From Sulfurospirillum sp. UBA12182 (GTDB lineage: Bacteria > Campylobacterota > Campylobacteria > Campylobacterales > Sulfurospirillaceae), in the NCBI GenBank assembly GCA_002742765.1, contig DLUF01000059.1:64125-115790 (forward strand): a stretch of 51,666 bases of DNA, read 5' to 3'. Below the pieces are notes generated by a model, which ran no database searches, had not been told where the DNA came from, and saw only the letters and a program-made list of their open reading frames with translations. The translations under genes were made by a program, and so were the position numbers. Numbering within the stretch: position 1 is the stretch's first letter; each line of letters begins with the position of its first letter. Shown here piece by piece: positions 1 through 51,666 of this stretch.

Positions 1-620
1 GTATCAAGACTTTCATAGGTTGCATAAAACCTTTTAGCCAAAATACCCATAATCAAAACTGCAAAAACAGCATCTGTTAAGATTCCGATTTCAACAAGTT
101 CATGAGAATTGTATGCCATGAGTGCAAGACTTAGATGAATACCATTTTCGAAAAGACAGTATGAGAGAATTTGTTTGATAAATGAATTTCTCAAAATAAA
201 ACCAAAAATCCCCATCATAAAAACAAAAGATGCAGCATAAAGAGGCAGCACATCTTGAAATAGTGAAAAATGGATAAAAACTTTGTAAAACATCATAGCA
301 ATCGCTAGTGAAAAACTAAGAGCTACAACAGGAGATATAAAAAATCCTCCTACTGGTTCATCTTCAACAACAAGTCCTAGCTTTTTTACAAGTCTAAACA
401 GATAATAAGGAACACAGATAACTTTTACGACAAAAGCTGTTATCGCCCATACGAGTAGCTCATGTGAGCCGTATTTGAAATGTAAAGTTAAAAATACAAT
501 AACAAGTAAAAGTGTTTGTAAAGCATATGCACCGATACTGTATTTGTATTTTCTTAAGCCAAAAACCGCAAAACTCGTTCCCATCATTAAAACCGTAACG
601 ATATCTAAAATATTTGCCAT
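1..620 (-). CDS. hyfE: Hydrogenase-4 membrane subunit HyfE-like (3' end outside window)
   Basis: The gene starts at an ATG at 620 and is open to the left edge, so 206 residues are visible and the C-terminus is missing; E. coli HyfE is about 216 residues. The protein is almost entirely hydrophobic, with about six predicted membrane spans, and carries the NuoK-like stretch FENGIHLSLALMAY near residue 160. It would belong to the membrane arm of a group 4 NiFe-hydrogenase or formate hydrogenlyase-like complex. The start lies 2 nt beyond the hyfC stop, which supports one operon. The hydrogenase catalytic subunits are not in the window and are expected further left. Confidence 0.85.
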   Translation of the reverse strand, partial: MANILDIVTVLMMGTSFAVFGLRKYKYSIGAYALQTLLLVIVFLTLHFKYGSHELLVWAITAFVVKVICVPYYLFRLVKKLGLVVEDEPVGGFFISPVVALSFSLAIAMMFYKVFIHFSLFQDVLPLYAASFVFMMGIFGFILRNSFIKQILSYCLFENGIHLSLALMAYNSHELVEIGILTDAVFAVLIMGILAKRFYATYESLD

Positions 621-622
621 AG

Positions 623-1543
623 TTAAATCCCCATAATATATAGTACTAATGAAGTACACGAAATAGCGAGTGCAAACAGCATGGTTCTTTTCATACCTTT
701 GTTTATCGTAAATCTTGGCCCAAAGTTATCGATAAAAACAGCCATTACATAGAGGAATCCAACTTCAGCTAAGAAAACGAGCAAAGATAGGATAGGATTT
801 TCAAATCTCCAAGGAATGAAGATAACAAGAAAGAATCCTAAAACTGCAAACTGTTTGAGCAAAATAGCTATATCTATAAGTGCAAAGTCTTTACCACAAA
901 ACTCTCCAAGTACACCCTCTTGTAGCTCTTGTTCTGCCTCAGCTAAGTCATAAGGTTTTCTTCCTGTTTCTACGTACATTACCCATAAAAATGCTGTTGC
1001 TGCGATAGAAAACGAAGGAACAGCATATCCATATAATCCATGTTGGATAAGGTTTGTTATAAAAGGAAGATTTGTACTGCCAGCTCCCATCATAACAACG
1101 ATAAGACAGATAACCGCAACCTCTTCAGTATAAAATCCAACAGTTCCTTCTCTACTAGCGCTTACCCCAGCATATGGGTTGGAAGTGTCGATACCAGCAA
1201 CTATAAATATAAATCTAAAAAGCGCTCCTAAATAAAGAAGCACAAAGATGTCAGAAAACTGAGACAAAACAGAAGAGTTTATGCCGTATGTAACAGGTAA
1301 GGCACAAAACATTCCTGCTGCACTGATAAAAAGTACATAAGGAGAAATCTGATAGATATAACTTGTACTATGAGATTTTGTTCTTCCTCTTTTGAGTAAT
1401 TTATAAATATCATAGTATGTTTGAAAAATACTAGGTCCGATACGTGATTGGAATTTTGCTCTTAATTTTCTTGCAATCCCATCAAACAAAGGAGCAACTA
1501 TGATAGCTGAAATAAGTTGTAATGATATGTAAAAAAAGTCCAT
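623..1543 (-). CDS. hyfC: Hydrogenase-4 subunit C / NuoH-like membrane protein
   Basis: 306 residues, about eight membrane spans, the normal length for HyfC/HycD/NuoH proteins. It contains the family's cytoplasmic loop YDLAEAEQELQEG (about residues 199-211), which in NuoH lies next to the quinone-site and proton-channel region. It should anchor the peripheral hydrogenase arm to the membrane. It follows hyfB with a 12-nt gap and is followed by hyfE. The order hyfA-hyfB-hyfC-hyfE, without hyfD and as far as visible without hyfF, matches hyf-type clusters known from hydrogen-metabolising Campylobacterota. The family assignment is firm; the physiological direction of the complex (H2 production or uptake) cannot be read here. 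Confidence 0.9.
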   Translation of the reverse strand: MDFFYISLQLISAIIVAPLFDGIARKLRAKFQSRIGPSIFQTYYDIYKLLKRGRTKSHSTSYIYQISPYVLFISAAGMFCALPVTYGINSSVLSQFSDIFVLLYLGALFRFIFIVAGIDTSNPYAGVSASREGTVGFYTEEVAVICLIVVMMGAGSTNLPFITNLIQHGLYGYAVPSFSIAATAFLWVMYVETGRKPYDLAEAEQELQEGVLGEFCGKDFALIDIAILLKQFAVLGFFLVIFIPWRFENPILSLLVFLAEVGFLYVMAVFIDNFGPRFTINKGMKRTMLFALAISCTSLVLYIMGI

Positions 1544-1555
1544 TATATCCTCCTT

Positions 1556-3502
1556 TTATAGATAGTAATAACCAAAAATGAGTATCAAACAAAGATAAAC
1601 TAAGATATACCCAGCATATAGATTTGTTCTACCATTTTGAAAAACACCTATCTTATCTGCACCAATCATAATGTAGCGGATAACTGGTTCATACAGCTTT
1701 TCCCAAAAAAGGTCATGAGTTTTATGCGTATAAACTGCCTTTGAAAAATATCCATCAATTTTCACTTCACTCTCATATCTCAAAAGAAAACTAAGAGCTT
1801 TTTTAATGTCTCCAGTAAATGCATTTGAGCCAATTTGCATATTTTTATTGTAGATAAATCCACATGCCCAAGGATCTGTGATTCTTGCTTCTTTGTTGTT
1901 TGCTTTAAAAATATAAAACAGTACAAAAGGGATAAGTCCACAAGAGAGCATAACTAAGATGATAATTGGCATAGAGATGAATCCATGAGTACTCAAAGTA
2001 GCTTCTGGCATAAGTGGAAGAACGATGTTTGAAATCATCTTGATAACATCATTCATAAATATACCGATACCCACACATAAGCTAGCAAGTAATCCTAATG
2101 GTAAAAGTCTTGTAGCAGAAACCTCTTTTGCTTCTTCTATGCTCTTTGCATCACGTGCTATACCCAAAAAGACCGAACCATATACTTTAGAAAATGCCAT
2201 GATAGCCATAGCTCCAGTGATAGAAAGAGCGATAATCGAGAGTGTAAAGAAAAAGCGTGATGCAATTCCCTCATTTATCCCACCCATAACCATCGTTTTA
2301 TAGATAGTCCATTCACTAGCAAAACCATTTAATGGAGGAATTGCACAGATAGAAAGAACAGTTATAAAAAAGATGATAGAAGTGATAGGCATTTTTTTAT
2401 GTAAACCTCCAAGTGCATCCATATCCCTTGTTTTTGTAGCTGTAAAAATATTGCCACTTAACATAAACAGAAGTGATTTAAATACCGCATGGTTTAAGAT
2501 ATGAAACAAACTAGCGATAAAGCCTAGTAAAGCAATCGCAGGAGAATTTGTTCCAAGACCATAAAAAGCTCCTCCTAGTCCTAAAAAGATAATCCCAACA
2601 TTTTCACAAGAACTATAAGCGATAGAAGCTTTATAATCATTTGAAATGAGTGCGTATATAATCCCAAAAACACAGCTTAAAGCGCCCATAAAAAGGAGTA
2701 TATAGCCAAATTGTACGGATTGGGGTAAAAAAAGTGAAAATTTTATAAAAGCAAAAAGTGCTACTTTTATCATAACACCACTCATAAGTGCTGAGGCATT
2801 TGAAGGGCATTGGCAATAAGCAAGTGGCAACCATACATGAAAAGGAAACATTCCAGCTTTACTTCCAAGTCCTATAAGAAGGAGGATAAAAAGGGAAATA
2901 CTCATACTAAAGCTGATATCCATTTGAGCAAATTTACTAAACTCAAAGCTACCTGCAAAACTTGCCATAACTAAAAGAGCTATCATCAAACAAAATGCAC
3001 CGATTTGAGCAATTCCTAAGTAAATCATTACATTTTTAGATGCACCTTTTCCATCATTAATAAGGATTAAAAGGGCAGAGATAAGAGTCATCACTTCCCA
3101 TAAAAGCATGAAAGAGAAGACATTGTCACTAGAGATAACAAGAAGCATAGAGAGGATAAAAGCGTTAAAAAGTGAAGCAAAAACTGCTAAGTTTGCTTTT
3201 TTCTCATAAAATCTTGCATAATCAAAACTAAAAAGTGACACTGCAAATGCGATGAGACTTACTAGAAAACTAAAAAACATCCCCAAAGAATCAAGTTTAA
3301 ACAAAGGAGCACTGATAAAATTACCAGGCAATTGCCACACTAGAGTTTCGTGGAGATGAGAAAAGAAAAAGATTGTTGCATAAAGCGAAATCAAAGTTGC
3401 CAAACCAAAACCGATTTTTTGAGCAAAAAGAGGTTTTTTGTAAAAAACGATTGAAAGAAGAGACGTTATTAAATATAAAAAATATATGGTTTGCATTATC
3501 AT
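1556..3502 (-). CDS. hyfB: Hydrogenase-4 subunit B / NuoL-like proton-pumping subunit
   Basis: 648 residues with about 14-16 predicted membrane spans and the proton-antiporter module typical of HyfB/NuoL/Mrp proteins; for example KAGMFPFHVWLPLAY (about residues 215-229) and KSLLFMLSGNIF (about 340-351) carry the conserved lysine and histidine of the channel. It would couple hydrogenase electron transfer to proton translocation. Its ATG overlaps the hyfA stop by 4 nt, indicating translational coupling. Length is normal and I see no lesion. Confidence 0.9.
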   Translation of the reverse strand: MIMQTIYFLYLITSLLSIVFYKKPLFAQKIGFGLATLISLYATIFFFSHLHETLVWQLPGNFISAPLFKLDSLGMFFSFLVSLIAFAVSLFSFDYARFYEKKANLAVFASLFNAFILSMLLVISSDNVFSFMLLWEVMTLISALLILINDGKGASKNVMIYLGIAQIGAFCLMIALLVMASFAGSFEFSKFAQMDISFSMSISLFILLLIGLGSKAGMFPFHVWLPLAYCQCPSNASALMSGVMIKVALFAFIKFSLFLPQSVQFGYILLFMGALSCVFGIIYALISNDYKASIAYSSCENVGIIFLGLGGAFYGLGTNSPAIALLGFIASLFHILNHAVFKSLLFMLSGNIFTATKTRDMDALGGLHKKMPITSIIFFITVLSICAIPPLNGFASEWTIYKTMVMGGINEGIASRFFFTLSIIALSITGAMAIMAFSKVYGSVFLGIARDAKSIEEAKEVSATRLLPLGLLASLCVGIGIFMNDVIKMISNIVLPLMPEATLSTHGFISMPIIILVMLSCGLIPFVLFYIFKANNKEARITDPWACGFIYNKNMQIGSNAFTGDIKKALSFLLRYESEVKIDGYFSKAVYTHKTHDLFWEKLYEPVIRYIMIGADKIGVFQNGRTNLYAGYILVYLCLILIFGYYYL

Positions 3503-4137
3503 ACCTCACTATTTGGCGTTGCAGCTTGTTCTGGTGCTGGTTTTGGTTTTTTTACAAAAGGTTCAGGGATATTTTTAAACACAGTATTTGGAACGATTGC
3601 TTTTAAAAATGGTTCCATATCTCCTTTGACTTTTTTTCCAAATTTACACTCTCCAAGTATAGGGTCTACAAAGACTAACGCCCCTGTTGGACAAACACTT
3701 ACACAAGCAGGACCAGTTTCGATTCCCTCACACATATCACATTTGATAGCGATACTTTTAAGACCACTTAGACAACCCGCTTCTAAGTGAGCTTCTACTT
3801 CTTCTTTGATGGAAGGAGGAAACTCAGCATCGATATGGATAGCTCCATAAGGACAAGCGATAGTACAAAGTTTACACCCTATACATATCTCCTCACAAAG
3901 CTCAACACATGAATTAGCGATACGAAGTGCTCCTGTTGGACAAACATTGGCACAAGGTGCATCGTCGCATTGTCGGCACTGATTGGGCATTTTACCACTC
4001 TCTAAAGAGAGTACATCCAGTCTTGTTTTGGCGAGCTTACCTCTTATATAAGCATGTTTAACACAAGCTTTCATACAGGCATTGCAAGCGATACACATGT
4101 CTGGATTTGTGATAACAAATTTATGAACTTTAGACAT
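3499..4137 (-). CDS. hyfA: Hydrogenase-4 4Fe-4S ferredoxin-like subunit HyfA
   Basis: 212 residues with four 4Fe-4S binding motifs of the HyfA/HycB/DmsB type: CIACNACMKAC near residue 15, CRQCDDAPCANVCP near 54, CIGCKLCTIACP near 85 and CDMCEGIETGPACVSVCP near 134. The Pro/Lys-rich tail is probably disordered. It should pass electrons between the formate dehydrogenase or ferredoxin side and the hydrogenase. It is the first gene of the minus-strand hyf operon; an AGAGG ribosome site precedes the ATG at 4137. A hairpin with a following U-rich run lies about 65 nt upstream in the leader. Confidence 0.9.
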   Translation of the reverse strand: MSKVHKFVITNPDMCIACNACMKACVKHAYIRGKLAKTRLDVLSLESGKMPNQCRQCDDAPCANVCPTGALRIANSCVELCEEICIGCKLCTIACPYGAIHIDAEFPPSIKEEVEAHLEAGCLSGLKSIAIKCDMCEGIETGPACVSVCPTGALVFVDPILGECKFGKKVKGDMEPFLKAIVPNTVFKNIPEPFVKKPKPAPEQAATPNSEV

Positions 4138-4201
4138 AAAACATCCTCTTACATTTATATAACACGATTTGACTAAACTTACTAGAACTCATCTCAAAAA
4201 T

Positions 4202-4224
4202 AAAGAGGGCATAAAACCCCCTTT
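4202..4224 (-). terminator. Hairpin in the hyf leader, possible attenuator
   Basis: Read on the minus strand this is an 8-bp stem, AAAGGGGG with CCCTCTTT (one G-U wobble in RNA), a 7-nt loop, then ATTTTTG. It has the form of a weak intrinsic terminator but sits upstream of hyfA rather than after a gene. On the plus strand the same stem has an A-C mismatch. It may attenuate transcripts entering hyf from further upstream, or insulate the divergent hyf and aldehyde oxidoreductase units. Confidence 0.35.
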
Positions 4225-4484
4225 TTTGATTGTGACAACGTAATTGTACAACATGTTCATAGCGTGAAAATAGCTTTTAGACAATTTTTAATCTTTTTTA
4301 TATTTTTTAAAAATATATTAGTAATAATGTTTTAGATTAAATTAAAAAAGATATTTGTTGTAGAGAAAAAAATCATATAAAATTTTATTTTAGAAAAAAA
4401 ATCAAATGAGAGAGAGTTTTTTTAAAACGTTTAATTTTGTAACAGATTTTGTAAAAAAGCATTAAATTTTGTAAAGAAAATTAT

Positions 4485-4529
4485 AAATAGCATTTTTGCT
4501 ATTTTCGCGCTATGAAGAGACTATATAAT
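4485..4529 (+). promoter_or_regulatory. Probable promoter and activator site of the aldehyde oxidoreductase operon
   Basis: A -10 box TATAAT is at 4524-4529, giving a predicted start near 4536 and a leader of about 270 nt. The perfect palindrome AAATAGCA-TTTT-TGCTATTT at 4485-4504 is centred about 41.5 nt upstream of that start, where a class II activator would overlap the -35 region; no good -35 hexamer is present. Which protein binds is unknown. Confidence 0.5.
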
Positions 4530-4570
4530 TCTTACAGAGAGATTTAAAAACTTTGAGTCTCCTATCTAAA

Positions 4571-4591
4571 AATATGCTAATTTTGCATATT
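4571..4591. repeat. Inverted repeat AATATGC-N7-GCATATT, copy 1
   Basis: Seven-base arms AATATGC and GCATATT flank a 7-nt spacer. The same arms with the same spacer length recur at 4741-4761, 170 nt further on. As RNA this stem can be extended by pairing 4556-4563 (AGTCTCCT) with 4599-4608 (AGGAGATACT, 2-nt bulge), which would cover the Shine-Dalgarno-like AAGGAG at 4598-4603. It could be a repressor operator pair or part of a leader RNA structure. Confidence 0.55.
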
Positions 4592-4740
4592 TTGAAAAAG
4601 GAGATACTTAGGTGAAAAAGGAGGACATACAAAGACTTTGATTGAGGCTAAGTTTAATGTTAAGAGAAGAGGTGGAGTGATTTGAAATGATTTTTTGAGA
4701 AAGACCGAAAATTTCGAATCCTTGAATCAATTTGCAAATA

Positions 4741-4761
4741 AATATGCAAAATCAGCATATT
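4741..4761. repeat. Inverted repeat AATATGC-N7-GCATATT, copy 2
   Basis: Second copy of the motif at 4571-4591, with identical arms; its spacer is AAAATCA, close to the reverse complement of the first spacer (TAATTTT). It ends 42 nt before the ATG of the aldehyde oxidoreductase gene. A pair of identical operators 170 nt apart would suit a looping repressor, for example a molybdate- or tungstate-sensing ModE-like protein, but this is an inference from context only. Confidence 0.55.
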
Positions 4762-4803
4762 TTATATCGCAGATGTAAGTTAATATCTTAGGAAAGGTTG
4801 AAT

Positions 4804-7527
4804 ATGTTAAAAAGAACACTTATGCTCAATGGTGCTAAAGTTACTTTCGTTGCTGATGCTGAAGAAAAATTATCAGATGTTTTAAGAAAACAGCTAGGGC
4901 TTACAGGAACAAAAGTTGGATGTGGAAGTGGAGAATGTGGTACATGTACAGTTATTCATAATGGAAAAGTTATAAGATCATGTATTACAAAAATGAAAAA
5001 AGTAAATGATAATGATGAAATCATCACTATTGAGGGTGTAGGAAGTAAGGATAATCTTCATCCACTCCAAATTGCTTGGATGGTTCATGGTGGCGCACAA
5101 TGTGGTTTTTGTACTCCAGGTTTTATCGTTTCAGCTAAAGGTCTTTTAGATCAAAATGACAATCCTACACGTGAAGAAGTAAGAGATTGGTTCCAAAAAA
5201 ATAAAAACCTTTGTCGTTGTACAGGTTATCAACCTCTTGTAGATGCGGTTATGGATGCTGCAAAACTTGTTCGTGGTGAAATTACAGTTAAAGAATTTTG
5301 GAAAAACTTACCACAGGGTTCTTCTTTGGTTGGTTCTTCCTTGCCTAGACCTTCTGCGATGGCAAAAGTTACAGGTACTTGGGATTTTGGTGCTGATTTA
5401 GGTCTCAAACTTCCTAGCAATACACTTCATGCTAAACTTGTCCAAGCGAAAGTTTCTCATGCAAATATTCTTTCTATCGATACTGAAGAAGCTAAAAAAG
5501 TTCCAGGTGTTGTAGCTGTTCTTACTCATAAAGATGTAAAAGGAACAAATAGAATTAATGGTTTAGCTTTCCCATCAAATAAAGGGGATGGACTTGACCG
5601 CCCAATTCTTAATGATTCAAAAATTTTCCAATTCGGAGATGCTATCGCTATCGTTTTAGCTGAAAATGAAAAAGCAGCTCACGCGGGTGTTGACAAAGTA
5701 AAAGTAGAAATCGAAGAGTTACCAGCTTATATGAATGCACCAGATGCTATGGCAGAAGATGCAATCGAAATTCATCCTGGAACTCCTAATGTTTACTTTA
5801 CAAACTATATCGCTAAAGGAGGAGAAACAGCTCCATTAATGACAGAGGCTCCTTATGTAGTTGAAGATAGTTTTTATACGCAAAGACAACCACACTTACC
5901 ACTTGAGCCAGATGTGGGATTTGCATATGTAAATGATGAAGGTAAACTTATCATCCACTCAAAAAGTATTGCACTTCACTTCCACGCACTTATGATAGCT
6001 GAAGGTGTAGGAATGAAAGCAGAAGATGTTTTCATCGTTCAAAACAATATAGGCGCAACTTTTGGTTATAAGTTTAGTCCAACTATCGAAGCACTTTTAG
6101 GTGTAGCGACATTAGCAACTGGCAGACCAGTTTATCTTGAATTTAATATGTTCCAACAAATTACTTATACAGGTAAACGTTCACCATTTTGGACAACTAT
6201 GAAAATGGCTGCTAATAAAGAAGGAAAAATTGTAGCAATGGAATCAGACTGGAGTGTTGACCATGGTCCTTATTCAGAATTTGGTGACCTTTTAACACAA
6301 CGTGGTTTCCAATTTGGCGGTGCTGGTTATGATATCCCAAATATCCGTGGTAACGGTAGAACTGTTTGTACTAACCACGGTTGGGGTTCAGCATTCCGTG
6401 GATATGGTGCTCCTGAGATTATGTTCCCATCAGAAGTTCTAGTGGACGAACTTGCTGAAAAAGTGGGTATGGATCCATTTGATTTTAGATATAAAAATAT
6501 TTATAGAGAAGGTGCTACTACACCAACAGGATGTGCACCAGATGCGTACTGCTTAGAAGGATTGTTTGACAAATCACGCCCTGTGTATGAACTAGCTAAA
6601 AAAACAGCCGCAGAGAAAAATGCAGCAAGTGATGGAGTTAAAAAATACGGTGTAGGTGTTTCAGTAAACATCTATGGTTGTGGACTTGATGGTCCAGATA
6701 CTTCTGAAGCTTGGGTAGAACTTACTCCAAAAGGTGTATCTGTTGGAACTTCATGGGAAGATCACGGACAAGGTGCTGATATCGGTACTTTAACCTATAC
6801 TCATGAAACTCTAAAACCTCTCAATCTTAGCATTGAGCAAATTGACCTTGTTATGAATGATATGACTAAAACACCGAATAGTGGACCATCAGGTGGTAGT
6901 CGTCAAAACTTAGTAACAGGAAATGCTATCACAGTTGCTTGTAAAAATTTACTTGAAGCGATGAAAAAAGAAGATGGTACTTATAGAACATATGCTGAGA
7001 TGGTAGCAGAGGGACGTGAACTTAAATACATGGGTAAATGGACAGCTCCTTGTACAGATACACCTCCAACTGGTGGTCAAGGAAATCCATTTGCAGGTTA
7101 CATGTATGGTGTTTGTATCGCTGAAGTTGAAGTGGATACAGCAAGTGGAAAAACACAAGTTGAAAAAATGACATTGGCTTCTGATATCGGTACTATCATT
7201 AACAAATTAGCTGCCGATGGACAGATGTATGGTGGACTTGTTCAAGGTATCGGTTTAGCGTTAAGCGAAGATTTTGATGATTTGAAAAAACATACAACAC
7301 TTACAGGTTGTGGTTTCCCAAAAATCAAAGATGTTCCTGATAATCTTAACCTTATCTATACTGAAACACCAAGAGCAAATAACTTCTATGGTGCTTCAGG
7401 TGCTGGTGAAATGCCTTTGGCTGCACCTCACGCTGCTATTATTAATGCAATCTATAATGCTTGCGGTGCAAGAGTTACTCACTTGCCAGCTCGCCCTGAG
7501 AAAGTTTTAGCAGCTTTAGGAAAATAG
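4804..7527 (+). CDS. mop: MOP-type molybdenum aldehyde oxidoreductase (xanthine oxidase family)
   Basis: 907 residues, the same length as Desulfovibrio gigas aldehyde oxidoreductase (MOP) and alignable along its whole length from memory. The N-terminal ferredoxin-like 2Fe-2S site uses C40, C45 and C48; the second 2Fe-2S site has GGAQCGFCTPGF (about residues 96-107) and NLCRCTGYQ (about 135-143). The large Mo domain carries AFRGYGAPE, GGSRQ and GASGAGEMPL, the last holding the glutamate that acts as general base. It lacks a FAD domain and a signal peptide, so it is a cytoplasmic aldehyde-to-carboxylate enzyme; D. gigas MOP uses molybdopterin cytosine dinucleotide. I prefer ATG 4804, 6 nt after AGGAAAGG, over the in-frame TTG at 4798. 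It heads the ten-gene operon. Confidence 0.93.
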   Translation: MLKRTLMLNGAKVTFVADAEEKLSDVLRKQLGLTGTKVGCGSGECGTCTVIHNGKVIRSCITKMKKVNDNDEIITIEGVGSKDNLHPLQIAWMVHGGAQCGFCTPGFIVSAKGLLDQNDNPTREEVRDWFQKNKNLCRCTGYQPLVDAVMDAAKLVRGEITVKEFWKNLPQGSSLVGSSLPRPSAMAKVTGTWDFGADLGLKLPSNTLHAKLVQAKVSHANILSIDTEEAKKVPGVVAVLTHKDVKGTNRINGLAFPSNKGDGLDRPILNDSKIFQFGDAIAIVLAENEKAAHAGVDKVKVEIEELPAYMNAPDAMAEDAIEIHPGTPNVYFTNYIAKGGETAPLMTEAPYVVEDSFYTQRQPHLPLEPDVGFAYVNDEGKLIIHSKSIALHFHALMIAEGVGMKAEDVFIVQNNIGATFGYKFSPTIEALLGVATLATGRPVYLEFNMFQQITYTGKRSPFWTTMKMAANKEGKIVAMESDWSVDHGPYSEFGDLLTQRGFQFGGAGYDIPNIRGNGRTVCTNHGWGSAFRGYGAPEIMFPSEVLVDELAEKVGMDPFDFRYKNIYREGATTPTGCAPDAYCLEGLFDKSRPVYELAKKTAAEKNAASDGVKKYGVGVSVNIYGCGLDGPDTSEAWVELTPKGVSVGTSWEDHGQGADIGTLTYTHETLKPLNLSIEQIDLVMNDMTKTPNSGPSGGSRQNLVTGNAITVACKNLLEAMKKEDGTYRTYAEMVAEGRELKYMGKWTAPCTDTPPTGGQGNPFAGYMYGVCIAEVEVDTASGKTQVEKMTLASDIGTIINKLAADGQMYGGLVQGIGLALSEDFDDLKKHTTLTGCGFPKIKDVPDNLNLIYTETPRANNFYGASGAGEMPLAAPHAAIINAIYNACGARVTHLPARPEKVLAALGK

Positions 7528-7540
7528 TATCTTGATACGA

Positions 7541-7564
7541 TGGACGGAATATAATTTCCGTCCA
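7541..7564 (+). promoter_or_regulatory. Intercistronic hairpin after the aldehyde oxidoreductase gene
   Basis: TGGACGGAA and TTCCGTCCA form a perfect 9-bp stem with a 6-nt loop, 13 nt after the stop codon. No long T-run follows, so it is not a typical terminator. It would suit 3'-end protection of the highly expressed first cistron or partial termination before the accessory genes. Confidence 0.6.
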
Positions 7565-7605
7565 CTCTTCATGTTTTGTAAGAAGTTAAAAAAGGAGTGT
7601 GGTCA

Positions 7606-9972
7606 ATGGACTTAGACGCAATGTTAGAAATAAGCAATCAATGTATACATTCAGAACCACCAGTTTGTGTAGCCTCTTGCCCTGTGCATATGGATATCCT
7701 AGGATTGGTGAGTGCGATTGAACAAAAAGATTTTGCCAAAGCTTATAAAGTTATGGAAAGCAAAGTTCCTTTTGCAAGACTTGTTGGCAAGATTTGTGAC
7801 CACCCTTGTGAAAAGAGTTGTGTAAGACAAAGTATCGGTGGAAGTATCCGTATAAATGAGTTAGAAAAGCTTGTTGTTGCATTAGGATATGTCCCACCTA
7901 AAAAAGCATTTCCTTTGCCGAAAAATAAGGGAAAAGTTGCCATTATCGGTGGAGGATTGAGTGGTTGTGTTGCCGCTCTTGAATTAGATAAAAAAGGGTA
8001 TGCTGTAACTATCTTTGAAAAAAGTACCCGTTTAGGTGGATCTTTGTGGGGATATGAGGGCAAAGGTTTAGAAAAAGAGATTTTAGAAGAAGAACTTTCT
8101 ATCATTTTACAAAAAGGCATCAAAGTTCAGTATCAAACAGAAGTTCTTTCAACAGATTTAGAAGAGTATTTTAAAACATATGATGCCATCTATCTAGGAA
8201 GTGCAAAATGGAATCAAGAGTTAAATGTTGATTCACAAACTTTCCAAGTTGAAAAATCGCCCCTTTTTGTAGGTGGCAAATTACAAGTTAAAAACAGCTC
8301 GATTATACACTCTCTTAGCTCAGGAAAAAGAGCAGCAGTCTCTATCGATAGATTTATCTCTAAAACTTCGATGTTGGCTTCAAGAGAAAGAGAGGGTGTT
8401 TTTCAAACAAAATTAGATTTTAAAATTGATAAAGTAGCTACGCTTCAAAGTGTTGAAAAAAGTGCTACGGTTTATAGTGAAGATGAGGCGTGTTTAGAAG
8501 CAAGTAGATGTCTTAAATGTCAATGCAATGAGTGTTTTAATGCCTGTGTTCATATGCAACGTTTCAATGTAACTCCAGATAGTTATATAAGAAGCATCAA
8601 CCATAATGAACGTATCATTTTAGGTACACACCATGCAAACAAGATGATCAATGCCTGTACCCAATGTGGATTGTGTAAAGAGGTTTGCCCAGTTGATATA
8701 GGTATGAAAGAGATTATCCATGCTACAAGAGAAAGTATGGTTTTAAAAGGGAAAATGCCTCCATCTGCCCATGATTTTGCTCTTAAAGATATGCAATTTA
8801 GCCATAGTGATTACTTTTCATTGGTTCGAAAACAGCCAAGTAAAGAGGCTTCAAAAGAGCTTTTTTACTATCCAGTTATCGCTTTTTCAGCTTATGCAAG
8901 AGGGCTTTATAAGGGTTCAGGAAAAACAGGATATCTTTTTTACCCAGGGTGTCAGTTAAGTGCTACACATACAGATTATATCGGTGAAATTTATAAACAT
9001 TTAGTTGGTGTAATTAAGAACAAAGATGCTGATAATGACGTAGGACTTTATCTTGGTTGTTGTGGTGCACCTGCTGATTGGGCAGGTAGGCTTGATTTGA
9101 TGCCTCAGAGTGTTGCAAAAATCCAACAAACATGGCAAGAGATGGGAGAGCCAACTTTTATCCTAGCCTGTTCTAGCTGTACAGCGACATTTGAGAAGTA
9201 TCTACCGATGATAAAAACTATCTCATTATGGGAAGTTTTTGATACATATGGTTTACCAGAAGTAGATATCAAAAAAGGCAAACGAGAACTTTGCATTCAC
9301 GATGCTTGTGCGACTAGACACAACGAAAAGCTTCATGAGAATATAAGAAGTATCGCAAAAACTTTGGGATATACCATACAAGAACTCGAATTTTCTAAAG
9401 AAAAAGCTAAATGTTGTGGTTATGGTGGATTAGTAGCATATGCTAACCCTGAACAAGCCTGTGATTTTGTAAAAGATAGAAGACAAGAGAGTGAAAATGA
9501 TGTTTTAGTCTATTGTGCGATGTGTAAGGATATGCTAGTTAAGGGTGAAAAAAGAGCTTATCATATCTTAGACCTTATCTATGGAAATGAACAAAATCCA
9601 AATACCCTACAAAAAATGCCAACTCTCTCGGAGCGTCAAAACAACCGAAAACGTCTAAAACAAACTCTTTTAAAAGAGATTTGGAAAGAAGAGGAAACTA
9701 TGGATACCGATACTCAATATGATTTTACCTTGCACTTGCCTGAACAGATTGTAGCTCTTATGGAAAAGAGATTCATTTTAGCAAGTGATGTTCAAAAAGT
9801 CATAGATAATGCCTTAAAAACTAAAGAGCGTTTTTATAATCCAAAAACATCAGATTATCTAGCAAGACTTAGGATTCAAAATGTTACATACTGGGTGAAG
9901 TATGAAGAAGAGGGGCTTAATATCACTGTGAAAGATGTTTATAGCCATAGAATGGAAGTGGTGGAAAATTAA
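7606..9972 (+). CDS. Composite FAD / 4Fe-4S dicluster / CCG-domain oxidoreductase
   Basis: 788 residues in one chain. Residues about 10-95 carry the GltD-like Fe-S entry region with CVASCPVHMD and CDHPCEKSC. A FAD-binding Rossmann segment, VAIIGGGLSG with a later FEKSTRLGGS, follows at about 110-145; the flavoprotein part looks shorter than in GltD. A ferredoxin-like part has CLKCQCNECFNACVH and CTQCGLCKEVCPVD (about 300-370). Two HdrB/HdrD-like CCG modules contain YPGCQLS, LGCCGAPADW and KCCGYGGL. A 90-residue tail has no recognised motif. It probably links the aldehyde oxidoreductase to a pyridine nucleotide, quinone or disulfide partner. ATG 7606, 8 nt after AAGGAG, fits better than GTG 7597. 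The gene corresponds to a neighbour of the MOP gene in Desulfovibrio (around DVU1558, from memory). Confidence 0.8.
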   Translation: MDLDAMLEISNQCIHSEPPVCVASCPVHMDILGLVSAIEQKDFAKAYKVMESKVPFARLVGKICDHPCEKSCVRQSIGGSIRINELEKLVVALGYVPPKKAFPLPKNKGKVAIIGGGLSGCVAALELDKKGYAVTIFEKSTRLGGSLWGYEGKGLEKEILEEELSIILQKGIKVQYQTEVLSTDLEEYFKTYDAIYLGSAKWNQELNVDSQTFQVEKSPLFVGGKLQVKNSSIIHSLSSGKRAAVSIDRFISKTSMLASREREGVFQTKLDFKIDKVATLQSVEKSATVYSEDEACLEASRCLKCQCNECFNACVHMQRFNVTPDSYIRSINHNERIILGTHHANKMINACTQCGLCKEVCPVDIGMKEIIHATRESMVLKGKMPPSAHDFALKDMQFSHSDYFSLVRKQPSKEASKELFYYPVIAFSAYARGLYKGSGKTGYLFYPGCQLSATHTDYIGEIYKHLVGVIKNKDADNDVGLYLGCCGAPADWAGRLDLMPQSVAKIQQTWQEMGEPTFILACSSCTATFEKYLPMIKTISLWEVFDTYGLPEVDIKKGKRELCIHDACATRHNEKLHENIRSIAKTLGYTIQELEFSKEKAKCCGYGGLVAYANPEQACDFVKDRRQESENDVLVYCAMCKDMLVKGEKRAYHILDLIYGNEQNPNTLQKMPTLSERQNNRKRLKQTLLKEIWKEEETMDTDTQYDFTLHLPEQIVALMEKRFILASDVQKVIDNALKTKERFYNPKTSDYLARLRIQNVTYWVKYEEEGLNITVKDVYSHRMEVVEN

Positions 9973-9974
9973 CG

Positions 9975-10178
9975 ATGGAAAATCAAACTAAAGAAGTAAA
10001 ATGGCTCTGTGATAAGTGTCAAGAAGCGTTAGTGCTAGAGAAAGTTAAAGTTCGATATCTTGAGGGAAATTTTGAAGTTGAGCTTTTAAAATGTCCTACA
10101 TGTAAGATGGTTTTTATCAGTGATGATTTAGCTATGGGCAAGATGTTAGAAGTTGAAAAAGGTTTAGAGGATAAGTAA
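9975..10178 (+). CDS. Small two-Cys-pair protein (DVU_1557-like redox family)
   Basis: 67 residues with a CDKC pair near residue 13 and a CPTC pair near 40, like a rubredoxin or zinc ribbon fold. From memory, proteins of this size and pattern accompany MOP-type aldehyde oxidoreductases and are annotated in databases as a small redox protein family; whether it holds Fe, Zn or an Fe-S cluster cannot be seen. It starts 2 nt after the previous stop and ends 3 nt before the next ATG, so it is cotranscribed. Electron carrier or metallochaperone to the aldehyde oxidoreductase are the likely roles. Confidence 0.75.
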   Translation: MENQTKEVKWLCDKCQEALVLEKVKVRYLEGNFEVELLKCPTCKMVFISDDLAMGKMLEVEKGLEDK

Positions 10179-10181
10179 GCT

Positions 10182-10910
10182 ATGAATGCGTATGAAAGCT
10201 GCTGTATGCAAGAAATCACAGGAGAAACCCTGCGTCCAGGTGGTTTTACCCTTACTCAAAAAGCGATTAACTTTTGTAAGCTAACAAGAGAGCATAATGT
10301 TCTTGATTTAGGCTGTGGTAGGGGCGCTAGTATAGAGTATTTGCATAAAGAGTATCAGATTCGTGCTGTAGGGATAGATGCATCAAAACAACTTTTACAA
10401 ACAGCGAAAGCAAAAAATCCTTATGCACAAATTATCTTTGCAAAGGCAGATGCTCTTCCCTTTTTTGGAGGTAGTTTTCAGGCTGTTTTTGCTGAGTGTA
10501 CACTCTCTTTGATGGATAATTTAGACGAAGTTTTAAATGAAGCTTATAGAGTTTTACGTCTTAATGGTTGGTTTATCATCAGTGATGTTTATGCTAAAAA
10601 TCCTAAAGCCTTGCATAAGTTGAAAAATTTTTCTTTAAACTCTTGTCTAAGAGGACTTCATGATTTAACTTTGTTGCAAGAAGAGTTAGAAAAAAGAGGT
10701 TTTGAAGTTTTACTTTTAGAAGATTATAGCCATTTTCTCAAAGAATTAATGGTTAAAATCATCTTTTCACACGGCTCAATGAGTAGTTTTTGGGGAAAAA
10801 CTATGGTTGAGCCAAACCAATTATGCTGTTCTTTTGAAGAGAGTCTTAGAGAGTGCAAACCAGGATATTTTATGGTCATTGCACGAAAAAGAGGAGATAA
10901 AAATGGATGA
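10182..10910 (+). CDS. Class I SAM-dependent methyltransferase of the aldehyde oxidoreductase cassette
   Basis: 242 residues with the class I methyltransferase fold: VLDLGCGRGAS (motif I, about residues 40-50), VGIDAS (post I), AKADALPFFGGSF (about 87-99) and the VLRLNGWFIISD strand (about 126-137). A CC pair occurs near the start (YESCCMQE) and another Cys pair near residue 213 (NQLCCSF), which is unusual for a small-molecule methyltransferase. The substrate is unknown. It overlaps the next gene by 8 nt. The position matches the methyltransferase found next to the MOP gene in Desulfovibrio (around DVU1556, recalled). Confidence 0.8.
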   Translation: MNAYESCCMQEITGETLRPGGFTLTQKAINFCKLTREHNVLDLGCGRGASIEYLHKEYQIRAVGIDASKQLLQTAKAKNPYAQIIFAKADALPFFGGSFQAVFAECTLSLMDNLDEVLNEAYRVLRLNGWFIISDVYAKNPKALHKLKNFSLNSCLRGLHDLTLLQEELEKRGFEVLLLEDYSHFLKELMVKIIFSHGSMSSFWGKTMVEPNQLCCSFEESLRECKPGYFMVIARKRGDKNG

Positions 10911-11358
10911 TTTAACTTTACGTTTGTTTAAACTCTCATCAGAGGGTTTTTGTTGCGCCCAGATTATGTATAAATTAGCTCTTGAGGATGAAGGTTCACA
11001 AAATGAAGACCTTATCCGTTCAGCTCAGGGGCTATGTCGAGGAATCGCTGATACTCAAAAAACCTGTGGTGTTTTAACTGGAGGGTTAGGGGTATTAGGA
11101 CTTTATGGTGCAAAAGGAAACGAGACTCAAAGCGCAAAAGAGGATTTCGCTTTGATGTTAGAAGAGTTTCATGAGTGGTTTAAAACAGAATTTGGAACAA
11201 CCAAATGTGTTACTTTGATAGGTGAGCGAGATTTTGCAAGTGCTGACCAGAGTTATAAACCTATCTGCGCTGGTATGATAGAAAAAGCCTATAAAAAAGT
11301 TTATGAAATCTTACTAGAACATGGTTATGAATACGGCAATAGAGAAGTAATCGCATGA
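10903..11358 (+). CDS. C_GCAxxG_C_C family protein
   Basis: 151 residues. The family's spaced cysteines are visible: GFCCAQ near residue 15, GLCRG near 46, TCGVLTGG near 55, KCVTL near 104 and PICAGM near 122. Such proteins are thought to bind a redox-active metal or Fe-S centre but no function is established. I choose ATG 10903 because GAGGAG lies 6 nt upstream and the family alignment starts there; an in-frame TTG at 10807 would add 32 residues lying wholly inside the methyltransferase gene. Its stop overlaps the next ATG (ATGA), so translation is coupled. Confidence 0.82.
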   Translation: MDDLTLRLFKLSSEGFCCAQIMYKLALEDEGSQNEDLIRSAQGLCRGIADTQKTCGVLTGGLGVLGLYGAKGNETQSAKEDFALMLEEFHEWFKTEFGTTKCVTLIGERDFASADQSYKPICAGMIEKAYKKVYEILLEHGYEYGNREVIA

Positions 11359-12695
11359 GCCAAAATCCCACTATGCATACAACAAGTCTTTGTCCTATAT
11401 GTTTACGCAAGTTAGAAGCGTACATGTACGAAGAAGATAAGAGTACTTATATGAAAAAAGAGTGCCCAGAACATGGAGAGTTTAAAACTCTCGTATGGCG
11501 TGACACTGGTACTTCGATGCAAGAGTGGATTCGCACCAAAGAAAGAGCACATATAAAAAATCCAATCACTAAAGTGGAAAAAGGGTGTCCTTATGATTGT
11601 GGTCTTTGTAGTGCGCATAGACAACATACTTGTACTGCACTCTTAGAAGTTACAAAACGTTGTAATCTTCATTGTCAATTTTGCTTTGCCGATGCTCTAG
11701 GACAAACTCAAGACCCATCTTTAGAACAGATACGTTTTCAATTTGAGACAATTTTTAGGGTATCTGGTAAATGCAATATCCAACTCTCAGGGGGAGAGCC
11801 TACTATGAGAGATGATTTGCCTAAAATTGTTGCTTTAGCTGCTTCTTTTGGGTTTCCTTTTATCCAAGTAAACACAAATGGTATCCGTTTGGCACAAGAT
11901 GAAAGGTATCTAAAATCGCTTAAAGAAGCTGGTCTTCATTCTGTTTTCTTACAATTTGATGGTACTGATGATAAGATTTATAAAGCCCTAAGAGGAAAAG
12001 CTCTTTTTGAGTTAAAAAAAGAGGTGATTCAAAATTGTCAAAAACATGGCATCGGTGTTGTTCTTGTTCCAACTTTAGTACCAAAAATCAATATTTATAA
12101 TATAGGGGATATAGTACGTTTTGGTATGCAACACTCTCCTACTGTTAGAGGGGTGCATTTTCAACCTGTGAGTTATTTTGGTCGTATTCCAAAAGAACCT
12201 TCACATGAAGATAGGATAACGCTACCAGAAGTGATGCATCATATCTATGAACAAACAGATAAGATGGTTAGCTTAGAGAGTATGCAACCTCCTGGTTGTG
12301 AAAATTCTCTTTGCTCTTTCAATGGAAATTATTTGGTTGAAGATGGAGTGTTAAAACCCATAAGCAAGCGTTCTTGTTGTACAAGTCAGCCCTCTAGTGC
12401 AACAGAGGGTGCAAATAAGGCAAAAGCTTTTGTTGCTAGAAATTGGTCTTATCAAAAACAGGTTCAAGAAGAGAAACTTTCAGACTGGGATAAGATATTG
12501 GAAAGTATCCAAAATAGGACTTTTTGTCTTTCAGGAATGGCATTTCAAGATGTTTGGAATGTAAATTTAGAACGCATTAGGGATTGTTGTATCCATGTTA
12601 GTACGCTTGATGGTAGGTTGATTCCTTTTTGCATGTATAACCTCACAAATAAAGATGGAGTTTCTCTCTATCGAGATAATGTGGCGGAGAGATAG
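11355..12695 (+). CDS. Cys-rich radical SAM protein (TrsS/Tes-like)
   Basis: 446 residues. The radical SAM CxxxCxxC motif is CNLHCQFC (about residues 107-114), followed by QLSGGEPTMRDD. An N-terminal zinc-ribbon-like part (CPICLRKL, CPEHGEF) and a Cys cluster KGCPYDCGLCSAHRQHTC precede it, and further cysteines follow (PGCENSLCSF, RSCCTSQ, RDCCIHVS, FCMYNL). This arrangement resembles MJ0619/tetraether-synthase-like radical SAM enzymes and the radical SAM (seleno)protein that accompanies MOP genes, called TrsS in databases as I remember it. The reaction is unknown. It abuts the next gene (TAG then ATG) and overlaps the previous one by 4 nt. Confidence 0.82.
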   Translation: MSQNPTMHTTSLCPICLRKLEAYMYEEDKSTYMKKECPEHGEFKTLVWRDTGTSMQEWIRTKERAHIKNPITKVEKGCPYDCGLCSAHRQHTCTALLEVTKRCNLHCQFCFADALGQTQDPSLEQIRFQFETIFRVSGKCNIQLSGGEPTMRDDLPKIVALAASFGFPFIQVNTNGIRLAQDERYLKSLKEAGLHSVFLQFDGTDDKIYKALRGKALFELKKEVIQNCQKHGIGVVLVPTLVPKINIYNIGDIVRFGMQHSPTVRGVHFQPVSYFGRIPKEPSHEDRITLPEVMHHIYEQTDKMVSLESMQPPGCENSLCSFNGNYLVEDGVLKPISKRSCCTSQPSSATEGANKAKAFVARNWSYQKQVQEEKLSDWDKILESIQNRTFCLSGMAFQDVWNVNLERIRDCCIHVSTLDGRLIPFCMYNLTNKDGVSLYRDNVAER

Positions 12696-13997
12696 ATGCG
12701 TATAACAGCACTGGAAAATTGGATAATAGATCGTACTAGAATTACCCAAAAGACTCAAGAAGCTCTTTTAGAGTATCAATTTGAAAAGATTTTAAAGACG
12801 CTTCATTATGCCAAAGAAAAGAGCAAGTTTTATCAAAAACATTTTGCTTCTATAGACTTAAATCAAATTATCTCTTTTGAAGCATTTAACAAACTTCCTT
12901 TTACAACAGCAGAGGATATCAAGCGTTACATGTACGATTTTTCAGCTCTCTCTTACGCTCAGATAGATAGGGTTGTGACTCTAAACACATCAGGAACAAC
13001 AGGAGATGAAAAACGTATCTTTTTTACCCAAGAGGATTTAGAAGATACCATAGATTTTTTTGATTATGGGATGAGGTGTTTGTTAGAAAAAGGGGATAAT
13101 GTCTTAGTTCTTTTGCCTGGTCCTTCTTATGGAAGCATAGGAAATCTTTTGAAAAAAGCTCTCAGTAAAACAGATACTACATGTGTTGTTCAAGGGGTAT
13201 TAAGTGATATTCCAAAAACTTTAGAAACCATAAAAGAGAACAAGATAAGCTGTATTGTAGGGATTCCCATGCAAGTACTTTATCTAAGTAAGATTGCGCC
13301 AGAGCTGTTTTATAAGCATATTAAAAAAGTTCTTTTGAGTACAGATTATGTTCCAAACTCTTTGGTCAAAGCCTTGAGTAACGAGGGTAAATGTCAAGTG
13401 TTTAACCACTATGGTATGACTGAAATGGGCTATGGTGGGGGCGTAGAGTGCGAGTGCTTAGATGGTTATCATCTAAGAGAAAACCATCTTTATTTTGAGA
13501 TAATCAATCCAAAAACAGGAGAATTAGTAGAAGATGGAGAGTATGGAGAAGTTGTCTTTACTACACTAAATCGTCAAGCAATGCCTCTTATCCGTTATAA
13601 AACAGGAGATATAGCTCGTTTTTATACACAGCCTTGCGAGTGCGGGAGTTTTTTAAGAAGAATGCAAAAGGTTATTGGACGTATTGATAATTTAGTGAGT
13701 ATAGATGGATGTGAAGTACATTTAAGAGATTTGGATGAAATCATTTTAGATATAAAAGAGGTGGCGGACTTTAAAGCAGAAGTTTTAGAAAAAAACGTTT
13801 TACATGTAAAGCTTATCCTCCTTCAAAACAGTGAGATAGAAGCTGTTTTAGACAAAGTACAAGAAAGAATATCAAAACATTTCAATAATCAATTTAAGAT
13901 ACAACTACAATGGCAATTTGATGATTACTCTTCAAGTATCACAAATAGCATGATTAAAAGAAAAATATGTGATTTTACAAAGGGAGAAAAACGATGA
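12696..13997 (+). CDS. PaaK-like AMP-forming CoA ligase/adenylating enzyme of the cassette
   Basis: 433 residues of the phenylacetate-CoA ligase branch of adenylate-forming enzymes: the phosphate-binding TLNTSGTTGDEKR (about residues 94-106), HYGMTEMGYGGG (about 237-248), and RYKTGDIARF (about 307-316) with a Cys pair CECGSFLRR just after. A C-terminal PaaK-like subdomain follows (IGRIDN, then a beta-rich end). In the operon it could activate the acid product or, less likely, a cofactor-related carboxylate; the substrate cannot be inferred from the sequence. The stop overlaps the ATG of xdhC (ATGA). It matches the AMP-dependent ligase recalled next to Desulfovibrio MOP genes (around DVU1553). 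Confidence 0.8.
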   Translation: MRITALENWIIDRTRITQKTQEALLEYQFEKILKTLHYAKEKSKFYQKHFASIDLNQIISFEAFNKLPFTTAEDIKRYMYDFSALSYAQIDRVVTLNTSGTTGDEKRIFFTQEDLEDTIDFFDYGMRCLLEKGDNVLVLLPGPSYGSIGNLLKKALSKTDTTCVVQGVLSDIPKTLETIKENKISCIVGIPMQVLYLSKIAPELFYKHIKKVLLSTDYVPNSLVKALSNEGKCQVFNHYGMTEMGYGGGVECECLDGYHLRENHLYFEIINPKTGELVEDGEYGEVVFTTLNRQAMPLIRYKTGDIARFYTQPCECGSFLRRMQKVIGRIDNLVSIDGCEVHLRDLDEIILDIKEVADFKAEVLEKNVLHVKLILLQNSEIEAVLDKVQERISKHFNNQFKIQLQWQFDDYSSSITNSMIKRKICDFTKGEKR

Positions 13998-15031
13998 AAA
14001 CAATGATAGAGATAATAGGAGATATTTTAGCCGAAGATAAGGCAGTTGTCGTTACTACAATTTTGAGTAAAAAAGGTTCAGCTCCTAGAGGCGTGGGTAC
14101 AAAGATGCTCATAAGAAAAAAAGGTTCTATCGTAGGAACTATCGGAGGTGGATTGTTAGAAGCAATGACTATCCAACTTGCTGCAAAAGTCTTTAAAACA
14201 AAGAAATCTTTTACTGAAAAATTTACCCTATCTGATAAAGATGCTTCTCTTGAAGGGATGGTTTGTGGTGGCAATGTTGAGATAATGTTTGAGTATATAG
14301 ATGTTCAAACTTTTAAGAAACTTGCTCCTTACTATCGAGCTTTAGAGCTAAGAGAACAAGGTGAGGATTTTGTTATGATAACAAAAATCCCTGATGGTAA
14401 AAAAGTATTGAATGGAAATGATAAGTATCTTTTTACAAGAACTGAATTTTACGGTGCTGTTGAAGAAGAAGTTGAAAGTCTTGTTACTTCTTTGCGAAAA
14501 AACTTCAATCAAATCAGATTTGATATTTTACAAGGTGAAGAAAAGTACTTTGTTGAGCCTTTTTATGGGCTTGAACAGTTATGTATAGTAGGGGCTGGGC
14601 ATATCTCTCAAAAAGTAGCGCTTTTTGCAAAAGAGTTGGGCTTTTATACAGTAGTTATAGATGATAGGTCAGATTTTTCAAATAGAGAGCGATTTCCTTC
14701 AGCAGATGAGCTTCATGTTGTTTCATCTTATGCGAAACTTCCTTTTGAGAGTATGCTTCATAACAATAGCTATGTAGTTATCGTTACGAGGGGACACGCT
14801 CTTGATAAAGAGGTTTTAGCACAAGCTTTAAAAACAGATGCAAAATACATAGGTATGATAGGAAGTAAGGGAAAAAGAAATCATGTCTACTCTTTACTTT
14901 TAGAAGAGGGATTTGTTCAAAATGATTTAGATAGAGTTTCTTGTCCTATCGGAGTGGGTATAAATGCTCAAACTCCTGAAGAGATAGCCATTAGTATCTT
15001 GGCTGAACTTATCAAAGTAAAAAGAAGCTAA
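13994..15031 (+). CDS. XdhC/CoxI family molybdenum cofactor insertion protein
   Basis: 345 residues: an N-terminal XdhC_CoxI domain (VVVTTILSKKGSAPRGVGTKM, about 19-38, and GTIGGGLLEA, about 48-57) and a C-terminal Rossmann domain (CIVGAGHISQKVALFAKELGF, about 197-217, and MIGSKGKRN). Family members bind molybdenum cofactor and help sulfurate and insert it into xanthine oxidase-type enzymes, so its client is almost certainly the aldehyde oxidoreductase at the head of the operon. It is coupled to the preceding ligase gene by a 4-nt overlap. Confidence 0.9.
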   Translation: MKTMIEIIGDILAEDKAVVVTTILSKKGSAPRGVGTKMLIRKKGSIVGTIGGGLLEAMTIQLAAKVFKTKKSFTEKFTLSDKDASLEGMVCGGNVEIMFEYIDVQTFKKLAPYYRALELREQGEDFVMITKIPDGKKVLNGNDKYLFTRTEFYGAVEEEVESLVTSLRKNFNQIRFDILQGEEKYFVEPFYGLEQLCIVGAGHISQKVALFAKELGFYTVVIDDRSDFSNRERFPSADELHVVSSYAKLPFESMLHNNSYVVIVTRGHALDKEVLAQALKTDAKYIGMIGSKGKRNHVYSLLLEEGFVQNDLDRVSCPIGVGINAQTPEEIAISILAELIKVKRS

Positions 15032-15034
15032 ACA

Positions 15035-16135
15035 ATGCAAAAATACAACATAGCAGCCCTTATCATCGCAGCTGGATACTCTTCTAGGATGCATGATTTT
15101 AAGCCACTTTTAGAGTTAGGAGGGCAAAAAGCACTAAGAAGACTGGTTCAAACCTATCAAGAATTTGGGGTTAAAGATATCTATGTTGTAACAGGATATA
15201 GACAAGAGGAGATTAGAGATTTGCTTGTAGATACAGGTGTAACGCTTGTTTTTAATGAAAATTTCGCACAAGGGATGTTTAGCTCTATACAAAAAGGGGT
15301 TGGTGCGTTTTCAAATCAGATAGAGGCTTTTTTCATGAACCCTGCCGATATCCCGCTTGTGAAAAAAGAGACTTTAGAGCGTTTGTGTGAAGCGTTTGGA
15401 GGAAAAGGTATAATCTACCCTACATTTTTAGGCAAAAAAGGACACCCACCTCTTATCGATATAAAGTATAAAGAAGAGATTTTAAAGAGTTTGGGAGAGG
15501 GTGGTTTGAAGTGTGTCTTGGAAAAATTTCATGATGATTCTTTACATGTAGAAGTGATTGATCAAGCTGTTTTAATGGACATGGATACGAAAGAGGATTA
15601 TGAGGCTTTATGTAGATATGAGTCTTTGGAAGTTCCAACAAAACAAGAGTGTTTAGCGATTATGAAAAATGATGGGGTAGATGAACACATCATCAAGCAT
15701 TGTCAAGCAGTTGGAGAGATGGTTCTTGCGATTTGTAAAGAGTTGCCTATGGAAAGGTTGGATTTTGATGAAGATAGACTTTTAGCAGCGGCTCTTTTAC
15801 ATGATATCTCTCGAAAAGAGAAAAATCACGCTCAAGTGGGCGCTCAAAAACTCCGTTTGATGGGGTATGAAAAAATTGCTCGTTTGATTGAGACACATAT
15901 GGATATTGATGTAAATGCACATGCTCCTTTAAACGAAAATGAACTTCTTTTTTTAGCCGATAAATTAGTAGGAGAAGATAAGGTATGTGGGATTAAAAAA
16001 CGTTTTGAAAAATCCTTTATCAAGTTTGCAAATGAACCTCATATCCTTGAAAATATCCACAAAAGATTTAGGGCTGCTTGTGAGATTATCTCGAAGATAG
16101 AAACTTTAAGCAAAAAAGTTTTTTTGTATGGTTAA
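15035..16135 (+). CDS. MocA-like Moco nucleotidyltransferase fused to an HD domain
   Basis: 366 residues. Residues 1-190 are a MobA/MocA-type nucleotidyltransferase: AALIIAAGYSSRM (the LxAGxSxRM-type nucleotide loop), KPLLELGG, and FFMNPADIPLV with the metal-binding Asp. Residues about 205-360 form an HD-type phosphohydrolase: HCQAVGEM, LLAAALLHDISRK (HD pair) and IETHMDI. MocA makes molybdopterin cytosine dinucleotide, the form used by MOP-type enzymes. The HD part may hydrolyse a nucleotide or phosphate by-product. The 3' end overlaps the phosphatase gene by 8 nt. It corresponds to the NTP transferase recalled near Desulfovibrio MOP (around DVU1551). Confidence 0.85.
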   Translation: MQKYNIAALIIAAGYSSRMHDFKPLLELGGQKALRRLVQTYQEFGVKDIYVVTGYRQEEIRDLLVDTGVTLVFNENFAQGMFSSIQKGVGAFSNQIEAFFMNPADIPLVKKETLERLCEAFGGKGIIYPTFLGKKGHPPLIDIKYKEEILKSLGEGGLKCVLEKFHDDSLHVEVIDQAVLMDMDTKEDYEALCRYESLEVPTKQECLAIMKNDGVDEHIIKHCQAVGEMVLAICKELPMERLDFDEDRLLAAALLHDISRKEKNHAQVGAQKLRLMGYEKIARLIETHMDIDVNAHAPLNENELLFLADKLVGEDKVCGIKKRFEKSFIKFANEPHILENIHKRFRAACEIISKIETLSKKVFLYG

Positions 16136-16721
16136 GGAGATATATTTGGTTCGCCACGGACATATAGATACTGGTGGCGAAAAGAGATATATAGGGCAAA
16201 GTGATATTCCTTTAGATGAAAAAGGTGAGGAACAAGCAAAAGCTTTGCAAGATTTTTTTTCCTCTTTAGATATACAAACTGTTTTTACAAGCCCTTTGCA
16301 AAGGTGTATACAAACAGCTAAAATGATATGTGAACCTAAAAAACTTCCTTTGAGTATTCAAAAAGATTTTTGTGAGATAGATATGGGGGAGTGGGAAGGG
16401 TTAGCCCAAAGCTTTATACAACAAAATACTCCTGAAGCATTTTTGCAAAGAGGAAGGGATATAAAAAATTTTACACCTCCTCATGGAGAAAGTTTTGCAC
16501 AACTCTCTAAAAGAGTCTTAAAAGCTTTCCATGAGATAGCCATAACAAATCAAAATTCTATCGTTATAGTTGCTCACGCGGGGGTCAATCGGATGATTCT
16601 TCGCTATATTTTAGATAAAAAATTTGAAGATATATTTACAATCGAACAACCTTATGGAAGTGTTTATAAGCTAACATTTGAACATTTTAAACAGCGTTTT
16701 TTATGCAAAAGAGTATTATAA
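16128..16721 (+). CDS. Histidine phosphatase family protein (CobC/phosphoglycerate-mutase-like)
   Basis: 197 residues with the branch-1 histidine phosphatase signature LVRHGHIDTGG at residues 6-16 (nucleophile His in RHG), YIGQSDIPLDEKG, FTSPLQRCIQTA near 58 and the second catalytic histidine in VAHAGVNRM near 147. It is of the size of CobC and phosphoglycerate mutase-like phosphatases. It is the last gene of the operon; its substrate is unknown, and dephosphorylation of a cofactor precursor is only a guess from context. Confidence 0.85.
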   Translation: MVKEIYLVRHGHIDTGGEKRYIGQSDIPLDEKGEEQAKALQDFFSSLDIQTVFTSPLQRCIQTAKMICEPKKLPLSIQKDFCEIDMGEWEGLAQSFIQQNTPEAFLQRGRDIKNFTPPHGESFAQLSKRVLKAFHEIAITNQNSIVIVAHAGVNRMILRYILDKKFEDIFTIEQPYGSVYKLTFEHFKQRFLCKRVL

Positions 16722-16834
16722 GGCTTTTAACAAGATAGTTAAAATAAGAATTTTGTTTCATATTGTAAAATCTAAAAGGATAAAGTAGTGAATTGTTATA
16801 ATGTTATTTTATTGCAATACTAGTAAAGTACAAT
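16722..16834 (+). promoter_or_regulatory. Gap with a promoter for the FIST kinase/regulator pair
   Basis: A -10 like TATAAT is at 16797-16802 within TTGTTATAATG; no clear -35 is seen, which is usual for low-GC Campylobacterota promoters. I see no strong Shine-Dalgarno word before the ATG at 16835 and no convincing terminator after the phosphatase gene, so some readthrough from the aldehyde oxidoreductase operon is possible. Confidence 0.4.
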
Positions 16835-18739
16835 ATGAGTATGAAAACATATAACTATAAATACATTGATGGTCCTTTAGAGGATGTGATTGATTTTTCT
16901 TGTTTTGAAGATGAACAGAGTGTTTTGATTCAAGTTTTTTGTGGACAAGATAGAGATACTTTTGAAAACCTTATCCACTCTCTTTTAGAAAATTTGCCCC
17001 AAGCTATCTGTATCGGTACGACAACTGATGGTGAGATTTGTGAAGATGTTGTGAGTACATTTCAAACAAGTATCTCTTTGAGTGTTTTTGAAAGAACAAC
17101 TCTCAAGGCTTCTTATGTACAAACAGAGGATGCATTTGAGGCTGGAAAACAACTAGCTCAAGATTTGGTCGAACCAAATACTAAACTTTTGATTGTCTTT
17201 TCTGATGGTACATGTATAAATGCAGAAAATCTTTTAAAAGGGATAGAAACTTATGATTCTTCAGTACCGATTTGTGGAGGTATGGCAGGAGATAATGGGA
17301 GATTTCAACAAACATACATCTCCTGTGGGTATAGAGTTCTTAGCGAAGGAGTTGTAGGAGTTTCTTTAAATTCTGATATCTTAAAAGTTGCTAGAGATTA
17401 TAAATTTGATTGGAAAGCCATCGGTGTTGAACATACTATCGAAGAGGTTAAAGACAATAGAATCTATAAAATTGACGGGATGAGTCCTGTAAAATTTTAT
17501 GAAAAATATCTTGGTAATCATATCTCTCAGACGGAATTTCCTCTCATCGTAGAAAAAAATGGCATTATGATAGCAAGAGCAGTTATCGCAAAGCATGAAG
17601 ATGGAAGCTTAAGTTGTGGTGGCAATCTTTGCAAAGGTGATAAAGTCAAAATCGGCTTTGGTGATGCAAAATCACTCATGCGTGATCCCATCAAAGCTCT
17701 TAAAAAACTAAAAAATATAAGAGCTGAGAGTTTTTTTATCTACTCTTGTATGGCAAGAAGACGCTATATGCCAGGACTCATCCGACTTGAGATAGAGCCT
17801 TTTGCAAAACTAGCACCAACAGCAGGATTTTTTACTTATTCGGAGTTTTTTCATAACAAAGGACACAATAAACTCTTAAACCAAACGTTGACAGTTGTTG
17901 CTCTTAGCGAGTGCGAGCACAGCGATACAAATCTTTGCGCTAAAAGTTTAGAAAGAAGAAAAAAGGAGGAGGAAGAAGCCTCTTATGCTAAAACCATAGA
18001 GTCTTTAACAAATCTTATCCAGCAAAGTGCAAGAGATTATGAAATCCAATCAAAAAAATTAGAAGAGCAGATGCGCTACACAAGAAATCTTCTCAGTTCT
18101 CATCGAGAGTTTTTACGCTATACTGTTCATGAGATGAATACACCATTGAGTGTGATTGTTGCAAATATCGAGCTTCATGAGTTAGAAGCTAGTAAAAATC
18201 TTTTTTTGGAAAATATAGAAGTTGCTACGAAAAATATCTTCTCTTTGTATGATGATTTGAGTTATCTTGTGAAAAAAGACCAAATCGTTTATCCAAAAAG
18301 AAAGATTGAGTTGGGTGCATATATCCAAAGTAGAGTTGATTTTTTTGAACAAGTTGCAAGCAAAGCAAAATCAAAATTCCAACTAAATATCATGGATACG
18401 GCGATGAATATCTTTTTTAATGAAACCAAATTACAAAGGATTATCGACAATAATCTTACAAATGCTATAAAATATACTTTTGAAAATGAAGCGATTTTCA
18501 TCAATCTTAAAAAAGTTGGGGCAAAAGCACATTTTTGTATCAAGTCGCACTCACGAAAGATACAAGAACCAAAGAAGATATTTGAAGAGTTTTACCGTGA
18601 AGAAGAGGTGCAAGATGGGTTTGGTTTAGGACTAAATCTTGTTAGAAGAATTTGTAAAGAAGAGGGAGTTGAAATCACGCTACACTCTAGTGATAAAGCG
18701 ACCACTTTTTGTTATAGTTTTGCTTTGGATACATTATGA
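16835..18739 (+). CDS. FIST-domain sensor histidine kinase
   Basis: 634 residues. The N-terminal FIST domain (about 25-200; QAICIGTTTDGEI and LLIVFSDG strands) is followed by a FIST_C domain (about 215-355), both thought to bind small ligands such as amino acids. A coiled coil (about 375-420) leads to a HisKA domain with phosphoacceptor H432 in VHEMNTPL, then an ATPase domain with NNLTNAIKY (N box) and GFGLGLNLVRR (G2 box). I see no membrane segment, so it senses in the cytoplasm. The start could be ATG 16835 or 16841. It overlaps its response regulator by 4 nt. Confidence 0.88.
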   Translation: MSMKTYNYKYIDGPLEDVIDFSCFEDEQSVLIQVFCGQDRDTFENLIHSLLENLPQAICIGTTTDGEICEDVVSTFQTSISLSVFERTTLKASYVQTEDAFEAGKQLAQDLVEPNTKLLIVFSDGTCINAENLLKGIETYDSSVPICGGMAGDNGRFQQTYISCGYRVLSEGVVGVSLNSDILKVARDYKFDWKAIGVEHTIEEVKDNRIYKIDGMSPVKFYEKYLGNHISQTEFPLIVEKNGIMIARAVIAKHEDGSLSCGGNLCKGDKVKIGFGDAKSLMRDPIKALKKLKNIRAESFFIYSCMARRRYMPGLIRLEIEPFAKLAPTAGFFTYSEFFHNKGHNKLLNQTLTVVALSECEHSDTNLCAKSLERRKKEEEEASYAKTIESLTNLIQQSARDYEIQSKKLEEQMRYTRNLLSSHREFLRYTVHEMNTPLSVIVANIELHELEASKNLFLENIEVATKNIFSLYDDLSYLVKKDQIVYPKRKIELGAYIQSRVDFFEQVASKAKSKFQLNIMDTAMNIFFNETKLQRIIDNNLTNAIKYTFENEAIFINLKKVGAKAHFCIKSHSRKIQEPKKIFEEFYREEEVQDGFGLGLNLVRRICKEEGVEITLHSSDKATTFCYSFALDTL

Positions 18740-19398
18740 AAATTTTATTATTAGAAGATGATATATTGTTGAATGCAGCTATCTCGACTTACCTTACTTC
18801 CATAGGGCACTCCATAACTTCCGTAAGAGATGGCAATGTGTGTTTAGAGCTTTTAGAACAAGAGGAATTTGACCTGTTGGTCTTTGATATAAACGTTCCA
18901 AATATAGATGGGTTAAGTATCTTAGAGAGACTCCATGAACAAAAACGCGTAATTCCTGTTATATTTATCTCTACGCTCATAGATATAGAAGATATCTCTC
19001 GTGCCTTTGAACTTGGTTGTTTTGATTATCTTAAAAAGCCTTTTCATCTTAAAGAGTTAAGTTTGAGGATAGATAAAATCTCTCAGATAGCCCAAGCAAA
19101 AAGAAAACATAAAAGGCTTTCAAATTCATACAGTTTTAACTCTGAAAATATGACTTTATACTTTAACAACGAACCACAAGTTCTCTCAAAAAGACAGTCT
19201 CAAATCATAGGTTTTTTAGCTTATAACAGAGGTATCGTGTGTAGTTATGAGATGTTTATGGAGCATGTCTGGGATGATGTTGAGGTTGATATCGCAACTA
19301 TCAGAGCAGAGATAAACCGACTTAAAAACCATCTTAAAGAGGATTTTATAGTTAACATCAGAGGTGTTGGCTATATGGTTAAAATCCCTTACATGTAA
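18736..19398 (+). CDS. OmpR/PhoB-type response regulator
   Basis: 220 residues: receiver domain 1-115 with acidic pair D8 D9, phosphoacceptor D51 in VFDINVPNIDG, conserved Thr/Ser in FISTL and Lys in YLKKPF; winged-helix DNA-binding domain about 135-218 ending in NIRGVGYMVKIPYM. It is the partner of the FIST kinase, with which it shares an ATGA overlap. The TACATGTAA at its end includes the stop codon, placing one copy of the abundant TTACATGTAA palindrome exactly over the gene terminus. Confidence 0.9.
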   Translation: MKILLLEDDILLNAAISTYLTSIGHSITSVRDGNVCLELLEQEEFDLLVFDINVPNIDGLSILERLHEQKRVIPVIFISTLIDIEDISRAFELGCFDYLKKPFHLKELSLRIDKISQIAQAKRKHKRLSNSYSFNSENMTLYFNNEPQVLSKRQSQIIGFLAYNRGIVCSYEMFMEHVWDDVEVDIATIRAEINRLKNHLKEDFIVNIRGVGYMVKIPYM

Positions 19399-19425
19399 AG
19401 AGTAAAAAAATCTCTTTTTTCTTTT
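19397..19425 (+). terminator. Weak intrinsic terminator after the response regulator
   Basis: AAAGAG, a 9-nt loop TAAAAAAAT, CTCTTT, then TTTCTTTT. The 6-bp stem is A/T-rich, so termination would be weak, but the position directly after the stop codon supports the call. Confidence 0.5.
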
Positions 19426-19440
19426 ATCAAAGCTTTACTT

Positions 19441-19465
19441 TTGTAGAATACAAAAAATTCTACAA
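19441..19465 (+). promoter_or_regulatory. Perfect inverted repeat over the -10 region of the symporter gene
   Basis: TTGTAGAAT and ATTCTACAA (9-nt arms, 7-nt spacer) lie just before the ribosome site GGAGAA. The left arm contains TG-T-TAGAAT, an extended -10 element, so a protein bound here would block transcription. As RNA the same sequence could form a hairpin immediately before the ribosome site. Confidence 0.5.
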
Positions 19466-19477
19466 TTTGGAGAAGAA

Positions 19478-20386
19478 ATGGTAAAGAAAATCAGTGCTTT
19501 GTTCCCTCTTTGGGCGATTTTGGCATCAGTTTTTGCGTATTTGCAACCTGAGATTGTTGTTGGTTTTAAAAGTTGGATTATCCCTCTTTTGATTCTTATC
19601 ATGTTTTGTATGGGTGTTACACTAAAACTTGAGGATTTTAAAAGAGTTGGAAAAAATCCAAAGATTATCGCTTTAACAGTTGTTTTACAGTTTTTACTCA
19701 TGCCTTTTATCGCTTTTGCTCTCTCAAAAGTTTTTAATTTTTCAACAGATTTGATGGTAGGGATGATACTAGTTGGAGCAGTTTCTGGTGGAACAGCTTC
19801 AAATGTTATAGCTTATCTAGCTAAAGCAGATGTTGCACTCTCGATTACTATGACAGTTGTTTCAACACTTCTTTCTATCGTAATAACTCCACTTTTAACA
19901 CTTCTTTATGTTGGACAAAGTATCCCAGTTCCTGCAACAAGTATGCTCTTTAGTATCTTGAAAATAGTATTTTTACCTGTTGTGGTTGGAGTTGTTTTGA
20001 ACTATTTTTTCCATAGTTTTATCGAAAAGAGAAAAGACTTTTTAGCTCTTTTATCTATCTTCGCGATTGTCTTTATCATAGCCATCGTAGTTGGGTTAAA
20101 TGCTAGTCGAATTAGTACAGTTGCACTGAGCCTTTTTCTAGGTGTTGCTTTGCATAATCTTTTAGGCTTGGTTGGTGGATACTATGCTGCGAAACTTTTG
20201 GGATATGATAAAAAGATATGCAAAACAGTTGCTATCGAAGTTGGGATGCAAAACTCTGGTTTAGCCGTAGCTTTAGCTATGAAGTACTTCACTCCATTGG
20301 CTGCACTTCCTGGTGCAATTTTCAGTATCTGGCACAATATCTCAGGCTCTTTGGTTGCTTCCTTTTGGGGAAAAGAAAACTCCTAA
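19478..20386 (+). CDS. Bile acid:sodium symporter (BASS) family transporter
   Basis: 302 residues, mostly hydrophobic with about nine or ten spans. It carries BASS family hallmarks: FCMGVTLKLEDFKRV near residue 47, GAVSGGTASNVIAYLAKAD near 110 (crossover region with Na+ site residues) and EVGMQNSGLAVALA near 252. The family imports organic acids such as bile acids, pyruvate or pantothenate with Na+; the substrate here is not evident. It is monocistronic, controlled by the inverted repeat upstream, and ends at a large palindrome. Confidence 0.85.
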   Translation: MVKKISALFPLWAILASVFAYLQPEIVVGFKSWIIPLLILIMFCMGVTLKLEDFKRVGKNPKIIALTVVLQFLLMPFIAFALSKVFNFSTDLMVGMILVGAVSGGTASNVIAYLAKADVALSITMTVVSTLLSIVITPLLTLLYVGQSIPVPATSMLFSILKIVFLPVVVGVVLNYFFHSFIEKRKDFLALLSIFAIVFIIAIVVGLNASRISTVALSLFLGVALHNLLGLVGGYYAAKLLGYDKKICKTVAIEVGMQNSGLAVALAMKYFTPLAALPGAIFSIWHNISGSLVASFWGKENS

Positions 20387-20392
20387 ACCCTC

Positions 20393-20424
20393 TTTACATG
20401 TAAGGAATTTTCCTTACATGTAAA
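20393..20424. repeat. 32-nt near-perfect palindrome between convergent genes (two TTACATGTAA units)
   Basis: TTTACATGTAAGGAA and TTCCTTACATGTAAA are exact inverted copies around a 2-nt centre. Each arm holds the TTACATGTAA palindrome that is repeated throughout the window. It fills the 39-nt gap between the symporter gene and the convergent small gene at 20426, so as RNA it could serve as a bidirectional terminator or 3'-end stabiliser, although no long T-run follows on either strand. Confidence 0.7.
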
Positions 20425-20425
20425 A

Positions 20426-20698
20426 CTATTTGCCCATAAGTTCTTCTTGGTATTTTTCTTGAAAAGCACTCATGGCTAAACGAACTTCATCGATGATGCT
20501 TGGATGAAGGTTAGCCTCTTGAAGCCACTTTACCTCATCGATTTGATGAGCATAACGCTTTCCCATTTCAGCGATTTTTATCTCATATTCGTCTAAATCT
20601 TTGCATATAACACTTGTTCCATCCATAGTATCTTTTAGCTCGATACACCAGCCAGTCTCACTATCGCTTTTAATGATAGATTCAAATACAACTGCCAT
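20426..20698 (-). CDS. Small conserved-looking protein of unknown function
   Basis: 90 residues if translation starts at ATG 20698, which has AAAAGGAG 4 nt upstream; an earlier in-frame start at 20752 would add a basic, unlikely segment and overlap the upstream Crp/Fnr box. The protein is acidic, without signal peptide or membrane span, and begins with a beta-like stretch (VVFESIIKSD) followed by a charged helix-rich part. I do not recognise a family. It is divergent from the DUF2249 gene, with only 112 nt between the two starts. Confidence 0.6.
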   Translation of the reverse strand: MAVVFESIIKSDSETGWCIELKDTMDGTSVICKDLDEYEIKIAEMGKRYAHQIDEVKWLQEANLHPSIIDEVRLAMSAFQEKYQEELMGK

Positions 20699-20743
20699 AA
20701 ATCTCCTTTTTTTTAATTGTAGAGATTTCTTCATTTTATTCCC

Positions 20744-20786
20744 TTGACACAAATCAATGTTTCTTCTAACCCCTCTCCTATATAAT
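20744..20786 (+). promoter_or_regulatory. Class II Crp/Fnr-type promoter of the DUF2249 operon
   Basis: The box TTGAC-ACAA-ATCAA at 20744-20757 matches the FNR-type consensus TTGAY-N4-RTCAA. A TATAAT -10 lies at 20781-20786, 23 nt further, so the box is centred about 42 nt before the predicted start. AGGAGT precedes the ATG at 20811. Confidence 0.75.
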
Positions 20787-20810
20787 ACCCAAAAATGAAT
20801 AGGAGTAAAT

Positions 20811-21149
20811 ATGTCTGAATTAAAACAGGAGATAAAGGTAGAGGGAGCAACAGTTGCATTTTATACATACAAAGAGAATGATTTTGAAGTTATTGAGTTT
20901 GACAGCTCATCGTGTGTTCCACCAGAACCGATGATAAATGCGATGTTAGGACTTGAACTTTTAAAGCATAGCCAGATGAAATTAGTGATGATAAACCACA
21001 GAAGCCCAGTAGGTCTTTATCCTAAGATAGCTGAACATTTTCAAACAAAAGAGAGTGTTTTAGCAGATGGTAGAGTCAAAGTAGAAGTTTTCTACAAAGA
21101 GGGTGTGAGTGATAAAGCTGATTTGAGCGATAAAAGTTGCAACGGATAA
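20811..21149 (+). CDS. DUF2249 domain protein
   Basis: 112 residues. The core SCVPPEPMINAMLGLELLKHSQ (start near residue 35) and VMINHRSPVGLYPKIAEHF (near 62) match the DUF2249 pattern, a TusA-like alpha/beta fold often encoded next to nitrogen-oxide or hybrid-cluster genes. The His in NHRSP and the Cys at 36 may be functional. It is the first gene of a Crp/Fnr-driven operon and ends 3 nt before the membrane protein gene. Role unknown. Confidence 0.75.
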   Translation: MSELKQEIKVEGATVAFYTYKENDFEVIEFDSSSCVPPEPMINAMLGLELLKHSQMKLVMINHRSPVGLYPKIAEHFQTKESVLADGRVKVEVFYKEGVSDKADLSDKSCNG

Positions 21150-21152
21150 AAA

Positions 21153-22421
21153 ATGACAAAGAATTTAGCTACACAGATGGCACCACCTTTTGTTTTGGTG
21201 GCGCACTATTTTATAGCAGGAGCTGTTTTTTATGCTATTAGCTCGTTTTTGTTACCATTTTATGCGGATGACATAGGAGGTTATTTTCTATCAAATCAAA
21301 TCGCAGGATTAGTGCATCTTTATCTTTTAGGATTTGTTATGATGGTGATTTTTGGAGCGATGTACCAGCTTATACCTGTTGTTTTAGAGATACCACTTTT
21401 TTCCAAGGATTTTGCTTATGTACAGTTTTACATATATCTTGTAGGTATAGTGATATTTTGCCTCTCTTTGTGGTATGAAAGCTTGATACAACTCTTACCA
21501 TATGGTGCATTGATGGTTTATATCTCGATGCTCATTTTTATAGTTAATCTCTTTTTAACCTACAAAAATCTTGAACATTGGACGCTTGTTGCGAAGTTTA
21601 TCTTTGTTTCTAACCTCTTTTTACTATTTGGTGCTGGGATGGGATTTTTCATCTCTTTGGATTTGATATATGGTTTTTTTGGAGATATCTTAAAAAGCCT
21701 TAGTGTTCATATCGCAGCGACTATTGGGGGGTATGTTATGATGAGTATCATGGGTGTTGGAATGGTTCTTTTACCTATGTTCTCTCTTGCACATAACTTT
21801 TCACAAAAACCTATGGAATGGGCTTTTTATGCCATGACTTTAGGACTTTTAGGATACATCATAGCTAGTTTTTTACAGTGGCAAACGGTTTTATACCTTA
21901 GTTTTGCACTCGTCTTAGTTGCAATTATCTTGGGTATATATCAGATGTATAGTATCTTTAAAGCTAGGGTAAGGCGTCAAAATGACTTTTGGGCAAAAAA
22001 CATGATAGCCTCGTTTTTAAGCCTAATTGTCTGTTTAGATTTTATAGTTTTTGCTATCTTAGGAGATGAACAAAGATATCTTATGGCATTTGGTTTTTTA
22101 CTCTTTTTTGGGTTTTTTATATTTTTTATAGTAGGACATATCTATAAGATACTCCCTTTTTTAGTTTGGTATCAGAGATTTTCTCCTTTAGTTGGTAAGT
22201 GTAAAGTGCCTATGTTACACCAGATGATAAAAGAGCGTGTTGCAGATGTACAGTTTTGGGTGAGTGTTGTGGGTATTTTTATGTGTGGATTTGCCATTTT
22301 GCTTGATTTGCCAAAACTTTTTTGCATAGGAGCATATGTAATGGGAGTTGGCACTTTATTGGTGCTTTTTAATATCGTTTATACATTAAGTTACAAGCCA
22401 AAGGAAGAAAATGTTAAATAA
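21153..22421 (+). CDS. Multi-pass membrane protein resembling heme-copper oxidase subunit I/NnrS-type proteins
   Basis: 422 residues with about 12 membrane spans. Spaced histidines inside spans (HYFIAG near 18, LVHLYLLGFVMMVIFGAMYQLIP near 52, SVHIAATIGGYVMM near 187, GHIYKILPFLVWYQ near 331) recall heme-ligand positions of oxidase-like and NnrS-like proteins. I do not see a full heme-copper set, so enzymatic activity is uncertain. It overlaps the next gene by 11 nt. The Crp/Fnr-type control and neighbours suggest a role in nitric oxide or low-oxygen metabolism. Confidence 0.6.
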   Translation: MTKNLATQMAPPFVLVAHYFIAGAVFYAISSFLLPFYADDIGGYFLSNQIAGLVHLYLLGFVMMVIFGAMYQLIPVVLEIPLFSKDFAYVQFYIYLVGIVIFCLSLWYESLIQLLPYGALMVYISMLIFIVNLFLTYKNLEHWTLVAKFIFVSNLFLLFGAGMGFFISLDLIYGFFGDILKSLSVHIAATIGGYVMMSIMGVGMVLLPMFSLAHNFSQKPMEWAFYAMTLGLLGYIIASFLQWQTVLYLSFALVLVAIILGIYQMYSIFKARVRRQNDFWAKNMIASFLSLIVCLDFIVFAILGDEQRYLMAFGFLLFFGFFIFFIVGHIYKILPFLVWYQRFSPLVGKCKVPMLHQMIKERVADVQFWVSVVGIFMCGFAILLDLPKLFCIGAYVMGVGTLLVLFNIVYTLSYKPKEENVK

Positions 22422-22707
22422 AGAAAAAGTTATAGAAGCTATCAAAACTGTTATCGACCCTGAAGTTGGATTTGATATCTACTCTTTAGGATTGATTTAT
22501 GAGATTTTGATCGATGGTGCAGAGGTAAAGGTTATTATGACGCTTTCAACGAGAGGTTGTCCTCTTCATGAACTCATAAAGCAATGGACTAAAGAGGCTG
22601 TTTTAAGAGTCGATGAGGTAAACAGTTGTGAGATTGAGATAGTTTGGGAGCCTTCTTGGAATATCACTATGGCAAGTGATGAAGTTAAAAAAGCACTAGG
22701 AGCTTAA
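22411..22707 (+). CDS. MIP18/PaaD-like (DUF59) Fe-S assembly-type protein
   Basis: 98 residues with VIDPEVGFDIYSLGLIYEI (about 14-32) and TLSTRGCPLHELIKQW (about 47-62); the Cys in RGCPL is the conserved family residue. DUF59 proteins (SufT, PaaD, MIP18) help assemble Fe-S clusters in target proteins. Here the likely target is a product of the same operon or of a co-regulated respiratory enzyme. It is translationally coupled to the membrane protein gene. Confidence 0.85.
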   Translation: MLNKEKVIEAIKTVIDPEVGFDIYSLGLIYEILIDGAEVKVIMTLSTRGCPLHELIKQWTKEAVLRVDEVNSCEIEIVWEPSWNITMASDEVKKALGA

Positions 22708-22708
22708 G

Positions 22709-23326
22709 ATGCAAGAGAAATTTCCAGAGTTTTTTAAAGAGGTAGAGAGTATCATCATGTATGACCCTTTGAGTGAAGTTTTAGGAAGTATCGAAGACGG
22801 AGTTATCTGTTTTTCTTATGGGCAGATTGTAAAAGCAGCAGGGCATAGTTGCCCAACAGTAGCGGGTGCATATCTTACATGTAAAAGAGCTTTGGAAGTT
22901 CTTTACCCCGAAAAACTACCTGTAAGAGGGGAGATACAAGTTGCATTTGCAAAGAGCCAACAAAGTGGCGTTACTGGAGTGGTCGCAAATGTGATGAGTC
23001 ATATCACAGGAGCTTGTGCAGAGGGAGGCTTTAAAGGTTTGAATGGCTCTTTTTCGAGACACTCTTTGCTTAGTTTTTCTGTCAATATGAGTTTACATGT
23101 AAAGCTTACAAGGCTTGATACAAACAAAAGCGTAGAACTCTTGTATAATCCAGATGTTATCCCTCCTAGTGTGAGGTTACAGGAGTTGATGAAAAAGGTT
23201 TTATCTCAAAATGCAGATCAAAAAGAGAAAAAAGAGTTTGGCTTGCTTTGGCAAGATAGAGTTAAGAAGATATTGATAGACAATAGGTATAATAAAGAGA
23301 TGATTATCATAAAAGAAGGAATATAG
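22709..23326 (+). CDS. FmdE-like protein
   Basis: 205 residues. GHSCPTVAGAYLTCKRALEVL (about 45-65) matches the GHxCPG-like N-terminal motif of FmdE proteins, named for molybdenum formylmethanofuran dehydrogenase operons, with the His and Cys as probable metal ligands; RGEIQVAFAKS and CAEGGFKGLNGSF follow. A TTACATGTAA copy lies inside the gene. FmdE function is unproven, though a metal- or heme-binding role has been suggested. It starts 1 nt after the DUF59 gene and its TAG shares a G with the start GTG of the next gene. Confidence 0.7.
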   Translation: MQEKFPEFFKEVESIIMYDPLSEVLGSIEDGVICFSYGQIVKAAGHSCPTVAGAYLTCKRALEVLYPEKLPVRGEIQVAFAKSQQSGVTGVVANVMSHITGACAEGGFKGLNGSFSRHSLLSFSVNMSLHVKLTRLDTNKSVELLYNPDVIPPSVRLQELMKKVLSQNADQKEKKEFGLLWQDRVKKILIDNRYNKEMIIIKEGI

Positions 23327-23967
23327 TGCAAAACCTAAGAACTATACCGATGTTTTCAAAGTTATGTGATGAGGGCATTGAAAAGCTTAAAGAGATTTCT
23401 ACTATAAGAAAATACAATGTTAAAGAGATTTTGTTTTATGAAGGGGAAGAACCTTTATATATGCATATACTTCTAAGCGGAACTTTGAGATTGTATAAGA
23501 CAAATTATAGGGGAAACCAAATCTTCTTGCATGATTTTAAACCTATCAACTTAGTTGCTGAGTTGGCTAATTTTGAAAATATCCCTTATCCTGCAACTGC
23601 CGAGTTTTCAAGTAGTGGCGAAGTGATGAAGATAGATTATAAAAAGTTAGAAGAAAACTTCTTTAAAAATCCCGATATCTCTTTAAATATCATCAAATCT
23701 CTTGCCTCAAAGCTTAAAATCATGTCTGAAGTTGTAACCAATGAGATTGTTTTAACCTCAGATGCAAAAGTGGCAAAATTTATTTATGAGAATGAAGAGT
23801 TATTTAATCAACTTAAAAACACGCAAATAGCTTCTTTACTAAACATAACACCAGAGACTCTTTCAAGGTCTTTGGCAAAGCTCAAAAAAGATGAAATTAT
23901 CAAGATAGACGAAAAACAAAATTTAACTATATTAGAGTATGAGGAATTAGAAAAACTTTTTGTTTGA
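23326..23967 (+). CDS. Crp/Fnr family transcriptional regulator 1
   Basis: 213 residues: cyclic-nucleotide-binding-like sensor domain (about 5-120) with ILFYEGEEPLYMHILLSGTLRLYK, dimer helix (about 120-150) and HTH domain (about 150-205). The recognition helix reads PETLSRSLAKL, keeping the E-x-x-S-R signature that reads TTGAY-N4-RTCAA half-sites in FNR. Only one Cys (C14) is present, so it cannot bind an FNR-type 4Fe-4S cluster and may sense NO or nitrite through another cofactor. The start codon is GTG. It is the fifth gene of the operon and a prime candidate for binding the four boxes found in this window. Confidence 0.88.
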   Translation: MQNLRTIPMFSKLCDEGIEKLKEISTIRKYNVKEILFYEGEEPLYMHILLSGTLRLYKTNYRGNQIFLHDFKPINLVAELANFENIPYPATAEFSSSGEVMKIDYKKLEENFFKNPDISLNIIKSLASKLKIMSEVVTNEIVLTSDAKVAKFIYENEELFNQLKNTQIASLLNITPETLSRSLAKLKKDEIIKIDEKQNLTILEYEELEKLFV

Positions 23968-24005
23968 CATGAATCAATGAAAAAAGAATTTATTTGATTT
24001 ACAAT
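23964..24005 (+). promoter_or_regulatory. Class II Crp/Fnr-type promoter of the second regulator gene
   Basis: TTGAC-ATGA-ATCAA at 23964-23977 overlaps the stop codon of regulator 1. The -10 TACAAT at 24000-24005 follows after 22 nt, giving a box centre near -41.5. GGAAGT precedes the ATG at 24033. Confidence 0.75.
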
Positions 24006-24032
24006 AAAAAATTTGGCATTGTAGGAAGTAAA

Positions 24033-24697
24033 ATGAACGAAAATGAGGTTTTAGACTATCTAAAAGAGGTGAATTTTTTTCTAAATTAGATGAACAAATT
24101 CTCCTAGAACTTTCTTCTTGTGCAAAGATTCAAAAAAGAAACGCTATGGATATCTTGTTTTACGAAAAAGAGGATAAACAAGAGGTTTATTATCTAGTGA
24201 GTGGTTCTTTGAAGTTTTACAAAGTAGATAGATTTGATAATGAGATATTTTTATATAAGCAAGAGGGAAACTCTCTTATCTACAATGTTTCTAAACTTTG
24301 CAGCGAGTATACTATAAGTTGTTATTCTAATGCAGAGTTTTTGGAAGATAGTGAAGTCATCATTTTTGATAGTCAAAGGTTTCAAGAACTTATCGCTACA
24401 CATCCTATGTTTATGAAGATGATTTTAAAAGAGTCTTTTATGATGATTCAAAAACTTCAGTGTATCATCTCTCGAGATATCGTCTATGATGGTACAGCAA
24501 AAGTTGCACATATGCTAGCAAATGACCTCCATAACTTCAACAAACTTAAAAAACATGAAATTGCTTATATGCTTCATATTCAGCCAGAAACACTCTCAAG
24601 AATTTTGAAAAAACTTATAAGAAGTGATATCATTGAGATTGATAAAAATAACGTAGTTATATTAGATTTGGAAGCTCTAAAAGAGATATATGAGTAG
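24033..24697 (+). CDS. Crp/Fnr family regulator 2, interrupted by a frameshift at a T7 tract
   Basis: The natural start is ATG 24033 (MNENEVLDYLKEVNF), but this frame stops at TAG 24087-24089. The matching downstream frame runs to 24697 and contains the rest of a Crp/Fnr protein (LFYEKEDKQEVYYLVSG; HTH with PETLSRILKKL). Reading one T twice in the T7 tract at 24074-24080 joins them into an intact 221-residue protein whose joint (NFFSKLDEQILLEL) aligns with MFSKLCDEGIEKL of regulator 1. The tract, aaT-TTT-TTT in frame, is also a canonical -1 slippery heptamer. Without slippage only an N-truncated form from ATG 24146 would be made, with a weak ribosome site. It has its own Crp/Fnr-type promoter. 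Confidence 0.75.
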
Positions 24698-24709
24698 GGG
24701 AACAAGAAA

Positions 24710-26083
24710 ATGATAAAACCATCAGGAATAGCAAATAAGCTAAAATACATCGGGGGGATTCTCTCTTTTATCATCATTGCGGTTATAGTTTTAAATGTCA
24801 TTATGAATGATAAGAGTAAAAAAGATTCACTTATCATTAACATCGCTGGGAAACAAAGGATGCTTACTCAAAAAATGAGTAAGGAGATTTTTTATCTTAA
24901 ACAAAAAGACAGTATTGATTTTAGGGAATTAAACAGTGCTGTTGATGAGTTTAGCGAAAATCTCAAAGACCTTTTAGAAGGAAACAGTGTCAAAGGAATC
25001 TATCATCCACAAGATGAAAAGATAGAAGCAAAACTCCAAAAAGTTCAAAAAATCTGGTTTCCGTTTAAAGAAAAAATAGAAGCATTAAAAAAGCTGATAC
25101 AAGAGAATCAACCAGATATCGAATCTTTAACACAAAAAAATACATATCTTTTAAATCTCTCTGATGAGATAGTAAAGGTTATGGTTAAACACAATATGGA
25201 AGGTGTTTATATAGATTTTTCTGGTCGTCAAAGAATGTTATCTCAGAGAATGGGTCTTTTTATGGAGAGATATCTTAGAACTGACAATAAAGATGATTAT
25301 CTCAAATTTAAAAATGCAAGAGATTTATATGAGAAGACACTTTTGAGATTTATCAATGACGAGAGTGTCAAAGCTATCAAACAAGTTAATGATAAAGTTA
25401 TCGAATGTCACGGATACTGGCAAGAGTATGATGCTTATATCCACAAAGTGTTAAAACGAACAAATAGCATCAATGAAGCCATAGCTTATATCTATGAAAA
25501 GAACATAGAACTTTTAAATACAATGGATAGGGCAGTATGGCTCTATACAGAATATAGTGAAAAAAAGACTGCGATGTTTGATAAAATCCAGTACTTTGCG
25601 CTTATCATTGTTTTAGTGATTATCCTTTATACTTTCCTCATCACTAAAGAGGTTGTAACACATTTAAATGACTTCGTAAAGCAAGCAAAGGCACTCGAAG
25701 AGGCTGATTTGAGTGCTCTTAGCAAAGCAGATATACTTGTAGATGAAGAGAGTGAAGATGAGCTTAAAGTTGCCTCTACGCATATTAGTAACTTCGTACA
25801 AAAAGTTAACTCAGCGATGAATCACTCCCAAGATGCGATTAGTAAAGCAGAAGCAGCTGTCAAAGAGTTACAGTACTTAGCCGATGATGTGGAAAATGCC
25901 TTAGATGGGCTCAATATCGATGAAATCGAAAAGAGTAACTTTGATAAAAGAGTTAATGCAACTGAAGATATAGCCATAGAATCGGCTGAAAATCTTTTAC
26001 ATGTAAAGAAAATGCTAGAAAAACTTCAAGCAAATCTAAACTCTTTGATTGAAAAATCAGATAACAATATCTCTTCAAAATAA
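24710..26083 (+). CDS. Membrane sensor-like protein with two PilJ/NarX-type domains and no output domain
   Basis: 457 residues. Membrane spans at about 13-31 and 293-312 bracket a periplasmic region with two PilJ-type motifs, IINIAGKQRMLTQKMSKEI (about 43-61) and IDFSGRQRMLSQRMG (about 166-180), which resemble the P-box of NarX/NarQ nitrate sensors. The cytoplasmic tail (about 313-457) is a helical, HAMP-like coiled coil but lacks kinase, GGDEF or methyl-accepting signalling motifs. Position between two Crp/Fnr genes and nap suggests a nitrate/nitrite-sensing or modulating protein; this is inference. It starts 12 nt after regulator 2. Confidence 0.7.
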   Translation: MIKPSGIANKLKYIGGILSFIIIAVIVLNVIMNDKSKKDSLIINIAGKQRMLTQKMSKEIFYLKQKDSIDFRELNSAVDEFSENLKDLLEGNSVKGIYHPQDEKIEAKLQKVQKIWFPFKEKIEALKKLIQENQPDIESLTQKNTYLLNLSDEIVKVMVKHNMEGVYIDFSGRQRMLSQRMGLFMERYLRTDNKDDYLKFKNARDLYEKTLLRFINDESVKAIKQVNDKVIECHGYWQEYDAYIHKVLKRTNSINEAIAYIYEKNIELLNTMDRAVWLYTEYSEKKTAMFDKIQYFALIIVLVIILYTFLITKEVVTHLNDFVKQAKALEEADLSALSKADILVDEESEDELKVASTHISNFVQKVNSAMNHSQDAISKAEAAVKELQYLADDVENALDGLNIDEIEKSNFDKRVNATEDIAIESAENLLHVKKMLEKLQANLNSLIEKSDNNISSK

Positions 26084-26084
26084 G

Positions 26085-26116
26085 ATATAATACTCCTTTC
26101 CTAAGGAGTATTATAT
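26085..26116 (+). promoter_or_regulatory. Perfect 14-bp hairpin covering the ribosome site and start codon of the LysE-type gene
   Basis: ATATAATACTCCTT, loop TCCT, AAGGAGTATTATAT. The right arm holds the Shine-Dalgarno AAGGAG and the first bases of the ATG (26115), the left arm holds a perfect anti-Shine-Dalgarno CTCCTT. The left arm also contains TATAAT (26086-26091); a transcript starting there would begin in the loop and escape the hairpin, whereas readthrough mRNA from the preceding gene would have its start site closed. Confidence 0.7.
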
Positions 26117-26747
26117 GGAACTGCATACTTGGTTGCTTTTTATCGGTGTAGCTATGGTAGCGATAGTCTCTCCAGGGCCTGCTATCTTGCTAGCTATCAA
26201 CAACTCTGTGATGTATGATTTAAAAGCAGTTGCTCTTTCTTCCTTTGGCAATATATTAGGGCTTTTTACACTCTCAAGTGCTGCGATGTTAGGACTTGGA
26301 GTAGTTTTACATACCTCTGCAACTCTTTTTTTAGGATTTAAAGTTTTAGGTGCTATGTATCTTATCTATATAGGTATAAAACAATTTAGAAATCTCAACA
26401 ACGCTTTTGAATCTTTACATATAAACAAAAAAAAGAGCAAAAAAGAGCTTTTTGGAATTTTTAAAAAAGGGTATCTTGTTTGTGTGACAAACCCTAAACC
26501 TATCATCTTTTTTACAGCACTTTTCCCCTTATTTGTAGACATCAATCATGCTATTTTACCTCAGTTTTTTATCCTTACTTTTACCTTTATGGCTCTATCT
26601 TTTATGACTCTTATGATGTATGCTTATTTTGCAAAGAGTTTAAAATCTTGGTTTGCACTTCCTTCACGAGCTGCTTGGTTTAACAAAATTAGCGGTATCT
26701 TATTTGTAGGCTTAGGTGTAGGGCTTTTAGGCTTAGAGAGAAAATAA
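26115..26747 (+). CDS. LysE/RhtB family amino-acid exporter
   Basis: 210 residues, about six spans, normal length for RhtB-type exporters. Family motifs are visible: VSPGPAILLAINNSVMY near residue 18, GNILGLF near 44, GAMYLIYIGIKQF near 78 and VCVTNPKPIIFFTALFPLFV near 121. It would export an amino acid or derivative; the substrate is not readable. Translation appears to be controlled by the hairpin at its start. Confidence 0.85.
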   Translation: MELHTWLLFIGVAMVAIVSPGPAILLAINNSVMYDLKAVALSSFGNILGLFTLSSAAMLGLGVVLHTSATLFLGFKVLGAMYLIYIGIKQFRNLNNAFESLHINKKKSKKELFGIFKKGYLVCVTNPKPIIFFTALFPLFVDINHAILPQFFILTFTFMALSFMTLMMYAYFAKSLKSWFALPSRAAWFNKISGILFVGLGVGLLGLERK

Positions 26748-26761
26748 CACTCAATTTCTAT

Positions 26762-26804
26762 TTGACTTAGGTCATAGAATTAACATAGTACCAACTGATA
26801 CAAT
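26762..26804 (+). promoter_or_regulatory. Class II Crp/Fnr-type promoter of the nap operon
   Basis: TTGAC-TTAG-GTCAT at 26762-26775 is a one-mismatch palindrome of the Crp/Fnr type. A TACAAT -10 follows at 26799-26804 after 23 nt, centring the box about 42.5 nt before the start. In Campylobacter jejuni the nitrosative-stress regulator NssR uses the related TTAAC-N4-GTTAA. A strong AGGAGG (26823-26828) precedes ATG 26834. Confidence 0.7.
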
Positions 26805-26833
26805 TTTCTTGTAACTCAAATCAGGAGGTATCT

Positions 26834-29635
26834 ATGTCGCTTTCAAGAAGAGACTTTCTAAAGACAACAGCCGCAGCAAGTGCAGCCGCATGTGTGGGCA
26901 TAAGTGTTCCACAATCTGCAAAGGCAGCAGCAGCTCAAACGCAGGCTGATTGGAGATGGGACAAGGCAGTTTGTCGTTTCTGTGGTACTGGTTGTGGTAT
27001 CATGGTTGCTACAAAAGGCGGTAAAATTGTCGCAGTAAAAGGTGATCCGGCAGCTCCGGTCAATCGTGGGTTAAATTGTATCAAAGGATACTTTAACGCA
27101 AAAATCATGTATGGTGCAGACCGCCTTAAAGAGCCATTACTTCGTGTAAATGACAAAGGCGAGTTTGATAAAAATGGTAAATTCAAACCAGTAAGTTGGA
27201 AAAGAGCTTTCGATGAGATGGAAATCCATGCGAAAAAAGCTCTTAAAGCAAGTGGACCAGAGGGCGTAGCTGTATTTGCTTCAGGGCAATACATTATCAT
27301 GGAAGGTTATGCTGCTCAAAAGATGATGAAAGGTGGTTTTCGTTCAAACGCGATAGACCCAAATGCAAGACATTGTATGGCTTCAGCGGTTGTTGGTTTT
27401 TACCAAACATTTGGAATCGATGAGCCAAGTGGATGTTATGATGATATCGAACTTACTGATACTATCATTACTTGGGGCGCAAACATGGCGGAGATGCATC
27501 CGATTCTTTGGTCGCGTGTAAGCGATAGAAAACTAACTGATCCAGAGCGTGTAAAAGTAGTAAATATCTCTACTTATAGACACAGAGGATCTGACCTCTC
27601 AGATATCGAGATTATCTTCTCTCCAAGTACAGACCTTGCATTGTGGAACTACGTTGCAAGAGAAATCGTTTACAATCATCCAGAAGCGATTGATTGGGAT
27701 TTTGTAAAAAAACATATCGTTTTTGCATCACAGCCAGTAAATATCGGCTATGGTATGAGAAGAGCGGGTGAAAAATCCTTAAAAGAGGGAAAATACTCTC
27801 CTGAAGAAATGGAAATTATCAACAAAGAGATGAAAACAATTGTTTCTGAAAAAGAAGCTCCAGCACTTGAACCATTTGGATATAAAAAAGGCGATGTTAT
27901 GGAACATAAGCCAGCTGGATTGAAACACTGGGAAATCTCTTTTGAAGAGTATAAAAAATTCTTAGAGCCATATACACTTGATTATGTTGCTCGTATCTCT
28001 AAAGGTGATCCACTAGAAGACCTTGAAGAGTTCAAAGCAAAACTTCAAACATTGGCAGATTTATATGTTGAAAAAAGTAGAAAAGTAGTAAGTTTCTGGA
28101 CAATGGGTATGAACCAACACACAAGAGGTACTTGGGTCAACACTCTCTCTTATAACGTTCACTTCTTACTAGGTAAACAAGCAAAACCAGGCAATGGTGC
28201 ATTCTCACTAACAGGACAACCAAGTGCTTGTGGAACAGCTCGTGAAGTTGGAACATTCTGTCATAGACTTCCAGCTGATATGATGGTAGCAAATCCAAAA
28301 CATAGAGAAATTGTAGAAAATGTTTGGAAAGTTCCAGCAAAAACACTTAACCCAGTTGGCGACCAACACATTATGAAAATCCATAGAGATATCGAAGATG
28401 GTGTTGTAAAGTTTGCTTGGGTTAATGTTTGTAATCCATATCATGATAGTGCAAATGCAAATCACTGGATTAAAGCAGCACGCCAAATGGATAACTTTAT
28501 CGTTTGTTCTGATGGATATCCTGGAATCTCAGCAAAAGTAGCTGACCTTATACTTCCTAGTGCTATGATCTATGAGAAGTGGGGAGCATACGGTAACGCT
28601 GAACGTCGTACACAACACTGGAGACAGCAAGTTCTTCCAGTTGGCGATGCGATGAGTGATACATGGCAATGGGTAGAACTCTCAAAAAGATTTACAGTCA
28701 AAGATGTATGGGGTGAATACACACTTCGTGGTGGTGCAAAACTTCCTAGCGTTATAGAAGAAGCTAAGAAGATGGGTTACAGCGAAGATACAACTATGTT
28801 TGAAATTCTTTTTGCAAATGAGAGAGCAAAATCTTATAAGATAGACTTAAATGACCCTATCCAAGCTGGATATGACAACAGTGAGTGTATCGGAGATAGC
28901 AGAAATGTTATCGGTTCAGATGGAAAAGTATTTGAAGGTTATCAATTCTTCCTCCATAAATATCTTTTTGAAGAGTATGCAGATTTTGGTCGTGGACATG
29001 CACATGACTTGGCTGATTTTGATACTTATCATAGAGTAAGAGGTCTTAAATGGCCAGTTGTTGATGGTAAAGAGACTCAATGGAGATTTAATGCCAAGTA
29101 TGACCCATATGCGGCAAAAGCGGCAAATGGTGAGGATTTCGCATTTTATGGAACACTTGCTAAAGCCTTAGCGCAAGGAGATTTAAAAGGTATCACAGAT
29201 AAAAATCCAAAATCTCTCAAAAACAAAGCAAAAATCTTTGCACGCCCATATATGGATCCACCAGAGATGCCAGATGATAAGTATGATATGTGGATGTGTA
29301 CAGGACGTGTGTTAGAACACTGGCATAGTGGAACGATGACGATGAGAGTTCCTGAACTTTATCGTGCTGTTCCTGAAGCTCTTTGTTATATGCACCCGCA
29401 AGATGCTACGGCTAAAGGTTTTATTCAAGGTGAAATGATTTGGGTTGAATCTCGTCGTGGTAGAGTAAAAGCAAGAGTAGAGACAAGAGGAAGAAACAGA
29501 ACTCCAAGAGGTCTTATCTTTGTTCCTTGGTTTGATGAAAAAGTGTTTATAAACAAAGTTTGTTTAGATGCTACTTGTCCTCTTTCAAAGCAGACAGATT
29601 ACAAGAAGTGCGCAGTCAAGCTTTATAAAGCATAG
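26834..29635 (+). CDS. napA: Periplasmic nitrate reductase catalytic subunit NapA
   Basis: 933 residues, close to the 924-928 residues of Campylobacter and Wolinella NapA. The twin-arginine signal [16 protein letters not shown] leads to cleavage after QSAKAAA or nearby. The 4Fe-4S ligands are C47, C50, C54 and the Cys in NCIKGYF (about 82); the molybdenum-ligand Cys is in [12 protein letters not shown] (about 176). Insertions such as 310-380 are typical of the epsilonproteobacterial form. It reduces nitrate to nitrite in the periplasm using bis-MGD, receiving electrons from NapB. It is first in napAGHBFLD. Confidence 0.97.
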
Positions 29636-29636
29636 A

Positions 29637-29663
29637 TTTGAAAGTGGCTTTGCTACTTTCAAA
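29637..29663 (+). promoter_or_regulatory. Intercistronic hairpin between napA and napG
   Basis: TTTGAAAGTGGC, loop TTT, GCTACTTTCAAA: a 12-bp stem with one G-U pair, starting 1 nt after the napA stop. An A-rich rather than T-rich stretch follows, so it is not an ordinary terminator. It would fit segmental mRNA stabilisation giving more NapA than NapGHBFLD. Confidence 0.65.
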
Positions 29664-29675
29664 GAAGAAAAAAAT

Positions 29676-29693
29676 ATGAAAGGGTTGTTTTGA
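29676..29693 (+). CDS. Possible five-residue leader ORF coupled to napG
   Basis: ATG AAA GGG TTG TTT TGA encodes MKGLF. It follows a purine-rich AAAGAAGAAA stretch and its stop TGA overlaps the napG TTG start (TTGA), a layout that would let ribosomes finishing the short ORF re-initiate on the weak napG start. No protein function is implied. Confidence 0.3.
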   Translation: MKGLF

Positions 29694-30514
29694 GCAATCT
29701 TAGTAAAAAAGCGACCATTAGTGATAGAAGAAGATTTATATCCCTGATGGCGCAAAGTATCGGATTATCGGCATTAGGCGGAATGATTTGGACTGGGTAT
29801 ATACAAGAAGCAAAGTCAGCACCACTGATTTTGCGACCACCAGGAGCCAAAAATGAGCTTGATTTTTTGCGTATGTGTATCAAGTGTGGGCAATGTGCAT
29901 TAGCCTGTCCATACGATACTCTAAACATCGCAAAACCAGGTGACAATATGCCAGTGGGTACACCATATTTTATACCAAGAGAGATTCCTTGTTATATGTG
30001 TACTGATATCCCATGCGTTCCTGTTTGCCCTACTGGGGCATTGGATGAGAGTAGTGTTTCTAAAGTAGAAGATGGAAGAACAGTTTTGGAGATTAAAAAA
30101 GCCAAGATGGGTTTAGCCGTTGTTGATGAAGAGTCTTGTATCGCATTTTGGGGGATTCAATGTGATGCATGTTATAGAGCTTGTCCATTGCTAGATGAGG
30201 CTATAACACTCGAATACAAAAGAAACACTAGAACAGGAAAACATGCATACTTAGTACCTAAAGTCATCTCTGACGTTTGCACTGGATGTGGTTTGTGCGA
30301 ACGTGCTTGTGTGACCAAGAAGGCAGCTATTTTTGTGTTGCCTCGTGAAGTTTCACAAGGAGATTTAGGAGATCACTATATAAAAGGATGGGATAAAGCT
30401 GATGAGAAACGTTTGAAAAATGTTTCCACAGAGGTTACAACCCAAACAACAAGGAGTGAAAAGACACCACAAGATTATCTAAATGATGATGGAGGGCTAT
30501 TTAACAATGAGTAA
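29690..30514 (+). CDS. napG: Ferredoxin-type protein NapG
   Basis: 274 residues. A Tat signal (SDRRRFISLMAQSIGLSALGG) exports the folded Fe-S protein. Four 4Fe-4S motifs follow: CIKCGQCALACP (about 64-75), CYMCTDIPCVPVCP (about 103-116), CDACYRACP (about 160) and CTGCGLCERAC (about 197). With NapH it replaces NapC in passing electrons from menaquinol to NapB/NapA. The start is TTG 29690, whose TG overlaps the TGA of a five-codon mini-ORF beginning at ATG 29676. The 3' end overlaps napH. Confidence 0.93.
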   Translation: MSNLSKKATISDRRRFISLMAQSIGLSALGGMIWTGYIQEAKSAPLILRPPGAKNELDFLRMCIKCGQCALACPYDTLNIAKPGDNMPVGTPYFIPREIPCYMCTDIPCVPVCPTGALDESSVSKVEDGRTVLEIKKAKMGLAVVDEESCIAFWGIQCDACYRACPLLDEAITLEYKRNTRTGKHAYLVPKVISDVCTGCGLCERACVTKKAAIFVLPREVSQGDLGDHYIKGWDKADEKRLKNVSTEVTTQTTRSEKTPQDYLNDDGGLFNNE

Positions 30515-31325
30515 TTTATGGAAAAATTATAGATTTTTAGCTCTACGCAGATTTGTTCAGATAGGTTTGTTGTTCTTATACTTTAGTGCGAATGCGTATG
30601 GATTTAAGATTTTAACAGGAACACTTAGTTCTTCAAATCTTTTCCAAGCTATTCCCCTCTCAGATCCATTTGCACTTTTGCAAATGTTTAGTGCGGGGGC
30701 AATTTTAAGTATGGACGTTCTTATAGGTGGTTTTATCATTCTTGTTTTTTATATGAGTATAGGTGGACGTGCATTTTGTTCTTGGGTATGTCCGATAAAT
30801 ATGGTAACAGATACTGCAAATTGGCTCAGACGAAAACTATATCTTGATAAGATAGAGAAGAAAGTATGGTTAAGCAAAAATGTAAGATACTGGGTGTTTG
30901 GTCTTGCTTTAGTTCTCTCTTTCTTGAGCGGTGTTGCTGCATTTGAGATGGTTTCACCAATCGCAATGTTGCATCGAGGTATCGTTTTTGGTATGGGTAT
31001 GGGATTTGCGGCGGTACTTTGTCTCTTTTTATTTGACCTTTTCGCTGTGAAAAATGGCTGGTGTGGTCATCTATGTCCGTTAGGAGCTTTTTACTCGCTT
31101 GTCTCAAAGCAAAATGTTCTTGTAGTAAAACACAATCAACCAAATTGTACTCTTTGTATGAAGTGCAAAGATGTATGCCCTGAAAAACAAGTACTTGCCA
31201 TTGTCGGAAAAAGAAGTGGAGATGTTGTTTTTGGGGAGTGTACGAAGTGTGGTAGATGCATCGAAGTTTGTGAAGATGATGCTTTATCATTTGGTGTACG
31301 AGATTATATCAACAAAAATGGATAG
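30507..31325 (+). CDS. napH: Quinol-oxidising ferredoxin-type membrane protein NapH
   Basis: 272 residues from ATG 30507 (GGAGGG 10 nt upstream); an in-frame ATG at 30483 would add eight residues. Four membrane spans, the CSWVCPINM and CGHLCPLGAFYSL motifs characteristic of NapH (about 83-91 and 185-197), and two C-terminal 4Fe-4S sites, CTLCMKCKDVCP and CTKCGRCIEVCE. It should take electrons from menaquinol and hand them to NapG. Overlaps the napG stop by 8 nt. Confidence 0.93.
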   Translation: MSNLWKNYRFLALRRFVQIGLLFLYFSANAYGFKILTGTLSSSNLFQAIPLSDPFALLQMFSAGAILSMDVLIGGFIILVFYMSIGGRAFCSWVCPINMVTDTANWLRRKLYLDKIEKKVWLSKNVRYWVFGLALVLSFLSGVAAFEMVSPIAMLHRGIVFGMGMGFAAVLCLFLFDLFAVKNGWCGHLCPLGAFYSLVSKQNVLVVKHNQPNCTLCMKCKDVCPEKQVLAIVGKRSGDVVFGECTKCGRCIEVCEDDALSFGVRDYINKNG

Positions 31326-31336
31326 GAGATAGAATA

Positions 31337-31939
31337 ATGTTTAGTCAAAAGGCATTAATTGCTACTGCTGCTTTTATAACTTTATTGGTAAGTGGATGTG
31401 CAGTAAGCGAGACTTATAGTGAAGAGTCACTAGGTTTGAGAAAAACAAATCTATACTCAGAAGAAAAAACAGTGGCAGATCCAACTTCATATAGTAAAGC
31501 TGCCCCAGGTGAATCAAAGGTTTATGAGCGTGCTTTTGAAAATGCACCACCTATGATTTCTCATGATGTTGAGGGAATGCTTCCTATAACGATGGAAAAC
31601 AACTCATGTTTAGGTTGTCATGACCCAGCAGTTGCACAATCAGTTGGAGCAACATCAATTCCAAAAAGCCATTTAGCCTCTTTTAGACCGATAACTGAGG
31701 TTGGTAGTGATGGAAAGATTATCATAGAAGGTAAAGAAGTTGCAAATACTTCAGATGTTCTAACAGCAATGCATAAAAGAGATGGTGTAAGTATGGAAAG
31801 ATATAACTGTTCAGCGTGCCATGCCCCACAATCTAACAATGCACCTTTGGTGGAAAATACTTTTACACCAGAGTTTAGAGCTGAAAATGGAGCAAAACGT
31901 TCAAATCTTTTAGACACACTCAATGAGGGTGTTCAGTAG
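31337..31939 (+). CDS. napB: Diheme cytochrome c subunit NapB
   Basis: 200 residues. The N-terminus has the lipobox-like LLVSGC (C21), so it may be a lipoprotein rather than freely soluble. Two heme motifs are present, CLGCH (about 91-95) and CSACH (about 157-161), with downstream histidines for the second axial ligands. It delivers electrons to NapA. The region between residues 21 and 60 is longer than in enterobacterial NapB. An AGGAGAT site lies upstream; napF follows directly. Confidence 0.93.
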   Translation: MFSQKALIATAAFITLLVSGCAVSETYSEESLGLRKTNLYSEEKTVADPTSYSKAAPGESKVYERAFENAPPMISHDVEGMLPITMENNSCLGCHDPAVAQSVGATSIPKSHLASFRPITEVGSDGKIIIEGKEVANTSDVLTAMHKRDGVSMERYNCSACHAPQSNNAPLVENTFTPEFRAENGAKRSNLLDTLNEGVQ

Positions 31940-32431
31940 ATGAGCGATATGCAAAGAAGAGAGGTCTTTACCTCTCTTGCTTCGAGATTTAGAAAAGATA
32001 AGGAGGTCACTTTAAGGCCTCCTTATTATGAGAATATATCTCTTTTTGATAAAGAGTGCCTTACATGTAAAGAAAAAACATGTGTCACTTTTTGTGAAGA
32101 AGAGATTATCTGTATAGACGAAAAAGGAAGACCTTATCTTGAGTTTAAAAATAGTGGTTGTACTTATTGTGATAGCTGTGCTAGCGCATGTAGTAAAGAG
32201 GTATTAAATTTTTTAAATAAAAAACAAATAGATGCCCAATTTAGTATCGATACAAAAACTTGTCTAAGCTGGAATGAGACGATTTGCAGTAGTTGCTTAG
32301 ATGTTTGCGATCAAAGAGCAATTAAGTTTTTTGGTATGTTTCGCCCCATCGTAGATATGAGTCTTTGCAATAGTTGTGGATTTTGCATCGCCCCTTGTCC
32401 AAGTGATGCGATAGCGATAAAAGGAGTGTAA
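31940..32431 (+). CDS. napF: Cytoplasmic ferredoxin-type protein NapF
   Basis: 163 residues with Cys clusters CLTCKEKTCVTFC (about 35-47), CTYCDSCASAC (about 74-84), CSSCLDVC (about 113-120) and CNSCGFCIAPCP (about 141-152), fitting three or four Fe-S clusters. NapF helps mature NapA in the cytoplasm. The gene begins immediately after the napB stop. An internal TTACATGTAA occurs at 32061-32070. Confidence 0.88.
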   Translation: MSDMQRREVFTSLASRFRKDKEVTLRPPYYENISLFDKECLTCKEKTCVTFCEEEIICIDEKGRPYLEFKNSGCTYCDSCASACSKEVLNFLNKKQIDAQFSIDTKTCLSWNETICSSCLDVCDQRAIKFFGMFRPIVDMSLCNSCGFCIAPCPSDAIAIKGV

Positions 32432-33382
32432 ATGAGATATCTTATCTATCTTTTGTGTGTTGTTTTTTCTTATGCTAGTGTTTTAAGCCCGCAAAAGCTT
32501 ATCGAAGCTAGGGGAAATGTTATAGATTTAGGAGTTTATGGGAACAAACTCATAGCAGGAAGTGCAAGTGGAACTTTAGAAGTTTTTGATATAAATGATG
32601 GCTCAAGACTTATGGAAGTTCAGTTTGATAAGATAAAAGATTTTATGGGAGATTTGATTTATCCTAAAGTTTTCTCTGTTGATTATGACCCTAAAACTAA
32701 CGCATACATAGCCGTGGTACAAGCCCAAAGTGGAGCTAGAGAACTTGTACATGTAAAAGATGATATCGTAACTAAACTCATAAATAAAGATGAAAATCTC
32801 TATATCTCAAAAGCAAAATTTCTCAACAACAACAGAGTGCTGCTAGGGCTTTTGAGCAATGAGATTATCCTATATGATATCGCTAAAAAAGAGCAGATAT
32901 ATAGATTTCAAGTAAATTTTTCTCATTTTTCTGATTTGAAAGTGAGTGAAGATAGAAGATTCGCACTTAATGGCTGTGAATCAGGGGAGTTAAGCTTGAT
33001 AGATGTCGAAAAGGGAAAGATTATCAAAGTTCTCAAAGGTGGCAATGTTGATAACACTTACAAAGTGGACATAAAAAATGGCTATGCACTAGGGGCAGGA
33101 CAAGATAGAAGAGGGATAATATATAAGATAAGTACAGGATCATTTATAAGATTTGATGCACCATTTCTTATCTATGCAGGAGCTTTAAGCCCTCAAGCAA
33201 AGTTCGCAGCATTTGCTTTTACCCAAGAGAATGATATAGTCGTTTTTGATTTAGCAAGTCAAAAAAAGTTACACACACTAAAAGGACAAAAAAGTACACT
33301 CAATAGTATAGTTTTTTCTAGTGAAAAAGAGCTTTTTAGTGGAAGTGATGATAAATACATAATAAAATGGAGGATACCATGA
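32432..33382 (+). CDS. napL: Nap accessory protein NapL (WD40-like, periplasmic)
   Basis: 316 residues: a cleavable signal peptide (MRYLIYLLCVVFSYAS) followed by a beta-propeller-like repeat protein, with repeated motifs such as GTLEVFDI, ELSLIDVE and NDIVVFDL. NapL occurs only in epsilonproteobacterial nap operons and its role is not well known; a modest effect on nitrate reductase activity has been reported for Wolinella. It overlaps napD by 4 nt. Confidence 0.85.
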   Translation: MRYLIYLLCVVFSYASVLSPQKLIEARGNVIDLGVYGNKLIAGSASGTLEVFDINDGSRLMEVQFDKIKDFMGDLIYPKVFSVDYDPKTNAYIAVVQAQSGARELVHVKDDIVTKLINKDENLYISKAKFLNNNRVLLGLLSNEIILYDIAKKEQIYRFQVNFSHFSDLKVSEDRRFALNGCESGELSLIDVEKGKIIKVLKGGNVDNTYKVDIKNGYALGAGQDRRGIIYKISTGSFIRFDAPFLIYAGALSPQAKFAAFAFTQENDIVVFDLASQKKLHTLKGQKSTLNSIVFSSEKELFSGSDDKYIIKWRIP

Positions 33383-33729
33383 ATGTTTCTAGTATCGTAA
33401 TTCAAGTTAAAAAAGAGTTCATTGAGGAAGTGGTTTCTCTCTTAAAAGAGTGTGATTTTTGTGATTATCATTTTCACGATGAAAACAAAGGGAAAATCAT
33501 CGTCACAGTTGAGGGAGAAGGCATAGAAGAGGAGATGAAAAAGGTAAGAGAAATCGAAGCTCTCGCTCATGTTATCAGTGCAGAGATGATGATGTCTTAT
33601 AGTGAAGATGAACTTGATAAAGAAAGAGAGAAGTTAGAGTTAAGTGGTAATGTACCATCTATACTCAATGATGAAAATGTAAAAGCTGAAGATATTGATT
33701 ATCGTGGTGATTTAAAAAGAAAATTATAG
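33379..33729 (+). CDS. napD: NapA maturation chaperone NapD
   Basis: 116 residues from ATG 33379, which overlaps the napL stop; GGAGG lies 5 nt upstream (an in-frame ATG at 33367 is less likely). The first 80 residues match the small NapD fold (SSIVIQVKKEFIEEVVSLL) that binds the NapA Tat signal and delays export until cofactor insertion. The acidic tail of about 35 residues (SILNDENVKAEDIDYRGD) is typical of the Campylobacterota form. Confidence 0.88.
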   Translation: MNVSSIVIQVKKEFIEEVVSLLKECDFCDYHFHDENKGKIIVTVEGEGIEEEMKKVREIEALAHVISAEMMMSYSEDELDKEREKLELSGNVPSILNDENVKAEDIDYRGDLKRKL

Positions 33730-33738
33730 GAGCGTGTG

Positions 33739-34275
33739 ATGTTGACTTCTTATAAAAGCCTGATTCAAAGCGAAGTTCCAAGTGGTGAGTTGATAATCTC
33801 TCGCACAGACCTTCATGGAAATATAACGTATGCAAATGAGACTTTTGCTTTTATCTGTGGATATAGTGTTGATGAACTTATAGGAAAACCTCACTCGATA
33901 GTGCGTCATCCTGATATGCCAAAATCTGTTTTTAAAGAGTTATGGACGAGTATAAAAGCAGGAAAGATTTGGAAAGGGTATGTAAAGAATTTAAGAAAAG
34001 ATGGGGGATACTACTGGGTTTATGCCGAAGTTTCAGGAGTATATAAAGATGGAAAACTTGTTGAGTATAAGTCTTTGCGTTCACCTATCGATCAAGAAGT
34101 TCAAGAAATTTTTCAAGAAAAATACGATGCCCTTTTAGCAAAAGAGGAAGGGAAAGTAAGAGCTATCGTAACTTTAAACATCGAGAATGTAGAAAAACTT
34201 ACAAAGCTAGCACAAGATAAAAAAATTACTGTTGATGAAGCTTTGAAAGATATATTAGATGATACTTTGTTATAA
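33739..34275 (+). CDS. Aer-like PAS domain protein at the end of the nap operon
   Basis: 178 residues from ATG 33739 (AGGAG 6 nt upstream; GTG 33736 is possible). One PAS domain (about 20-125) with the Aer-type signature IVRHPDMPKSVFKELW and the WKGYVKNLRKDGGYYWV strand, usually FAD-binding in redox sensors. A 50-residue helical C-terminus follows and there is no signalling domain. It lies 9 nt after napD, so it is likely cotranscribed and may feed redox state to a separate chemotaxis or regulatory partner. Its stop is 1 nt from the stop of the convergent gene. Confidence 0.8.
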   Translation: MLTSYKSLIQSEVPSGELIISRTDLHGNITYANETFAFICGYSVDELIGKPHSIVRHPDMPKSVFKELWTSIKAGKIWKGYVKNLRKDGGYYWVYAEVSGVYKDGKLVEYKSLRSPIDQEVQEIFQEKYDALLAKEEGKVRAIVTLNIENVEKLTKLAQDKKITVDEALKDILDDTLL

Positions 34276-34276
34276 A

Positions 34277-34825
34277 CTATTTGCCTAGCATTGCATCTTT
34301 AAGGCTTTGTTGGGCTGGTTTTTCTCCTAGCCAGATACCAAAAAGAGCTTTTTTAAAAGCTAAAGAGGGGATTGTTTTTTTGAAGATGGTATTTTTATAG
34401 ATATCAACACCAACATTTGGAGTGTATACCAAATCATAAACATCACCTATCTTTATCTCCTCTTTGAAAACAGATATAAAAGCTTCAATCTCATTTTTTA
34501 AACTATCAATCTCTTTACCTAAAGAGTTTTCAAATCCCTCTCTTGTAGCATCTTCCATCTTTTGGCTTGTTATCATAGAGGAGATGATATGGAGTTTAAG
34601 CCCCATTTGTTCATCTGCTTCAAGGATCTCTTTAGCATCCATCTTTGGGGTTTGCAAGTACAAAGCACCTACATATAAATCAAAAAAGAACTTCTCTCTT
34701 ACACCAGCACCTTGAAGTTTTAAATTTGCTGAGACTTCAGGGATATTTACACCTTGTATCTCTTTTGCAAAAGCACTACCAAGTAACAGCAAACAGGCAA
34801 ACAAAATCTTAGTTAAATTATCCAT
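34277..34825 (-). CDS. Chalcone isomerase-like secreted protein
   Basis: 182 residues with a signal peptide (ILFACLLLLGSAFA) and the chalcone isomerase-like domain found in bacteria: VREKFFFDLYVGALYLQ near residue 44 and a C-terminal ALFGIWLGEKPAQQSLKDAMLG. In bacteria this fold is not known to act on flavonoids and may bind fatty acids or serve as a periplasmic factor. It overlaps the 3' end of the upstream RNA helicase gene by 13 nt, so the two are cotranscribed. Confidence 0.8.
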   Translation of the reverse strand: MDNLTKILFACLLLLGSAFAKEIQGVNIPEVSANLKLQGAGVREKFFFDLYVGALYLQTPKMDAKEILEADEQMGLKLHIISSMITSQKMEDATREGFENSLGKEIDSLKNEIEAFISVFKEEIKIGDVYDLVYTPNVGVDIYKNTIFKKTIPSLAFKKALFGIWLGEKPAQQSLKDAMLGK

Positions 34826-36123
34826 GCTCTATATCTTTTTGTTTTTATAGTACAGTTTTTTAATTTATTTAAAACTTTTTTGAGTGCATTTTTCTCAATT
34901 GCGACGTAAGAGTAAAAATCTGTAACATTTATAAGCCCAATCTGTTCATTTAAAAGTCCTGCTTGTTTGATGAGAACTCCTAGTATATCGCCTGCTCTTA
35001 ATTTTTGTTTTTTCCCACCATCTATACAAAGTGTACCCATACTCGCTTCGTAGTAAAAGAATTTATCTTTTACATGTAAACTTATATCATCTCCTTTTTG
35101 ATTGGTAAAACTTATAGCCATACCTTTTTGGTCATTTCTACCAGTTCTTCCTATCCTGTGTGTGTAAGTTTGGTCACTTTGAGGGAAATCATAGTTGATA
35201 ACTAATTCTACTTTTTTGATATCAAGTCCCCTAGAAGCGACATCTGTAGCGATGAGAAAGTTACAACTTCCATTTGCAAACTTGATAAGCGTTTCATCTC
35301 TATCTATCTGTTCCAAATCAGAATTGATACAAAATGCATCTAAACCAAGTTCTTGAAGATAAGCTTCAAGTTCTAAAGATTTGGCTTTTGTGTTTGTAAA
35401 AATGATACAAGATTTTGGCGTATACTTAGAGATAACACCTTTTAAAATCTCTTCTTTATCCTCTTTTGCTTCTAAAAAAATCTCTGTAACATTGACTTGT
35501 TCTTCTATCTCTATCTCAATTCTATCTTTTTGAACGCTATGACTGAGCTGTTTAATCGCATCTTTAAAAGTTGCAGAGAAAAGGAGGGTTTGTCTTGAAG
35601 TGGGAGTTTTTTCTAAGATATGATTTAGCTCATCGGCAAAACCCATATCGAGCATCTTATCGGCTTCATCGAGAACTAAAGTTTGAATGGAGTCTAATTT
35701 CAAAATCTCTTTGTGCAAGAGGTCTAAAACTCTCCCTGGAGTTCCAACTACTATATGCGCTCCATGCGAAAGCGAGTTCGCTTGTGCTCTAAGAGGTGTA
35801 CCTCCTGTGAGCGTTAGGATTTTTATATTTTTTTCAAAACGGGCCAAATTTCTAAGTTCACTGGCTACTTGATTTGCTAATTCTCTTGTTGGTGCGAGGA
35901 TAAGAGTGTTGATATCGTAACGTTTTTGTATATCCAGATGTAGTAGTATAGGGATGCCAAAAGCAGCAGTTTTTCCACTGCCAGTTTTTGCTTTTGCTAA
36001 AACATCTCTTCTCTCTAAGATAGGAGGTATGGCTTTTTCTTGTATGGCAGTTGGCTTTGTAAAACCTAGTTTTTTGAGGTTTTCAAGCATATTTTTATCG
36101 TCAATTATATTTTCAAAAGTCAC
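34813..36123 (-). CDS. dbpA: DEAD-box RNA helicase, DbpA-like
   Basis: 436 residues. All DEAD-box motifs are visible: FTKPTAIQ (Q), AKTGSGKT (I), PTRELA (Ia), TPGR (Ib), DEAD (II), SAT (III), TNTKAK (IV), RGLD (V) and HRIGRTGR (VI). The last 75 residues (GDILGVLIKQAGL through IKTKRYRAWII) match the DbpA RNA-binding domain that recognises 23S rRNA helix 92, so a role in 50S ribosome assembly is likely. The start is GTG 36123, with AAGGAAAATAAGA upstream. Confidence 0.88.
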   Translation of the reverse strand: MTFENIIDDKNMLENLKKLGFTKPTAIQEKAIPPILERRDVLAKAKTGSGKTAAFGIPILLHLDIQKRYDINTLILAPTRELANQVASELRNLARFEKNIKILTLTGGTPLRAQANSLSHGAHIVVGTPGRVLDLLHKEILKLDSIQTLVLDEADKMLDMGFADELNHILEKTPTSRQTLLFSATFKDAIKQLSHSVQKDRIEIEIEEQVNVTEIFLEAKEDKEEILKGVISKYTPKSCIIFTNTKAKSLELEAYLQELGLDAFCINSDLEQIDRDETLIKFANGSCNFLIATDVASRGLDIKKVELVINYDFPQSDQTYTHRIGRTGRNDQKGMAISFTNQKGDDISLHVKDKFFYYEASMGTLCIDGGKKQKLRAGDILGVLIKQAGLLNEQIGLINVTDFYSYVAIEKNALKKVLNKLKNCTIKTKRYRAWII

Positions 36124-36133
36124 TCTTATTTTC

Positions 36134-36158
36134 CTTTACATGTAAAGATGGTATTATA
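36134..36158 (-). promoter_or_regulatory. Promoter region of the helicase gene with a CTTTACATGTAAAG palindrome
   Basis: On the minus strand TATAAT lies at 36153-36158, and the 14-bp perfect palindrome CTTTACATGTAAAG (36134-36147) falls between it and the GTG start, inside the expected 5' untranslated region or operator position. It is one of at least 16 TTACATGTAA copies in the window. Confidence 0.45.
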
Positions 36159-36186
36159 TCAGATTATTTTATACTGAAAGAGAATT

Positions 36187-37008
36187 ATGGGTAGTTTTAA
36201 AAGTTCTATTGCTTCGTCTATGTTTGGTAAGTTTGCGAATTGTGAGTTTCCAACCCTTTTGCAAAATCTTATCAACAGAGTCTATGTAAAGTTGATGAAA
36301 GTTGATTTGAGTGATTTTGAGAGCATACAAAGTTATAAAACTTTAAATGCACTTTTTACAAGAGCTTTAAAAACACCAAGAGACTTCGATAAAGATGAAG
36401 CTATCTTCATCTCCCCTTGTGATGCTTTTATCTCAGAATCAGGCAAGATAAAAGAGGCAAAAGCTTTACAGATAAAAGCTCATGAATATAGAGTGAGAGA
36501 ACTTTTAGGTACTTTAGTCTCAAAAGAGTGTGTAGAGAAGATTGTAGAGGGTGATTTTTTAAACTTTTATCTCTCCCCTCGTGATTATCATCGCTATCAT
36601 GTTCCCATAGATATGAGAATTGCAAAAGCAGTGCATATACCAGGAAAACTTTACCCTGTAAATTTTACTTGGCTCTCCAAGATTCCCGAACTTTTTGTTG
36701 AAAACGAGAGAGTTGTTTTAGAGTGTTATACAAAAGAGGAAAAAGTTTTTTATATGGTTTTTGTAGGTGCTTTAAATGTAGGAAAGATGAGTTTTGTTTT
36801 TGATGCATCAATCCAAACAAATGCGAAAAAAACTCAACCACAACTCTATACTTATGAAAATCTTTATCTAAAAAAATCTCAAGAATTAGGTCGCTTTGAG
36901 ATGGGGTCGACTATCGTTATGCTCTTTGAAAAAGAAAGTGTTGAGCTTACATGTACAAAAGACAATTCTATAAGATTTTGTGATACAATAGCCAAAAAAA
37001 TTAATTAG
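36187..37008 (+). CDS. psd: Phosphatidylserine decarboxylase
   Basis: 273 residues. The autocleavage site is FEMGSTIVMLFE (about 237-248), a variant of the usual LGST whose Ser becomes the pyruvoyl group; the conserved SPRDYHRYHVP (about 128-138) and catalytic HIPGKLYPVN follow the family. It makes phosphatidylethanolamine at the inner membrane. The gene is 4-7 nt before the PAS-EAL gene, so the two are probably cotranscribed. Confidence 0.93.
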   Translation: MGSFKSSIASSMFGKFANCEFPTLLQNLINRVYVKLMKVDLSDFESIQSYKTLNALFTRALKTPRDFDKDEAIFISPCDAFISESGKIKEAKALQIKAHEYRVRELLGTLVSKECVEKIVEGDFLNFYLSPRDYHRYHVPIDMRIAKAVHIPGKLYPVNFTWLSKIPELFVENERVVLECYTKEEKVFYMVFVGALNVGKMSFVFDASIQTNAKKTQPQLYTYENLYLKKSQELGRFEMGSTIVMLFEKESVELTCTKDNSIRFCDTIAKKIN

Positions 37009-37015
37009 GTTTGTG

Positions 37016-39175
37016 ATGAAACTTAAGATAAAAAATATCTTTTTTGATGCTTATTCACACGATCAAATCAAGGATATGATTCACTCTTTGAATCTTACAA
37101 CCTTGTTGATTCATCTTGTTATTCCTGTTTTGATTTTCGGTCTTTTTTTTAGTCAACTCAATGGTTACATACTTTTTTTATGGCTTGCTTTGCAATTTTC
37201 TACGATTTTTATAAGAATGTATATAGGAAACTGCTTAAATGAAACAGCTGAAAATGGACTGTTTGATAGAGATTTTTTTAGATACTATTTGGGTATTATC
37301 TTTTTTAGTGGTGCGTTGTGGGGAGCTTTTTTCGCCTATGCTATTTTTGCTCTAGAACCACTTTATGTTTTCTTTTTGATTACCATTCTTTTTGCTCTAT
37401 CTGCTGGTTCGATTTTGACTTTAGGATCTGTATTGATAGCTGTTGTTCTTTTTAATATCTCTTTAATTCTTCCTCCGATTGTCTCTTTGTTGTTCATCGC
37501 TTCTAGTGGGATTTATTATGTGCAAATCATTTTAATTTTTGCATTTTTATTTGTAACTCTTACAAATTCTTATAAAAAACATACACTTTCAAGAAAAAGC
37601 TCTTCAAGTATGACTCTCTTAAAACAATATGAAAATATTACAAATCAAAGTACTATAATTTCTAAGACAGATCCAAGAGGGATTATCACATTTGCAAATG
37701 ATAACTTTTGTAAAATCTCTGGATACAACAAAGAGGAACTTATAGGGCAAAGGCATAACATCATACGTCATCCTGAGATGCCACGTGTTGCTTTTGAGGA
37801 TATGTGGAAAACTATCAAGTCAAAAAAAACTTGGCATGGAGTTGTCAAAAATAGAGCAAAAAATGGTGATGCTTACTATGTAAGCACGACTATCACACCT
37901 ATCTTAGATATTGATGGAGAAATCCAAGAGTATATAGCTTTGCGCCACGATATAAGTTCTATCATGAGTGATAAAAAACAACTTTTTGACTATCTTGAGG
38001 CAAATAAACTAAGCGTTTTAATCATGATTCAAATCGAAGATTATGATGTGTTAGAAAAGTTTTATGATAAAGCAACTGTTGAAGAGATTGAAAAAAGTTT
38101 CGGTGATGTGATTTTGCATTTGCTTCCAAATTCTTGCGATTTTCAAAGAGTTTATCATCTAGGAAATGGCTTATATGCTCTTGCTAAAAACAGAAGAACT
38201 TGTCAAAAATCTCAAGAACAAATAGAAGAATTTTTAAAAGAGTTTTTAGAAAATGTCAAAGATTATACTGTTAAACTCGATAAGATTGAGTATGATATCT
38301 CAGCGATTTGTAGTTACACCTATGGGGTTATACAAATCTATGAAGATGCAAAGATAGGAATTGAAAAAGCGATAGAAAACAAACAAAATCTCATCTATGC
38401 TGATGGACTTTCAGGTATCGAGTATGCCGCTGCTTTACAAAATATAGAAACACTTCATATCCTCAAAGTAGCACTAGATGACAAGAAAGTTATCTCCTTT
38501 TTTCAGCCTATTATCAACAATGAAACAAAAAAAGTCGAAAAATATGAGTCTTTAGTGAGGCTTATTAATGAGCATGGTGAGGTTATCTCTCCTTTTGCAT
38601 TTCTTGAAGTTGCAAAAAAAGGGCGTTACTATACTCAAGTAACAAAGATAGTTTTAGAGAACTCATTTAAAACTCTCAAAGTTACAGATAAAGAGATATC
38701 CATAAATCTTTCTCCTCTTGATATAGAAAATGAAGATATCAGAGATTTGATTTTTGAACTTTTGATTAAAAATAAAGAGGATTCTAAACGGATTGTTTTT
38801 GAACTTGTTGAGAGCGAGGATGTAAAAGATTTTGATACGATTATAAGGTTTATTCAACAAGTAAAACCTTATGGTGTCAAGATAGCGATAGATGATTTTG
38901 GAACTGGTTATTCAAATTTTGAGAGACTCTTACAGTATGAGCCAGATTTGTTAAAGATTGATGGTAGCTTGATTAAAAACATAAAAGATAATCGCTTAAG
39001 TAAAGATATCGTTGAGACGATAGTTTTGTTTGCTCAAAAACAAAAGATTAAAACTGTTGCAGAGTTTGTTGAAAATGAAGAAATCTTCAACATCGTCAAA
39101 GGATTAGGTATAGACTATTCTCAAGGGTATGCTTTTGGACGACCTGAAGATTTACTCAAAGAGTTTATCTCTTAA
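37016..39175 (+). CDS. Membrane PAS-EAL protein with a degenerate GGDEF domain
   Basis: 719 residues. Six or seven membrane spans (about 25-190), an Aer-like PAS domain (about 205-320; IIRHPEMPRVAFEDMW), a GGDEF-like segment (about 330-470) without any GGDEF signature, and an EAL domain (about 480-715). EAL catalytic residues are kept: ESLVRL, NLSP, FELVESE, IDDFGTGYSN, LKIDGSLI and AEFVENEE. It should be a c-di-GMP phosphodiesterase governed by a redox or respiration-linked signal. ATG 37016 is preferred over GTG 37013. Its end overlaps the convergent permease gene by 11 nt. Confidence 0.85.
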   Translation: MKLKIKNIFFDAYSHDQIKDMIHSLNLTTLLIHLVIPVLIFGLFFSQLNGYILFLWLALQFSTIFIRMYIGNCLNETAENGLFDRDFFRYYLGIIFFSGALWGAFFAYAIFALEPLYVFFLITILFALSAGSILTLGSVLIAVVLFNISLILPPIVSLLFIASSGIYYVQIILIFAFLFVTLTNSYKKHTLSRKSSSSMTLLKQYENITNQSTIISKTDPRGIITFANDNFCKISGYNKEELIGQRHNIIRHPEMPRVAFEDMWKTIKSKKTWHGVVKNRAKNGDAYYVSTTITPILDIDGEIQEYIALRHDISSIMSDKKQLFDYLEANKLSVLIMIQIEDYDVLEKFYDKATVEEIEKSFGDVILHLLPNSCDFQRVYHLGNGLYALAKNRRTCQKSQEQIEEFLKEFLENVKDYTVKLDKIEYDISAICSYTYGVIQIYEDAKIGIEKAIENKQNLIYADGLSGIEYAAALQNIETLHILKVALDDKKVISFFQPIINNETKKVEKYESLVRLINEHGEVISPFAFLEVAKKGRYYTQVTKIVLENSFKTLKVTDKEISINLSPLDIENEDIRDLIFELLIKNKEDSKRIVFELVESEDVKDFDTIIRFIQQVKPYGVKIAIDDFGTGYSNFERLLQYEPDLLKIDGSLIKNIKDNRLSKDIVETIVLFAQKQKIKTVAEFVENEEIFNIVKGLGIDYSQGYAFGRPEDLLKEFIS

Positions 39176-40208
39176 GTAGATATCTAGCAAACAAGCCAAA
39201 CATCAAGAGTGACGAGAACATATCAAGATAAGAGATGTTTTCTTCCTCAATCATGCTGTTTTTTATATCTTTTATGTTCTCAAAAAAGAGTAAATCAAGC
39301 ATATAAGCAAAAAATACACTTCCAAAAATAACAGAAAAAAGATAAATAAAGAGTGATTTAGGCCCTAAGATGTTTTTTACTACACTGATGGTCACTAGAT
39401 TTGTAGCAGGACCAGCACTCAAAAAAACAAAAGCACTCCCTGGAGAAAAACCTGTAAGGATAAGCGTTAAGCCAATGGGCAAGGAAGTAAGCGCACAAAC
39501 ATACATAGGTGCTGAGATAAGGATAAGAAAAAGATAGCTTAAAAGTAAGTTGTCAGTAAAAAAATCAGAAAACTCTTTTGGGATGATAGATGCAAAAAAT
39601 GCACCTAAAACGATACCTATCAAAAGAGACTTTGCGATACCTTTAAAAAGCATATCAAAAGCATAAGAAAAAACTCTTTTGACAAAGGGTTTTTGATGTG
39701 GTGTTATTTGTTTGAGTAAAAGAGGCGTTGCTTTAGGTTTTGCTACTCCCCAAAGAGAAGTTATGGGCTTTTCTTTTACGAAGAGCATAGATAAAAAACC
39801 AGCTAACAAAGAGATACAAACAGAGCTAATAACTCGATAAAGAGTAAAAAACCAACCAAATGCTCCATAGGTAGCCATGATAGAATCAACCCCTGTGATA
39901 GGCGTTGCGATAAGAAAGGTTTGCAAAGCACTTTTACTGGCACCACTTTTTTGCAATGAAGATGCAAAAGGTATAACAGAACAAGAACAAAGTGGGAGAG
40001 GAATCCCTAAGATAGCTGCTTTTATAACTGAGCTAAAAGAGTCTTTGCCTATATGCTTTTTTATATAATCATCGCTGATAATCTGTTTTATAACTCCTGC
40101 AAAAAGAAGACCAAAAAGGATATAAAAAGAGATGAGATTTGTAAAATGCCAAATATTTTGTAAAAAAGAGTATAGAAAATCCACATTTAATCCTAAATCA
40201 ATAATCAT
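39165..40208 (-). CDS. SO_0444-type permease (putative Cu/Zn efflux), start possibly GTG 40184
   Basis: Up to 347 residues with about eight spans. The family motif PLCSCSVIPFASSLQKSGASKS (start near 75) has the CSC metal-binding cysteines, and TPITGVDS follows. Relatives were linked to copper or zinc efflux. ATG 40208 lies only about 4 nt from the predicted transcription start, so translation would be leaderless; GTG 40184 (residue 9) has AGGA 6 nt upstream and may be the true start. A Crp/Fnr-type promoter lies upstream. Confidence 0.75.
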   Translation of the reverse strand: MIIDLGLNVDFLYSFLQNIWHFTNLISFYILFGLLFAGVIKQIISDDYIKKHIGKDSFSSVIKAAILGIPLPLCSCSVIPFASSLQKSGASKSALQTFLIATPITGVDSIMATYGAFGWFFTLYRVISSVCISLLAGFLSMLFVKEKPITSLWGVAKPKATPLLLKQITPHQKPFVKRVFSYAFDMLFKGIAKSLLIGIVLGAFFASIIPKEFSDFFTDNLLLSYLFLILISAPMYVCALTSLPIGLTLILTGFSPGSAFVFLSAGPATNLVTISVVKNILGPKSLFIYLFSVIFGSVFFAYMLDLLFFENIKDIKNSMIEEENISYLDMFSSLLMFGLFARYLLKR

Positions 40209-40218
40209 TATCGTTTGA

Positions 40219-40260
40219 ATTATATAGTGTTAGTTCAAATATTTTCTTGACAGGAATCAA
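40219..40260 (-). promoter_or_regulatory. Class II Crp/Fnr-type promoter of the permease gene
   Basis: The near-palindromic box at 40247-40260 reads TTGACAGGAATCAA on the plus strand and lies in the last codons of the upstream methyltransferase gene. On the minus strand TATAAT is at 40219-40224, exactly 22 nt away, the same spacing as the three other boxes of this type. Confidence 0.65.
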
Positions 40261-40981
40261 AAAATGGCTTTGCCTCTGGATTTCTTTGCTGTTTTAACTC
40301 CATATCTATAAAAAAATCTCTATTTTGCTTTTTTAAAAAGGCAAGTGTGCCATTTCGAGTAAATTCACTTTTGTTTTCATACATGTAAAAACCATTTACA
40401 TGTAAACCCATTCTCACTGGTGTTGCAGTAGAGTAGGTTGTGAGTATAGCATCTTCGTTTAAGAGAGTTTTTATCTGGGCAAAATACTCTTTTGTCCAAA
40501 GTTCTCTGTTGACTTCTGAGCTAAAAGCATCTTGGTAGACGATGTCGATTTTTGTTTGAATGTTTTGAAGATACTCTCTTGCATCTCCTATAAAAATCTT
40601 TACATGTACCCTCTCATCTTCGTAAAACCCTTTAAGTCTAAGGGATTTTATAAGCTCTTTTAAAAAGTCAAACTCTTTGGGGTACTCAAAGTCTTGAAGG
40701 TTATGGATAAGGTTTTGGTCTAACTCTGGCGAATAGATAAATACTTTTTTATTTGAGGCAGTTTTCAACAGCCAATAGAGTGTCGTAAAAGTGTTATATC
40801 CTAAACCAAAGCAGATATCTAAGATAGAGAGTTCGTTTTTTTTCTCATGATGTGTGAGTGCAGGTAGAACATGCTTATAAAGTGACTCATGTACTGCTCC
40901 ATCACTAGGATTGTGGTAGTGTTGATTGTACTGTTTTGAAAAAAGAGTATAAGAGCCATCAACTGTTAAAACTTTTTGCAT
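40235..40981 (-). CDS. mnmD: MnmC-like tRNA (mnm5s2U34) methyltransferase, MnmD type
   Basis: 248 residues from ATG 40981; it matches the methyltransferase half of MnmC: NPSDGAVHESLYKHVLP near 26, LDICFGLGYNTFTTLYWLL near 54 (SAM loop) and IVYQDAFSSEVNRELWTKEYF near 152. It would finish mnm5U34 in tRNAs; the FAD-dependent half of MnmC is absent, as in other free-standing MnmD proteins. The start shares a base with the stop of the MATE gene. Two ACATGTAA palindromes occur inside. Confidence 0.82.
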   Translation of the reverse strand: MQKVLTVDGSYTLFSKQYNQHYHNPSDGAVHESLYKHVLPALTHHEKKNELSILDICFGLGYNTFTTLYWLLKTASNKKVFIYSPELDQNLIHNLQDFEYPKEFDFLKELIKSLRLKGFYEDERVHVKIFIGDAREYLQNIQTKIDIVYQDAFSSEVNRELWTKEYFAQIKTLLNEDAILTTYSTATPVRMGLHVNGFYMYENKSEFTRNGTLAFLKKQNRDFFIDMELKQQRNPEAKPFFDSCQENI

Positions 40982-42306
40982 CAAAGACCTAAAGCAGCGA
41001 GTTTTTTATCTCTATACCAAAGGATAAACCACGCTGAGAGCCAGATAAAAGCACCGATACTTATCCAGTAAAACAGCAGAGGCATTTGAAAGTAACTTAA
41101 GATGCTAAAGACTAAAACAGGGATAATCAGTTGGCGAAAAAGACTTAGATATATCAAAAGGGCAGGTTGTTTGATGCCTTGAAGTAAAGCGATATTGATA
41201 AAAACTAGCATATAAGCATAAAGGCTTAAAGCTCCTACATAAAGATAAGGAATCCCCGCTTTTATAACCTCTTGCTCGTTTGTAAATATCCCCAAAAGTT
41301 CTTTTGAAAACGCAAAAAGAAAAACTAATCCGATAACCCAAATATAAAATCCTATTTTTTGAGCGCTCATAACACACTCTTTGACTCTTTCATATTTTTT
41401 TGCACCATTGTTCTGTGAGACGATAGCAAGGACGGCAACATTGAGTCCGATACTAGGCAAAAGAGCGATTTGTTCTATCCTGATAGCTACACCATAAGCG
41501 GCAACAACATCTTTGCCAAAAGGGGCTATATAATAAGTGATGATAAACATTCCAAGTGCCATCAAAACCATATTTGTTGTGGCTGGAAGTCCTTGTTTTA
41601 GAAACGAGTAGATGATGTTTATATCAAATACAAATTTTGGCATATCTTCCAAAAGGTGAGTTTGAAAGAGCCGATAAAAGAGATAAAACATCCCAAAAGC
41701 TTCGATGATGATAGTTGCAAGTGCGATTCCACTTACCCCCATAGGAGCTAATCCAAAACCACCCTTTATGAACCAATAATCTAAAACAATATTGAGTACA
41801 AAGCCACATACAAGGAAGTTTCGAAAAGATTTGGTATCTCCAATAGCATTTAAAAGCGCATTTGTAAACATTACTCCAACAAAAAAACATGCTCCTAAGA
41901 TAACTACACTTATATATGAGTAGGCTTCTTCAAAATAAGCCTCTTGTGCCCCTAAGACTTTCAGCAAAAAAGGAGCACTAGCTAAAGCTATAAGGGTGAT
42001 AAAAATCGCTAAGAAAAAGGCAAATATATAGGCATGGTAGATGAGTTGCTTTGTCCCTTTTGTATCCTCTTGCCCTAAAGCATTTCCTACAAGCGCACTA
42101 ACGCCTTGACTCATCCCACCACTAAGAGCGATAACGATAAAAAAGATAGAAAAAGAGAGTGACAAAGAAGCGAGTGCTTGGGTTGAAATCTCTCCTGCAA
42201 AAAATGTATCGGTTACATTGAACATCGTATGAAAAAAATAACCGATACTAGAAGGGATGGCAAGTGTTTTTATATGTCCTATTATAAGACCTTTTGTTAA
42301 ATCCAA
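40981..42306 (-). CDS. MATE family efflux transporter
   Basis: 441 residues with 12 spans. MATE features are visible: FNVTDTFFAGEISTQALASLSLSF near residue 29, GGMSQGVSALVGNALGQED near 60, and the second-half repeat GLPATTNMVLMALG near 232. It exports drugs or cationic metabolites using Na+ or H+. It lies between ychF and mnmD on the minus strand, with a TACATGTAA motif in the 25-nt gap before its start. Confidence 0.88.
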   Translation of the reverse strand: MDLTKGLIIGHIKTLAIPSSIGYFFHTMFNVTDTFFAGEISTQALASLSLSFSIFFIVIALSGGMSQGVSALVGNALGQEDTKGTKQLIYHAYIFAFFLAIFITLIALASAPFLLKVLGAQEAYFEEAYSYISVVILGACFFVGVMFTNALLNAIGDTKSFRNFLVCGFVLNIVLDYWFIKGGFGLAPMGVSGIALATIIIEAFGMFYLFYRLFQTHLLEDMPKFVFDINIIYSFLKQGLPATTNMVLMALGMFIITYYIAPFGKDVVAAYGVAIRIEQIALLPSIGLNVAVLAIVSQNNGAKKYERVKECVMSAQKIGFYIWVIGLVFLFAFSKELLGIFTNEQEVIKAGIPYLYVGALSLYAYMLVFINIALLQGIKQPALLIYLSLFRQLIIPVLVFSILSYFQMPLLFYWISIGAFIWLSAWFILWYRDKKLAALGL

Positions 42307-42331
42307 CTTTTACCACCTGTACATGTAAAGC

Positions 42332-43432
42332 TTATACATTAAATCTAAAATGCATTACATCGCCATCTGCTACAACGTAATCTTTCCCCTCAAGACGCAT
42401 TTTACCAGCTTCTTTTGACTTTGTTTCACCGCCACAAGCGATATAATCTTCATAAGCGATAACTTCAGCACGGATGAAGCCTTTTTCAAAATCATTGTGG
42501 ATAACAGAAGCCGCTTTTGGTGCTTTCCAACCTTTGTGGATTGTCCAAGCACGCACCTCTTTGACCCCTGCTGTAAAGTAACTGATAAGACCTAGCTTAT
42601 CGAAGGCAAGGCGGATGATTTTATGAAGACCTGATTCACTAACGCCAAGTTCAGATAAAAACTCATTTGCTTCCTCATCACTAAGCCCTACAAGCTCTTC
42701 TTCTATCTTGGCGCAAAGCATGATAACTTCGGCACCAACATTTTGAGCATGTTCTTTGACCGCTTTAACATACTCATTTTCCTCTGTTAAGCTCTCTTCA
42801 TCTACATTTGCACCATAAATGATCTCTTTGTTAGATAAAAAGCGTAACTCTTTGTCCAATGCTTCAAAGATAGGGTCATCTTTTTTTGTAAAAGTGCTTA
42901 CTGGTTTTAACTCATCAAGATGGGCTTTAAGTTCACTTGCCAAATCAAGCGCACCTTTGGCACTCTTGTCTGCTTTAGCAGTTCTTGTAAGTTTATCTAG
43001 TTTTTTCTCAAGTTGTTGGATATCTGCAAAGATGAGTTCACTCTCTATAATTTCAATGTCTCTTAAAGGATTGATACTTCCTTCAACGTGAGTGATATTT
43101 TCATCTTCAAAACAACGAACCATATGTAAGATAACCTCTACTTCTCTGATGTTTGAGAGAAACTGGTTTCCTAGCCCTTCACCCTTGCTAGCTCCTTTGA
43201 CAAGTCCTGCTATGTCAACAAAGTCTATCGTTGAGTGCTGGATACGTTCAGGATTTACTATCTTTGCTAGTTCTGCTAATCTCTTATCAGGAACTGGCAC
43301 GATAGCTTTATTTGGCTCAATTGTACAAAAAGGGTAATTTGCACTCTCCGCATTTTGTGCTTTTGTCAACGCATTAAACGTTGTTGATTTTCCTATATTT
43401 GGTAATCCGACTATTCCTACACCAAGTCCCAT
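42332..43432 (-). CDS. ychF: Ribosome-associated ATPase YchF
   Basis: 366 residues, standard for YchF/OLA1. P-loop GLPNIGKST (about 9-17), DIAGLVKGASKGEGLGNQF (about 73-91) and the TGS domain at the C-terminus (ACGGETKSKEAGKMRLEGKDYVVADGDVMHFRFNV end) are present. It binds ATP better than GTP and interacts with ribosomes, with roles in stress response. It follows pepA after a 29-nt gap. Confidence 0.95.
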   Translation of the reverse strand: MGLGVGIVGLPNIGKSTTFNALTKAQNAESANYPFCTIEPNKAIVPVPDKRLAELAKIVNPERIQHSTIDFVDIAGLVKGASKGEGLGNQFLSNIREVEVILHMVRCFEDENITHVEGSINPLRDIEIIESELIFADIQQLEKKLDKLTRTAKADKSAKGALDLASELKAHLDELKPVSTFTKKDDPIFEALDKELRFLSNKEIIYGANVDEESLTEENEYVKAVKEHAQNVGAEVIMLCAKIEEELVGLSDEEANEFLSELGVSESGLHKIIRLAFDKLGLISYFTAGVKEVRAWTIHKGWKAPKAASVIHNDFEKGFIRAEVIAYEDYIACGGETKSKEAGKMRLEGKDYVVADGDVMHFRFNV

Positions 43433-43461
43433 TATCTTCCTTTATTATTTTTCTATTTATA

Positions 43462-44931
43462 TTACTTTTCGCAATTTTGTTCGTTTTTGCTCTGCTCGAT
43501 AAGCCAGTAAAGATTCATCCTTACTCCAGCGCCAGTGCCACCACATTGGTTATATCCCCAATCTTTCTCTACATAAGCAGGACCAGCGATATCAAGATGA
43601 AGCCACTTGTCTTTGTACTCATCTTCGATAAAGTTTGAGAGGAAAAGTCCAGCAGTGATAGCCCCACCATAGCGTGAACTTGAGATGTTACTCATATCTG
43701 CAATGGAGCTTTTAAGAAGCTTTTTGAGGTAGCGGTTAAAAGGTAAGATACCAGTTAATTCACCACTTTTTTTAGAAGTTACATGTAACTCATTTTTAAG
43801 GCTCTCAGAGTGTCCCATGATACCTGTTGTATACTCTCCAAGTGCTACCACACAAGCTCCTGTAAGTGTTGCCATGTCTATAAGTAAATCTGGTTTTTGC
43901 TCTTGTGCATAACAAAGACAATCAGCAAGCACTAAACGTCCTTCAGCATCAGTATTTCTTACTTCTATGGTTTTGCCATTTTTCGCGACAAGTACATCAT
44001 CAGGTTTGTAAGCTTCTGGTCCTATTGCATTTTCAGTTGCTCCTACGATAGCGTGGATTTCATATGGTAGTTGAAGTTTAGCAGCTCCTTGTAAAATAGC
44101 TAGTACTGCTGCTGCCCCACTCATATCGGCTTTCATACTCACCATATAATCACCTGGTTTGAGGCTAAGTCCACCTGTATCGTATGTGAGACCTTTGCCC
44201 ACATAAACTACTCTTTTTGTAGCATTTTTTGGTTTATAGCTTACATGTAAAAGACGAGGAGGGATATGACTAGCTCTGTTTACTGCCAAAAATGCTCCCA
44301 TGCCTTGTTCTTCTAAAAACTCTTTTCCATAAGCTTTACATGTAACATTTTCTATAGACTCTAAAGACTTTGCAACTTCTTCAAGTTTCAAAGAGTTCAT
44401 CTCAAAAGGTATGGTGTTAACTAAGTCTTTAGCAAAGTTTGTTGATTCTGCTATGATAGTACCAACACTGATGGCTTTTGTTGCCGTTTCCATAGAAACA
44501 CCTACACCATTGTAATCATCAGTACAAATAGTGATAGACTCAAGTGAAGTTGGTTCTTTTTTACTTTTATAAAGTTCAAAACTATAATCAGCTAAACCAA
44601 AAGCCTCAGCCATCGCTTTTATATTTGTTCCTGGACACTCATGAGAGTAAGTTCCGATTTTAAGAGTTTTAGCTTTTGTCTTTTTTGTCTGTGTTAAGGC
44701 TTTTGCGCAAGCCAATCTGATTTCATCAGGTTCTAAGTTCTCGCAACCAACATAAATCGTTTTTTTATGTGGCAGTAAAAGAGCCTCTTCACTCTCACCT
44801 TTAAAACCTAAAAATTCTAATTCTTCTTTATCCTCAACCCATTTATGCTCAAAGTTTTTATCGACAACAAAAACAACTTTGATGTCCGCTTCTACTTCAT
44901 GGAGAAGTTTATTTGATATCTCTATTTTCAT
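43462..44931 (-). CDS. pepA: Leucyl aminopeptidase (M17)
   Basis: 489 residues. The C-terminal catalytic half has the M17 signature NTDAEGRLVLAD (about 327-338), VGKGLTYDTGGLSLKP (about 248-263) and KADMSGAAAVLA (about 268-279), which bind the two metal ions. It removes N-terminal residues from peptides in the cytoplasm. Its start lies 23 nt inside the upstream dedA gene, an overlap that suggests coupling. Confidence 0.95.
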   Translation of the reverse strand: MKIEISNKLLHEVEADIKVVFVVDKNFEHKWVEDKEELEFLGFKGESEEALLLPHKKTIYVGCENLEPDEIRLACAKALTQTKKTKAKTLKIGTYSHECPGTNIKAMAEAFGLADYSFELYKSKKEPTSLESITICTDDYNGVGVSMETATKAISVGTIIAESTNFAKDLVNTIPFEMNSLKLEEVAKSLESIENVTCKAYGKEFLEEQGMGAFLAVNRASHIPPRLLHVSYKPKNATKRVVYVGKGLTYDTGGLSLKPGDYMVSMKADMSGAAAVLAILQGAAKLQLPYEIHAIVGATENAIGPEAYKPDDVLVAKNGKTIEVRNTDAEGRLVLADCLCYAQEQKPDLLIDMATLTGACVVALGEYTTGIMGHSESLKNELHVTSKKSGELTGILPFNRYLKKLLKSSIADMSNISSSRYGGAITAGLFLSNFIEDEYKDKWLHLDIAGPAYVEKDWGYNQCGGTGAGVRMNLYWLIEQSKNEQNCEK

Positions 44932-45517
44932 GTTCTCTCGCTTTCTTTTTTATTAGTATATTTTGTTCAATTTTATAAAAGGCATACCAGATACTCGCTA
45001 AAAAAGCTCCTATGATAGGCACTGCAAAGTACCAATGCTCATGAGCATAATTTAGTAGTAAAAGGATTTTATCTCCTAGGATATAAGCAGGCATGATAGT
45101 AACAGCTGCCCATATCCAAGCACTAATGAGATTTATAAAGGCAAATTTTTTGGCACTATACCTAGTAATCCCTATGGACATAGGTATAACTGTTCGCAGA
45201 CCGTACATGTAACGCTGGATAAAAATTATAGGCCAGCCATGGCGTTTAAGTAGTATATGAGCTATCGCAAATTTTCTTCTTTGACTTCTAAGCTTTTTTG
45301 AGATGTATTTCTTGTTATAACGACCTATATAAAAATAGATTTGATCGCCAACAAATCCACCAAGACCAGCGATAAAAATCGCCATAGGATACCACATGTC
45401 GCCAGTGTGTGAGAGAAGACCACCCATGATGAGTCCCATCTCCCCTTCTAAAATACTCCATAAAAAAAGAATTACATAACCGTATTCTTTGATTAATTCT
45501 ATAAATAATTCGCTCAC
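44909..45517 (-). CDS. DedA family membrane protein
   Basis: 202 residues with four to five spans and DedA/SNARE-associated domain features: EGEMGLIMGGLLSH near 23, GLGGFVGDQIYFYIGRY near 50, RYMYGLRTVIPMSIGITRY near 101 (the conserved arginines). DedA proteins recycle lipid carriers such as undecaprenyl phosphate or flip phospholipids. It is cotranscribed with trpB and pepA. Confidence 0.9.
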   Translation of the reverse strand: MSELFIELIKEYGYVILFLWSILEGEMGLIMGGLLSHTGDMWYPMAIFIAGLGGFVGDQIYFYIGRYNKKYISKKLRSQRRKFAIAHILLKRHGWPIIFIQRYMYGLRTVIPMSIGITRYSAKKFAFINLISAWIWAAVTIMPAYILGDKILLLLNYAHEHWYFAVPIIGAFLASIWYAFYKIEQNILIKKKAREHENRDIK

Positions 45518-45529
45518 GCTCTATCCTAA

Positions 45530-46735
45530 TTAATCAAATGATAGTAATTCTTTAGCTTGAATCATATCCTTATCACCACGTCCTGAGAGGGTTATGACAA
45601 TAAGAGAGTTTTCTAGCTCCTCTTTTTTCATTTTTTTAAGATATGCAACAGCATGAGCACTTTCAAATGCAGGAATCAATCCCTCTTTTTGGCTTAACCA
45701 TACAAAAGCATCAAGAGCTTCTTGATCGGTTATATTTTCGTATCTTGCCTCACCTAAATCTTTTAAATAGGCATGTTCAGGTCCAATCCCTGGATAATCA
45801 AGTCCAGCTGAGATAGAGTGGGCCTCTAAAATCTGACCATCTTCATCTTGTAAAAGGTAGCTCATTTGACCATGTAAGATACCAGGGCTTCCTTTGAGTA
45901 GACTAGCTCCATGCTTGTCAGTATCAACTCCCAGTCCACCAGCTTCTATACCGATACAAGTTACTCCAGCCTCTTCTAAAAAGTGACTAAAAGTTCCTAT
46001 GGCATTACTACCCCCACCAATGCAAGCTAAAACATAATCAGGAAGTCTTCCCTCTTTTGCAAGAATTTGAGCTTTTGCTTCATATCCGATAATCGCTTGA
46101 AAATCTCTTACCATCATCGGATAAGGATGAGGACCAGCAACTGTTCCTATGATATAAAAGGTATCTCTAGCATTAGTAACCCAGTATCGGATTGCTTCAT
46201 TCATCGCATCTTTGAGTGTTCTTGAACCACTTTTTACAGCATGTACTTTTGCTCCAAGAAGTTTCATGCGAAAAACATTTAATTCTTGCCTTGCAACGTC
46301 TTTTTCACCCATAAAAACTTCACATTCCAAACCAAGTAATGCAGCGATAGTAGCCGTTGCAACACCATGTTGTCCTGCCCCAGTTTCGGCTATGACTTTT
46401 TTCTTTCCCATGCGTTTTGCGATTAAGCCTTGCACGATAGTGTTGTTAACTTTATGCGCACCCGTGTGGTTTAAATCTTCTCTTTTAAAGTAGATTTTTG
46501 CACCAAGTTCTTCAGAGATATTTTTTGCATGGTATAAAGCTGAAGGTCTGCCTACATAATCTTTCAAATAGCCATCAACCTCACTCCAAAACTCTTCATC
46601 AAAGCGAATAGTTTTATAAAAAGCATCTAATTCTAAAAGAATAGGCATCAAAGTTTCAGGGACATATCGTCCTCCGAAGATTCCAAAGTGTCCAAGTTCA
46701 TCTGGGTCAAATTTTGAAGGTTTTGGGATATACAT
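45530..46735 (-). CDS. trpB: Tryptophan synthase beta chain
   Basis: 401 residues from ATG 46735. It starts with [14 protein letters not shown], binds PLP at the Lys of [10 protein letters not shown] (about residues 83-92) and has [10 protein letters not shown] (about 230-239) and SGRGDKD near the end, all as in TrpB. It joins indole and serine; no trpA or other trp gene is nearby, and it sits in a mixed housekeeping operon between apt and dedA. It could be a stand-alone copy used for indole salvage, or the sole TrpB of a genome with scattered trp genes. Confidence 0.93.
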
Positions 46736-47289
46736 CAATCAATCTCCAAAACAGAGTAGACATTTGTATGTTTTTTGACCTGTTCATCACCTTGTAAAAA
46801 AGTGAGATTTAAAAGAAAACAGGCTTCAAAACAGTTTACACCAACTTTTTTCAAAAGAGTTACCGCAGCGGTTGCAGTTCCTCCAGTTGCTATCAAATCA
46901 TCAATCAAAAGTACTTTAGGTATCTCTTGTTTGCTTTTGAAAGCATCAATATGGATTTCAATCTCATCTACACCATACTCTAAAGAGTATTTTTCACTGA
47001 TAGTTGTATAAGGTAGTTTTCCTGGTTTTCTAATAGGAACAAATCCACAACCAAGTTTTGTCGCAAGTGCTGCTCCAAAGATAAAGCCTCTACTCTCAAT
47101 GCCAGCAACAAAATCAATTTTTTCATCTTCATATCTAGTTTTTAAATGATCCATTAAAAATCCAAAAGCTTTTTCATCATTTAAAAGCGTTGTAATGTCT
47201 TTAAAAACAATTCCTGGTTTTGGAAAATCTTTAACATCCCGGATTGTTTTAAGAAGATACTCTTTATCTGTTTGGTTTAACACTTTCAT
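46735..47289 (-). CDS. apt: Adenine phosphoribosyltransferase
   Basis: 184 residues with [14 protein letters not shown] near 29, [18 protein letters not shown] near 64 and the PRPP loop [18 protein letters not shown] near 126. It converts adenine and PRPP to AMP. Its stop overlaps the trpB start by one base (TGATG), so the two are coupled. Confidence 0.95.
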
Positions 47290-47300
47290 AAAATAATTCC

Positions 47301-47384
47301 TTATTTAAATATTTTAAATTTTAGATACACAATGAATGAGAGAAAAAGAGCGAAACTAAGATAAGAGATAGTTTCAACACCCAT
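47301..47384 (-). CDS. Candidate 27-residue small membrane protein
   Basis: ATG 47384 overlaps the stop of the preceding gene (TAATG) and opens 27 codons ending in TAA at 47301-47303. The product ([20 protein letters not shown] plus a basic tail LKFKIFK) is a single hydrophobic helix with a positive end, the usual layout of small inner-membrane proteins. The stop-start overlap with a coiled-coil membrane protein suggests they act together. Its reality rests on the overlap and composition only. Confidence 0.45.
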
Positions 47385-47716
47385 TATAAAAGTGCCTCTA
47401 TCTTACCTTCTAACTCTTTGATATGTTGTCGTAATTTATCACTTTCCATTCTGTACTGAGAGTTTCTTGTTCTAAGTGATTTGAGGTCATTTTTTACTTT
47501 TGTTAACTCATCACTTAAGATATCTATGTTGCCTAAAGAGCGTTGTAGTTGTATTTGGTATTTTCTTATCACAACTTCAGCATCGCCAAGAGTATTTTTG
47601 ACAATCACACTGCCTAGTTTTTCTTTTCGAAGTAGTGTTTTATAGTAAAAAACCATAATTAACAGATAAATACACAAAGAAGCAAGTACGGTTGTAATTA
47701 TCCACTCATTAAACAT
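47384..47716 (-). CDS. Small single-span coiled-coil protein of unknown function
   Basis: 110 residues: one membrane span (about 6-26), then a long coiled coil with charged heptads to the end. The architecture resembles FtsL/FtsB- or YceG-associated small membrane proteins but no family is recognised. It follows rpiB directly (1-nt gap) and is coupled to the 27-residue ORF. Confidence 0.65.
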   Translation of the reverse strand: MFNEWIITTVLASLCIYLLIMVFYYKTLLRKEKLGSVIVKNTLGDAEVVIRKYQIQLQRSLGNIDILSDELTKVKNDLKSLRTRNSQYRMESDKLRQHIKELEGKIEALL

Positions 47717-47717
47717 T

Positions 47718-48146
47718 TTAAATCTCGATTTTTTCTACTCTTTGAGCGTGTCTTCCACCTTCAAAGCTTCCAGCACACCACGCATCTATGATAGAGCTGG
47801 CAACTCCAAGTCCTACTATACGTTCGCCAAAACAAAGAACATTTGCGTCATTATGCGCTCTTGCCATAGCTGCTGTATAAGCGTCATGACAGAGTGCTGC
47901 ACGGATACCTTTGTGTTTGTTTGCTGCCAAACTCATCCCAATCCCAGAGCCACAGATAAGTACCCCTTGTGTTCCCTCATTTGCCAAAACTTCTAAGCAG
48001 AGTTTATGAGCGAAATCAGGATAATCTACCCTATCATCACTACTAGGTCCAAGGTCTATAACTTCATTCCCTTTATCTTCTAGCATTTTGATGATTTGAG
48101 GTTTTATCGCCACCCCTGCATGGTCTGTTGCTATAAAAAATTTCAC
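47718..48146 (-). CDS. rpiB: Ribose-5-phosphate isomerase B
   Basis: 142 residues with DHAGVAIKPQIIKMLEDKG near 8, GVLICGSGIGMSLAANKHKG near 60 (catalytic Cys in ICGSGIG) and AMARAHNDANVLCFGERIVG near 90. It interconverts ribose-5-phosphate and ribulose-5-phosphate. A promoter-like TATAAT is at 48173-48178 (minus strand), and TTACATGTAA (48156-48165) lies between it and the AAGGA ribosome site. Confidence 0.95.
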   Translation of the reverse strand: MKFFIATDHAGVAIKPQIIKMLEDKGNEVIDLGPSSDDRVDYPDFAHKLCLEVLANEGTQGVLICGSGIGMSLAANKHKGIRAALCHDAYTAAMARAHNDANVLCFGERIVGLGVASSIIDAWCAGSFEGGRHAQRVEKIEI

Positions 48147-48155
48147 GAAAATCCT

Positions 48156-48178
48156 TTACATGTAATCGTTTGATTATA
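48156..48178 (-). promoter_or_regulatory. Putative promoter and TTACATGTAA palindrome upstream of rpiB
   Basis: TATAAT (48173-48178) precedes the palindrome TTACATGTAA (48156-48165), which would lie at or just after the transcription start, ahead of AAGGA and the ATG at 48146. No clear -35 element is seen. Confidence 0.4.
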
Positions 48179-48213
48179 CCATAAGGATTATTATAAAAGC
48201 ATAATAGAGTAGT

Positions 48214-48867
48214 TTAGGGCAGCAATATTTTTATAAGACTTGCGATTGGTGCAAAAAAGTAAGAAGATAGTGGTGTTGCGATAAGTAAGATAAGAATTAC
48301 CATGCCATATCTTTGGATTGCGTTATAAAATCTGACAATCCCTTCCCATCTGTTCCAACTTGCAAAATAACTCAATGCGTGAGAGCCATCAAGTGGGGGA
48401 ATTGGATAGAGGTTGAAGATACCTAAAACAACATTATAAATGAGTGTTTGAAAAACAAAATAGACTAAAAAAAGCTCAAACATTGAACTTATAGCTTCAA
48501 AGTTGACATATCTTAAGATAGTTGAAGCGATGAGTGCTAGGGTAAAGTTGTAATATATCCCAGCCAAAGAGACATTAATCGCCCCTTTATATCCACCATT
48601 GCGCATCACTTCTCTTACATAGATAGGCACTGGTTTTGCCCAGCCAAACATAAAAGAAGCTCCACTTAGATAAAGAATAGCAGGCACTAAGATAGTTCCT
48701 ATGGGGTCTACATGTACAAGCGGATTTATACTTAAACGACCAGCATTTTTTGCTGTATAATCTCCGTATCTATAAGCCATTAGCCCATGCATAATCTCAT
48801 GCCCAATGATAGCAACCATGAGTGCTAATATGGTTGCTATAAGCTCGATTGTTTTTTTATCTTCCAT
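48214..48867 (-). CDS. Site-2 protease-like M50 family membrane protein
   Basis: 217 residues, about five spans. The zinc motif HEIMHGLMAYRYGD (about 23-36) is HExxH, and NLYPIPPLDGSHAL (about 155-168) is the NPDG-like third-ligand region. It is of the compact S2P type, without PDZ or CBS domains. It presumably cleaves membrane-bound substrates; the target is unknown. It overlaps the 3' end of lepB by 11 nt. Confidence 0.88.
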   Translation of the reverse strand: MEDKKTIELIATILALMVAIIGHEIMHGLMAYRYGDYTAKNAGRLSINPLVHVDPIGTILVPAILYLSGASFMFGWAKPVPIYVREVMRNGGYKGAINVSLAGIYYNFTLALIASTILRYVNFEAISSMFELFLVYFVFQTLIYNVVLGIFNLYPIPPLDGSHALSYFASWNRWEGIVRFYNAIQRYGMVILILLIATPLSSYFFAPIASLIKILLP

Positions 48868-49690
48868 CTAAAAATTCAGTACTATTTTCTATGGTATCTA
48901 TAAATCTTCCTATACGGTTCCATCTAACTTTATAATCCTCATCCCAAGAAAAATAGACAAACCAAGGTTGTCCTACAATGAGTGAGTAAGGAACACTTCC
49001 CCAAAATCTACTATCGTTTGAGTGATCACGGTTGTCCCCTATCATGTAAAACTCATTTTCAGGTACTTTGACATAAAAAGCGTTAAAATCGGAATTCATA
49101 CTTTTAGGAAGCTCTTCTATGATAGCTGGTTTCATATCAAGTTCTCCAGCTGCTAAAAACATACGCATTTGAGCAAAAAGATCTACGTCTTGGTCGTATT
49201 GAATGCCTTTGAATTTATCTTCAAAAGGATTAAGAACCCAAAGTTTTCCGCCTAATGTATGTAACTTCTCTTTAGGAAAGTTTTCTTTCATATACGCATC
49301 ACCTTCATGAAAGCGTAGGTACAAATGTTTGTCTTGATAGATAATCTCATCACCGCCAAGAGCTAAACATCTTTTGACATAATGTACTTTAGGCTCTTTT
49401 GGATATCTAAAAACAACGATATCTCCACGTTTTGGTTTCTCACCATCTATCAAATGCCCATTGCCTTTAAAATCTGGCAATACAGGAACTTCTATCCATG
49501 GCAGATGAGGAGTAGGGATACCATAAGAGAATTTTTTAACAAAAAGATGATCACCTATAAGAAGTGTTTTTTTCATACTTCCACTAGGAATTACAAAAGC
49601 TTGAGCTACAAAGAAGATAACTAAAAGAACTATGACGATAGTTCCCGTCCAGGAGTTAGAAAAATTGATAAGTTTTTTTAGCATTAACAT
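48857..49690 (-). CDS. lepB: Signal peptidase I
   Basis: 277 residues with one N-terminal span. The catalytic Ser is in VIPSGSMKKTLLIGDHLFV (about 32-50), the catalytic Lys in KVHYVKRCLALGGDE (about 100-114) and the GDNRDHSNDSRFWGSVP box is near 219. It removes Sec signal peptides at the outer face of the inner membrane. ATG 49690 overlaps the folD stop; AAAGG lies upstream. Confidence 0.93.
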   Translation of the reverse strand: MLMLKKLINFSNSWTGTIVIVLLVIFFVAQAFVIPSGSMKKTLLIGDHLFVKKFSYGIPTPHLPWIEVPVLPDFKGNGHLIDGEKPKRGDIVVFRYPKEPKVHYVKRCLALGGDEIIYQDKHLYLRFHEGDAYMKENFPKEKLHTLGGKLWVLNPFEDKFKGIQYDQDVDLFAQMRMFLAAGELDMKPAIIEELPKSMNSDFNAFYVKVPENEFYMIGDNRDHSNDSRFWGSVPYSLIVGQPWFVYFSWDEDYKVRWNRIGRFIDTIENSTEFLDGR

Positions 49691-50535
49691 GAACCTTTAG
49701 CAAATTTTGCTGCTCTTACCGTGTTGTGAAGAAGCATAGCGATGGTCATAGGACCAACACCACCTGGCACTGGAGTTATGAAAGAAGCTTTTTTACTAAC
49801 TTCCTCAAAATCAACATCACCAGTAAGTTTTCCATTTTCTAAACGATTGATACCAACATCGATAACTACGGCGCCTTCTTTAACCATATCAGCAGTGATA
49901 AAGTTTGGACGACCGATACCTACAACAAGTAAATCAGCTCTTAGAGTATGTGCTTTTAAATCTTTTGTTTTAGAGTGCGTTATAGTCACAGTAGCCCCAG
50001 CATTTAACAAAAGATTCATCATAGGTTTTCCTACTATATTACTTCTGCCTACAACACAAGCATCTAAGCCCACAGGATTGATACCATACTCTTCTAAAAT
50101 CTTCATAACACCAAGTGGAGTACATGGAACAAAAGTTTCATTTCCAGTAACAAGCTTTCCAACATTGTACTCATGAAAACCGTCAACATCTTTTTGAGGG
50201 ATGATTGCTTCTAAAACTTTTGCGCTATCTATATGTTTTGGTAGAGGAAGTTGCACTAAAATGCCATGGATACTCTCATCTTCATTTAACTCTTTTATCG
50301 TCTCAAGAAGTTTTTCTTCACTAATGTCTTCATTCATAGTGATTTTTTTGGAGTAAATCCCAATCGCTTCACAAGCTTTTTCTTTAGAATTAACATATGT
50401 TTGACTTGCAGGGTCAAGTCCAACCAAGATAACAGCAAGACCTGGTGTTAAGCCTTTTTGTTTGAGAGTTTCTACTTCATTTTTAAGTTGTTGTTTGCTT
50501 TTATCAGATAGTGCTTTTCCATCTAAAATAGTCAT
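49684..50535 (-). CDS. folD: Bifunctional methylene-THF dehydrogenase/cyclohydrolase
   Basis: 283 residues with YVNSKEKACEAIGI (catalytic Lys near 54), GILVQLPLPKHID (near 93), GRSNIVGKPMMNLLLNAGATVT (NADP loop near 163) and PVPGGVGPMTIAMLLHNT (near 255). It supplies formyl-THF and methylene-THF. It is the first gene of the minus-strand run, divergent from a cytochrome c gene; TATAAT-like boxes for both directions lie in the 72-nt gap. Confidence 0.95.
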   Translation of the reverse strand: MTILDGKALSDKSKQQLKNEVETLKQKGLTPGLAVILVGLDPASQTYVNSKEKACEAIGIYSKKITMNEDISEEKLLETIKELNEDESIHGILVQLPLPKHIDSAKVLEAIIPQKDVDGFHEYNVGKLVTGNETFVPCTPLGVMKILEEYGINPVGLDACVVGRSNIVGKPMMNLLLNAGATVTITHSKTKDLKAHTLRADLLVVGIGRPNFITADMVKEGAVVIDVGINRLENGKLTGDVDFEEVSKKASFITPVPGGVGPMTIAMLLHNTVRAAKFAKGSC

Positions 50536-50607
50536 GTTTTATAACCCTTAAATATTTTTTTGGATATTATATCTTCTTTGTAATAATACTTAAGTTAAAG
50601 AGGAATG

Positions 50608-50940
50608 ATGAAGTTTTTTTTAGCTCTTTTTGTTTTAATGACCTCTATACTTGCTGAAGACTTTATCACGAAGATGGAGTATGCCAAAATGCTCTATTCA
50701 AACCCTAGAGGTATAGGATGCAACTTATGCCATGGAGAAAAAGGTGAGGGTATGGTCATAGCAAAGTATAAGCAAAAAGGACAGGTAAAGGAGTTAAAAG
50801 CTCCTGCTATAACAAAGCTTGATAAAAAGAAATTTGCTCAGGCTTTAGAGAAAAACGACTCCGTTATGCCGAGGTATTATCTGACACAAAATGAGATAGA
50901 GATACTCTATTTTTATGTAACAAGCGAAGTAAATAGATAA
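50608..50940 (+). CDS. Small monoheme cytochrome c
   Basis: 110 residues from ATG 50608 (AAGAGG 4 nt upstream; ATG 50605 is also possible). A signal peptide ending near SILAED is followed by one heme motif CNLCH (about 37-41) and a probable distal Met in SVMPRYYLT (about 85-93). It is a periplasmic electron carrier of unknown partner, and lies 12 nt before hemL, which makes cotranscription likely. Confidence 0.88.
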   Translation: MKFFLALFVLMTSILAEDFITKMEYAKMLYSNPRGIGCNLCHGEKGEGMVIAKYKQKGQVKELKAPAITKLDKKKFAQALEKNDSVMPRYYLTQNEIEILYFYVTSEVNR

Positions 50941-50952
50941 AAAGGAAAGAGA

Positions 50953-51666
50953 ATGAATACACAAAATAGTCAAAAAGCTTTTCAAGCAGCACAAAAGGTT
51001 ATCCCAGGAGGTGTAGATTCTCCTGTAAGAGCTTTTAAAAGTGTTGGTGGAACACCGATTTTTATCGAAAAAGGAGAGGGAGCATATCTCATAGATGTTG
51101 ATGGAAACAGATATGTAGATTATGTTCAAAGCTGGGGACCACTTATCTTTGGGCATTGTGACCAAGATATACAAAATGCTGTTATACAAGCAGTAAAAAA
51201 TGGTCTAAGTTTTGGAGCTCCAACACAAGTAGAGACAGAACTTGCAAATGAGATTTGTGATATGTTTGAGAGTATCGATAAAATCCGTTTTGTAAGCAGT
51301 GGAACTGAAGCTGTTATGAGTGCCATTAGACTTGCTCGTGGCTTTACATGTAAAAATGACATCATTAAGTTTGAAGGCTGTTATCATGGACATAGTGACT
51401 CTCTTTTGGTGCAAGCAGGAAGTGGTGCAGTGACTTTTGGGACTCCAAGTAGTCCAGGAGTTCCGCCAGATTTGACAAAACATACACTTTTGGCAAAATA
51501 CAATGATATAGCAAGTGTGAAAAAATGTTTTGAAAATTCAAAAGATATAGCTTGTATTATCATCGAACCGATAGCAGGGAATATGGGCTTTGTTCCAGCG
51601 GATGAAGAGTTTTTAGCAGCACTTAGAGAACTTTGCGATGCGAATGGAACACTGTTAATTTTTGAT
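50953..51666 (+). CDS. hemL: Glutamate-1-semialdehyde 2,1-aminomutase (5' part)
   Basis: 238 codons are visible; the gene runs off the right edge, before the PLP lysine (about residue 265). The start [20 protein letters not shown], the [15 protein letters not shown] box and [18 protein letters not shown] are those of GSA aminotransferase, which makes 5-aminolevulinate for heme, consistent with the cytochrome gene upstream. AAAGGAAAGAGA precedes ATG 50953. A TTACATGTAA copy lies at 51344-51353. Confidence 0.95.

Follow-up and report, generated by a model that had tools for sequence, protein, structure and literature searches.

A private one-base break in a Crp/Fnr-type regulator gene beside the nap genes of a Sulfurospirillum genome looks like a mutation or sequence error rather than a genetic switch

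A stretch of 51,666 nt of the Sulfurospirillum sp. UBA12182 genome (GCA_002742765.1, contig DLUF01000059.1, positions 64,125 to 115,790 of the forward strand; referred to here as the window) contains a Crp/Fnr-type regulator gene whose frame is broken near its start, next to a run of seven T residues, raising the question of whether the break represents a genetic switch, a form of recoding, a recent mutation, or an error in the sequence. As described in an initial annotation of this DNA, the ATG at 24033–24035 opens the frame MNENEVLDYLKEVNFFLN, which is closed by a TAG at 24087–24089, and a −1 shift around the T7 tract (24074–24080) joins this short piece to a second open stretch, restoring a full 221-residue protein with recognizable Crp/Fnr domains (Table 1). 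The LKEVNFF residues of the short zero-frame fragment align with LKEIPFF in orthologues; after the break, 205 codons follow without any stop, up to the stop codon at 24695–24697. The first ATG, GTG, or TTG of the −1 frame is located at 24146 and residues 1–37 therefore require the shift. Internal initiation in the correct frame was rejected, as no start codon of these types precedes 24146 and none lies 5–13 bases past the GAGGTGA element.

Table 1. Features of the broken Crp/Fnr gene and its surroundings (positions in the window).
Feature	Position	Strand	Evidence
Intact Crp/Fnr paralogue located upstream (33% identity); its GTG start overlaps the stop before it	23326..23967	+	Pfam, tree
TTGACATGAATCAA, perfect TTGA-N6-TCAA Crp/Fnr (Nss) box	23964..23977	+	Motif match
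TACAAT, likely −10 element of the gene's own promoter	24000..24005	+	Weak consensus match; spacing to box inferred
AGGAAG ribosome-binding site	24023..24028	+	Sequence
Zero-frame 5′ fragment of the Crp/Fnr gene, 18 codons and TAG	24033..24089	+	Sequence, translation
−1 frame open stretch, residues 17–221 of the Crp/Fnr protein	24047..24697	+	Orthologues in 38/44 family genomes
SD-like GAGGTGA (codons GAG GTG A), almost touching the T tract	24066..24072	+	Sequence; interval from PMC4066793
T7 tract, formal T_TTT_TTT heptamer in the zero frame	24074..24080	+	Sequence; same zero-frame tract in orthologues L012, L160, L171, L034, L036, L038
PilJ-domain protein gene, conserved downstream partner	24710..26083	+	Pfam PF13675, E = 6.9e-26
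napA, periplasmic nitrate reductase catalytic subunit	26834..29635	+	NCBIfam NF010055, over cut-off
napG, ferredoxin-type protein	29690..30514	+	NCBIfam NF007012, over cut-off

The joined protein matched the Pfam family HTH_Crp_2 (PF13545, E = 1.8e-11) above its cut-off and cNMP_binding (PF00027, E = 8e-6) just under it (26.2 bits vs. a cut-off of 27.5); the best match among solved structures was DNR of Pseudomonas aeruginosa (PDB 3dkw, E = 1.9e-7). Genome searches identified orthologues with 52–70% identity in Sulfurospirillum and related Campylobacterota, and an orthologue (E ≤ 1e-40) was present in 38 of the 44 genomes of the family, none of them with stops in the matched frame; on these comparisons, the gene is a real, family-wide orthologue. 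At the same threshold, five of 38 good family genomes had no match, suggesting that loss of this regulator gene is tolerated. In a phylogenetic tree, the window gene grouped with those of the congeners UBA6810 and Kmv13 (support 95/90), clearly apart from the paralogue located upstream. The initial annotation had relied on the alignment with this paralogue; while the upstream gene is a paralogue, it is a distant one (33% identity, in a separate supported clade), and the convincing alignment is the one with the orthologues at 52–70% identity.

By analogy with NssA/B/C of Wolinella (PMC6682613; PMC11539149), the natural reading of the intact product would be a regulator of the Dnr/Nss type for nitrate or nitrogen-oxide respiration. 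The window protein is like these regulators (i.e., P. aeruginosa DNR, Wolinella succinogenes NssA/NssB, and Campylobacter jejuni NssR) in combining cNMP-binding-like and Crp HTH domains and in presenting an E-T-L-S-R recognition helix, and the gene lies, as in this class, beside nap with a TTGA-N6-TCAA box; the likeness is thus one of domains, neighbourhood, and box. Unlike in these regulators, the frame of the window gene is broken after codon 16.

The PilJ-domain gene adjoins the Crp/Fnr gene in nearly all loci compared, and in many of them napA and napG lie further downstream. In Kmv13 (L104:1-14500, G002:C7), the Crp/Fnr–PilJ pair is located downstream of napA/napG, apart from the paralogue cluster, suggesting that the nap regulators have changed order within the genus. 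A perfect match to TTGA-N6-TCAA, the consensus used for Nss regulators (PMC11539149), is located 69 bases before the ATG in the window and 74 bases before the ATG in Kmv13 (L013). As about three perfect matches would be expected by chance in the window, the argument is carried by the position of the box and by its Kmv13 copy. If TACAAT represents the −10 element, the centre of the box would be located approximately 41.5 bases before the predicted transcription start. A centre near −41.5 is the position of class II Fnr-type activation. The probable Crp/Fnr-type promoter of the window gene has thus been kept. Further perfect TTGA-N6-TCAA boxes were found at 20744–20757, which is 54 bases before an ATG (20811) of the cluster that precedes the paralogue, and at 40247–40260, just upstream of a minus-strand permease-like gene (39165–40208).

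Comparison with relatives, proposed in the initial annotation as a way to check the split, yielded intact, single-frame orthologues and showed the split to be private to the window genome. The N-terminal codons share a single frame in each of 41 distinct orthologous coding sequences, and every relative whose N-terminus could be read passes the joint without a shift; the only exception to an intact frame (L040) is broken elsewhere in the gene. This sequence, from Sulfurospirillum sp. S9C671, presents its own one-base insertion mid-gene (L040:5299-5321), where an A4 run has become A5 as compared to the near-identical L017 and L022. The relatives share a conserved N-terminal segment, LKE-x-PFF-x-x-LD, and the N-terminus of the window gene is therefore homologous and the break private; an unrelated N-terminus, which the annotation had named as the outcome that would speak against its proposal, was not found, LKExxFFxxLD being common to the relatives. 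The dN between the window gene and L012 was 0.206, as compared to 0.244 between two intact congeners, which shows, at the level of the coding sequence, that the body of the gene is under ordinary purifying selection. An old pseudogene was thus rejected, as the gene has no stops and dN is not raised; the lack of stops and of excess amino-acid changes is consistent with either an error or a very recent mutation. The window gene resembles the singleton frameshifted genes and pseudogenes reported with GeneTack (PMC3711429) in that it presents one private frameshift, homology to intact orthologues, and no conserved frameshift site. However, it carries no second lesion or decay, unlike the singleton pseudogene class, suggesting that the break is either very recent or an artefact.

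The T run consists of exactly seven residues flanked by A and C, and its zero-frame reading is aaT TTT TTT. The same T7, in the same zero frame and within an intact gene, is present in six relatives (L012, L160, L171, L034, L036, and L038), where the codons are (C/A)CT or GAT followed by TTT TTT; the tract is in the zero frame in these relatives because it encodes the conserved Phe-Phe. The heptamer can therefore be read as a by-product of the protein sequence, arising from two Phe codons in an A+T-rich genome (G+C of 34% in the 603 kb sampled). In 540 kb of ORFs from this genome, we counted 187 T7, 33 T8, and 447 A7 runs; T7 is thus not rare, and T8 is the longest class of T run, with no T9. 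No match to the tract was found in viral contigs. The initial annotation placed the lesion as one missing T within the tract. While one base is indeed missing, its placement in the tract is a presumption, since the nearest relative, L012, also has T7 and the alignment gap falls just 3′ of the tract, before the LDE codons; the missing base is therefore not assignable to the T run, and the alignment locates it no more closely than somewhere from the conserved FF codons to the LDE codons.

The tract does form a −1 slippery heptamer in phase, as the initial annotation had pointed out; however, T_TTT_TTT is found in frame at 122 other sites in 568 ORFs of the genome, as compared to 188 expected from codon shuffles, and orthologues need no shift. 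The heptamer is common in this genome and, if anything, avoided. It is very improbable that the full protein is restored by recoding, whether by −1 ribosomal frameshifting at U_UUU_UUU or by transcriptional slippage at U7. The heptamer is in the right zero frame, with a zero-frame stop six bases further on and constrained codons downstream of the break, and U_UU.U_UU.U without stimulators shifts at >0.10% in E. coli, where the most efficient heptamers do not go beyond about 0.3% (PMC4066793). The window gene also shares with genes subject to −1 programmed ribosomal frameshifting (X_XXY_YYZ; PMC4066793) an SD-like element, GAGGTGA, directly upstream of the formal heptamer; its GAGG (24066–24069), however, is at the very outer edge of the 6–17 nt interval in which such elements are reported to be stimulatory (PMC4066793). 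In contrast to those genes, the window site is not conserved as a frameshift, the orthologues are read in one frame, and a shift would destroy the protein in the relatives with the same T7. No stimulatory RNA fold was found downstream of the heptamer, where the sequence folds no better than its shuffles (z = 0.04). As for transcriptional slippage, selection against runs is evident mainly from nine A or T upward (PMC1088944), with shorter runs able to slip in some organisms. Slippery-tract recoding is thus not supported for a heptamer that represents Phe-Phe codons in relatives and is depleted genome-wide.

Slipped-strand phase variation, in which the regulator would be off in the T7 cells and on in the T8 cells of one mixed population, appears unlikely. 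The window gene has a homopolymer near the ORF start, as do homopolymer phase-variable genes of Campylobacter, a genus of the same phylum (PMC6321876); the break is close to the start of a regulator gene, where a shift would turn the product cleanly on or off, and the T8 state would rank among the longest T runs of the genome's ORFs. A search of the genome for MutL gave no match, as compared to matches in 11 of 14 control genomes, suggesting that slips in the tract may be poorly repaired; such poor repair would favour a single slip just as it would a switch. The cut-offs used for phase-variable tracts in Campylobacter are, however, ≥7 for G/C and ≥10 for A/T (PMC6321876), the latter exceeding both T7 and T8. 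In addition, relatives show no frame-breaking variation in tract length, many of them lacking the tract and others carrying it in the zero frame, and the deletion is not assignable to the T tract. A phase-variable switch was thus not supported, as the split is private and the known phase-variable tracts of A/T are far longer. The window genome (G000) does have two matches to the MutS family (C61 and C96), and one of these proteins may be MutS2.

We consider it highly unlikely that a nap-linked Dnr/Nss-type regulator is reversibly switched between T7 and T8 without MutL, with low-level −1 slippage providing trace amounts of the regulator in the off state. Similarly, the suggestion of the initial annotation that a slippery or phase-variable tract would switch an entire respiratory regulon on and off found no support, given a private split, a tract that is too short, and depleted heptamers.

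A sequence or assembly error, in which the organism's gene is intact and the draft consensus lacks one of its bases, is possible and is put forward tentatively. The assembly is a draft of 120 contigs, the break is a singleton adjoining a homopolymer, and the codons downstream look fully constrained; homology-supported singleton frameshifts are, as an expectation of the GeneTack authors, mostly sequencing errors (PMC3711429), and a separate draft (L040) has a private homopolymer indel in the same gene. On the other hand, in a comparison of the congener's (G002) proteins against 892 kb of the 2.25 Mb genome, covering 376 genes and approximately 119,000 aligned residues, the Crp/Fnr gene was the sole genuinely broken frame. 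No second frameshift was thus found in 376 genes despite the 187 T7 and 447 A7 runs in 540 kb of ORFs, while a homopolymer-weak technology would yield many breaks; the assembly is therefore not of the homopolymer-error kind, and a generally poor assembly was rejected as an explanation. Other loci flagged in the census were set aside. L058 (around 17850, G000:C90) is selD, encoding selenophosphate synthase, with an in-frame TGA (KAAG-TGA-AAKLAPG) that is conserved in the congener (L067), and on this sequence evidence is a selenoprotein gene rather than a frameshift; L093 represented a tRNA-like match, and L048, L055, L054, L081, L197, and L205 represented over-extended reference starts or ordinary non-ATG starts.

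We favour a recent, strain-private one-base deletion, with a probability of roughly one half (0.5). In this reading, an ordinary Dnr/Nss-like Crp/Fnr gene of the nap neighbourhood would have lost one base recently and in this lineage only, no more than about 10 bases past codon 15 and probably through slippage in the T run; translation would end after 18 codons, so that the sequenced strain or population would make no, or almost no, full-length regulator. We infer that the base is truly absent in the organism, that the lost base is a T, and that the regulator is non-functional; broad conservation of the gene argues mildly against loss. From the causes listed in the initial annotation, recent mutation and sequencing error survive, while phase variation and slippage are not supported, given the private split and the lack of a stimulatory structure; the break has the appearance of an ordinary one-off mutation or sequence error, and not of a switch built into the genome. 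If the deletion is real, the strain no longer has a conserved regulator encoded next to its nitrate reductase genes and may represent a natural knock-out for the barely studied Crp/Fnr–PilJ pair. A genetic switch, if true, would matter more; no evidence here points that way. The case also shows that, when a genome is A+T-rich, a slippery heptamer in phase says little in favour of recoding. A separate run, G6, is located near the start of the PilJ-domain gene (24752–24757), where the relative L017 has G5; at one base below the usual poly-G cut-off for phase variation, it is a rather better candidate tract than T7.
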